Of a stretch of 37,642 nucleotides of DNA, positions 1 through 37,642 are shown in pieces. Under the pieces are notes generated by a model. It was not told the DNA's origin. It was given only the letters and a program-made list of their open reading frames with translations, and did no database searches. The DNA lies in IMG/VR virus record IMGVR_UViG_3300045902_000819, positions 1-37,642 of that record; one strand, given 5' to 3'. A program made the translations under genes and the position numbers. The stretch's first letter is position 1. Each line of letters starts with the position of its first letter. Source of the stretch: a virus.

Positions 1-531
1 ATGGCCCGCTCCTCTGTCGTCAAGGCGGGGGAGCGGGGCCTGTCCCCCCAGGGACGGGCTCCCCGCTCCTTCTGCCCGGAGGTCCGCCGCTTCTGCCGTG
101 ACCTCGTTCGCCCTACCCCCGTGCTGGTGCTGGAAGCAGGGGTGACCTGCGGCCATCTCCTCGACGGGCTCGCCTACTACACCGCCATGGCCTTCTCTCC
201 GCTGGGTTCCCGCGAGCGCTCGGTGGACGCGGTGACCCGGGGGCACTGGACGCTTCAGCGTGTGCTGGAGCTGCTGGACGCCCTCTTCCGCGTGCCCCTG
301 GTCCTCCTGGAGAACTTCCGCTTCCGGTTGCAGCGCCACGCCTGCGCCGAGTCCGCGTTCCGCGAGCTGAGCCGCGCCGCCCACGCTGCCGTCCACCTGG
401 GCACCACGCTGGATCGCGCCGCCCGGGAGCTGGGCATGGAGCCCTTCGACGGCGGCCCTTTCGCCGTGGCCTCCGGGGGCGAGACCCCCGCGCTCCCGGG
501 GCGTCCGCTGCTGGCGGGAGGTGCCCGGTGA
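1..531 (+). CDS. Hypothetical protein, 176 aa, upstream of a BRO-like gene
   Basis: I do not recognise this protein. An ATG begins at the first base of the window, so the true start could lie further upstream. The product is basic at the N terminus, then has a largely helical, Arg/Leu-rich middle (about residues 45-145) and a Pro/Gly-rich tail. No signal peptide, transmembrane segment or metal-binding cluster is evident. Its TGA overlaps the GTG start of the next gene by 4 bases (GTGA), so the two are probably translated together. The link to a phage-type BRO gene suggests that it belongs to a mobile element, but that is inference from position only. Confidence 0.5.
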   Translation: MARSSVVKAGERGLSPQGRAPRSFCPEVRRFCRDLVRPTPVLVLEAGVTCGHLLDGLAYYTAMAFSPLGSRERSVDAVTRGHWTLQRVLELLDALFRVPLVLLENFRFRLQRHACAESAFRELSRAAHAAVHLGTTLDRAARELGMEPFDGGPFAVASGGETPALPGRPLLAGGAR

Positions 532-1304
532 GCACGCTGCAACGGTTCGAGTTCGAGGGGCAGCCCTTGCCCGTGTTCACCTTCCACGAGCGCCCCTGCA
601 TGATCGTCGGGGACGTGGGCCGGGTGCTGGGGTACGGCGACGACGGCAAGCTGCTGGTCACGAGCATGCGCAAGCTTTGGGGTGACGAGCTGGTCAGGGG
701 GACCGACTTCGACACCCTGGAGGGGGAGGCGCTGGCGGCCTTCAAGGCACTGGCGGGCGAAACGCCCGTCAGTCCGAACACCCGCTCCCTGACCATCCTC
801 TACGAGTCGGGGCTGCACCTGGTCTGCCTCAAGACGGAGAAGCCCCTGGGGAAGAAGCTGCGCCGGTTTCTCGCCGACGAGGTGATGCCCAAGCTGATGC
901 GCCGCGAGCCCATCACCCCCGCTCCCCAGCTCCCCACCGACCCGCCTCCCTGGGCGCGGGAGATCCTGACCCGGCTGGCGGCCCTCGAGGGTGCCGCCGC
1001 GAGCCACGACCACGACGGGCAGATCGGGCCGGCCCGCGCGGCGGTCCTGCGGCGCCAGCTCATCGTGTTCGGCCAGTTGATGGGGCATGGCGACCCGAGG
1101 GCGGCGAAGTCGTGGCGCACGATGGGGGACAACGAGCTGCGCGAGCGGCTGGGGCACCCCCGCAGCAAGGGGCGCCCGTGGTCGCGGCTGCCGGTGGGGC
1201 GCTACGGCGAGGCGCTCAGCGCCCTGGAGGCGATGCTCGCCCGGGCCCGCAAGGTGGACGTGGCCCACCTGGAAGCCTCGCAGTTGCCGCTCAAGGCGAG
1301 CTGA
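528..1304 (+). CDS. BRO-N domain protein (phage antirepressor-like)
   Basis: The 258-aa product has a BRO N-terminal domain over about residues 1-125. Visible hallmarks are a short beta start, a segment like VGDVGRVLGYGD, then TILYESGLHLVCLKTEKP and a helix ending in LRRFLADEVMPKLMR. BRO-N domains occur in phage antirepressors and viral DNA-binding proteins. The C-terminal half (about 130-258) is Arg-rich and I cannot assign it; it probably gives target specificity. The start is GTG at 528, with GGGAGG at 516-521 as ribosome binding site and a 4-base overlap with the upstream stop. A strong hairpin follows the stop. This could be the regulatory end of the neighbouring prophage, or a leftover of another element, because its strand is opposite to the structural genes. 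Confidence 0.8.
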   Translation: MSTLQRFEFEGQPLPVFTFHERPCMIVGDVGRVLGYGDDGKLLVTSMRKLWGDELVRGTDFDTLEGEALAAFKALAGETPVSPNTRSLTILYESGLHLVCLKTEKPLGKKLRRFLADEVMPKLMRREPITPAPQLPTDPPPWAREILTRLAALEGAAASHDHDGQIGPARAAVLRRQLIVFGQLMGHGDPRAAKSWRTMGDNELRERLGHPRSKGRPWSRLPVGRYGEALSALEAMLARARKVDVAHLEASQLPLKAS

Positions 1305-1325
1305 GACCCCTCGCCGCAGCCTCGG

Positions 1326-1347
1326 CGCCCCTGCTTTTGCGGGGGCG
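1326..1347 (+). terminator. Hairpin terminator after the BRO-like gene
   Basis: A 9-base stem CGCCCCTGC (1326-1334) pairs with GCGGGGGCG (1339-1347), with one T-G wobble, around a TTTT loop. A short T-rich tract (TTGTGCTTTT) follows. It lies 22 bases after the BRO-like stop codon and before the next gene, which suits an intrinsic terminator for the 1-1304 operon. Confidence 0.65.
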
Positions 1348-1403
1348 TTGTGCTTTTAAGGTGATCTTGCTTGCAGCATGGAGCGACCATCCCAGGTTGC
1401 GAC

Positions 1404-2609
1404 ATGGGACTTCACGAAGACCTCCGGCTGCTCGCCGAACAGTTCAAGAAACGAATCGCTGTCATCAAGGGGGAGGAGGCGACCAAGCAGGCGCTGGTGC
1501 TGCCGTTTCTTCAGACCCTCGGGTACGACATCTACGATCCCTCAGTGGTTCAACCTGAGTACGTGGCTGACTTCGCCAAGCGACGCTCAGGAGGGCCTGC
1601 GGAGAAGGTCGACTACGCCATCCACAAGGGAGGTCAGCCCGCCATCTTCATCGAGTGCAAGGCGCTGGACACCCCGCTCGATGCCCACGATCCCCAGCTC
1701 GCCAGGTACTTCAACGCGATCACCACGGTGAAGCTCGCCGTCATCACCGACGGGGTTCGGTATCGGTTTTTCACGGATCTAACGACGCCGAACGTCATGG
1801 ATGCGAGCCCTTTCTTTGTCTTCAACGCCCTCGCTTTTTCCGAGAGGGATGTGGAGCACCTGGCGCTCTTCACCTTCTCCAATTTCTCCGTCGACGCGGT
1901 GCAGGCCTACGCCCAGGATCTCATCTTTATGGAGAAGGTCGCCGCCCTGGTGGGAGACCTGCTCCGCAACCCTTCCGAGCCCTTCGTGCGCTTCCTGATC
2001 GACCAGATGGAGGTCGTCCAGGGTCGCGTGACCGCCCGCGTGGTCGAGCGGGTTACCCCTGTTGTACGCAAGGCCATCCGAACCACCATCGTGGAGATGA
2101 TGACCAAGTCGATCGCCCAGGAGATGCCCCTGTCCGTACAGCCGGACGCGATCCCCTCGACAGCTCCCTCGGGGAGCGGGAAGTCGAGCCCGGAGGCCAC
2201 CCCTACCCCCTCCTCTGTGCAGGAGTCCTCCAAGGGTGCGGTGGAGACCACCGGGGAGGAGCTGGCCATCTTCAACCTGGTCGGTCAGGTGTGCCACGAC
2301 ACGGGGCTCGGGGTGCCCATCGCGTACAAGGACACCGTCAGTTATTTCGGGATCAACCTCGGCAAGGTGACCCGGTGGTTCGTCCGGGTGTTCGCCAATG
2401 GAGGCAAGAAGAGCGCGGTGTTTCGGGTGACCCCTGACCAGGCGGCTCGTCTGGATACCAAGATCGACGTAGAACCGACCGCGGATGGACGCGTGCGCTA
2501 CTACTACCAAACGCCCGAGGATTTCATGAGCATCCGGTCGCTCATCGCGCTGGCCTACAAGCTGGAAGCGGCGAGAAAAGATGACGGAGGCAGCGAAGAT
2601 GCATCGTGA
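1404..2609 (+). CDS. Stand-alone type I restriction R-subunit N-terminal domain protein (COG4748-like)
   Basis: The 401-aa protein looks like the uncharacterised family that carries only the HsdR N-terminal nuclease-type domain. Residues 20-90 contain a PD-(D/E)xK arrangement: E24/E25, D70 in KVDYAI, then E84-C85-K86 in IFIECKA. No helicase motifs follow, unlike a real HsdR of about 1000 aa. Residues 240-280 are a Ser/Pro/Thr-rich linker, and about 285-401 form a separate C-terminal domain of unknown role. The ATG at 1404 is preferred over an in-frame TTG at 1371, because the homology-like sequence begins there and AGG lies 7-9 bases upstream. No methyltransferase or specificity subunit is adjacent, so a conventional restriction system is not supported. 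DNA binding or cleavage is possible given the intact acidic/Lys triad. Confidence 0.7.
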   Translation: MGLHEDLRLLAEQFKKRIAVIKGEEATKQALVLPFLQTLGYDIYDPSVVQPEYVADFAKRRSGGPAEKVDYAIHKGGQPAIFIECKALDTPLDAHDPQLARYFNAITTVKLAVITDGVRYRFFTDLTTPNVMDASPFFVFNALAFSERDVEHLALFTFSNFSVDAVQAYAQDLIFMEKVAALVGDLLRNPSEPFVRFLIDQMEVVQGRVTARVVERVTPVVRKAIRTTIVEMMTKSIAQEMPLSVQPDAIPSTAPSGSGKSSPEATPTPSSVQESSKGAVETTGEELAIFNLVGQVCHDTGLGVPIAYKDTVSYFGINLGKVTRWFVRVFANGGKKSAVFRVTPDQAARLDTKIDVEPTADGRVRYYYQTPEDFMSIRSLIALAYKLEAARKDDGGSEDAS

Positions 2610-3354
2610 ATCCATCCCTGCGCTCAGGGCCTCCCTCCGGTGGCTGATGTTGGTCCTGGCGGTGGCAGCCTGCAGCAGCAATAACGAAGATGATTTGTCA
2701 GCCCCAGTGGCAGGGCGCGACGGGACCGGGGTTGCAGGCCAAGGCGGGGCCGGGGCTGGTGGGGCTGGTGGGGGCCAAGCGGGTACCACCAGCACCGTTT
2801 GCGTCCCCGGAGCAACCCAGGTGTGCCTAGGGCCAGGCGCCTGCCAGGGCGCCCAAACCTGCCGCGACGATGGCTCGGGTTACGAGCCCTGCAACTGCGG
2901 TTCGGCTGGAATTGGTGGCTTCGCTGGCGACGGGGGCACCAGCGGGGCCGGCGGCGATGCAGGCTCCGGGGGCAACGATACTGCGGGCTCCGGTGGGTCG
3001 GAGGCGGGCGGCGCGGGTACCGCAGGGGGCGGGGGCGACAGCGGAGCGGGAGGCGACGGTAGCGCTGGCCAATCGGGAGGAGGTGGAACCGCGGCTGGGT
3101 GTTCCCCTGCTCTCTGCGGAAAGAACAAGCTTCCGAGCGGTGAGATCGTGGACTGCGGAACATGCCCTGGTGCAAACATCTGCGTGCCCGCTCCAGGTGA
3201 TCCAGAAAACTACAACGTCTGTTGCCTTCCCACAGACCAGTGTCAGACGGGGCAACTCTGTGGAAGCCTCAAGGATCTGTGCGGAATTTCCTACGAGTGT
3301 GCCTGTTCCGACCCTAGTAAAGTCTGCAAAAACAAGATCTGTGTAGACCCCTAA
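2599..3354 (+). CDS. Gly-rich, Cys-rich putative lipoprotein
   Basis: The product of about 251 aa begins with a basic N terminus and a hydrophobic stretch ending in the lipobox LAVAAC, followed by SSN. This indicates export and lipid attachment. Roughly residues 45-170 are low-complexity Gly/Ala/Ser sequence with one embedded Cys-rich patch. The C-terminal 80 residues hold many cysteines (CGKNK, CGTCPG, CCLPTDQC, CACSD), probably in disulfides. This architecture is frequent in myxobacterial surface lipoproteins; the function is unknown. The ATG at 2599 is chosen because GGAGG sits 8 bases upstream; another ATG at 2581 has no such site. It overlaps the upstream gene by 11 bases. Its TAA overlaps the stop codon of the convergent phage gene by 3 bases. 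Confidence 0.75.
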   Translation: MHRESIPALRASLRWLMLVLAVAACSSNNEDDLSAPVAGRDGTGVAGQGGAGAGGAGGGQAGTTSTVCVPGATQVCLGPGACQGAQTCRDDGSGYEPCNCGSAGIGGFAGDGGTSGAGGDAGSGGNDTAGSGGSEAGGAGTAGGGGDSGAGGDGSAGQSGGGGTAAGCSPALCGKNKLPSGEIVDCGTCPGANICVPAPGDPENYNVCCLPTDQCQTGQLCGSLKDLCGISYECACSDPSKVCKNKICVDP

Positions 3355-3548
3355 GGCTCACTGTCCCCCGGCGGCTCCTGCGCCGCCCCGATGGCGTTCT
3401 TCACCACGTCGCAGTCGGGCAAGGGGATGCTGAATTTGGGTGGGAACGGCAGGGGAAAAATGTCGAGGCTCGGCAGCCCCGGGATCTCGAACGACGGCAG
3501 GGGGATCTCGATCTCCCCACACGGCGTCATCACCTTCGGCCCAGCCAT
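3351..3548 (-). CDS. Small Pro-rich protein, putative tail spike-tip component
   Basis: This 65-aa protein has an alternating Pro/Leu/Phe pattern with repeated short units such as PLPSFEIP and PLPFPP, two cysteines (C10, C46) and an acidic Pro-rich end. Its ATG overlaps the TGA of the gpV-like gene by one base (TGATG), so it is the last gene of the tail operon. Small proteins encoded directly after a spike gene often cap or accompany the spike, as PAAR proteins do. I see no clear PAAR signature, so that role is inferred from position. Its TAG overlaps the stop of the convergent lipoprotein gene, leaving no space for a terminator between the two units. Confidence 0.55.
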   Translation of the reverse strand: MAGPKVMTPCGEIEIPLPSFEIPGLPSLDIFPLPFPPKFSIPLPDCDVVKNAIGAAQEPPGDSEP

Positions 3549-4444
3549 CAGCTCGCCCCTCCGACGAACACGCTCTGCGAGATGGCCGCGGCGCCAGCAA
3601 TGCTCCCCCCGGCCTTCGCCACCACCGCGCCCCCGGTGGCAGGCGTGGGCACTCCGTCCGCGGGCCCGTGGTTGAGGGTGATCGGCGAGCCGAAGACCTG
3701 CGTCTGCCCGTTGCTGGTGATGAACACCCGCCCGTCGCTCACCTCGATCCGACTCTTGCCGTCGGGGGACACCAGCGCTGCGGCGCCGTCGCCCACGGAG
3801 AGCTGCGCCCCCTTCGCGTCCTTGATCTGGACGCCGTAGCCGTTGGTCGCGCCGTTCCAGCTCATCTGGATCGTGGTGCCATCGTCTGCCGAGACGACGA
3901 AGCCCGAGAAGAAGTCGCTCTGCTGTCCCTTGAGGCGCACCACCTTGATCGCCCCCCGGTAGTACTCGCGGTGCCCGATCCCCTTGGGGGGCGCGAAGAG
4001 CACCGCCCTGGGCTGCGTGGCGTTGTTCTTCGCCGCCGAGCCCTGCTCTTCCAGGCCCTTGCTGTCCAGGGGAACACCCGCAATCGACGGGGGGATCGGG
4101 TCTTCCCTGCCGCCGGGGACCGATGCCGTAGCGACGCAGAGCCCATCCGGCCTCCCGTCGAGCAGATCCACGAGGATGCGCTGTCCCCTGCGGAACGGCG
4201 CCACCTGGAGCGCCCCGCCGAGGGGCGCCGCCAGCAACGCCACCACCTCTGCGCCGACAAACGGCCCCGTGAGCAGCATCGCCGCGACGGTGATCCCGTT
4301 GCTGTCTCCTTCCTGCCACACGTAGGTGGGCTCCTCATCCACCACCCTCGCCAGGGCTTTCCAGCACCGCTGTCTGCCTCCGTCGCTGGGGTCCTGGTCG
4401 AGGGCCTCTGCCAGGGCCCCCGATGTCGCTGCATCTGCTCTCAT
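3548..4444 (-). CDS. Phage baseplate spike protein, gpV-like
   Basis: The 298-aa protein fits the baseplate assembly protein V/central spike family, which forms the membrane-piercing trimer at the tail tip. A probable OB-fold region lies near residues 50-100 (IRKG-like spacing replaced by FRRGQRILVDLLDG). The C-terminal half (about 165-260) has a beta-repeat pattern with segments like QMSWNGATNGYGVQI, AALVSPDGKSRIEVSDG and VFITSNGQTQVFG, typical of a spike beta-helix. The last 30 residues are Gly/Ala-rich. It follows the hub gene with an ATGA overlap and precedes the small Pro-rich gene, the normal position for a spike. Confidence 0.7.
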   Translation of the reverse strand: MRADAATSGALAEALDQDPSDGGRQRCWKALARVVDEEPTYVWQEGDSNGITVAAMLLTGPFVGAEVVALLAAPLGGALQVAPFRRGQRILVDLLDGRPDGLCVATASVPGGREDPIPPSIAGVPLDSKGLEEQGSAAKNNATQPRAVLFAPPKGIGHREYYRGAIKVVRLKGQQSDFFSGFVVSADDGTTIQMSWNGATNGYGVQIKDAKGAQLSVGDGAAALVSPDGKSRIEVSDGRVFITSNGQTQVFGSPITLNHGPADGVPTPATGGAVVAKAGGSIAGAAAISQSVFVGGAS

Positions 4445-6195
4445 GGTCCTCTCCTGGCCTGACGCCAGAGGGCGTCAAGGGCCGCACGGGCCTCCGCTGC
4501 GTCCGACAGCGAGGCAAGGCTCTGGTAAGCGGCGGCAAAGGCCGCCTTCGCTTCTTCAAGAGGGCCGGCGGCCAGCGCGCTCACCTTCGCCTGGAGTTTC
4601 GAGAAGGCCTCGGCGAAGACGTCGCCCTGGAAGTCCCCGACGATCTGGACGAAGTTCACCAGCCGAAAGGTCAGCTCCACGTCCTGCCGCTCGCCGCCGC
4701 TCACCTGCAACTCGTCCACCCGGAACTTCGACAGTCGCGGCACCGACGCCAGAAGCCCCCCGATGCGCTTCGCCGTGACCTCTGGCACCCCGGAGGCCTG
4801 GAGCAGTCCGGCCATGCCCTCGGCGCTCACGATCCCCGTCAGGGCCTGGACCTCCGGCGGGAGCAGCGGGTTGTCCCCGCCGGCCAGGTAGCCGAAGTCC
4901 ACCGTATCCCCGGCCCGTAGCCGCAGCAGGTCGCCGCCCTGGGCGTCGGGCTCCAGAGGGTTGGACCACGGGGCGTGGGTTTTGATCGTGTATTTTACGC
5001 GCTGGCGGGTGCGCTCCAGGAAGATCATCTGCGCCACCTCCAGGAGCCGCTCCTTGCTCGCCACCGGCCCCCAGGGGATCAGCAGCACGCTCTCGTCGAG
5101 CTGCTCGTAGCCAGGGAGGCCGATGTTCGCCGCCACCGGGGGCAGCCTCGGGGGCCTCCCGGGCTCGACCAGCGTCGCCTTCTGGCCCTTCGGGTCCGGG
5201 GGCCACCGGGCCGTGTAGGAGTCGCCCGTGTCGGGGTTGTACCCCACGACCTGCACCGACTGGCTCTTGACCCCCACGAGCTGGTGTTCTGCCTCGATGC
5301 TCTCCACCACCTGGCCCACCAGCAGCGCCGCCTTGCTGGTGCTGGCGCGGCCCTCGTAGAGCGGGCCTGCGGTGCTCAGCTCGATCGTCGTCACCCGCAG
5401 CCTCGCCACGCACCCGAGCCGCGCGGCCTCTTCGGTGATCACGTCGAGGTAGCTCTGCTGTCCCCCGGTCGGTTTCTTGGCGGTCTTGCCGGCCTTCTTC
5501 TGGGCCTTGGGGACGTGGCGCCCGGCGGTGGGCTCCTCGCTGGTGGGGTCGACCCACCGCACGCACAAGCCCTCCGCCGGGGTGCCCACGAGCAGCCTGC
5601 GGATCGCCTCGCTGAGCGTCAGGCTCTGGTCCAGGCTCACCCCCGCTGGAACCTTCTTCGACGCCAGCAGCCCGAGGTAATCCCGGAACGGGAGCTTCAC
5701 CGTGGGGAGCGAGCCGTCGCCGATCGACACGGCCTCCGACGAGCAGATTCCGGCGAAGTCCACCTGGTCCCGGTGGTCCGCGAGGCGAGGCACCCGCAGC
5801 CCCTCGTCCCACTCCTCGGCGGAAAGCTGCCGGATCAGCACCTCGCAGGTGATCGCTCGGATCGCCTCCGGGGGCACGGGCAGGACCGCGAGCGGCAAAA
5901 CGCACTCGAACTCGTCGGCGCGGCGGAAGCTGTTGTAGGTCACCGACCAGCTCAGCGGCGCCAGGTCCAGGAGCACGAAGAAGGGTCGCTTGCGGCTCGC
6001 CCCGCTCTCCTCGACGTAGGCACAGGGGTCGGCGTTGAGAGGCTGCGGCGGCTTGCCCTCCTTCGCCCGGGTAGCGTTGGCCACGGCCAGCGCAAGGTTC
6101 ACGGCCTCCGCAGCCCGGCGCGCTTCCGGGCCGTCCAGCTCGTCGTAGAGCTCTACCCGGAGCGTCACCCCGCAGGCCACCCGGACGACGCTCAC
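4441..6195 (-). CDS. Baseplate hub / late control protein D-like
   Basis: The reading frame gives 584 aa from a GTG at 6195 that overlaps the upstream stop (GTGA). A purine-rich GGTGGAGG stretch precedes it. Length and position (after a LysM-type protein, before the spike) match gpD/gp27-type hub proteins, which connect the tail tube to the spike. The N-terminal 200 residues are beta-rich. A Lys-rich linker lies near 255-275. A later segment with TKRIGGLLASV and VDELQVSGGERQDVELTFRLV resembles the part of hub proteins that forms tube-like domains. The last 70 residues are Ala-rich helix. Family assignment is from pattern and order, not from a diagnostic motif. Confidence 0.65.
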   Translation of the reverse strand: MSVVRVACGVTLRVELYDELDGPEARRAAEAVNLALAVANATRAKEGKPPQPLNADPCAYVEESGASRKRPFFVLLDLAPLSWSVTYNSFRRADEFECVLPLAVLPVPPEAIRAITCEVLIRQLSAEEWDEGLRVPRLADHRDQVDFAGICSSEAVSIGDGSLPTVKLPFRDYLGLLASKKVPAGVSLDQSLTLSEAIRRLLVGTPAEGLCVRWVDPTSEEPTAGRHVPKAQKKAGKTAKKPTGGQQSYLDVITEEAARLGCVARLRVTTIELSTAGPLYEGRASTSKAALLVGQVVESIEAEHQLVGVKSQSVQVVGYNPDTGDSYTARWPPDPKGQKATLVEPGRPPRLPPVAANIGLPGYEQLDESVLLIPWGPVASKERLLEVAQMIFLERTRQRVKYTIKTHAPWSNPLEPDAQGGDLLRLRAGDTVDFGYLAGGDNPLLPPEVQALTGIVSAEGMAGLLQASGVPEVTAKRIGGLLASVPRLSKFRVDELQVSGGERQDVELTFRLVNFVQIVGDFQGDVFAEAFSKLQAKVSALAAGPLEEAKAAFAAAYQSLASLSDAAEARAALDALWRQARRGP

Positions 6196-7391
6196 ACCTC
6201 CACCTCCCGCACGCCGTCCGGCACCACCTGCCCCGCGAGGCCGTTTTTCCTGGCGATCTCCGGCCACCGCTCCGCGTCGCCGAGCGCCGTTCGGGCCACG
6301 TCCGCAAGGCTCTGCCCGGGACGCACCGCCACCCGTTGCCCCTGCCTCCGGGCAAGACCATCGAAGATCGCCACGACCGCATCCATCGCCGTCTGGTTGG
6401 CCTCGCGGATCGCGCCTTTGGCTTGCTGGGCTTTGGCCATCGCGGACGCCCGGGGGCCCAGCGCTCGCCCGACCCCCTGCGCGGCCTTGCCCGCGGCGAG
6501 GTAGGCGTCCCGGGTGTCGCCGAGCTGCACTTCCAGGTCGTGGAGAACGTTCCCCAGGGACCGGGCGGCGGCCAGCGCCTCGTTGGCCAGGCGGGCCGGG
6601 GCGGCGGCGAGGCTTCCGATCTGCTGCACCGTGCGGCGGAGCTGGCTCACGCCGGCGCGCACCCGACCGATGGCGCCCCGGATCGCCGTGAGCGCGTCCG
6701 GGTCGAAGGCGTCGCCGGCTTCCGCCAGGGCGAGGCCGTAGCCGCTGTCGGCGGCCCCGAGCTGCCCGGCGAGGTCCGCGCCGGAGGGGGGCTGCTCGGG
6801 TCGGGGGACGGGCTCCCCCAGCCCGGACCACTCCCAGGTCAGCACCAGGGCAAAGCCGAAGCTCGGCGCCACACGCCCCCCGCCGAGGTCCACGCTGGCG
6901 CCGCGCCCAGGCCGCACCGTCACGCGCCGCAGGATGCCCCTCCGGGTCAGCGGCCCGAGCTGCACCAGGCACGAGCGCGCCCTGGCCTGGAGCGCCTCGA
7001 ACAGGGCCAGGATCTGCTCCGCGTTGGTGGGCGGCACGGTCCCCACCACCGACAGGTCCCCGGGACGCAGGTGCGCCGGGTCCAGGGCGAGGGTCATCTC
7101 CGTCTTGTCGTAGGTGGTGCCGGTGACGCTCGAGTACCCCTCGCTAGCCCCCATGGGCGTGCGGGTCTCCCCCTTGGTCTCCGTGGTCCACTCGGCGCCC
7201 TCCTCAATCCCGAGGCCTCGCCGAAGCAAGATCGTGATCGGCCCGGGGCCCAGCTCCTGGACCACCAGCGTCACGCCAGAGGCTACCGACGGGAGCCCCC
7301 GTTCGACGACCAGGGCGTTGCCTCGCTGGTCGAAGCGCCGTCGCATGACCGCTTCGGCGAGCTGTTCCGGGGAGAGGCGCGCCGTGGCCAT
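6192..7391 (-). CDS. Tail/baseplate protein with C-terminal LysM-like domain
   Basis: The 399-aa protein ends with a LysM-like module, seen as VRPGQSLADVARTALGDAERW followed by a PEIARKNGL motif (about residues 352-390). In contractile tails a LysM protein of this kind (gp53- or gpX-like) lies between tape measure and hub. Residues 1-200 are a beta-rich domain, and 215-340 are a long Ala/Arg-rich helical region that may be coiled coil. Its ATG overlaps the tape-measure stop by one base. The most likely role is a baseplate or tube-end adaptor rather than a cell-wall enzyme, as no catalytic domain is visible. Confidence 0.65.
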   Translation of the reverse strand: MATARLSPEQLAEAVMRRRFDQRGNALVVERGLPSVASGVTLVVQELGPGPITILLRRGLGIEEGAEWTTETKGETRTPMGASEGYSSVTGTTYDKTEMTLALDPAHLRPGDLSVVGTVPPTNAEQILALFEALQARARSCLVQLGPLTRRGILRRVTVRPGRGASVDLGGGRVAPSFGFALVLTWEWSGLGEPVPRPEQPPSGADLAGQLGAADSGYGLALAEAGDAFDPDALTAIRGAIGRVRAGVSQLRRTVQQIGSLAAAPARLANEALAAARSLGNVLHDLEVQLGDTRDAYLAAGKAAQGVGRALGPRASAMAKAQQAKGAIREANQTAMDAVVAIFDGLARRQGQRVAVRPGQSLADVARTALGDAERWPEIARKNGLAGQVVPDGVREVEV

Positions 7392-9538
7392 CAGAACCTC
7401 CCGGGCAGCGGGCCGCTACGGACGAAGGAGCGGGCGTTCTGAAGCGCCTCGGTGAGGTCGCGGCGGGTGCGGACGTAGATCGCCTCCTCGTTGCCCTCCC
7501 CGAGGTCCCACTTCAGCGTCACTTCCACCTGTTGCTTGCCGGAGGTCGAGGGGGGCTTCTTCGGGAGCGACGAGCCTCCGGCCATGGTCCCGGAGGTGGT
7601 GATGATCGGCGCTCCCATGCCGCCTGCGTCGAAGGCTCGCATCAGGTCTTCGTCGACCGGTGCGAGGGTCTTCTTCTTGAGGCCCAGCTTGTCCACGATC
7701 TCGTCCATGAGCTTGGTCAGCGGGCCGATCGCTTCGGTGGCGTAGCCTGCGAAGAGCTGGAGCGTTTGGGCGAGCCAGGTGAGCCCGTCGGCGGCGAGGG
7801 TTGCGCCCGTGACGATGACCTCGAACGCGACCGCGAGGGGGATTGCGTAGAGGCTGGCGAACAGGCCCAGGAGCGGCTTCATCGCCTCGTAGAGCTTCAG
7901 GCCGGCTTCCCACAGGGCCTCGAACTGGCGCCCGACCCCCTGGACGCTGCTCCAGAGGCGCTCGCCGGCCACCATGAGCTTGTCCCACTCGTCGCTGAGG
8001 AACCGGACAAACCCGAACGTATCCTGCTCGATCGCGAGGTACGTGGTGGCGAGGAACCCGGCGAAGCCCGCAGCGAGGGCGCCCCCAGCAAGCGCTCCTG
8101 CCCCCCCCAGGGTGCCACCAGCCGCAGCGGCGGCGGAGCTTCCCGAGGCCCCTGCCGCAGCGGCCCCTGCGCTGCCTGCTGCGGCCTCGGCGGCCCCTGC
8201 CGCCGCGGTCCCGCTACTGAAGAGCCCCATGGCCCACTTGCCCACCATCGCCGTACCCTGGACCATCTGCGCCGTGCCAAGAGCGATCTGTGCTGTGGGG
8301 GCGGCGACCTTGGCACCTCCGTAGAGCAGCGCCGCTCGCTCGATGCCTTTGGCGAGGTCACCGCCGCCGAGGGTGCGGACCAGATCGATGGCGCGATCTG
8401 CGGACTCGGAGACCCAGCCGGCGAAGGCCTTGGCGCCGCTGGTGATCTCGGGCCAGTGGCTCACCACCCAGGACGTCGCCGACACGACGCGGGCGAGGCC
8501 GTTGTCCACCAGGTGGTCGACCCACAGCACGGTGCTCTCGATCGAGCCGTTCAGGTCCGGGAAGAGCTTGCCGATCTCGGAAGTGATTTGCCCGAACCGA
8601 TATCCTGCCGTGGCGCCGAGCTTTTCCAGCGCCCCCTTGACCGGGCCCCCTTCCCCGAGGCCCTCGATCAGGGTCTTGGTGATGCCGCCGAGGTTGCGCT
8701 TTAGCACGCCGAAGGCCGGCGACATGGCGAGGCCGCCCATGGTCATCATCAGGTCTTCCGCCGTGGCCCAGAGCCCCTTGAAGCTCTCCCCGGCGGCGTC
8801 GCTGGCCGCGAGGAAGGCCGGGTTCGTCAGGGCCTTCTTCAGCGTGTCGATGCGCTTCTCGGGAGAGAGCTTGTTGAACGCCTCGGCGCTCTCGATCCCC
8901 AGCGAGGGGATGGACTTCAGGGCCTGGAAGAAGGGCAATTCGGCACCGGCGCTGCCCTGAAGCATGCGCATGACGTCGGAGCCGGCCTGCTGGAACTCCA
9001 CGCCGAGGGCCGGAGCCGTGGCGATCACGCCCTTGGTGATTTGCCGCAGCTCCTCCATGCTCCGTCCGGCGCCGACGATGGGGGCCGCGATCTTGCTCGC
9101 CGTGTCGACAAAATCGGCCATCCCACCGGCGCTCTGCACCGCGTCCATCTTGAACTGCGCGAACAACGCCCCGGTCTCGCCCTGGACGCTCGCGAAGCTC
9201 CGCTCCGTGGCGGCGGCGATGACGGAGGCAAGCTGGATGCTCTTGCCTTCGAGCATGGCGAGGTTTTGCCCGGTGGCGGCCATCGCCGCGGCAGACCCCA
9301 CCGCCGCCGCCGTCACCGCCGCTGAGCCTACCGCGACGAACTTCCCCAGCACTCCTGCGGCCATGCCGCCGAGGGTCTGGAGCCCTCCCCAGGCCCGCTC
9401 GGCGCCGCCGTGGAGCTTGTCGAAGGCGCCCTGGAGCGCGTCGACGGAGCCGGCCGCGCGGCCCATGTCGTTGACAAAGCTCGCGCCGCCTGCGACCTTG
9501 AGCGTCGCGAACACGTCGTACTGGATTCCTTCGGCCAC
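7391..9538 (-). CDS. Tail tape measure protein
   Basis: At 715 aa this is the tape measure, which sets tail length and runs inside the tube. If the usual relation of about 0.15 nm per residue holds, the tail would be roughly 100 nm. The N-terminal part is helical with a hydrophobic Ala/Gly/Val segment around residues 55-85. A low-complexity Ala/Gly/Ser stretch lies around 440-490, followed by hydrophobic segments (near 490-500 and 560-590) that could insert into the host membrane. The start is GTG at 9538 with GAGG 6 bases upstream. It lies immediately after the chaperone frameshift extension, as in other tailed phages. Confidence 0.85.
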   Translation of the reverse strand: MAEGIQYDVFATLKVAGGASFVNDMGRAAGSVDALQGAFDKLHGGAERAWGGLQTLGGMAAGVLGKFVAVGSAAVTAAAVGSAAAMAATGQNLAMLEGKSIQLASVIAAATERSFASVQGETGALFAQFKMDAVQSAGGMADFVDTASKIAAPIVGAGRSMEELRQITKGVIATAPALGVEFQQAGSDVMRMLQGSAGAELPFFQALKSIPSLGIESAEAFNKLSPEKRIDTLKKALTNPAFLAASDAAGESFKGLWATAEDLMMTMGGLAMSPAFGVLKRNLGGITKTLIEGLGEGGPVKGALEKLGATAGYRFGQITSEIGKLFPDLNGSIESTVLWVDHLVDNGLARVVSATSWVVSHWPEITSGAKAFAGWVSESADRAIDLVRTLGGGDLAKGIERAALLYGGAKVAAPTAQIALGTAQMVQGTAMVGKWAMGLFSSGTAAAGAAEAAAGSAGAAAAGASGSSAAAAAGGTLGGAGALAGGALAAGFAGFLATTYLAIEQDTFGFVRFLSDEWDKLMVAGERLWSSVQGVGRQFEALWEAGLKLYEAMKPLLGLFASLYAIPLAVAFEVIVTGATLAADGLTWLAQTLQLFAGYATEAIGPLTKLMDEIVDKLGLKKKTLAPVDEDLMRAFDAGGMGAPIITTSGTMAGGSSLPKKPPSTSGKQQVEVTLKWDLGEGNEEAIYVRTRRDLTEALQNARSFVRSGPLPGRF

Positions 9539-9541
9539 CGG

Positions 9542-9779
9542 CTACCTCTGTCTCCTGCCGCGCTCCGCTTCTTGACGCTGGCGCTCGGCGCGACGGTGGA
9601 GCGCGTCCGCAAATCGATCTCGGGTCAGCCGCGTCGAGCTCCAGTACACCTCCCAGGGCATGCCAGCCTCGACGAACCCGGCGGCATCGTCGTAGAGCCG
9701 CTCCAGGCGCTCCTCCGCCGAGATCGCTGCAAATCGCAGCGCGAACTGGAGCGCGTAGAGCGGGTCATGTGACCTGCCG
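9542..9779 (-). CDS. Frameshift extension of the tail assembly chaperone (+1 frame)
   Basis: This frame encodes about 78 residues with a plausible protein sequence (for example HDPLYALQFALRF, EERLERLYDDAAGFVEAG, WEVYWSSTRLTRDRF) but has no usable start. The first in-frame ATG (9661) would leave only 39 residues, and the ATG at 9768 reads another frame. It is open well into the upstream gene. It sits +1 relative to gene 9765-10250 and ends just before the tape measure, exactly where phages encode the G-T or E-E' extension. A candidate slip site is TTT-C at 9782-9779, where tRNA-Phe could move from UUU to UUC. The fused product would be about 235 aa. A -2 shift is the alternative. Confidence 0.65.
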
Positions 9780-10250
9780 AAACGAGGCCAGCGCGACCGC
9801 CCGCGCGGCAGCAGAGGGCGTATGAGCCAGGGTGTACGCCTGGGAGAAGATCGCACGGCCCATGCTGCCGATCTCCTCCCAGTAGGCTCGGACTTCGAGC
9901 GCCGGGATGGGGCGCCAGGGGCCGGGGACCGTGGACTCCTCCCCGTTTTCCTCGTCACGGGCCGTCATCGGATCCGCGATGGCCACGAGGGTTTTCCGGA
10001 TGGTGTAGATCCCCACCAGCGCAGGCTTGCCCTCGCGATGAGACTCGACGACGGCCTCCTCCTCCTCGCTGGCCGTGAGGTAGATGCCCTTCAGCCACAC
10101 CCCGGCCTCGCGCTGGGCGTCGGTCCAGTGGCGCGAGCCGCGCTTCAGCACCTCGCCGGGGAGGAAGATGGCGAAGCCCTCGCGCTGCGAGCGGGGCGGC
10201 AGTGAGGAGAGCCCTTTGAGGCCGGGGACTTCGGGAGCGTGGTCAGCCAT
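9765..10250 (-). CDS. Tail assembly chaperone (short form)
   Basis: This 161-aa protein lies between tail tube and tape measure, the conserved place of the tail assembly chaperone, which binds the tape measure before tube polymerisation. The sequence is globular with a conserved-looking start rich in acidic and Pro residues (APEVPGLKGLSSLPP), a middle with ASEEEEAVVESHREGKPALVG and a helical C terminus. The ATG at 10250 overlaps the tube stop by one base. The last codons read Phe-Arg-Gln-Val-Thr-stop. A +1 slip at the Phe codon, five codons before the stop, would append the extension at 9542-9779. Confidence 0.65.
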   Translation of the reverse strand: MADHAPEVPGLKGLSSLPPRSQREGFAIFLPGEVLKRGSRHWTDAQREAGVWLKGIYLTASEEEEAVVESHREGKPALVGIYTIRKTLVAIADPMTARDEENGEESTVPGPWRPIPALEVRAYWEEIGSMGRAIFSQAYTLAHTPSAAARAVALASFRQVT

Positions 10251-10690
10251 CAGATCACCTGAATCTTGTAGAATTTGCCCTTCATCCGGTGGGTGCCGGT
10301 GAGAAATTCGGTGCGCCCCCCCAGCTCGAAAGGAAGCCCCTCGAAGTGACCGTCCCGGAAGGTGACCTGCAGGGTGCTACCGTCGGGGGAAGCGAACCGG
10401 AGCTGCACCGCAAACTCGTCCGTCGAGGTCCCCTCCGCCTTCGCCTTGATGGCGTTGACGTAGGCCACGATCTCCTCGGCGGCGGTGGGCTCGAACTTGA
10501 ATTCCAGCTCCCAGCCGTTGGCAAACTCCCGGTAGTCCGGGCCGATCTCGCCGATGAACTGTTTTTGCGTCAGCTCGAAGGGGAAGCTGAAGCTCGTGGA
10601 CTCCAGCCCGATCGACGGCAGGAGCTGGTCCTGCGTCGTGGTGTTGATCAGGGTCAGCGACCCCTCTTGTCCGGCGTATCGAAGGCCCAT
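10250..10690 (-). CDS. Tail tube protein
   Basis: The 146-aa product follows the sheath gene and precedes the chaperone gene, the standard position of the tail tube (gpFII/gp19-type) protein. It is beta-rich with a central helix (about residues 68-88, AAEEIVAYVNAIKAKAEG) and ends in short strands, consistent with the tube fold. Typical tube proteins are 115-170 aa. It would polymerise into hexameric rings inside the sheath. The start is ATG at 10690, 8 bases after the sheath stop. The assignment rests on order, size and predicted fold. Confidence 0.75.
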   Translation of the reverse strand: MGLRYAGQEGSLTLINTTTQDQLLPSIGLESTSFSFPFELTQKQFIGEIGPDYREFANGWELEFKFEPTAAEEIVAYVNAIKAKAEGTSTDEFAVQLRFASPDGSTLQVTFRDGHFEGLPFELGGRTEFLTGTHRMKGKFYKIQVI

Positions 10691-10698
10691 GGCTTACC

Positions 10699-12864
10699 TC
10701 ACCCTCGGCTCAGCTCGACGGCGTTGGGGCCGACGCTGAGGTTGAACAGGATCACGTCGTCGCTCTGCACCGGCGTCACCGCCACGTCCCAGCGCAGGAC
10801 CCCTGTGGCCTGGCCGTCCACCAGGCTCACCTGGTAGTCCTCGACGGTGTCACCCACCAGGCTGTCCAGGAACCCCTCGATGGCGGCGCGCTGGCGTTCG
10901 CGTCGGGCCACGGTCCCCTGGCGCTTGGCCTGCGGAAGCAAAAAGCTCGCGCAGGAGTCGCCGATGAAATCCGCCAGCGTCTTGCGGCTGATGTCGACCC
11001 GGGACGGATCCGCCGATGGATCGACAGAGGTCACCCCCTGCTCGAAGGTGACCCCGTTCTGGGCGTCGAAGAACGCTCCGCAGATTCCCGCCCGCTTGAA
11101 GGCTGCGTAGGTCGTGAGATCCCAGCTCTGCGCTACCGTCTCCAGGCCAGGGAAGAGCGAGGGCGAGTAGCGCAGCACCGGCTCCTCGGGGAGCTGCCCG
11201 GGGTTGTAGCCCGGCGTGAGGCTACCCCAGCGCGCGGCGAGGAGCGCGTCCGGGTGGCGGACAGCGACCCCGTCGGTGCTGTGCCCGCCGTCGATAAGCT
11301 CCTGGTAGAAGCACCGCACCCCGCCGGCGGCGTAGGCTACCTCCTCGGCGCGGGTCGCCCCGACGCCCGGGGCGGCGCTGCCGATGATCGTCGTGGCGCT
11401 GGTGCCGTTGGGCGGGCAGAGGAACGCTCGCCGGCCAAAATGCCCGTTGGCGCTGGCGTCGAGGGCGTTCTGCCGCAGACGGGCCCGGATGGCGTTCGAT
11501 TGCCGGGCCGAGAGGATCCCGTTCGCCTTCTTCGTGGCGTCGTTGGTGATTCCGAGGGTGGCGTCGATGGCCGCGAGGTACCGGCTGTCGAGCTGCGAGG
11601 CGGTGAGCGCCGCGGTGAGGGCGTCGTTGTTGGTGACGCTCCACTCCAGGTCGCCGGGCTTGTCCTCCATGGTGTCAATGGCGTCCGCCGCCACCCCCGC
11701 GTAGGTACCGTCGTCGACGGCGGGGCGAACCTTGACGTTGATGCTGGCGGTGCTGCCCGCGGCGGCGCTCTTGGTCTGCATGGTGACGACGCGGGTGGCG
11801 TCCGCGCCGCCGTCGGAGCAGCGGAGCCCCGCCGGCAAGGAGATCGCGGAGGGCAGGGCGGCGGTCACCGCGTCGCCCGCAACGAACCCCAGAAGCGCCG
11901 CTGCGGTACCGCCGACGATCTGGACAGAGCCCGTGCCTGCGGCGGTGCTCACCAGCCGGGGGAACCCTGCGCTCCCGGTGGTCATGACGCGACCGGCGGC
12001 ATCCACCTTGGCCTTCAGCTCGGCGAAGGTCATGAGCGAGATGTCCGCGGCGTCTCCGGTGCCGCTCACGTCCTCGTCGTCGGCGGGCGACGAAGAACCC
12101 GACGTGAGGCCCAGGGTAGCCGCGGTCGAGCTGGCCTTGACGTAGACACGGCTGGCGGTTCCCTTCCTCAGCGAGGTGATCCGGAGCTCGCCGCTGGCGT
12201 TGCTGGCGATGGTGGCGCCATAGGTCGCGTTGATCCGGGAGATGATCTCGGCAAGGGTGTCGTCTCCGGCCTGAAACACCACCTCGAAGGTCGCCCCGTC
12301 GTCGATGGCCAGCTCGAGCACCTCGCCGCCGGTGAAGGCGTTGTAGGTGCCGCTGGTGGCCGTATGCACCGCCGCCGTCGCGGCGAAGGTGACCGTGACG
12401 GTGCTGCCTCCGTTGATTTTGAACTGGAAGGTCAGCCCATCGTCGAGGGCAAAGGGCCCTTTGAGGGTGCCCTCGACGAAGGCCCGCGGGGTGAGGGTCA
12501 CCTCGCCGATGGAGCTGTCGACCCGGCAGAACACCAGGCCCCCGCCAAACACCAGGCGCGCGGTCTGGAGCCAGCCGTTGCCGTTCCAGGGCTCGCTCCC
12601 GCCGCTCTGCTTGGCGCAGGGGTACTGGTGCTTCTGCGAGCCGTAGGTGTAGCCGAAAAGGCCAAACTTGGTGGCCTGGTCCGAGCTGGTGAGCAGCTCG
12701 GTAGGGACGTTGAACTCTCCGTCCTCAAACTCCCCCACGACGATGATTTTTCCGAAGGGGGCTGCGTTGACCGGACGGGCCGGTGGGGCGTCGACCAGCA
12801 CCACACCGGACACGGCGAGGAGGACGGCAAGGGAGGGGAGTGCAGAAAAGCGACGGATGAACAT
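10699..12864 (-). CDS. Contractile tail sheath protein, enlarged
   Basis: At 721 aa this is much longer than usual sheaths (about 390-500). The N-terminal sheath signature is visible around residues 20-60 (GVVLVDAPPARPV, then IIVVGEFEDGEFNVP). The C-terminal 300 residues carry the conserved sheath core, with FKRAGICGAFF and LADFIGDSCASFLLPQAKRQG. Residues about 125-400 appear to be a surface insertion. Within it, 176-254 resembles a flagellar hook-IN-type motif (TLAEIISRINATYGA, GELRITSLRKG). The ATG at 12864 has GGAGG 5 bases upstream and makes the first 24 residues a basic plus hydrophobic leader, which is unusual for a sheath. The sheath contracts to drive the tube into the host. Confidence 0.85.
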   Translation of the reverse strand: MFIRRFSALPSLAVLLAVSGVVLVDAPPARPVNAAPFGKIIVVGEFEDGEFNVPTELLTSSDQATKFGLFGYTYGSQKHQYPCAKQSGGSEPWNGNGWLQTARLVFGGGLVFCRVDSSIGEVTLTPRAFVEGTLKGPFALDDGLTFQFKINGGSTVTVTFAATAAVHTATSGTYNAFTGGEVLELAIDDGATFEVVFQAGDDTLAEIISRINATYGATIASNASGELRITSLRKGTASRVYVKASSTAATLGLTSGSSSPADDEDVSGTGDAADISLMTFAELKAKVDAAGRVMTTGSAGFPRLVSTAAGTGSVQIVGGTAAALLGFVAGDAVTAALPSAISLPAGLRCSDGGADATRVVTMQTKSAAAGSTASINVKVRPAVDDGTYAGVAADAIDTMEDKPGDLEWSVTNNDALTAALTASQLDSRYLAAIDATLGITNDATKKANGILSARQSNAIRARLRQNALDASANGHFGRRAFLCPPNGTSATTIIGSAAPGVGATRAEEVAYAAGGVRCFYQELIDGGHSTDGVAVRHPDALLAARWGSLTPGYNPGQLPEEPVLRYSPSLFPGLETVAQSWDLTTYAAFKRAGICGAFFDAQNGVTFEQGVTSVDPSADPSRVDISRKTLADFIGDSCASFLLPQAKRQGTVARRERQRAAIEGFLDSLVGDTVEDYQVSLVDGQATGVLRWDVAVTPVQSDDVILFNLSVGPNAVELSRG

Positions 12865-13574
12865 CAGGCCTCCGAGGGAGCAACAGAGACGGTGACCTCG
12901 GCGCGGAGGTCGGGGAGACGGGGGCGGGCCACGAGCCGTGGAGCCTGCCAGCGAAAGGTCACGTCCGCGCGCCAGACGCCCCCGGCGGCGGCAACGCCGT
13001 CGTCGACGGGGACCGGGGCGCTGCTGAGGGCGACGCGAGCCAGGGGGAGCCGCTCGGGAGGCAGGACGCCCTGGAGTGGGCGAGGGAGGGCGGCCTCCGG
13101 CAGCGGCAGCCCGATGCCCTGAAGCGTATCCAGGTTGCCCGTGAGCGCGTCTGCGACGGCGTTGGCCAGCGCGTCGCGCTGGGGGGCATGAGAGGCCAGG
13201 ACATGCACCACGCCCTCGCCGGTGTCCTCGCCCACACGCCAGAGCGCCCAGGCGTCGTCGAGGGAGATTACGTCCTGGCCGTCGACCTCGTAGGGAATGG
13301 CGAGAATCGTGTCCCGCTGGCTCACGGTGCGGCCCAGGACGACGAGCGAGGGGTAGGCGGAGGGCACCGTGCCCCGCGCCCACTCCTCGCCCACGTAGGC
13401 CGGGCGGAGCGGCTGCGACGAGCCCTCGACGTGGGCCTCGATGCGCTCCAGGTGCCAGGCCAGGGCGACCAGCACGGCCATCTCCGGTTCCAGTTCGCTG
13501 GCGTTGGGCAGCGGCAGGAGCCCGCGAGCGTCCGCGAGGGCCCGGGCCTGGAGGTCACGCGCTGACGGCCTCAC
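12864..13574 (-). CDS. Putative tail terminator/connector protein
   Basis: I do not recognise a named family. The 236-aa product starts at GTG 13574 (GTGA overlap with the upstream gene), and its stop touches the sheath start. Position directly upstream of the sheath and downstream of a gp10-like gene suggests a tail terminator or neck protein. The middle contains a pattern of alternating strands and a helix (WALWRVGEDTGEGVVHVLAS, then QRDALANAVADALTG), which fits terminator-like folds. The N-terminal 60 residues are helical and the C-terminal 40 are beta-rich. Confidence 0.45.
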   Translation of the reverse strand: MRPSARDLQARALADARGLLPLPNASELEPEMAVLVALAWHLERIEAHVEGSSQPLRPAYVGEEWARGTVPSAYPSLVVLGRTVSQRDTILAIPYEVDGQDVISLDDAWALWRVGEDTGEGVVHVLASHAPQRDALANAVADALTGNLDTLQGIGLPLPEAALPRPLQGVLPPERLPLARVALSSAPVPVDDGVAAAGGVWRADVTFRWQAPRLVARPRLPDLRAEVTVSVAPSEA

Positions 13575-14104
13575 AGGGCCCTCCGGAGCGCGTCCTGGAG
13601 CAGCCGTGGGAGGCGGGAGCGCAGGGCCTCGACGGCGCGGCGGAGCACCCACCGGGGCTCGATCCCGCGCTCGCCGATCTTCTTCTGGATGGCGAAGGCG
13701 GCGCTGGCCTCCGCCTGCTCGATGTCGACCTTGGTGGCGCGGCGCTGGCTTGCCTTCGCGGTGGCCTTGGCCTGCGCCTTGACGAAGCCCTTACGGCGCA
13801 CCCACGCCAGGATCGGGCCGTAGGGGACCGGGCCCGGGGCGCGGCCTCGCTCGATCCAGAGCGCCTGCTTGCTGGCGTTGCCCACGAGCGCGCCGCCCGA
13901 AATGGGCTCGAACACCCAGGCGGCCTTGTACTGGCCCTGGTCCACGGGCTGCGGGTCCGTCGAGGCGATGGCCTTCTGGACCAGCGACCCCTGGAGCTGC
14001 ATGGCGCCGTCGACCATGGCGTCTTCCAGGGCTTTGGGGGCCACCGTGGCCATCTTCCGCAGCGCCGTCGCCAGGCCCGCGGGCGTGGTCTTGACGCGCT
14101 TCAT
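13571..14104 (-). CDS. HK97 gp10-like tail completion protein
   Basis: The 177-aa protein resembles gp10-type head-tail joining proteins. It has a helical N terminus (LATALRKMATVAPKALEDAM), then a strand-loop segment (QYKAAWVFEPISGGALVGN), an ALWIERGRAPG motif typical of the family, and a long basic C-terminal helix. It overlaps its upstream gene by 4 bases (ATGA) at 14101-14104 and the next by 4 (GTGA). It would act in the neck, joining head and tail. The Lys/Arg-rich section around 110-135 could contact DNA. Confidence 0.6.
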   Translation of the reverse strand: MKRVKTTPAGLATALRKMATVAPKALEDAMVDGAMQLQGSLVQKAIASTDPQPVDQGQYKAAWVFEPISGGALVGNASKQALWIERGRAPGPVPYGPILAWVRRKGFVKAQAKATAKASQRRATKVDIEQAEASAAFAIQKKIGERGIEPRWVLRRAVEALRSRLPRLLQDALRRAL

Positions 14105-14643
14105 GGGGCCTCCTGAGCGGGCGTGAACACCCCCTGGGGCTCGACGCTCCGCAGCCGCATCGTCCACTGAAACCGCCGCGTGTCGCGCACCGGCGGGCCG
14201 TCGATCAAGAAGCGGCGCACCGGGCGCTCCGCGAGGCCGTCGCGCTCGTCCTGGACGATCTCCAGGAACGTTTCCTCGCCCTCGCCGCAGCGCCCGTAGT
14301 TGACGAGCTGAGCCTCGGTGTAGGTCGGGTCCAGCTCTTCCAGGACCGCCCGGCCCTGTTCCACGACGCCGTGCATGCTGCGAGCCCAGGTACCCTCCAG
14401 GAGCACGCGCGGAGGGGTGGGGTTGCCATTGCAGCCGGGGCCGCTCCGAAGCTCCACCCGGCGGTCGTCGGATACCTCGCCGCGTCCGGGGGCGCCGCCG
14501 GTCCAGGACCGCACGACGACGAAGACGCGGTAGGACCGGTCCCCCACCCACCCGTGGACGTCGCCACGGATGCAGGCAACGTCCGCCGCCAGCTCCTCGT
14601 GGAGCGTGCGGGGGTGCCGGGGTGGAGGGGTGGCGCCGGTCAC
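14101..14643 (-). CDS. Hypothetical neck/connector protein
   Basis: The 180-aa product has no family I can name. It begins at GTG 14643, overlapping the upstream TGA (GTGA), and ends with ATGA onto the gp10-like gene. The middle is beta-rich (YRVFVVVRSWTGG, RVLLEGTWARSMHG) with a helix containing EQGRAVLEELDPTYTEAQ. The C-terminal 40 residues look like strands (RRFLIDGPPVRD, FQWTMRLRSVEP). Position between the connector-like and gp10-like genes suggests a head-tail joining role. Confidence 0.45.
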   Translation of the reverse strand: MTGATPPPRHPRTLHEELAADVACIRGDVHGWVGDRSYRVFVVVRSWTGGAPGRGEVSDDRRVELRSGPGCNGNPTPPRVLLEGTWARSMHGVVEQGRAVLEELDPTYTEAQLVNYGRCGEGEETFLEIVQDERDGLAERPVRRFLIDGPPVRDTRRFQWTMRLRSVEPQGVFTPAQEAP

Positions 14644-15065
14644 CGGCTCCACCGCCCCTGGACGCCACCCCCCCCGCCGAGGCTTGGACGGTCGGGGTTG
14701 ACGCAGAAGTCGACCAAGGCCGCGAGGCGCTCCCGGGCCCGGTCGAGCAACGCTTCGCGCTCCGTGCGCCCGAGGCGCGGGTCGAGGCGGATGTCCCCGA
14801 CCTGGAGCACCGCCCCGCGGTTGCTGCCGCACCCACCCAGGGCGCCCGCGAGCAGCGCGTCCTCGCCGGCCTGGATCTGACGAGCGAGGGTCAAGGCGTC
14901 GGCCTTGGTGGCCGGGTCGAGCTGCTGGAGCCGACCGTCGAGCTGCCAGGCGATGGGCACGGCGCCGGAGTAGCCGACGACCACCGCCGCCACCCGGCTT
15001 CCCGGGTAGAGCAGGGCCTTGGCCACCGCGCCGTACTCCTCGTCGCTCCAGCTCGTCGTCGGCAT
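14640..15065 (-). CDS. Putative head-tail connector protein
   Basis: This 141-aa protein comes directly after the major capsid gene, where head-completion (gp6/gp15-like) adaptors are found. It is mainly helical: DEEYGAVAKALLYPGS, TKADALTLARQIQAGEDALL and TEREALLDRARERLAALVDF are three likely helices. The C terminus is Gly-rich. Start is ATG at 15065, 8 bases after the capsid stop. Helix-rich size and place fit a connector; no diagnostic motif is seen. Confidence 0.5.
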   Translation of the reverse strand: MPTTSWSDEEYGAVAKALLYPGSRVAAVVVGYSGAVPIAWQLDGRLQQLDPATKADALTLARQIQAGEDALLAGALGGCGSNRGAVLQVGDIRLDPRLGRTEREALLDRARERLAALVDFCVNPDRPSLGGGGGVQGRWSR

Positions 15066-15072
15066 GCAGGCA

Positions 15073-16530
15073 TCACCAGTCGGAGCCGTACTCGAGGCCG
15101 ACCGCGCGTTTGAACGGCGTCTGGTCGTTGGCGTTTGCCACGCTGAAGACGTCCGACGGCAGCACGAAGTCGAAGTAGTTGACCACGGTGATGCTGCACA
15201 CCATCGCCCGCTCGTCCAGCGGCGGTCGAATCATCAGCACCCACCCGTCCAGGTTGCCCGCGAGGAAGGGACGCCCGTTGATGTCGTAGACAGCCATCTG
15301 GCCCAGCTCGTGGATGACCCTCGCGCCGCCCGCTTCGAGCACCTTGCGGTGGTCGATGAACGCTTCCGTGAGCACGTCCTCGCCGGTCAGGATGGCGCGG
15401 CGGATGGCAACGCCGGAGCTGTTGACCAGCGGCAGGCCGATGTCCTCCATCTGGACGCTGCTGCCGTGGGCCTTCCAGGAGACCTCGCGGCCCTTGCCGA
15501 GCCCGGGGGAGTCGTTGTTCTCCAGGATGGTGATGCCCTCGGCGCCGCTGAAGAACGAACCCGCGCCGAAGATCGGGGACATCCCCGCACCCTGGAACGC
15601 GGTGCGGTAGGCCGCGTCCTGGGTGATCTTCTCGCGGAAGGTTGCGTCGACGTGAAGGTGGTAGGTGCCGGTGCTGCGGTGGGGCCGCACGCCGCGGTCC
15701 ACCAGGCGCTGGCGCATCTTGAGGATGTCGTTGTACGTCGGCAGGTCAGTGGACAGGATCGCCTGGGTGCTGGCGCGGTTGGCGGCGCGCACGATGAAGG
15801 GCGCCTGAAGCGGCACGCTGGCGTTGCGCTGGACGAAGCAGTAACTCCCCGCGGCGACCTCGGCGCCGAGCGCGCCGTCGAGGGTGAGGGTACCGGGTCC
15901 GTCCGGGTAGTTGGGATCCCGAGGGGTAACGCCGGTGACAGAGCGGTTGGTGATGTCGCTGGCGGCCCGGATGGTGATCTTGATCGGGTTGGCGGCGCTC
16001 ACCGCCACTGGCAAGCCGTCGACGTACTTGAAGCGGAAGCCGGAGAGGCTGTCCACGTCGAGGATGGTGGCGCTGTCCGCATGCGTGGTGCGGATGACCG
16101 TGTGCCCGGCGAAGGCGCCGGAAAACAGCTTGCCGCGGGCCATGCGGGACGAGGTGCGCCCGGCCCACTCGGCGAGGCGGGTGACGGCCTGCTCGGGCTT
16201 CTTCCCGACGGTCTGGACGTAGGCGTCCATGGCGCTGAGGTCGATGGACTTGGCAAACGCCACGGGGTTGGCCGTGTAGCGCTCGACCTCGTAGCTGCCG
16301 CGGTCGGTGGCCCCCAGCGTCTCGGCGGCCTTCAGATCGACGTCAAGCAGGCCAAGACGGGAGAAATTCAGAGAAGTGCCGGTGCCCGGAGGCAGCTCCT
16401 CGCGCCTCGCGTCCGCGCGGTACCGCGCCTCGGGACGGAGAGCTTCGTCCGCCATCCGCACAAGGGCGTTCTGCTGGATCAGGTTGGCGAGGGAGGGAGG
16501 GGTGCCGACGGGGATCAGAGAAGGGGGCAT
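15073..16530 (-). CDS. Major capsid protein
   Basis: The 485-aa product follows the scaffold gene and precedes the connector genes, as expected for the major head protein. It contains an N-terminal arm (residues 1-60), a long helix (about 85-130, FAKSIDLSAMDAYVQTVGKK) and alternating strands through the middle. Near the C terminus is a hydrophobic domain with WVLMIRPPLDERAMV and YFDFVLPSDVF. An HK97-like fold is expected for a tailed phage. The size is larger than the minimal HK97 capsid protein (about 385 aa), perhaps because of an inserted beta domain around 150-250. No protease gene is evident beside it. Confidence 0.75.
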   Translation of the reverse strand: MPPSLIPVGTPPSLANLIQQNALVRMADEALRPEARYRADARREELPPGTGTSLNFSRLGLLDVDLKAAETLGATDRGSYEVERYTANPVAFAKSIDLSAMDAYVQTVGKKPEQAVTRLAEWAGRTSSRMARGKLFSGAFAGHTVIRTTHADSATILDVDSLSGFRFKYVDGLPVAVSAANPIKITIRAASDITNRSVTGVTPRDPNYPDGPGTLTLDGALGAEVAAGSYCFVQRNASVPLQAPFIVRAANRASTQAILSTDLPTYNDILKMRQRLVDRGVRPHRSTGTYHLHVDATFREKITQDAAYRTAFQGAGMSPIFGAGSFFSGAEGITILENNDSPGLGKGREVSWKAHGSSVQMEDIGLPLVNSSGVAIRRAILTGEDVLTEAFIDHRKVLEAGGARVIHELGQMAVYDINGRPFLAGNLDGWVLMIRPPLDERAMVCSITVVNYFDFVLPSDVFSVANANDQTPFKRAVGLEYGSDW

Positions 16531-16546
16531 GGGTAACTCCGAGGGG

Positions 16547-17227
16547 TCAAACGTTGTGTTCCTGGCGCCATTTCTTCCACTCCTCGGCGCTGAGCTTGCT
16601 CGCGTCGAAGGTGAGGCCGTTGCTCGCGCCGTTGCTGCCGTGGGAGGCGTTGCCCCCGAGTGCGCTGGTGCCGGTGGTGGCAGGCTGGGGGGCGTCCTTG
16701 GTGAAAAAGTAGGGGCGCCTCTCCCGGAGCTGCTTGAAGAACTTGGCCTCGTCGAAGGCCTGGCCTGCCTTCTTCGCGGCAGCCTCTGCGTCGCTCAGCT
16801 CGACCTGGACGAACTTTCGTTCGCCAGGGAGCACGCCCTGGGCGTCGAGCCGGTCACGGAGCGCAAGGGCGTCTTCCGCGGCTTTGCGCGCGGCTTTCTC
16901 CGCCTCGTACTTCGCCTCCGCTTTGCCGCGCGCGTCGAGGGCTTCGTTGTAAAGCTTCTTTTGCCTGTCCAGCTCAGAGAGCTTGGCGTCCTCGGCCTTC
17001 TTCTTCTCGTCGAGGTGGACCTTGTAGGCGTCCTCGCTGTCGAAACCGAGGTCCTTGAGCACCGCGAGACGGGCCTCTGCCTTGACCTTCTCCGGATCGA
17101 CGGTAGGAGGAGGCGTCTTGGGTGGCGGCGAGGGAGCGGGAGGCGCAGGGGCGCTCCCACCAGCGCCACCGTCCTCTTCGACAGCGGCAAGGCAGGGCGC
17201 GAGCCCGAGGAGAGTACGACCGAACAT
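16547..17227 (-). CDS. Capsid scaffolding protein
   Basis: The 226-aa product is highly charged and helical. A Pro-rich segment (about residues 25-45) is followed by a long Lys/Glu/Ala-rich coiled coil over about 48-140 (KKAEDAKLSELDRQKKLYNE and KAEAKYEAEKAARKAAED). A Gly/Ser/Asn-rich stretch leads to a short basic C-terminal helix (LSAEEWKKWRQEHNV). This architecture, and the position directly before the major capsid gene, are typical of phage scaffolds, whose C-terminal helix binds the capsid protein. It lacks a visible protease domain. Confidence 0.8.
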   Translation of the reverse strand: MFGRTLLGLAPCLAAVEEDGGAGGSAPAPPAPSPPPKTPPPTVDPEKVKAEARLAVLKDLGFDSEDAYKVHLDEKKKAEDAKLSELDRQKKLYNEALDARGKAEAKYEAEKAARKAAEDALALRDRLDAQGVLPGERKFVQVELSDAEAAAKKAGQAFDEAKFFKQLRERRPYFFTKDAPQPATTGTSALGGNASHGSNGASNGLTFDASKLSAEEWKKWRQEHNV

Positions 17228-17229
17228 GG

Positions 17230-17634
17230 TCAGCCGATCCCCGTGACGGTGGCGGCCAGGTCGCTGCCCGCGACTCCGTCGGCGTTCTTGGGCGGATCTG
17301 CGGTGAGGTAGACCACGTCCACCGTGCCGGCGCCGGTGGTCTCAGCGTTGAAGGCGATGCTGGTGCCGCCCGCGTTGGGGGCTGCCTGACCAGCGGAAGG
17401 GGTGGCGCCGTTGACCAGCGGGGTTTTTTCTCCAGCGGCGCCGGTACCCGTGGTCTTGGCGTGAAGCAGGTGCAGCACCGTGTAGCCAGGAGTCGCGGCA
17501 GCGGAGGCCACGGCCAGCGTCTCCCGCTGGAGGCGGACGCCGCCCGCGTGAAGTCGCTCGCCGAGGAGCGTCGACCGGAAAACAGCGGCCAGCTTGTTGA
17601 GCTCGCCGAGGTTGAGGAGTTCCTTGAGGGTCAT
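17230..17634 (-). CDS. Putative head decoration protein
   Basis: This 134-aa protein sits between a second beta-rich protein gene and the scaffold. A helical N terminus (MTLKELLNLGELNKLAAVF) is followed by a Gly/Thr/Ala-rich, probably beta, domain with strands such as YTVLHLLHA and VDVVYLTA. Small beta-rich proteins near the capsid gene often decorate the head, but I see no specific family motif. It ends 2 bases before the scaffold start. Co-translation with the scaffold is likely because the gap is so small. Confidence 0.4.
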   Translation of the reverse strand: MTLKELLNLGELNKLAAVFRSTLLGERLHAGGVRLQRETLAVASAAATPGYTVLHLLHAKTTGTGAAGEKTPLVNGATPSAGQAAPNAGGTSIAFNAETTGAGTVDVVYLTADPPKNADGVAGSDLAATVTGIG

Positions 17635-17643
17635 GGTTGCCTT

Positions 17644-18405
17644 TCAGTTCGCCTTGCCGGCGACCCAGAATTTGGCGCCCTGCGCCGAGCCGCTCAGCTC
17701 CACCCGGCGAGGCAGGGCGCCCGCGGGGAAGGTCTTGGCGAAGAGGCCAGAACCGACGCGCTGATCGTCGCCCTGGCCGTAGGTGTCGCCCGCCACGAGC
17801 CCCAGGCCCGCGAGCGCGCTGCCGCTCACCACCCGGACGCGCCCGTAGGCGTACCCCTTGGCCGCGGCCCCTGCGTCGCCTGTGCGAAGGCTCCGGAGGC
17901 GGAGCTTGCCGTCGCTGTCCGTGTCGGCGACCTGGGCGCCCAGAGCCCAGTTGATCCGCTTCGCCGCGAGGGCCTGCGTGGTGTCGGTGGACTCGAAAGT
18001 GACGGTGACGTTGCCGCCGGCGTCGATGGCCAGCACCGCGGTCTCGCCGCCACTGAAGCCCGTGGCGGCGCTGGTGCCAAGCACCTCCGCCACCGCGCCG
18101 CCGAAGCGCAGCACGAGGTCCGTGCCAGCGGGCAGGTCCGCGACGAAACGCTCCACTTGGGCCACAGGGGTTTCGAGCTGCACGAAGGCCGCCCCGACCC
18201 CACCCGCGGTGCTGACGTTGCGAGGGGTCGGGTCGACGTAGTCGTGGCTGGTGGCTGCCGCGTCGCGGACGCTCGCCTCGCAGCCTGCGCCAGGGCGGGA
18301 AGGGTCACGGGTGGTGATCCCGAGGGCGAGGGCGAGGGTGGCGGTCACACGGGTAGTTTGACCCCGTGGCACAACTTGGCGCAACTGCTTGGAATCGTTG
18401 GCCAC
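17644..18405 (-). CDS. Putative head-surface protein with hook-IN-like module
   Basis: The 253-aa product is the first gene of the left late block. Residues 115-207 follow the same pattern as residues 176-254 of the sheath: F-x-GGE, L-x-ID-x-G, V-x-F, RIN-x3-GA and G-x-LRxxSLRxG, then LGL-x-AG. This resembles a flagellin hook-IN-type motif and suggests a surface-exposed beta module used on both head and tail. The start is taken as GTG 18405, with AGGA 8 bases upstream. A GTG at 18348 is an alternative; it would place a 20-bp tandem repeat (18368-18387) in the leader instead of inside codons 7-13. Confidence 0.5.
   Translation of the reverse strand: MANDSKQLRQVVPRGQTTRVTATLALALGITTRDPSRPGAGCEASVRDAAATSHDYVDPTPRNVSTAGGVGAAFVQLETPVAQVERFVADLPAGTDLVLRFGGAVAEVLGTSAATGFSGGETAVLAIDAGGNVTVTFESTDTTQALAAKRINWALGAQVADTDSDGKLRLRSLRTGDAGAAAKGYAYGRVRVVSGSALAGLGLVAGDTYGQGDDQRVGSGLFAKTFPAGALPRRVELSGSAQGAKFWVAGKAN
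18368..18387 (-). promoter_or_regulatory. Tandem 10-bp repeat, candidate operator A
   Basis: On the plus strand two units GGCACAACTT and GGCGCAACTG lie head to tail. Read in the direction of gene 17644-18405 they end in TGCGCC and TGTGCC. The same layout occurs at 18446-18465 and 25290-25309. A 10-bp unit spacing puts both half-sites on one face of DNA, as ribbon-helix-helix repressors prefer. Confidence 0.55.
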
Positions 18406-18432
18406 TTGACCGTCCTGTAATGACCATAGGAT
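18406..18432 (+). promoter_or_regulatory. Weak candidate promoter for the RHH gene
   Basis: TTGACC at 18406-18411 resembles a -35 box, and TAGGAT at 18427-18432 a -10 box, with a short 15-base spacer. Transcription would begin shortly before operator B. The spacing is poor, so this is tentative. The divergent minus-strand promoter must lie in the same interval. Confidence 0.25.
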
Positions 18433-18445
18433 GGCTGTCCTTCGG

Positions 18446-18465
18446 CTACTGTGCCAAGATGTGCC
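18446..18465 (+). promoter_or_regulatory. Tandem 10-bp repeat, candidate operator B
   Basis: Units CTACTGTGCC and AAGATGTGCC end two bases before the ATG at 18468. No Shine-Dalgarno sequence is visible because the repeat occupies that position. Site C has exactly the same two-base gap to its ATG. Binding here would block transcription or ribosome access for the RHH gene and suggests autoregulation. Confidence 0.6.
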
Positions 18466-18467
18466 TC

Positions 18468-18662
18468 ATGGGCGAAGCCGAGAAAGAGACGGAAAAAGAG
18501 ACCCTGCGGGTGCTGCTCGACGAGCAGCTTCGCCAGGACCTCGCCCGGGCCCGAGAGGTCACCGGAATCCGCAGCAACAGCGACCTGGTGAGGTACGCCT
18601 TGCGGCAGGTGGCGCGGAGGGCGCGTGAGGAGTTTCCCACGCCGGATCTCGGAAAACTCTGA
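18468..18662 (+). CDS. Ribbon-helix-helix (CopG/Arc-type) regulator
   Basis: The 64-aa product has the RHH layout: a charged N terminus, a short strand (ETLRVLLDE), helix 1 (QLRQDLARAREVTG), a turn with IRSNSD and helix 2 (LVRYALRQVARRAREEF). RHH proteins bind DNA as dimers through the N-terminal strand, and pairs of dimers occupy tandem sites. It is the only plus-strand gene inside the phage block, divergent from the left late operon. The ATG at 18468 is preferred because repeat B ends two bases upstream, as repeat C does at 25287. An in-frame ATG at 18459 lies inside the repeat. It probably controls late or packaging genes. Confidence 0.75.
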   Translation: MGEAEKETEKETLRVLLDEQLRQDLARAREVTGIRSNSDLVRYALRQVARRAREEFPTPDLGKL

Positions 18663-18767
18663 GGGGCGACCAAGGTCTTCGCCAACACCGCCCTTCGCAC
18701 GGGCCGCGAGTCGCGGTATTCGGTGCCTTCGCCGAAAGCGTTATCGAGCCCCTCGACGACACCACGA

Positions 18768-18965
18768 TTAGGATTTTTCCGAAGCGCGGTACTGCTCTTC
18801 CAGGCGTCGCACCAGTTCCGTGTCGTCGTCCTGAAGCATCAGCAGCACGTGGGCCATGTCCGGCGGGATCGTCTGCCCCCGCTCCCGGTACCAGCGGTGG
18901 ACCGCGAGGGCGCCCTCGATGTCGTTGCGATCCAGATCGGTGGTGGGTGGGGTCTCGGCGGTCAT
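18768..18965 (-). CDS. Small acidic protein downstream of the MuF fusion
   Basis: This 65-aa acidic protein overlaps the MuF-fusion stop by 4 bases (ATGA), so it is translationally coupled to it. It is likely all helical: a disordered N terminus (TAETPPTTDLDR), then IEGALAVHRWYRERG, PPDMAHVLLMLQDDD and ELVRRLEEQYRAS. I do not recognise a family. If the C-terminal domain of the upstream protein is toxic, a small acidic coupled gene is the expected form of an immunity protein; that is inference. Head accessory function is the alternative. Confidence 0.5.
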   Translation of the reverse strand: MTAETPPTTDLDRNDIEGALAVHRWYRERGQTIPPDMAHVLLMLQDDDTELVRRLEEQYRASEKS

Positions 18966-21136
18966 CGCAGGCTCCGGTCGGAGGCTACGGCATCCACGAA
19001 ACGGCGTCGAGCCTCGCCGGCGAGGTCCAGGGCGTCCGCGAGGGCGTCCAGGTGCGCCTCGGGGGTGCTGATCGCGGGTCGGTCGACCGACCGGAGGCGC
19101 CGAAACGCCTCGACCAGACGCCGCGGGGCGTCCTCGGGGGTGTCGATGGCGCGGGCCGTGTGGGCCACAAGCGGCTCGACGTAGTGGTTGTAGGAGGAGA
19201 TTGAGCTGTTCGCGGCGAACGTCACGATCTCCCCGCTCCGACTACGCCGCACCGTGGGCAGGGCGTAGGGGTGGCCCCCGGAGGGGGTGGTGACCCCCAG
19301 GAGCTTCGCCGCGGTGTCGCGGGCAAGAATCTCCGTCCCGGCTTCTTCCAGGCCTTTCCCGAAGGTCCGGTAGGCCCCTGGCGAGATGGGCGAGGCCCCG
19401 TGATATTCTTCGTGGAAGAAGGTCCGCAGCGCGTTGAGGGACTGGCGAGGGATCGAGGACTCCGTCTGCCCCCGGGCCATCGCCTGCATGGCCACCTGGG
19501 CCTCGACGGAGCGCTCTCGGGACACACGCACCCTGCCGTGCCAGCTGTGATCCGCATGGGCCCCGAGGATACCCTGGACTTTCTCTTCGTAGACCTCTGC
19601 CTGGGCGCGCCCCTGGACCACGTCCACGCTACGGGCGCCGTGGGCCTCGATCACGTCCCGGAGCACCCTCCGGACCCGAGCACCGTTGTCGGTCGCCCGC
19701 TCGGCAAGCGCTGCCTGGAGCTCAACGGCGAACGCCCGCGGGTCGGTGGCATGCGCCGCCCGGATCACCCGGGCCGGGATCTCCTTCGCGGCCCCCTGGG
19801 CGTCGCGGAGCGCGGCGGAGGCCATCAGCCGCAGCGCGTCCTCGTCGCTGGCCGGGAGGTACCGTCCTCCCCGGCTCACCAGGACCGGCGGCGCAGATCG
19901 ACCGGCGGCGAGTTCCAGGGCCGCGGCCTGGAGCTGCTCCGGCGTGAACGTGTGGCGCTCGCTCAGGGCCAGCCACCCTCGCGGCACGCTCTCCGGGGCT
20001 CCCGCCCGGGTCAGGTCGACGAAGCGCCGCGCTTCGATGAATGGCTCCCGCTGACTGAGGGCCATCAGCCCCAGGCGCCAGGGGGAGACCGGGGCGCTTC
20101 CCCGGAGCGTGTGGGCGAGGGCCGCGAGTTGGTCCGGGGGCAAGGCCGGCGGGGGTGGCACCGGGGGGGGTGGAGGCGGTGCGGGAGGGGGCACAGGCGG
20201 CGCCACCACAGGGGCCGGAGCGACCACGGGAGCCGGTGGCGAGGCCTGGATCGAACGAGGAACCTCTGCGCCATCCTCCCAGGCGGCACGCCAGGGGATC
20301 TGCACCCCGCGGTCGTTGGGGCGCCCTGGGGGGTGGAGGTAGCGACGCCCGGCGCCGTCGACGAACACATCCTCGAGGTCCTTTACCTGCCCGTGGGCCG
20401 CCCGGCTGTCGTCCGCAGTGCGGGCATCGAAGGTTTCGATCAGTTTCTTTTGCAGGTCCGGGAACCTCGCCGCGCGCTGCGCCAGAGCCTCCTCATGCGC
20501 CCCAGCGTTGTAGGCAAACATCCCCTCCGTCCGCACGATCCTGGCGGCATCGCCGGCGGACTGGACCAGGGGGCCCGGGCCGGAGGTGAGGCGCCTCTTT
20601 ACCTCGTCGAAGGTGGCGCCTTCCAGAAGTCCACGCTGCATCACCCCGGCGATGCGCTCGATGGTTCGCAGCCCGTAGCGGGCCACGCTGGTTGCGTAGC
20701 GTTCAAGGAGCGGCTCCTGCGCGGCAACAGCAGCAGCGAGGGCGAGGGGACGGATCGGTCCTCCGGTCGCTCCCTCGAAGTGATGCAAGACCCCCACGGT
20801 ACCACGCGCCCCCAGCTCCCGGGCCCGAGCGCCGTTCTCCGCCAAGAGCGCCCGGAATGCGCGCCCCTGCCTCCCGAGCAGCTCGCGGACCTGGACAAGC
20901 GTGGCTTCGGTGTCGGCAGCGGTCCAGGTGTCTCCCCGGCCCTCGCGTTGCATCCTGTCGAGGCGGTCCCGCAGCTCACGCTCCAGCTCCAGGAGCTGCC
21001 GCACGAGCTGGCGCTTCGCCCGCTCGTTGAGACGCTCCACCCGGGCCCGGCTGGCGTCGAGCTGGGCCTGGATCTGCGACCGCGCCCGGGATGCTGGCAC
21101 GGGGCGTGTGAAGCTCTTGGGAACAACGGCGACCAT
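18962..21136 (-). CDS. MuF head morphogenesis protein fused to a HExxH C-terminal domain
   Basis: The 724-aa protein has three parts. Residues 20-65 are a charged coiled coil. The MuF-type minor head domain follows (about 145-280; ARIVRTEGMFAYNAGAHEE, DARTADDSRAAHGQV, HPPGRPNDRG). Residues 297-334 are a Pro-rich linker. The rest (335-724) is unrelated to ordinary MuF proteins and contains H575-E-E-Y-H579, with E597/E598 about 19 residues on, a zincin-like arrangement. MuF proteins bind the portal and are packed in heads. Some prophage MuF proteins carry toxic C-terminal domains delivered as polymorphic toxins. This one could deliver a peptidase, or the domain could mature the head. Its ATG overlaps the portal stop by one base. 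Confidence 0.75.
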   Translation of the reverse strand: MVAVVPKSFTRPVPASRARSQIQAQLDASRARVERLNERAKRQLVRQLLELERELRDRLDRMQREGRGDTWTAADTEATLVQVRELLGRQGRAFRALLAENGARARELGARGTVGVLHHFEGATGGPIRPLALAAAVAAQEPLLERYATSVARYGLRTIERIAGVMQRGLLEGATFDEVKRRLTSGPGPLVQSAGDAARIVRTEGMFAYNAGAHEEALAQRAARFPDLQKKLIETFDARTADDSRAAHGQVKDLEDVFVDGAGRRYLHPPGRPNDRGVQIPWRAAWEDGAEVPRSIQASPPAPVVAPAPVVAPPVPPPAPPPPPPVPPPPALPPDQLAALAHTLRGSAPVSPWRLGLMALSQREPFIEARRFVDLTRAGAPESVPRGWLALSERHTFTPEQLQAAALELAAGRSAPPVLVSRGGRYLPASDEDALRLMASAALRDAQGAAKEIPARVIRAAHATDPRAFAVELQAALAERATDNGARVRRVLRDVIEAHGARSVDVVQGRAQAEVYEEKVQGILGAHADHSWHGRVRVSRERSVEAQVAMQAMARGQTESSIPRQSLNALRTFFHEEYHGASPISPGAYRTFGKGLEEAGTEILARDTAAKLLGVTTPSGGHPYALPTVRRSRSGEIVTFAANSSISSYNHYVEPLVAHTARAIDTPEDAPRRLVEAFRRLRSVDRPAISTPEAHLDALADALDLAGEARRRFVDAVASDRSLR

Positions 21137-22731
21137 TACGCCGCAGCCTCTTCCTTCTCCGGCTTCTCGCTCGCCGGCGCTTCTTCCTCGTCTCCGTCTT
21201 CGACCGCCCCTGCCTTGCCCTCGGGGAGCTCCTGGAGGCCCATGGCGACGGCGGCTCGCTCGGCGCCAGCCATCTCGTCCGCCTCGATGGCGCGCAGTTC
21301 GTCGTCGACGTTGGAGATCGGCAGCGGGGTGCCTGCGAGCCAGGCGACGGCGGTGCGACGGCTGAGCACCTGCTTGCCTCCGGTGGCCAGGCTTGCCGCG
21401 GTGATCATCGCCTGCAAATCCGTCGGCGTGGGGGCGAACAGGTCAGGCCACACGCACTGAACAAATCGACTCTTTCCCGGGGCCCTCGGCTCGACCATCA
21501 CCTCACGACCCTCGCCTCGGGTGACTCGAGGGGGGAGCGCCAGTGCGAAACGTCGGCTCAAAAGAATCCGTGCGGCGTCCAGAAGCTTTTGACAGAGGGG
21601 CACGATCAGCCCCTTGGCGTAGTCTCGCCGGAGCCTCGCCGCGCTCTTGAGGGTACGCTGGAACAGTCGCTTGAGGGCCTCTCCCGAGGTCGCTCCCTTG
21701 AGGGTCTCGGCGTCGACCACCACGACCCCGCTCTGCCGGTAGACGTGCTGCGCCCGGCGCTCAGCGAGGCGCATGCACACCTCGGCGCTCTCTCCGCTCT
21801 GCGAGAGATACTCCGCGCCGCCGCGGGCGAAGATGGTGTTGAAACCTCCTTTGCGGACGGTTCCCGGGTTGAGCGCAGGATCTTCGCGGATGACCACAGT
21901 GTCGTCGGCGTTGCGCTTGGTGGTGGCGCCAGCGGCGGCGAACAGCTCGTTCACCTCGTCGATTTCCCCTTCCGTTCCCTCCCCGTCGGGAGCGCCGTCG
22001 TGGCCGCCGTCGCTGAACTGCGGGTGCCAGACGACGGGACAGAAGCCCAGCCCGTGTTCCACACGCTCCAGCAGCGTCCAGACCCATGGGTCGCGGCTAC
22101 CACTGGGAGCCTTGTCGCGCCTCAGGAGCACCTCGTCCGTCTCGCTCCAAAGGCGAGCCAGGAGCGGTCGATCCTCCGGGCGCATCGCCAGCGGCTCGTC
22201 CCCCAGGTACACCTTCGCCACCAACGAGGGAACGTGTTCATGCTCGTCGCGCCAGGCCAGCGGCCAGCAAAAGCGAGGGTTGTGATCCTGGACGACAGGA
22301 TGGCCGTTTCGGAAGGCGAAGCTCACCACGGCGGTCCCCATGGCTCCGCCGAAATCCCGGGCCCGGGCGATCACGTCGGCGAGGTTGGTCATGCTCGCCA
22401 CCGTGGCGAGCCAGTCTTCAGCGTCCCTGTCGTCCTCGACGGTCAGACGGCACCAGGCATCCCCTCCCAGCGTCCAGTCGGTCAGCTCGGAAACCACCTC
22501 GCCTCGGAGGTTCCACACGCACCCGGGATCCCGCTCGTCCCAACCAGGCGTGCGGCAGCCGGATCCGTAGACCCCGGGGGAGCTCTTCCTGTACCCGCTC
22601 GCGTCGAGGGGACGGTTTTCGTACTGCGACCCACGCCAGTAGGCTTCCAGCTCCGCGAGGCGCTGGGCGCGCAGCGTGTGCTGGAGGCGGTCGTTCTTGG
22701 CGAGATCGAGGAATGCGTCGAGGCTGGTCAT
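21136..22731 (-). CDS. Portal protein
   Basis: The 531-aa protein lies between large terminase and the MuF gene, the standard portal position. The N-terminal helix (LDAFLDLAKNDRLQHTL), a central wing domain and a long C-terminal helical stem region (ATSGEALKRLFQRTLKSAARLRRDYAKG) match portal architecture. The last 40 residues are Glu/Ala/Pro-rich and may be disordered. Portals form a 12-subunit ring at one vertex and dock terminase and connectors. Start is ATG 22731, 6 bases after the terminase stop. Confidence 0.8.
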   Translation of the reverse strand: MTSLDAFLDLAKNDRLQHTLRAQRLAELEAYWRGSQYENRPLDASGYRKSSPGVYGSGCRTPGWDERDPGCVWNLRGEVVSELTDWTLGGDAWCRLTVEDDRDAEDWLATVASMTNLADVIARARDFGGAMGTAVVSFAFRNGHPVVQDHNPRFCWPLAWRDEHEHVPSLVAKVYLGDEPLAMRPEDRPLLARLWSETDEVLLRRDKAPSGSRDPWVWTLLERVEHGLGFCPVVWHPQFSDGGHDGAPDGEGTEGEIDEVNELFAAAGATTKRNADDTVVIREDPALNPGTVRKGGFNTIFARGGAEYLSQSGESAEVCMRLAERRAQHVYRQSGVVVVDAETLKGATSGEALKRLFQRTLKSAARLRRDYAKGLIVPLCQKLLDAARILLSRRFALALPPRVTRGEGREVMVEPRAPGKSRFVQCVWPDLFAPTPTDLQAMITAASLATGGKQVLSRRTAVAWLAGTPLPISNVDDELRAIEADEMAGAERAAVAMGLQELPEGKAGAVEDGDEEEAPASEKPEKEEAAA

Positions 22732-22737
22732 GGGGGC

Positions 22738-24528
22738 TCACGCGGCGAGGCCCAGGAGCCTCCGGAGGTGGTCCGGGAGCGCCTGGGCGGGAGAGGGAGG
22801 TGGGGGCGCGGGAGGTGGCGCCGGGGTGCGCTCCGACGGGGCCGGGGCTGCGGGCTGGAAGATCGCCATGGTCGTTGCCCATGCCCCGAAGGCCTGGGCG
22901 TCGCGGTGCTCCGGAGGGGGCGTCGCCATCGCCGCGGCCTGGTCGTGGGTGAAGGTCTGGCCACCGGCCAGGACCAGCGCCCCCTGCTTGGCGAAATACG
23001 ACGCCATCACGTCATCGGGGGTGTGCCCGACGCGGGAGAAGTCCAACAGGTGCGCCTCCCAGTCGCGGATGGCGAGGTAGGCTTCCAGTTCGTCCGGGGC
23101 GAGGCGCACGCGATAGTCGGCTTCCTTGTCGCTGGCGGAGGGGGCTGGAATGATCCAGCGACCGGCGCGCATTTCGGCGCCGATGCCCTCGATTCCGAGG
23201 CTCTCGTGCCATTTCTGCGAGGTCGTGGAGAAATCGAGGATGGGCGTCTCCAGCCCACCCGCGCGAGCGAACTGCGCCAACGCCACCTGAGCGCCGTTGT
23301 CCTCGACGACGAAAAGATCCGGCCGGTACCGGTCATCGAGGAGCTTCAGGCGCTCGAGCGCCACATCGAAGGACCAGCGGCCTTTTTCGATCCAGAGCAC
23401 CTGCCGGGAGCCGTCGGGGTGGATGCCGAGGACGAAGAAGACGGTCTGGTCGGTTTTCCGCTTCCTCTCCGTCTTGCCTGTCGCCAGGTCGACGCCGATC
23501 GCCACGCGGAGCCGCTGGGCCATCAGTACACCCATCAGCTCCAGGTGCTCCGGGCGCAACAGGTTGCCCTGACGGTCGAAGTCGTGGCGCACGGTGCGCT
23601 GGGGACGTAGCCCGGCGCCGCGCTGACGTGCCGCCGCGAACCAGGCGGACTGGAAGATGCGTGTCGCGTCACTCCGCGGGCGGCACAGGTACATGCGCTC
23701 GAAGGAGGCGAGTGGCATCGACTCGCGCTCGGTGTTGAGCCAGGCCTGCGAGCGGAACGAAGGCCAGAGCAGCCTTCCTGTTTCGTCGATGGCGGGATAC
23801 GCCTTGTACCAGACGCCAGCGCGGCGGCTGTACTCGAAGGCCACATCGTTCTCATGCCAGGCGTTGGCGAGCATGAAAAACTGGCCTCGCGTGGTCTTGC
23901 GAGTACGGATCGCCAGGTCGATGAACGCGATCAGCTTTCTGCGCTGGTGCTCCGTCAGGCTGTTCTCAAAATCCACAACATCATCGGCGAGAACGATATC
24001 GGCGCGGGTGCCCTGGGGGCTGCTATCGAGGCCGTAGGTTTCGACGGTGTCGCTGGTGGTGTCGATGCCAGCACCGGCCAGGCGGATCCGGTCATCGGTC
24101 CACGGCAGTCCAGGCTTCAGCTCCGGGAACACCGCCTGGACCATGGGGTTGCTCTCGATCTGGCGGCGGATTTTCCGCAGGAGCTTTTTCGCGTTCTCCT
24201 GCTGTTTTCCCAGGAGCAGGACGCGAATCGTGGGCATCCGGCCCATGCGCCAGATCAGGTGGTAAATCACCTGCTCCGTCTTGCCGAAACCGGTGGCGCC
24301 GTGGATGACGACGATGGACTGTGTCGACCAGGCCGCCTGCCACTCGCGGTGAAATCCCTGCTGCTCGAAGGGCGGCATGCAGGGGTCCTGATCGTTGCGA
24401 GCGCACAGCTCAACGAAGGCGTTGACGTCCTCGCGAGCCCTCAGGGTGTCCTGCTGGATGAGCCGGAGCACCAGGTCCTGGCGCTCCTCGACGGTCAGGC
24501 CGTGCTCAACGAGGGCTCGTCGCGCCAT
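22738..24528 (-). CDS. terL: Terminase large subunit
   Basis: The 596-aa product shows both terminase domains. Walker A is GATGFGKT at residues 77-84 and Walker B is ADIVLADD around 176-183, together forming the packaging ATPase. The C-terminal RNase H-like nuclease shows acidic residues in RVAIGVDLATGKT, DLFVVEDNG and HTPDDVMASYFA. A Pro-rich tail ends the protein. It would cut concatemeric DNA and pump it into the head through the portal. The ATG at 24528 overlaps the end of the preceding gene by 23 bases. All key motifs look intact. Confidence 0.93.
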   Translation of the reverse strand: MARRALVEHGLTVEERQDLVLRLIQQDTLRAREDVNAFVELCARNDQDPCMPPFEQQGFHREWQAAWSTQSIVVIHGATGFGKTEQVIYHLIWRMGRMPTIRVLLLGKQQENAKKLLRKIRRQIESNPMVQAVFPELKPGLPWTDDRIRLAGAGIDTTSDTVETYGLDSSPQGTRADIVLADDVVDFENSLTEHQRRKLIAFIDLAIRTRKTTRGQFFMLANAWHENDVAFEYSRRAGVWYKAYPAIDETGRLLWPSFRSQAWLNTERESMPLASFERMYLCRPRSDATRIFQSAWFAAARQRGAGLRPQRTVRHDFDRQGNLLRPEHLELMGVLMAQRLRVAIGVDLATGKTERKRKTDQTVFFVLGIHPDGSRQVLWIEKGRWSFDVALERLKLLDDRYRPDLFVVEDNGAQVALAQFARAGGLETPILDFSTTSQKWHESLGIEGIGAEMRAGRWIIPAPSASDKEADYRVRLAPDELEAYLAIRDWEAHLLDFSRVGHTPDDVMASYFAKQGALVLAGGQTFTHDQAAAMATPPPEHRDAQAFGAWATTMAIFQPAAPAPSERTPAPPPAPPPPSPAQALPDHLRRLLGLAA

Positions 24529-24907
24529 GGCGAGCCTCCAGGGCGACGATCGCGAGGGTGGCGAGGTGGTCGGTGAGCGCTGGCGAGAGCCCCGAGCCCG
24601 CCACGAGCTGCTGGCGCAGGTCGCTCACCCCGAGCTGCCAGCCCTCCGCGGCGAGGTGAGCCACGAGCTGTGCCATTCCGTTCTCGTCGAGGGGCTTTTC
24701 CGCCAGCGCCGCAGCCACCCGTTCTCCCAGCGGGAGGAACCGCCCCTGGAGTCCGGGAGGAAGCGGCAGGGGCTCAGGCTCGGAGGTCGTCGGCGGGGGC
24801 TCCGGTCCGTCGAGGGAGAGCGGGACAGGCTGGGCGTACCAGGCCCCGAGCGCAGCCCCAAGGAGCAGCGCCAGGAGCACCAGGACGACGACAGCCGGGA
24901 CGCCCAT
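24506..24907 (-). CDS. Small membrane-anchored protein between the terminase genes
   Basis: The 133-aa protein has one N-terminal hydrophobic segment (about residues 4-22, VPAVVVLVLLALLLGAALG), then a Pro/Ser/Glu-rich stretch (35-55) and a helical C-terminal domain (about 60-130). This points to a membrane anchor with a periplasmic or external domain. I do not recognise a family. Its place between an accessory gene and TerL is not typical of holins or spanins, but some phages scatter lysis genes, so a spanin-like role cannot be excluded. Start overlaps the previous stop by one base (TGATG). Confidence 0.5.
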   Translation of the reverse strand: MGVPAVVVLVLLALLLGAALGAWYAQPVPLSLDGPEPPPTTSEPEPLPLPPGLQGRFLPLGERVAAALAEKPLDENGMAQLVAHLAAEGWQLGVSDLRQQLVAGSGLSPALTDHLATLAIVALEARHGATSPR

Positions 24908-25287
24908 CACTTCTCCGGGAACTGCGTCCTGAGGTACGCCACCACGTCGGGCTCGTCCTTTTCGAGGCAGGACTCGACGACCTTCACGGTGCCCTCGGCG
25001 CCGCTCTTGCGCAGGCCCTCGGCGGCCTTGTGCCCGGCCAGGCCGGTGTTGACCGCGAAGGCGACGCGGCTCAAGGCGACCCCCCAGGGGGCAGGGATGT
25101 TGAGCTGCGCCGCCGCCTGGAGCAGCGGGAGGCCGACGAGGCCCCTGCTCCTGGCAAGCTCCAGGAGTCCCTTGCGGATGTCGGGCTTCTCCGGAGGAGC
25201 GGGCTCCTTCTTCGCGGTCTTCGGTGCCGGAGGCGGGGGCTCTTGGGAGGCGGCGTGGGCCAGGGAGGGGGCGGCTTCGTCGGACAT
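24907..25287 (-). CDS. Hypothetical 126-aa protein downstream of operator C
   Basis: I do not recognise this protein. Residues 1-35 are Pro/Ala/Lys-rich and probably disordered. Residues 36-126 form a small helical domain (KGLLELARSRGLVGLPLLQ, VALSRVAFAVNTGLAGHKAAEG, then VVAYLRTQFPEK). The ATG at 25287 has no Shine-Dalgarno sequence. Instead the 20-bp tandem repeat ends two bases before it, as for the RHH gene. That shared leader suggests common control of this gene, and of the membrane protein and terminase behind it, by the RHH protein. Confidence 0.5.
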   Translation of the reverse strand: MSDEAAPSLAHAASQEPPPPAPKTAKKEPAPPEKPDIRKGLLELARSRGLVGLPLLQAAAQLNIPAPWGVALSRVAFAVNTGLAGHKAAEGLRKSGAEGTVKVVESCLEKDEPDVVAYLRTQFPEK

Positions 25288-25289
25288 GC

Positions 25290-25309
25290 GGCACAGTTTG
25301 GCACAGTTT
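25290..25309 (-). promoter_or_regulatory. Tandem 10-bp repeat, candidate operator C
   Basis: Two identical units, AAACTGTGCC AAACTGTGCC in the gene direction, end two bases before the ATG at 25287. A weaker third unit (GCTTTGGCTC) may precede them. The site lies in the 38-base gap between small terminase and the 126-aa gene. Confidence 0.65.
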
Positions 25310-25325
25310 GAGCCAAAGCTCACCC

Positions 25326-25949
25326 TCAGCTCGCCTCGACGGACCGGGCCACGTCCTCGGGGGAGGCCCCCGCGAGGATGCGGGCTTTCTGCTCCGGCGT
25401 TGGGCGGCGCCCGGTCAGGGACCAGAACCGGAGCAACCGCTCGTCCTCGACGAACTCGGAGAACTGCGAGGGGATCCTGATCGCCTGGGGCTGCTCCGGC
25501 TGCCCCTTCCCGACGGCCTTGCTGGGGAACGCCCCGCGGATCTCGCCCATCGTTTTGGCGGCAGCCACGGCGCCCTTTGCGTCCCCGTTGCTCATCGCCA
25601 GCTCGTAGGCGGCCTGGAGCTGGTCGAGGGTAATGCGGGCGGCGTCCTTCAGCCCTCGGCTCCCGGAGAGGTGGCGACGAAGGCGGTTGGCCTGGGCCGC
25701 GTAGCCTTTTACAGTTTCGGGAGAGACCGCCCACAGGTTGCCGTACTGGAGCGCCTTGACCTTGGACCAGCGCCCCTGTGCCATAAGCAAAGCGATGGCC
25801 AGGATCCGGTCGTCAACGCTCTCCGCCTCCCGGGCCTGCCTGTCCGCGGGGTCCTCGTAGGGGGGCGCCTTGGGGGCCTTCTCCGAGAAACCTCGCGCGC
25901 GCGCGCCTGCGCGCCCGTGGTCAACCTCGTCCTCGTCATCGGACCGCAT
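25326..25949 (-). CDS. Putative terminase small subunit
   Basis: The 207-aa product has an acidic/basic N-terminal tail, then a helical DNA-binding-like region (about residues 45-105) with KVKALQYGNLWAVSPETVKGYAAQANRLRRHL, which resembles the helix-turn-helix of small terminases. A central helical segment (DQLQAAYELAMSNGDAKGA) may be the oligomerisation core. The C terminus is Pro/Arg-containing and likely contacts TerL. ATG 25949 is chosen because GGAAGG lies 6 bases upstream. It is two genes upstream of TerL, close enough to be its partner. Confidence 0.6.
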   Translation of the reverse strand: MRSDDEDEVDHGRAGARARGFSEKAPKAPPYEDPADRQAREAESVDDRILAIALLMAQGRWSKVKALQYGNLWAVSPETVKGYAAQANRLRRHLSGSRGLKDAARITLDQLQAAYELAMSNGDAKGAVAAAKTMGEIRGAFPSKAVGKGQPEQPQAIRIPSQFSEFVEDERLLRFWSLTGRRPTPEQKARILAGASPEDVARSVEAS

Positions 25950-26124
25950 CACGTACCTTCCCACGAATGCGCCAGAGGCGCTTGGCCAGGCGCTTCCACC
26001 GCCGGGCCCAGGTGTGTTCTGCGGCCCACACCTCGAAGGCCTCTTTGTCTTCTTCTGCCTGGAGCCAGAGGAGACCGGCGACCTGACCTTCCAGCTCGGC
26101 GAGGCGGCGTTCTTCTGGGGTCAT
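25936..26124 (-). CDS. Small charged protein, 62 aa
   Basis: The product starts at ATG 26124, overlapping the upstream stop by 4 bases (ATGA). It is one amphipathic helix region (ERRLAELEGQVAGLLWLQ) followed by a basic Trp-rich C terminus (RRWKRLAKRLWRIRGKVRD). The basic end might bind nucleic acid or membranes. I know no family. It overlaps the small terminase gene by 14 bases. Confidence 0.5.
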   Translation of the reverse strand: MTPEERRLAELEGQVAGLLWLQAEEDKEAFEVWAAEHTWARRWKRLAKRLWRIRGKVRDAVR

Positions 26125-26318
26125 CTGCCCCCCACCCTCCTCTCCAGCTCCTCGCGGCTCAGTCCAAGCGCCTGCTCGGCGCCCGCGACGACCCACGCCG
26201 CCAGGTACCGGGGCCACGGCGGGGGGGTGCCGCGGGCGTGGGGGTCGTCGTGCCAGCGGAGCGCGACGAGCGCGTCTCGGATCAGCGACAGGTAGAGGGC
26301 GCGGTAGTCAGGGGTCAC
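26121..26318 (-). CDS. Small hypothetical protein, 65 aa
   Basis: It starts at GTG 26318, overlapping the resolvase-like stop (GTGA), and ends with ATGA onto the 62-aa gene. It contains two helices (YRALYLSLIRDALVALRW and RYLAAWVVAGAEQALG) around a Pro-rich turn. No family is recognised. The tight four-base overlaps on both sides are the main evidence that it is translated. Confidence 0.5.
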   Translation of the reverse strand: MTPDYRALYLSLIRDALVALRWHDDPHARGTPPPWPRYLAAWVVAGAEQALGLSREELERRVGGR

Positions 26319-26806
26319 GAGGTGGCCTTTCGTCGAGGGGCGAGGACGTGGAATTCCACGCGGACGGCGGGGCGGAGCTTGTGGCGCTTGTGGGGCTCCT
26401 GGGTCGGGTACCAGCGCACCGGAGCCCCCGGGTTGTCGTCGCAGCCGAGCCAGCGCGCGGTGGCGTCGCGGACGTGCTTGAGGCTCCCTGCCAGGTTGTC
26501 GTCGTCGAGGGCCTGAGCGCCGAGCCGCACCAGCGAGACCAGGAGGCGCCCATGCTGGGCGAGGAGCTGGGGGCCGGCGGTCCCGCCGAACCTCGCTGCG
26601 AGAGCCGCGAGGGTGGCGTCCTTTTGCCGGGCGGTCCGCTTGGCGCGGGCCATGTGGTGCTCGCTGAGGTTGGCCTCCGAGACCGTGAAGATCTCGAAGG
26701 TGACGTCTGCCAGCAGGCGGAAGCGCGGGGCCACCTGGTCCAGCTCCAGGAGCAGCGCGTCGCGCTCGGCGGTGACCTGGGCGAGCTGTTCGGCGAGGTC
26801 AGACAT
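26315..26806 (-). CDS. RusA-like Holliday junction resolvase
   Basis: The 163-aa protein shows the RusA-type acidic signature: D101-D102-D103-N104 in DDDNLAGSLKHVRD, D114, and D123-D124 in LGCDDN, followed by a final strand with VRVEFHV. An early strand and helix (VTFEIFTVSEANLSEHHMARAKR) match the N-terminal core. RusA enzymes are phage-encoded dimeric nucleases that resolve Holliday junctions, here perhaps before packaging. The first 30 residues form an extra helix. It overlaps the previous gene by 8 bases (26799-26806). Confidence 0.65.
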   Translation of the reverse strand: MSDLAEQLAQVTAERDALLLELDQVAPRFRLLADVTFEIFTVSEANLSEHHMARAKRTARQKDATLAALAARFGGTAGPQLLAQHGRLLVSLVRLGAQALDDDNLAGSLKHVRDATARWLGCDDNPGAPVRWYPTQEPHKRHKLRPAVRVEFHVLAPRRKATS

Positions 26807-27116
26807 CGGGGCACCCCCCGTCTCGGGCGTGAAGCTCGGCGGCGAGCGCCGCGGCCTCCTCCCGGGTGGCGTCCAGCTCTCTGCCGAGTTGCTTGGCCTT
26901 CGCCTGGGCGCGCTGTCCCCTCCGGATGGCGGCGGCGGCATGCCAGGGGGAGCCGGCGACGGCCCAGGCCTCCGCGGAGTCGTCCTCGTCAGGACGGGCT
27001 GGGAGAGGCCCCGTGGCGCAGGTCCGGGGGTCAGGCCACCGGCAGGTCCAGCCGGGCCGTGGTGGGCCCGCTGGGGGGCCGCTGATGAGGTCCAGGACGT
27101 CGACGGGATCAGCCAC
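26799..27116 (-). CDS. Hypothetical protein, 105 aa, next to the candidate origin
   Basis: The GTG at 27116 with GGAGG about 7 bases upstream gives 105 aa. The N-terminal part is Pro-rich with two cysteines (WTCRWPDPRTC), and the C-terminal half is a charged coiled-coil-like helix (QRAQAKAKQLGRELDATREE, AAALAAELHARDGG). I know no family. It is the first gene after the iteron-rich gap and may be transcribed from a promoter there. Confidence 0.45.
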   Translation of the reverse strand: MADPVDVLDLISGPPAGPPRPGWTCRWPDPRTCATGPLPARPDEDDSAEAWAVAGSPWHAAAAIRRGQRAQAKAKQLGRELDATREEAAALAAELHARDGGCPDV

Positions 27117-27177
27117 GGGCCGCCCTCCCCCGTCCCCCTCCGACCGCAGAGGGGACCCCCTGCGAAGTGAGGGGGGC

Positions 27178-27500
27178 TGCGGACGGTTGGAGGTTGCGGA
27201 CGGTTGCCCGAAGTGACGTTTGGACCGTCCGCCCGCACTTTTGGAGCCGTTTTGATGCTGCCGCGGACGGTGCGGACGGTGCGGACGAACCCCTATATTC
27301 TTTTTTCTTAGGGTGGAGAGAAGAGAAAGTAAGAAAGCTGGAGGGCCAAAAAGCCCCCCAACCGCCCGCCACCGGACGCACGAATCCCCCGAAGGGCAAC
27401 CGCCCGCGTCCGCACCGCCCGCACCGTCCCGCATCCCGAGGGGGGGGACCTCGCCGATGTAGTTCTTCCTTTTCAACCGTCCGCATCGTCCGCACCGTCC
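27178..27500. repeat. Iteron-like GCGGACGGT array, candidate replication origin
   Basis: The 9-bp unit GCGGACGGT or close variants recur on both strands. Plus orientation copies are at 27179-27187, 27196-27204 and three in tandem at 27263-27289. Minus orientation copies are at 27224-27232, in a variant array at about 27406-27433 and in another at about 27477-27500. The region sits between the primase-helicase gene and the next gene, a common place for a phage origin. No other coding sequence is credible in 27117-27472. Confidence 0.5.
27290..27337. other. AT-rich island, candidate DNA unwinding element
   Basis: The stretch CCCTATATTCTTTTTTCTTA followed by a purine run (GAGAAGAGAAAGTAAGAAAG) is markedly AT-rich in otherwise GC-rich DNA. 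It starts directly after three tandem iterons (27263-27289). Such an arrangement is typical of origins that melt next to initiator-binding repeats. It could also hold a promoter for the leftward genes. Confidence 0.4.
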
Positions 27501-30052
27501 GGCTTGGCTTGATTTCCAGCGTTTTCTTGCGGGCGGTCGGTCCCGGCGGTTGCGGACGATTGCCGGGTGAGGGTGATCGTCCGGGTCTTGGCGTGCCCCT
27601 CCTGGGTGTAGGACACCACCACCCCACCAGCCCGGAGGGCGGCGGCGCTCCGGTCCAGCCGGGCCCGGGCCCCCCGACCCGACTGGGGCCACCCTGACGG
27701 GGGGCGCTCCCGCTGGTCGGAGGGGTAGGCGTGGCCGGTGAGGGTCTTGAGGAGCTGCTCGGCGGTGGTCTTCCAGGCGAAGCCCTCGCCGCCCTTGTCC
27801 TCCAGGTAGCCGAAGAGCGCGGTGAGGAACGGGTCCTCCGCCTCGAAGGCCTCGCTCTCCTCGCGGCTGGTGAGGTAGGCGGCGACGACGGCGCCGGGGG
27901 GGAGGCCCAGCGCGGACTCGGCGGCGGCGGCCCAGCGGGCCGGGGCGCGCATGCGGATCGACCCGGGGACGTCGGTGGTGGGGCCGGCGACCATGGCCCG
28001 GTGGGCGGCCCAGAGCAGCGCCCCGAGGACCCGGGGGGCCAGCGCGGCCAGCGCGGCCTCGAGCTGGTCGTCGTCCATGCGCCGCTGGCGGGCGGGGAGG
28101 CGCACCAGGAGCGACCGATCGAGGAGGTCCGCGCGGGTAGCCGCGTCGGTGATGCTGGTCAACAGCATGGGGCGGCAGCTCTCGAACACGTCGAGGTCGC
28201 GCCCCGCATACATCTTCCGGACCTCGAAGCCGTCGCCGGTCGAGAGCCTGCACAGGGCGTCCGACAGGTCCCCGTCGAGCGACGAGAGGTTGTCGAAGAC
28301 GAGGACGTGGGCGTGCTCCGCGGAGATCGCCAGCGTGCGGAGGGCCTCGTTCCCCTTGGGAGGGAGGGTCTTCAGCTCGGGTTTTCGGGGGTCCACGAGG
28401 CGCCGCAGCGCCCGCGCCAGGGTGCTCTTGCCGGAGCCCTTCTCGCCGCGGAGGATGAGCAGCGGGTAGGGTCCGACGGGGCGCAGGCAGGCGAACAGCC
28501 AGGCGAGGATGGCGGCCCAGCTCCCGTCGTCGGCGATGTCGAGCAGCTCCCGCAGCTCGGCGAGTACCTGGGCGCTCTCCTCGTCGCTGGCAGCGATCTG
28601 CGGCGCGGGCATCGAAGAGGACCCGGACGGGCGAAACCACGGGATCGGATCGTCGACGGGCCCCACCTGGTCCCCTTCGGCGGTGACCTGCCAGGTGCCG
28701 CCCTGCCCCAGGTCCAGGAGCAGCCGGTCTGCGCTCCCCTGGAGGCGCACGGCGGCGGGGCGGACCTCGAGGTTCCGGGACGCGCGGATCCGGGTGGCGT
28801 CCTCGATGCTCGACTTGTTGAGCACCACCTGGAAGCGCCCCCAGAAGAGCCCCGCGATCACCTCCGTGTAGCGGGTGGACTCGCAGGCCAGCGCCTCCCC
28901 CTCGAAGGCCATGAACAGCCGACCGGTGGGGCTGCGGAAGAAGACCAGCTCGTCGAGCATCTTGACGAGGGCGACGCCCTTGTCTTCGCGGGGGGGCTTG
29001 GGGGCCGGGGTGGCGGCGGCGCGTCGAGCTCCACCCCCATCGCCGCTCCCGCCGCCGCCCGCGGCGGCTTCCGGGGCCTGGGCGCCATGGGGCTGGGGGG
29101 GGAGGCTCCAGACGTCGCGGGAGCCGGCGCTCTCCACGATCCGCAGATCCGGCACCGACCGGGGGCGGCTGGCGCCGGCTCGGAGCTGCCGCTGAATGGT
29201 GCCCCGGGTGCGTGGCTCGTCGGTCCAACGCTGGGCGCGAGCGACCCCGAGGAAGGCGTCGATCACCTCGCGCTCGCCGAGGACCCCGAGGTGCAGGAGC
29301 CCGCCTAGCGCGTAGCTCTCCCGGGCGAGGTCGTTGTTCCGGTCGCCGGCGGGGGAGCGGGCGAGGGTGTCGCAGGCCTTCTCGAGTGCCCGCTGGACGT
29401 AGCGCTCGACGTTGGAGCCCCGGGAGCGGAGCTGCGGCGAGGAAGCGGGCGCCGGGGGCGGGGGCGCGACGATGGGCTCTTCGATGGCGCGGCAGATTTC
29501 GTCTGCGTCGAGCAGTTCACCATCGAGGGCGATTCGGATGTATTCGCCCCCCGGGGGGGTGCCGGGGAAGAACCACAACCGGGACGCGTCGGAGGTCTTG
29601 ACGTCGATGGAGTGCCCGGCCTCCTCGCAACGCCGCGCCACGCTGGCCCAGCCGTACTCCTGCTCCTCGGCGGTGATAGGGCGGTTCAGCGGCAGGATGA
29701 CCCGGAACCGGGGGCTCCCGGGGCGGTGGCTGTAGGTGGTGTGGAGCAGCCCGAAATAGCCCTTCCAGAGCCCCAGGGCCTCCTCGATGGAGGTCCCAGG
29801 GTGGTCGCCGTGGGCCTCGTAATCGAGGCAGATCGCGGTGACGCCCTGGACGTGGGCCTTGTTGCGGCGGTCCCCGTCGAAGAAAGCGGGGCTCCACGCG
29901 CGGAGCGTGGCCTTGTTGGTGACGTTGCGCGGGGGGTTGGTGAACTCGGGGCGAGCGAACCAGTCCTCCCAGCTCGCCATGACCCGCTGCCCGCGGGGGT
30001 TGGTGGTGCCCTGCCAGAGGGTGAAGATCGGGAGGAGTTCAGCGGCAGCCAT
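27473..30052 (-). CDS. AEP-type primase-helicase (replication protein)
   Basis: The 859-aa protein combines a primase and a helicase. The N-terminal archaeo-eukaryotic primase-like domain has D77-Y-E79 (AICLDYEAHGD), a strand SPRFRVILPLNRP, and SIDVKTSDASRLWFFPG around residues 148-164. A helical PriCT-like segment follows near 240-300, then a Gly/Pro-rich linker at 325-355. The helicase domain has Walker A GEKGSGKS at 537-544 and Walker B VLVFDN at 584-589. It would prime and unwind at the phage origin. The ATG at 30052 overlaps the upstream stop by one base; GTG 30055 is possible. The last codons (DGADDADG) are formed by iteron copies. Confidence 0.8.
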   Translation of the reverse strand: MAAAELLPIFTLWQGTTNPRGQRVMASWEDWFARPEFTNPPRNVTNKATLRAWSPAFFDGDRRNKAHVQGVTAICLDYEAHGDHPGTSIEEALGLWKGYFGLLHTTYSHRPGSPRFRVILPLNRPITAEEQEYGWASVARRCEEAGHSIDVKTSDASRLWFFPGTPPGGEYIRIALDGELLDADEICRAIEEPIVAPPPPAPASSPQLRSRGSNVERYVQRALEKACDTLARSPAGDRNNDLARESYALGGLLHLGVLGEREVIDAFLGVARAQRWTDEPRTRGTIQRQLRAGASRPRSVPDLRIVESAGSRDVWSLPPQPHGAQAPEAAAGGGGSGDGGGARRAAATPAPKPPREDKGVALVKMLDELVFFRSPTGRLFMAFEGEALACESTRYTEVIAGLFWGRFQVVLNKSSIEDATRIRASRNLEVRPAAVRLQGSADRLLLDLGQGGTWQVTAEGDQVGPVDDPIPWFRPSGSSSMPAPQIAASDEESAQVLAELRELLDIADDGSWAAILAWLFACLRPVGPYPLLILRGEKGSGKSTLARALRRLVDPRKPELKTLPPKGNEALRTLAISAEHAHVLVFDNLSSLDGDLSDALCRLSTGDGFEVRKMYAGRDLDVFESCRPMLLTSITDAATRADLLDRSLLVRLPARQRRMDDDQLEAALAALAPRVLGALLWAAHRAMVAGPTTDVPGSIRMRAPARWAAAAESALGLPPGAVVAAYLTSREESEAFEAEDPFLTALFGYLEDKGGEGFAWKTTAEQLLKTLTGHAYPSDQRERPPSGWPQSGRGARARLDRSAAALRAGGVVVSYTQEGHAKTRTITLTRQSSATAGTDRPQENAGNQAKPDGADDADG

Positions 30053-30585
30053 CACGACTCACCTCCCCTGCGGAGCCGTTCAACGGTGGTGAGCAGGTCC
30101 CAGAGGTCGGCCTTGACGGCCTCGGGGCCGTTGCAGTCCTCGCCGGTCCCGAGGTGGTGGATGCACGCGGAGAGGCGGGTCTCGATCTTGGCGAGTTCTT
30201 CTTCAACCCACCCCGTCACCCGCTCGAACGTCTGCTGGCTCCCCGCGTTGTAGACGGCCCCGTAGACGCCGCTCATGGGGTGGTGGGCCTCACAGTAGGT
30301 GTCGTCAGCGTCTCCGTAGCGCTCGATTTTGCCCCAGCAGGGTTGATCGGGGCGCTTTAGGACGCACGGCCTCCCCATCTCGTCGATGACACGCGGGCCA
30401 TGGAGGCGTGGCGGCTCCCGTAGGTACCCGTTCCCCTCCCTTTCTTCCCAGTGCCCCTCGCAGAACCGGTCGCCATCGACGCTGTAGCGCTTGACCTCCC
30501 CCCAGCAGGGTTCGTCCACGTGGCCCCAGTGGCGCCCGTCGCATTCGTCCGTCGGGATGCCAATCTCGTCTAGGTTCTTGATCAC
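30052..30585 (-). CDS. Protein with two tandem C-C-H zinc-type motifs
   Basis: The 177-aa product carries two similar units. Unit 1 has C15, C27, C42 and H45, with EPCWGEVKRY and RFCEGHW. Unit 2 has C74, C83, C98 and H101, with QPCWGKIERY and TYCEAHH. In both, C-x14-C-x2-H is conserved exactly, so each unit probably binds one zinc ion. The C-terminal 65 residues are helical with two further cysteines. I do not know the family. It begins at GTG 30585 (GTGA overlap) and lies directly upstream of the primase-helicase, so a DNA- or primase-binding role is likely. Confidence 0.55.
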   Translation of the reverse strand: MIKNLDEIGIPTDECDGRHWGHVDEPCWGEVKRYSVDGDRFCEGHWEEREGNGYLREPPRLHGPRVIDEMGRPCVLKRPDQPCWGKIERYGDADDTYCEAHHPMSGVYGAVYNAGSQQTFERVTGWVEEELAKIETRLSACIHHLGTGEDCNGPEAVKADLWDLLTTVERLRRGGES

Positions 30586-30989
30586 GGGGTCGCCTCCTTC
30601 CTCTCGTCGCGGGCCACCGCGCGAGCGGCGGCCATGCGGGGGTGACCCGAGGAGCACCACGCGACCTCGCATCCGCTCTCGATGGATGCGAGGTGAATGC
30701 GGTCCGCCAGCGCTGCAAACCCCTCGTGACCGGAGTAGACCTGATGGTCGGAGCGAGGCACCGCGGCCTTGAGGTTGGTGTAGACGACGGTGCCCGTGTG
30801 GCGGTTCTTCTGGAGCCTCTCCAGCGCCGTCAGAATGGCTCGCGCCACCGTCTGGTTGGGCGTTGGCTCCGCGGGCACGTAGCGCGCGACCTCCTTGCAC
30901 CGCCCGTTCTCGTCGTAGGCGTGGAACACCACGCGGGCCTGTTGGTCGCCCCGTTCCTGGCAGATGGCGACGTAGACCTCGGCGATCAC
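30582..30989 (-). CDS. RNase H-like fold protein (degenerate active site)
   Basis: The 135-aa protein begins with strands (AEVYVAICQE, ARVVFHAYDENG) then a helix (NQTVARAILTALERLQ) and strand (GTVVYTNLKAAV), and ends with VAWCSSGHPRMAAARAVAR. This order resembles RNase HI, where the helix carries Glu and the next strand TDS. Here the expected Asp is replaced (YTN), so it may be catalytically dead or only similar by chance. GTG start at 30989 with GTGA overlap. A structure prediction would settle it. Confidence 0.4.
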   Translation of the reverse strand: MIAEVYVAICQERGDQQARVVFHAYDENGRCKEVARYVPAEPTPNQTVARAILTALERLQKNRHTGTVVYTNLKAAVPRSDHQVYSGHEGFAALADRIHLASIESGCEVAWCSSGHPRMAAARAVARDERKEATP

Positions 30990-31138
30990 GAGCGCACCTC
31001 CGGACGGGCGTCGATGTGCCCCTCGTGGGGCAGGCCTGCCGCAGCACGAGCGGCCCGGAGCGCCTGGACGGCGTCGCGGATCTGCTCGAACGTGCCCAGC
31101 TTGCGGCGCTTCAGGATGGCGGTGAACGTCCAGATCAT
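30986..31138 (-). CDS. Very small protein, 50 aa
   Basis: An ATG at 31138 overlaps the upstream TGA (ATGA), and the stop overlaps the next GTG. The basic helical sequence (FTAILKRRKLGTFEQIRD, AVQALRAARAAAGL) has no recognised family. The two 4-base overlaps and the dense operon make it credible. Confidence 0.45.
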   Translation of the reverse strand: MIWTFTAILKRRKLGTFEQIRDAVQALRAARAAAGLPHEGHIDARPEVRS

Positions 31139-31455
31139 GCTGCCCTCCCGGTGAGCGCGATCAGCCCGGCGCTCGCGGCCTGGGCGCAGGTGCGGGGCTC
31201 GTGCTCGACGGCGCCGCAGTGCCCGCAGAGGGCCTGCCAGCGGCGAGGATCGAAGAGCCCAACGCCCTTGGCGGGGACACGGCGCCCCCGGGCGACGACG
31301 GCGCCGCTCTCCTCCTGGAGGTAGTGGGCCCGCATCGTGGCGAGCGCTTCTTCCTGGGCGCGCTTCGGGGAGGAGCCGCTGGCGCGGTAGTGGGCGAGCC
31401 ACATCGACCACTTGTCGTGGAGTTCCACGGGGATCTCGGCGGGGATGCTGGCCAT
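31135..31455 (-). CDS. Hypothetical protein with a Cys-Cys-His-Cys motif
   Basis: The 106-aa product has helices in its N-terminal half (ELHDKWSMWLAHYRASG, RAQEEALATMRAHYLQEE). A knuckle-like metal motif follows, C77-x2-C80-x4-H85-x4-C90 (CGHCGAVEHEPRTC), similar in spacing to zinc knuckles of single-stranded nucleic-acid-binding proteins. Function is unknown. Start is ATG 31455 with a one-base overlap of the upstream stop. Confidence 0.5.
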   Translation of the reverse strand: MASIPAEIPVELHDKWSMWLAHYRASGSSPKRAQEEALATMRAHYLQEESGAVVARGRRVPAKGVGLFDPRRWQALCGHCGAVEHEPRTCAQAASAGLIALTGRAA

Positions 31456-31898
31456 CAGTGCACCCCTCCGCCGCTGTTGTCGTCGAAGAGCCCACCCTGC
31501 GAGAACAGCGCGGCCTCGTCGTCGGTGGCGAAGCGCCGCTCCGTCACGGCGCCGGTCAGCTCGCAGACCAGCTCCAGGACGTTGTCGCTGGCCCGGTAGC
31601 GCCAGTGGTGATCGAGCAGCTCGCTGCGCTTGCCCGCGGCGATGGCCTTGGTGAGCTGCTGCAGCTCGACGTCCATGGAGTCGGCGAGCTTCTTCGCGCG
31701 CTGGTGCTCCTTGTGGATGGGTAGCTCCTCGACCTCGATTTTCTTCTCCTTCTTCAGGTCCTTCTCGGCCTGGCGAGCCTGGACGAGCTGGTTGGTCAGC
31801 TCGACGGCGCGGTTCTTCAGGTCGGCGATCTGGGTCGGCGTCAGCTCCAGATCGACGTAGCGGGCAACGGGCTCACGGTCTGCCTTGCTCTTGGCCAT
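31455..31898 (-). CDS. Hypothetical coiled-coil protein, 147 aa
   Basis: The product starts with a Lys-rich tail, then an extended coiled coil (about residues 22-90; LKNRAVELTNQLVQARQAEK, KEKKIEVEELPIHKEHQR). A compact C-terminal segment follows (NVLELVCELTGAVTERRF, ALFSQGGLFDD). I recognise no family. It lies at the start of the replication operon, two bases after the SLOG-like gene stop. The acidic, Gly-rich tail (DDNSGGG) resembles tails that bind single-stranded-DNA partners, but this is weak. Confidence 0.5.
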   Translation of the reverse strand: MAKSKADREPVARYVDLELTPTQIADLKNRAVELTNQLVQARQAEKDLKKEKKIEVEELPIHKEHQRAKKLADSMDVELQQLTKAIAAGKRSELLDHHWRYRASDNVLELVCELTGAVTERRFATDDEAALFSQGGLFDDNSGGGVH

Positions 31899-31900
31899 GA

Positions 31901-32386
31901 TCACTCCGCGGCCACGGGGGCCGCCTCCGTAGCAACGGGAGTCGGCTCCCAGTGGAATTTGCGGACCCGCAGCCCGGCCTCTTCGGCGAGGCGGGCGCGG
32001 TGGGCGGTGCCGCTCTTGGCGGCGGTGGCAGCCTCGAAGAAGGCCACGGCGTAGACGTTCCAACCTGCCCGCTGGGCGCGCACCGCGGCGGCCACCATCG
32101 CCTCGTCGCGGGTACGGCTGGTCGCCTTGAGGTTCTCGGAGCACCAGCGCCCCGGCCCCCTGCGGGAGTCGGTGCGGGTGCCGTCGGCGCGGTAGACGAC
32201 GACAGGGATCCCGAGGTGGAGGGCGGAGGCCTCGCCCCAGACCTCCGGGCCCGGGGTGCCGCCGGTGAGCAGCACGGTGTCCCGGGCGCCCAGCAGCAGG
32301 TGGAGCACCCGCTCGTGGGCCCAGGAGTAGGACTCGGCGCGGTCCCCGAGGGAGCGCATGCCGGCGAGGAGGAGGAGGGCGCTCAC
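31901..32386 (-). CDS. SLOG-like (Rossmann) nucleotide-binding protein
   Basis: The 161-aa protein has a Rossmann-type pattern typical of SLOG/DprA-LOG-like domains. Strands occur at TVLLTGGTPGPEVWG and IPVVVYRADG, the first with a Gly-rich loop, and a later strand is GWNVYAVAFFEA. SLOG proteins bind or cleave nucleotide ligands; phages carry several of unknown role. GTG at 32386 is chosen because GGAGG is 5 bases upstream; ATG 32359 has none. It is the first gene of the leftward operon. Between it and the repeat at 32481 I see no clear promoter. Confidence 0.55.
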   Translation of the reverse strand: MSALLLLAGMRSLGDRAESYSWAHERVLHLLLGARDTVLLTGGTPGPEVWGEASALHLGIPVVVYRADGTRTDSRRGPGRWCSENLKATSRTRDEAMVAAAVRAQRAGWNVYAVAFFEAATAAKSGTAHRARLAEEAGLRVRKFHWEPTPVATEAAPVAAE

Positions 32387-32480
32387 GCGGCCCTCCGTGC
32401 CCAGTCAGGGCGCCTCACCAGGGGGGCCGTCTCCGTCCTGTCTCCGGAGAGCGAGCGCTGCACCAGCACCCCCACTGATC

Positions 32481-32562
32481 CTGCTAGGATCTGGAGTATC
32501 CTACCCCCCCGAGAGGATTTAGGTTCCGACGCCTCGCGGCGTGGGGGTTCAAGTCCCTCCTT
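32481..32562 (+). repeat. Direct repeat copy 1 containing the 3' half of a tRNA-Leu-like sequence
   Basis: The 82-bp segment is 75/82 identical to 32950-33031 and has no gaps; the last 44 bp are identical. That run begins in a tRNA-Leu(UAG)-like anticodon loop (TTTAGGT). It continues through a 13-base variable arm (CGCCTCGCGGCGT) and a T arm (GGGGG TTCAAGT CCCTC). A 3' acceptor-like strand CTTGCGCA follows the repeat. No matching 5' acceptor or D arm is present, so it is not a complete tRNA. It is the kind of sequence used as an attachment site by tRNA-targeting integrases. Confidence 0.65.
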
Positions 32563-32836
32563 GCGCACAAGTCCTTGAAATCACAGGGCAATCCCCTCCC
32601 CTCCCGGGCCCTCGACAGAGGGGCCCTCCGGGGGTTCCGGTCCCGAATCCGGTCCCGATAGGCTTCCCCTTGCAGTCGCCGTCGAGGGCAGGGCACCGGG
32701 CGGGCGGGTCCAGCGCCAGGAGCGCCGCACGAGCCCCCTCCGCCTGCGGGTGCAGGTCGTGATCGGTGGTGCCGGCGCTCCGGTGCCCCGCCAGCAGTTT
32801 GTTACGCCTGTGGTGGAGAGGTAAACGGCCTTGCAC
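32549..32836 (-). pseudogene. Tyrosine recombinase C-terminal remnant
   Basis: One frame encodes LLAGHRSAGTTDHDLHPQA followed by a helix-like EGARAALLAL. This resembles the end of tyrosine integrases, where LGHxS-x3-TTxxY carries the nucleophilic Tyr. At the expected Tyr position there is Asp, and nothing upstream in the frame resembles the remaining catalytic boxes. The frame runs into repeat copy 1, as integrase genes often end at their att site. It is probably a decayed integrase left between the two repeats. The reading is short, so chance similarity is possible. Confidence 0.4.
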
Positions 32837-32926
32837 CTAACCTCGACAGAAGTAGGGGCGCAACCTGTTGCGCCCCTACACCCTCCGCATGGGTAAAAAA
32901 ATAATCCCCTCCTTTGTCGAGGTTAG
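32837..32926. repeat. Perfect 12-bp inverted repeat enclosing a hairpin
   Basis: CTAACCTCGACA (32837-32848) is the exact reverse complement of TGTCGAGGTTAG (32915-32926). Between them lie the 12-bp-stem hairpin at 32852-32879 and an AT-rich run (TAAAAAAATAAT). The nested symmetry could be a recombinase-arm region, a small inverted-repeat element or a transcription boundary. Confidence 0.5.
32852..32879. terminator. Strong GC hairpin, possible bidirectional terminator
   Basis: GTAGGGGCGCAA pairs perfectly with TTGCGCCCCTAC around a CCTG loop. There is no immediate T-tract, but an A-rich run (AAAAAAATAA) follows about 15 bases later on the plus strand. It lies between the integrase remnant and repeat copy 2. 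Confidence 0.45.
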
Positions 32927-32949
32927 ACACAAGGCCCGTCCGGCCCTTT

Positions 32950-33031
32950 CTGCTAGGATCCGGGGTGTTCTGCCACCCCGAGAGGACTTAGGTTCCGACG
33001 CCTCGCGGCGTGGGGGTTCAAGTCCCTCCTT
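32950..33031 (+). repeat. Direct repeat copy 2 of the tRNA-Leu-like segment
   Basis: This is the second copy, 469 bp after the first. It differs at seven positions, all in its 5' 38 bases. Two of these are compensatory: bases 18 and 38 change from A-T to G-C within a possible five-base stem (ATCCT/AGGAT versus GTTCT/AGGAC). A further hairpin CGGGGTG/CACCCCG is perfect in this copy. The ATG of the PLD-helicase is 20 bases after its end. A CACCA follows at 33037-33041. Confidence 0.65.
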
Positions 33032-33050
33032 ACACGCACCATCTTCGCCC

Positions 33051-35411
33051 ATGAGCCCCCTGTACGCCGGCCCCCTCTCCCCGCTCTGGGATGGGCTCGC
33101 GCCCCTGCTACGACGAGCGCGGGAGGTCGATGTCGCCGTCGCCTACGCCACCGTCCAGGGGGCCCGGCTGCTGCGCGGATCGCTGGAGCAAGCGCTCCGG
33201 GAGGGCGCCCGCGTGCGCCTTCTTGTTGGCTCCTACCTGGGCGGGACACGACCCGACGCGCTGCGAGAGCTGCTCGTCCTCGGTGGGATGGGGGCGCTGG
33301 TCCTCTTCATCGCTGACCCACACTTGCACTTCCACCCCAAGGTCTATCGAGTCGTCGACGGCGACGGCTTCGAGCACCTGTTTGTCGGGTCGTCCAACCT
33401 GTCGCGGAGCGCGCTCCTCGGGGGTCCGCACGTCCACGAGTGGACCCTCGGCCTCGAACGCGCGCAGGCCGGTCCCCTGATCGACGAGGCCCGCGAGCAC
33501 CTCGAACGCCTGTTCGCCTCCCTGGGCCAGCGCCTGACGCCGGAAGAGATCGAGCGCTTCGAGGAGAACCTGGCGCAAGCTCCGGCGCTCCCGCCTGCGG
33601 CCTTGCTCGACCCCGAGGAGCCTCCGGAGGGGTCATCGTTGACACCCAACGAGGCCCAGCGGCACGCCCTGGAATCACTGGCGCAGGCTCGCCAGCAGGG
33701 GCATCGGCGCGCGCTGGTGGTCGCCGCCACCGGCCTCGGCAAGACCTTGCTCGCCGCCTTCGATAGCCGAAACGTCCTCCCGGCGGGGGGCCGCCTCCTG
33801 GTGGTTGCCCACCGGCGAGGGCTGCTCGACCAGGCGGCCTCCGCCTTCGGCAGGGTGCGGGGAGACCACGAGTCGCAAGGGTTCGTCGATCAGGCCAGCA
33901 AGCAAAAGGACGCCGACCAGGTCTTCGCGTCGATCTTTTGCCTCGATACCTTCTCGGACCAGGAGCTTCGTGCCTTCGATTATGTGGTCATCGACGAGGC
34001 CCACCACGGCGCCGCGGCGAGCTACCGCCGCCTGTTCGAGGTGGCCTCGCCGCGCTTCTTGCTGGGCATGACCGCCACCCCCGAGCGCCTCGACGGCGCC
34101 GATGTCTACGCGCTCTTTCACGGCGTCGTGGCCTGCGAGGTGCAGCTCCTCGAAGGTATCCAGCGGGGCTGGCTGGTTCCCTTCGCTTACCGCGGCGTTC
34201 GGGATCCGGTCGACTACGACCAGCTCTCCTGGACCGGCGGAAAGCTCGGGTACTCCGCCGCTCAGCTCGACGCCGCGCTGCTCTCCGCGGCCCGCACGCG
34301 GGTTCTCCTCGCGGAGATGGGTGCTCCGCACGTCGATGCGTGCCGGACGCTCGTCTTCTGCGTCTCCATCGCCCACGCCACGCACACGGCGGAGGCGCTG
34401 GTCGCTGCTGGCTGGCAGGTCGCCCAGGTCCACAGCGGCCCCGGGGCGCTTGCCCCCGCCGCGGCCATCGACGCGCTCCGGCGCCGGCAGGTTCAGGCCA
34501 TCGTGGCGGTCGACATGTTCAACGAGGGGGTCGACATCCCCGAGGTGGACCGCATCGTGATGCTGCGGCCGACCGACTCGCCCACGGTCTTCCTGCAGCA
34601 GCTGGGACGAGGTCTACGCAAGGCCCCGGGCAAGGAGCGCCTGCTGGTCGTCGATCTGGTGGGGAACCACCGCCGCGCTGTGCAGAGGCTGACGTGGCTG
34701 GGGGTCGGGGAGGGCGTCGTGCGCAACGCTCCCGCCGGGCAGGCGCTGCAGGTCAAGCTGCCCGGCGGGAGCGAGGTCTCCCTCGACGTGGATGCGCTCG
34801 ACGCCGTGCAGGCCGTCTCCCGGGCCCTGGGCGGCCCGCGCGCTCGGCTCCGCGACGCCGTGGTGCGCCTGACCGAGCAGGCCGGACAGCGCCCGAGCCT
34901 CTCGGCGCTTCTGTCCGAGGCCGGCCTGTCGCTGACGACCCTGCATGCGCTGTTCGGAACCTGGCTGGAGCTTCTCTCGGCGGCGGGGTGCCTGTCCGAC
35001 GCCGACCGCAGGCTGCGAGCCTCCCCGGAGGCGGTCGCCATCCTGGAGGACGTCGAGGCGACCGAGATGACCGGCCCCCACAAGATGATCCTGCTGGGCG
35101 CCATGGGCCAAGACAGGCGCACCACGGTCTCCTTCGCCAAGGCGCGGGAGCTTTGCCCGCGGTACGCCGCCGGGCTTGATGCCTCCCTGTGGTCGTCCAT
35201 CAACCCGAAGAAATTCCCGGCCCCTTACCCTGTGGACATCCTGGTAGGAGCTCATGGCTCCTGGTGTCGCCGCGAGGGCGAGACGTTCTCCCTCGCCTTG
35301 CCGCCACCGCTTGAAGTGGATCTCCTCCCTGCGATCGCGGAGCGCGCCGAGGCCCGGCTGCGCGCGTGGCTCCGGAAGAAGAACCTCCCCGAGAAAGCCG
35401 CGAAGAGATGA
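33051..35411 (+). CDS. PLD-family nuclease fused to SF2 (DEAD/DEAH) helicase
   Basis: The 786-aa protein starts with a phospholipase-D-type nuclease domain: H95-P-K97 in HFHPKVYRVVDGDG, then GSSNLSRSALLGG (N116). A helicase follows, with Walker A ATGLGKT (226-232), DEAH at 315-318 in VVIDEAHHG, TATP at 341-344 and motif VI QQLGRGLRKAPGK. The C-terminal 200 residues are a separate accessory region. Such fusions resemble restriction-type, DNA-translocating effectors. The ATG at 33051 is the first that fits the conserved sequence; no Shine-Dalgarno is visible, and the frame stays open upstream through repeat copy 2. It overlaps a methyltransferase gene by 4 bases. A defence role is likely but unproved. 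Confidence 0.8.
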   Translation: MSPLYAGPLSPLWDGLAPLLRRAREVDVAVAYATVQGARLLRGSLEQALREGARVRLLVGSYLGGTRPDALRELLVLGGMGALVLFIADPHLHFHPKVYRVVDGDGFEHLFVGSSNLSRSALLGGPHVHEWTLGLERAQAGPLIDEAREHLERLFASLGQRLTPEEIERFEENLAQAPALPPAALLDPEEPPEGSSLTPNEAQRHALESLAQARQQGHRRALVVAATGLGKTLLAAFDSRNVLPAGGRLLVVAHRRGLLDQAASAFGRVRGDHESQGFVDQASKQKDADQVFASIFCLDTFSDQELRAFDYVVIDEAHHGAAASYRRLFEVASPRFLLGMTATPERLDGADVYALFHGVVACEVQLLEGIQRGWLVPFAYRGVRDPVDYDQLSWTGGKLGYSAAQLDAALLSAARTRVLLAEMGAPHVDACRTLVFCVSIAHATHTAEALVAAGWQVAQVHSGPGALAPAAAIDALRRRQVQAIVAVDMFNEGVDIPEVDRIVMLRPTDSPTVFLQQLGRGLRKAPGKERLLVVDLVGNHRRAVQRLTWLGVGEGVVRNAPAGQALQVKLPGGSEVSLDVDALDAVQAVSRALGGPRARLRDAVVRLTEQAGQRPSLSALLSEAGLSLTTLHALFGTWLELLSAAGCLSDADRRLRASPEAVAILEDVEATEMTGPHKMILLGAMGQDRRTTVSFAKARELCPRYAAGLDASLWSSINPKKFPAPYPVDILVGAHGSWCRREGETFSLALPPPLEVDLLPAIAERAEARLRAWLRKKNLPEKAAKR

Positions 35412-35995
35412 CGACGGACACGGATGCCTGGTACACGGCCCACGTCGAGGCGTTCCTCGACGCGACCGCGCACGTCGACATGCGCGCCCTCCACGACCCC
35501 TTTCTGGCGCTGTTGCCGTCGGGAGCAACCATCCTGGACGTGGGGTGCGGCTCCGGGCGCGACAGCCTGGCGTTCGCGCGGCGAGGCTTCCGCGTGGTGC
35601 CGATGGAGCCCTGCGAGGCGCTGGCCTCCCGGGCGGAGGCGCTCCTGCGGCAGCCGGTGGCGCGGAGGCGTGCGCAAGAGCTGGAGGAGGTCGCGGCCTT
35701 CGACGGGATCTGGGCCTGCGCCTCGCTGCTGCACGTCCCGGCGAGGGAGACCCCGGCGACGCTGGCCAGGCTGGCGCGAGCGCTCCGGCCGGGAGGGATC
35801 CTCTACGCATCCTACAAGCTGGGCCAGGGAGAACGGGAGGGAGAGCGGTTCTTCCACGACCAGGAGGAGGACTCGCTGCGCGGGTTGCTGGAGGGGGCCT
35901 CGCTGACGATCCTGAAGCTGTGGCAGACCGACGACGCGAGGAAGAACCAGGGTCAGCGCTGGGTCAACGCCCTGGCCAGCCGCACGGACCGCTAG
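35408..35995 (+). CDS. Class I SAM-dependent methyltransferase
   Basis: The 195-aa protein contains SAM motif I, ILDVGCGSGRDSLAFA (D44 to G50), then MEPCEALASRAEALL and a later strand with IWACASLLHVPA, where a typical class I enzyme has its acidic and post-I motifs. The C-terminal half has LRPGGILYASYKLG, the usual motif after the SAM pocket. No NPPY- or DPPY-type DNA methyltransferase motif is visible, so its substrate may be small or a protein rather than DNA. Its ATG overlaps the helicase stop (ATGA), so the pair is co-translated. Confidence 0.8.
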   Translation: MTTDTDAWYTAHVEAFLDATAHVDMRALHDPFLALLPSGATILDVGCGSGRDSLAFARRGFRVVPMEPCEALASRAEALLRQPVARRRAQELEEVAAFDGIWACASLLHVPARETPATLARLARALRPGGILYASYKLGQGEREGERFFHDQEEDSLRGLLEGASLTILKLWQTDDARKNQGQRWVNALASRTDR

Positions 35996-36008
35996 CGAGG
36001 CCCGAGGC

Positions 36009-37046
36009 TCACCGCTCGCCGCCGAAGAAGCGGGCGAAGGGCACGGCAACCGGGAGGCCGTCGAGGGCGACCTCCCAGAGGTGCCGGAGCAGGGGCAGCT
36101 CGTCCAGGGAAAGCTGACCCCGGAGCTCGTAGGCGGCCAAACCGGCGCGGAGCGTCTCTAGGATGTCGAGGCACTCCAGGGTGGCCCCCTCCATGCGGGC
36201 AACGGCGTCCGGGACCGACAGGCCCATCCCCAGCAGCTTGCCGAAGCGTCCGGTGCGTCCTCCGTTGGTCGTCACGTCCAGGTCACCCACCCCGGGCAGT
36301 CCGGAGGCGCTCCGTGGATCGCCCCCCAGCGCCCCGACCAGCAGACCCATCTCCCGGATCGCCTGGGCAAAGACCGCGGACTCGTGGTTGTGCATGGCGA
36401 CGCTCCCGGGGACGCCGCCGCCCCGCTCATGGATGCCCAGCGCGAAGGCGATCCCCATGGCGTAGGCGTTCTTCAGCGCGGCGCACGCCTCGACGCCGAT
36501 CACGTCCTCGCTGGTGAAGACGTGGTAGTAAGGCCCCCGCAGCAGCACCGCGAGGCGATCCAGGGTGGGACGATCTTGACCCGCGAGCACCACGCAGGTC
36601 TCCACGCGGCGAGCGAGCTCTCCGGCGATGCAGGGGCCCGCGATGGCCGCAGCGTGGACCCCCAGCTCCGAGGAGACCAGCTCCGGGAAGGAGATCAGCC
36701 GGTCGTCCCGCCGCTCGAGGCCCTTGGTGATCAGGAAGATCGGCCAGCGCGCCGCGGCGAAGGGGCGGAGCTGCTCGATGGCCCACCGCACCCCCCGGGA
36801 GTTGACCCCCAGCGCCACCACGTCGGCGCCGTCGAGCGCCGCGGGGAGCTCGTCGTGGTGGAAGGCTCGGACCGCCCCCGGCAGCGGGTACTTCAGCCTG
36901 AGGTGCTCCCCGGTGCGCCGCAGGTGATCGAGGATGTCCCGATCCAGGTGCGTCCCCACCAGCCGCACCTCGTGCCCGCGATCGACCAGCGGTAGCGCCA
37001 GCGCGCTACCCATCATGCCTGCCCCGAGAATGACCGTCGTTGCCAT
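36009..37046 (-). CDS. gpsA: Glycerol-3-phosphate dehydrogenase-like protein (GpsA family)
   Basis: The 345-aa protein begins with a Rossmann NAD(P) loop (LGAGMMGSALALP). Further features are TKGLE, GPCIAGELARR and a catalytic region ALKNAYAMGIAFALG, as in NAD(P)+-dependent G3P dehydrogenase. The family reduces dihydroxyacetone phosphate to sn-glycerol-3-phosphate for phospholipids. Spacing of the later motifs is typical, including GVGDLDVTTNGGRTGRFG. The gene runs opposite to the methyltransferase and ends 13 bases from its stop. It is a host-type gene and marks the end of the mobile region. Upstream, 37047-37141 holds the shared promoter space with the next lipoprotein; no clear boxes are seen. 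Confidence 0.85.
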   Translation of the reverse strand: MATTVILGAGMMGSALALPLVDRGHEVRLVGTHLDRDILDHLRRTGEHLRLKYPLPGAVRAFHHDELPAALDGADVVALGVNSRGVRWAIEQLRPFAAARWPIFLITKGLERRDDRLISFPELVSSELGVHAAAIAGPCIAGELARRVETCVVLAGQDRPTLDRLAVLLRGPYYHVFTSEDVIGVEACAALKNAYAMGIAFALGIHERGGGVPGSVAMHNHESAVFAQAIREMGLLVGALGGDPRSASGLPGVGDLDVTTNGGRTGRFGKLLGMGLSVPDAVARMEGATLECLDILETLRAGLAAYELRGQLSLDELPLLRHLWEVALDGLPVAVPFARFFGGER

Positions 37047-37141
37047 CGCGGCGCATCCTCGCTCCCCGGGCGAATCCGTGGCAAGCTCCCGGGTGGGTTT
37101 TGCAAGACACCATTCCGGCGTTGTTCCCGAGGAGATCTCGC

Positions 37142-37642
37142 ATGTCGCTGAAGGCTCGTATGGTTCGTGGGCTCGGTCTGTGGTCGTTCGCGGTGGCGTT
37201 GCTCGCGTGTGACTCGTCGAGCGAGGAGGAGCCGGCGGGCAAGGCAGGGGCGAGCGGGAGCGCCGGGGCGGGCGGCGGGGCCGGGCAGAGCGGTTCGGAC
37301 GCGAAGGATCAGTGCCAGAACAGCGAGGACCTCGGGTGGCTGAAGGGCGAGGTGAGTCCTGGGCAGACGGGGCGCGATCTGGCGCGGGAGAAGGCGGGGG
37401 ACTGCGGGCTGGGTTGCCTGAGCGACAAGGCCCCGGACCAGTGCGCCATCGACTGCATGCTCAAGGAGGGGGTGAAGCTGTCGACCGGCTGCGCGGGCTG
37501 CTACGGAGGCATCGTGCTCTGCACGATCAACAACTGCCTGCCCAAGTGCATCGACGATCCGCAGGCGCAGGGCTGCAAGGATTGCCAGGCCGCGGAGGGC
37601 TGCGACGACAAGTTCTACGCCTGCACGGGCCCCCTCGACTGA
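37142..37642 (+). CDS. Small Cys-rich lipoprotein
   Basis: The 166-aa product has a short basic N terminus, a hydrophobic stretch and the lipobox ALLAC, followed by acidic/Ser residues and a Gly/Ala/Ser-rich linker. The C-terminal domain (about residues 55-166) has about 16 cysteines (CGLGC, CAIDC, CAGCYGG, CLPKC, CKDC), probably disulfide-linked. ATG 37142 is preceded by GAGGAG 7 bases upstream, and earlier in-frame starts are less likely. It ends at the last base of the window with TGA. It resembles the 2599 lipoprotein in plan only; the function is unknown. Confidence 0.8.
   Translation: MSLKARMVRGLGLWSFAVALLACDSSSEEEPAGKAGASGSAGAGGGAGQSGSDAKDQCQNSEDLGWLKGEVSPGQTGRDLAREKAGDCGLGCLSDKAPDQCAIDCMLKEGVKLSTGCAGCYGGIVLCTINNCLPKCIDDPQAQGCKDCQAAEGCDDKFYACTGPLD

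Follow-up and report, generated by a model that had tools for sequence, protein, structure and literature searches.

We found that the gene at 18962..21136 (minus strand) of the window, by which we mean the whole 37.6 kb IMG/VR virus record that was analysed (70% GC), encodes a 724-aa minor head protein of the MuF type (P0001) with a C-terminal domain predicted to be a zinc endopeptidase of gluzincin fold. Our preferred reading, to which we give a probability of roughly 0.6, is that this domain is an exchangeable effector delivered by the virion and that a small gene directly downstream encodes its dedicated inhibitor or chaperone. The domain would thereby represent a family of zinc-peptidase effectors, attached to phage head proteins and absent from the family libraries searched, for which both mutable residues and a candidate partner can now be named. 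With a conserved pair of peptidase and partner in hand, the function and the injection of MuF cargo peptidases become testable questions.

The coordinates of the open reading frame were exact in the preliminary description, to which we add that the gene lies on the minus strand, as do its parts listed here. The MuF core, expected there at about residues 145-280, was recovered at residues 162-274 (20315..20653) with PF04233 (E 2.3e-7, above the curated cut-off) and at residues 145-271 with phrog_2468 (E 9e-11). It is followed by the 38-residue Pro-rich linker that had been described (residues 297-334, 20135..20248; 22 Pro were counted), by a low-confidence spacer (residues 335-464, 19745..20134; pLDDT mostly below 70) without a match to any family, including those of Pfam, and by the gluzincin domain (residues 465-724, 18965..19744). 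The fusion of a HExxH domain to MuF through such a linker was seen in the open reading frame itself, and the domain was MuF-linked in all relatives. Within the spacer, the segment PPVLVSRGGRYLPASDEDALRLMASAAL...IPARVIRAA looked by eye like a truncated ParB-like domain, and the MuF protein of locus L069 has a similar stretch.

The gene is part of a head and packaging operon (minus strand), with the genes for the large terminase subunit TerL (22738..24528; phrog_38, E 2.7e-54) and the portal protein (21136..22731; phrog_64, E 1.3e-4) upstream, and those for a likely scaffolding protein (16547..17062; weak match to PF06810, E 0.05) and the major head protein (15073..16530; phrog_1357, E 6e-6) downstream. 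The scaffold assignment is supported by the related locus L071, in which a scaffold-like gene (phrog_206) lies downstream of the MuF gene. On the opposite strand, inside the operon and just beyond the small partner gene, we observed a 67-aa open reading frame (18459-18662, plus strand) that by eye resembles a ribbon-helix-helix regulator.

No sequence model in Pfam, NCBIfam, PHROGs or the PDB covered the C-terminal domain, single-sequence searches with it gave nothing convincing in phages, plasmids, the PDB and GTDB contigs, and codon-level HEE[YF]HG...EE patterns recovered at most an identical contig. When 379 Myxococcota genomes, chosen from the host clue described below, were searched at the protein level, P0002 was found (E 1.8e-8); its MuF domain is clear (E 3.6e-22), and it shares its C-terminal domain with the window protein. 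Profiles built first from two and then from five sequences, run on viral contigs, led to further loci (L066, L067/L068, L069, L071, L072, L073, L074, L076/L077, L078, L079 and L082), and L103 was reached later via a search with the small partner gene. The peptidase domain was thus found in 13 other loci of diverse phages, each time behind a MuF or MuF-like core: PF04233 confirmed the core in P0002, L066, L074, L076, L078, L079 and L103 and was marginally below its cut-off in L071 (29.1 versus 29.6 bits), and the MuF-like core of L067, L069, L072, L073 and L082 was assigned by eye. The occurrence on other scaffolds, raised as a check in the preliminary description, therefore extends to these 13 MuF-borne loci but not to non-MuF toxin scaffolds, none of which carried the domain in a limited search of plasmids, the 379 Myxococcota genomes and, by degenerate patterns, viral contigs. 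The sharing of domains between toxin scaffolds that one would expect of polymorphic toxins was thus not seen within this scope. Four genome matches (L084, L085, L087 and L089) were inspected and discarded as unrelated (Clp/Lon, MCE, SPFH-like and another unrelated protein), and sequence matches to 2le1 and 7bqq were judged to be due to chance. In L074 (8182-10569), the MuF-peptidase is followed within the same protein by a weakly matching GNAT-acetyltransferase-like domain (PF13673, E 0.0037), possibly a case of two enzymatic tails on one protein.

The residues of the proposed zinc site were present exactly as claimed. H575-E576-E577-Y578-H579 (19400..19414, minus strand) would provide two zinc ligands and the catalytic Glu, H575, E576 and H579 being invariant in alignment A4, and in the invariant pair E597-E598 (19343..19348, minus strand) E598 is the predicted third ligand (HExxH-X18-E). 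A HExxH motif alone is weak evidence for a zinc site, because one arose in 70 of 2000 sequences made by shuffling residues 335-724; it is conservation that lifts it above chance. In a 13-row alignment of the window protein and 12 relatives (18-30% identical to it) the invariant columns were H575, E576, H579, E597, E598 and A605, an invariance for which the patterns used to fetch loci may account in part; eight loci match only the EE-helix pattern and L103 matches neither pattern, and HExxH is still present in all nine. Of the 14 members, 12 have X18 between HExxH and the second Glu, one of the remaining two has X19 and the other X22. Invariance extends from the ligands to the catalytic Glu, which speaks for an active enzyme.

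The AlphaFold2 model of the window domain had a pLDDT mostly above 90 at residues 465-724 and showed three strands together with the two helices that bear HExxH and EE. Both helices were also present in a second AlphaFold model, with L072 first, which was confident throughout (mean pLDDT 88.8, pTM 0.85). Structure comparison placed M1 aminopeptidases at the top for the window model (1z1w, Z 10.8, 4.3 A, 194 residues) and for the L072-first model (Z 11.1, 4.0 A, 186 residues), and the list for the latter continued with M4, M3, DPP III, MATCAP and selecase, all of them zinc peptidases, the first unrelated row having a Z of 3.0. Foldseek gave weaker results (best E 0.088, to the M4 protein ProA, prob 0.95) and no convincing match among viral structure models. 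Because invariant zinc residues go together with two models that match gluzincins (M1, M4, M3 and DPP III), the C-terminal domain is, as far as predicted structure goes, a gluzincin (clan MA(E)) with a HExxH-X18-E signature. This bears out the earlier zincin reading of the HExxH and EE residues, for which a predicted zinc site around His575/His579 had been named as a check. With the M1 aminopeptidases (Tricorn F3, LTA4H, PepN) and thermolysin-like M4 enzymes the models share the fold, the helix with HExxH and a Glu on the helix after it, and with M1 also the X18 spacing; the window domain differs from both in its size (about 260 aa), its low identity (about 9-14% over the aligned part) and its presumed place in a phage virion. 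M1 and M4 as sequence families were rejected, since none of 13 members matched the Pfam models at E up to 1. The domain would hence appear to work like M1 but to stand outside the M1 family, as fold and X18 agree and a Pfam M1 match is absent.

A further result concerned the MuF proteins to which the domain is attached. Between the MuF cores of L066 and of Thermus phage Riverbug, whose tail is a PBECR2 nuclease, identity is 44%, and between those of L066 and of p46 of Myxococcus phage Mx4, whose tail is an ATLF-type zincin, it is 32%; both alignments end where the MuF core ends. Meiothermus MMP7 also has the PBECR2 tail on this subtype, so that a single MuF subtype occurs with three tails, namely the gluzincin (L066/L103), PBECR2 (Riverbug, MMP7) and the ATLF zincin (Mx4), an exchange seen on the subtype of these relatives and not on the window's own. 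Queries with the MuF cores of L072, L066 and L078 matched 1300, 296 and 928 phage records, respectively, and a query with the peptidase domain of L072 matched none. Since one MuF subtype carries other tails as well, the gluzincin domain appears, from these comparisons, to behave like an exchangeable effector cassette. The general notion that MuF proteins bear varied effector C-termini is thereby borne out for the L066 subtype, and the possibility, also raised earlier, that the C-terminal region is merely that of an ordinary head protein was not borne out. Protein p46 of Mx4 (L105), a cultured myxobacterial phage, is annotated as hypothetical, and its ATLF-type tail was recognised with PF07737 (E 2e-6).

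The small partner gene of the window (18768..18965, minus strand; 65 aa) has a start that overlaps the stop of the MuF gene (ATGA) and a homologue at the same place in relatives. Nearly every relative has an open reading frame of 57-71 aa directly downstream of the MuF-peptidase gene, and the small proteins of the window and its relatives are mostly acidic. Homology was found at ten loci (held-out HMM scores of 27-72 bits versus at most 14.1 bits, 999 shuffles each), for which one reading frame out of a few candidates per locus had been selected before scoring, on the basis of its position and visual inspection; the window protein scored 39.2 bits versus 12.7 for its best shuffle. L078 and L069 have a reading frame of the same size at that place, for which homology was unsupported by the HMM. 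P0002 has the small-protein sequence fused to its MuF-peptidase as the C-terminal end (26.4 bits versus 9.1, held out). When viral contigs were searched with only the small gene, four loci were recovered, each with a MuF-peptidase upstream and one of them new (L103, whose small protein, outside the model, scored 61.6 bits). The small gene accompanies the peptidase across several MuF subtypes, and the small open reading frame downstream of the Mx4 gene is a non-member (-1.1 bits); the gene thus seems linked to the peptidase and not to MuF as such, although negative examples are still few. The fusion in P0002 suggests that the partner touches the enzyme, and a structural, subunit or chaperone role would explain it no less well than immunity would. 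The small protein is most likely a dedicated, immunity-like inhibitor or a chaperone-like loader of the peptidase, and most simply it would be an inhibitor, as IapK is for the MuF Apk2 toxins (PMC12226406).

MuF proteins belong to the structure of the head and bind DNA, with a presumed copy number of 2-3 per head (PMC12226406), and enzymatic domains on them have been proposed to be effectors delivered at infection (PMC5512222, PMC5576092). Because of this low copy number and DNA binding, we expect that the MuF-peptidase would be packaged in the phage head and enter the infected cell together with the DNA. The peptidase would then cut at least one host protein and so disarm a defence or a regulator, or slow growth; Jamet et al. 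already considered that MuF toxins of the peptidase type could act mildly, for instance on the lysis-lysogeny decision or on defence (PMC5576092). In the producing cell, the small protein would bind the peptidase and keep it inactive (immunity-like) or load it (chaperone-like). An experimental precedent exists in the MuF Apk2 toxins, the immunity protein of which, IapK, occludes the active site (PMC12226406). More tentatively, and with odds below even, the virion-delivered gluzincin and an inhibitor of about 65 aa may constitute a mobile two-gene cassette that spreads among unrelated phages by joining different MuF proteins, the inhibitor blocking the active site in the producer and staying behind on delivery.

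The domain might instead act at the linker, cutting the chain of which it is part or some other virion protein and so freeing MuF or an effector fragment, with no host target involved. Zincins in phage polyvalent proteins and in PVC-type toxins have indeed been proposed as releasing peptidases (PMC5512222, PMC3482391), and a long Pro-rich linker precedes the domain here. We nevertheless consider such self-processing unlikely, as the peptidase is usually the last domain, which usually leaves no further effector to be freed (the weak GNAT-like domain of L074 being the exception), and as the other tails found on one MuF subtype, including a nuclease, point to the tail as the active cargo. It is rather improbable, too, that the small gene encodes a minor head or connector component and that the peptidase domain is a decoration that has retained its zinc site. 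The fusion in P0002 and the location in the head operon would suit such a structural role, but the small gene tracks the peptidase over several MuF subtypes and is replaced by an unrelated one where the same subtype lacks this peptidase (Mx4), and the invariance of the catalytic Glu alongside the ligands points to an enzyme.

A head maturation protease that trims the scaffold or the capsid protein during assembly was also considered, given that no separate protease was detected in the head module of the window and that the gene is placed between those for portal and scaffold. This role is highly improbable and was rejected because relatives encode a separate, adjoining protease, as is the case in L072 and L078 (phrog_530, E 2.5e-75 and 3.3e-80, respectively) and in L067 (phrog_80/617); L103 has a ClpP-like one, and a gene in the P0002 locus resembles by eye that of L072. 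The domain thus occurs both in heads with their own protease and in scaffold-type heads (the window and L071), and many phages have the MuF core without it.

With respect to known systems, the combination of MuF with a metallopeptidase is known in kind, metallopeptidases already making up about 20% of MuF toxins (Jamet 2017, PMC5576092). The earlier remark that no MuF toxin with this C-terminal domain had been described consequently holds at the level of the domain, which matches nothing in Pfam, NCBIfam or PHROGs, but not for MuF metallopeptidase toxins as such. Neither the libraries nor the literature searched contained the domain family, its invariant signature, its assignment to the gluzincins or the small gene linked to it. 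The window locus shares with MuF polymorphic toxins (PMC5576092; Apk2, PMC12226406) an N-terminal MuF domain encoded in a packaging and head operon, a variable enzymatic C-terminus and a small open reading frame directly downstream; it differs in that its family is covered by none of these three libraries, the host is probably a myxobacterium, the toxin role is putative, and the small gene belongs to one conserved family whereas theirs are many unrelated immunity genes. Mx4 p46, a MuF protein from a phage of myxobacteria, also ends in a zinc peptidase, but this belongs to a different zincin family, and the small open reading frame downstream is unrelated. Tox-MPTase1-5 also have HExxH, and the HEELH of Tox-MPTase5 occurs in some members here, but they were reported on RHS and other secretion scaffolds and not on MuF (PMC3482391). 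The zincin-like MPTases of phage polyvalent proteins, for which delivery at infection is predicted as well (PMC5512222), belong to large polyvalent proteins, unlike the two-domain MuF protein described here, which has no Pfam zincin match. The Pfam models for Tox-MPTase, ATLF and polyvalent MPTase matched none of 13 members at E up to 1.

The queried genes of the window have identical copies in a second IMG/VR contig. At the right contig end lies a host-like gpsA gene (36009..37016, minus strand) that is 80% identical to that of the Polyangiaceae MAG Prado144 and has its best relatives in the Polyangiaceae, and the left part of the window contains an Ant/Bro-N antirepressor gene of the temperate-phage type (528..1304, plus strand; phrog_2011, E 1.9e-10). 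Neither an integrase nor direct att repeats above 14 bp were found in the window. Because of the gpsA gene and the antirepressor, it is likely that the phage is a prophage of a Polyangiaceae host, a soil myxobacterium, which makes the temperate setting assumed earlier probable. In the tail module, a 721-aa protein (10699-12864, minus strand), the sole match of which was phrog_15814 (function unknown), is a possible tail sheath. Genes for a HSDR_N endonuclease (1404-2609) and a PLD-ResIII helicase protein (33051-35411), both on the plus strand, flank the phage genes as cargo and are possibly defence genes or host flank.
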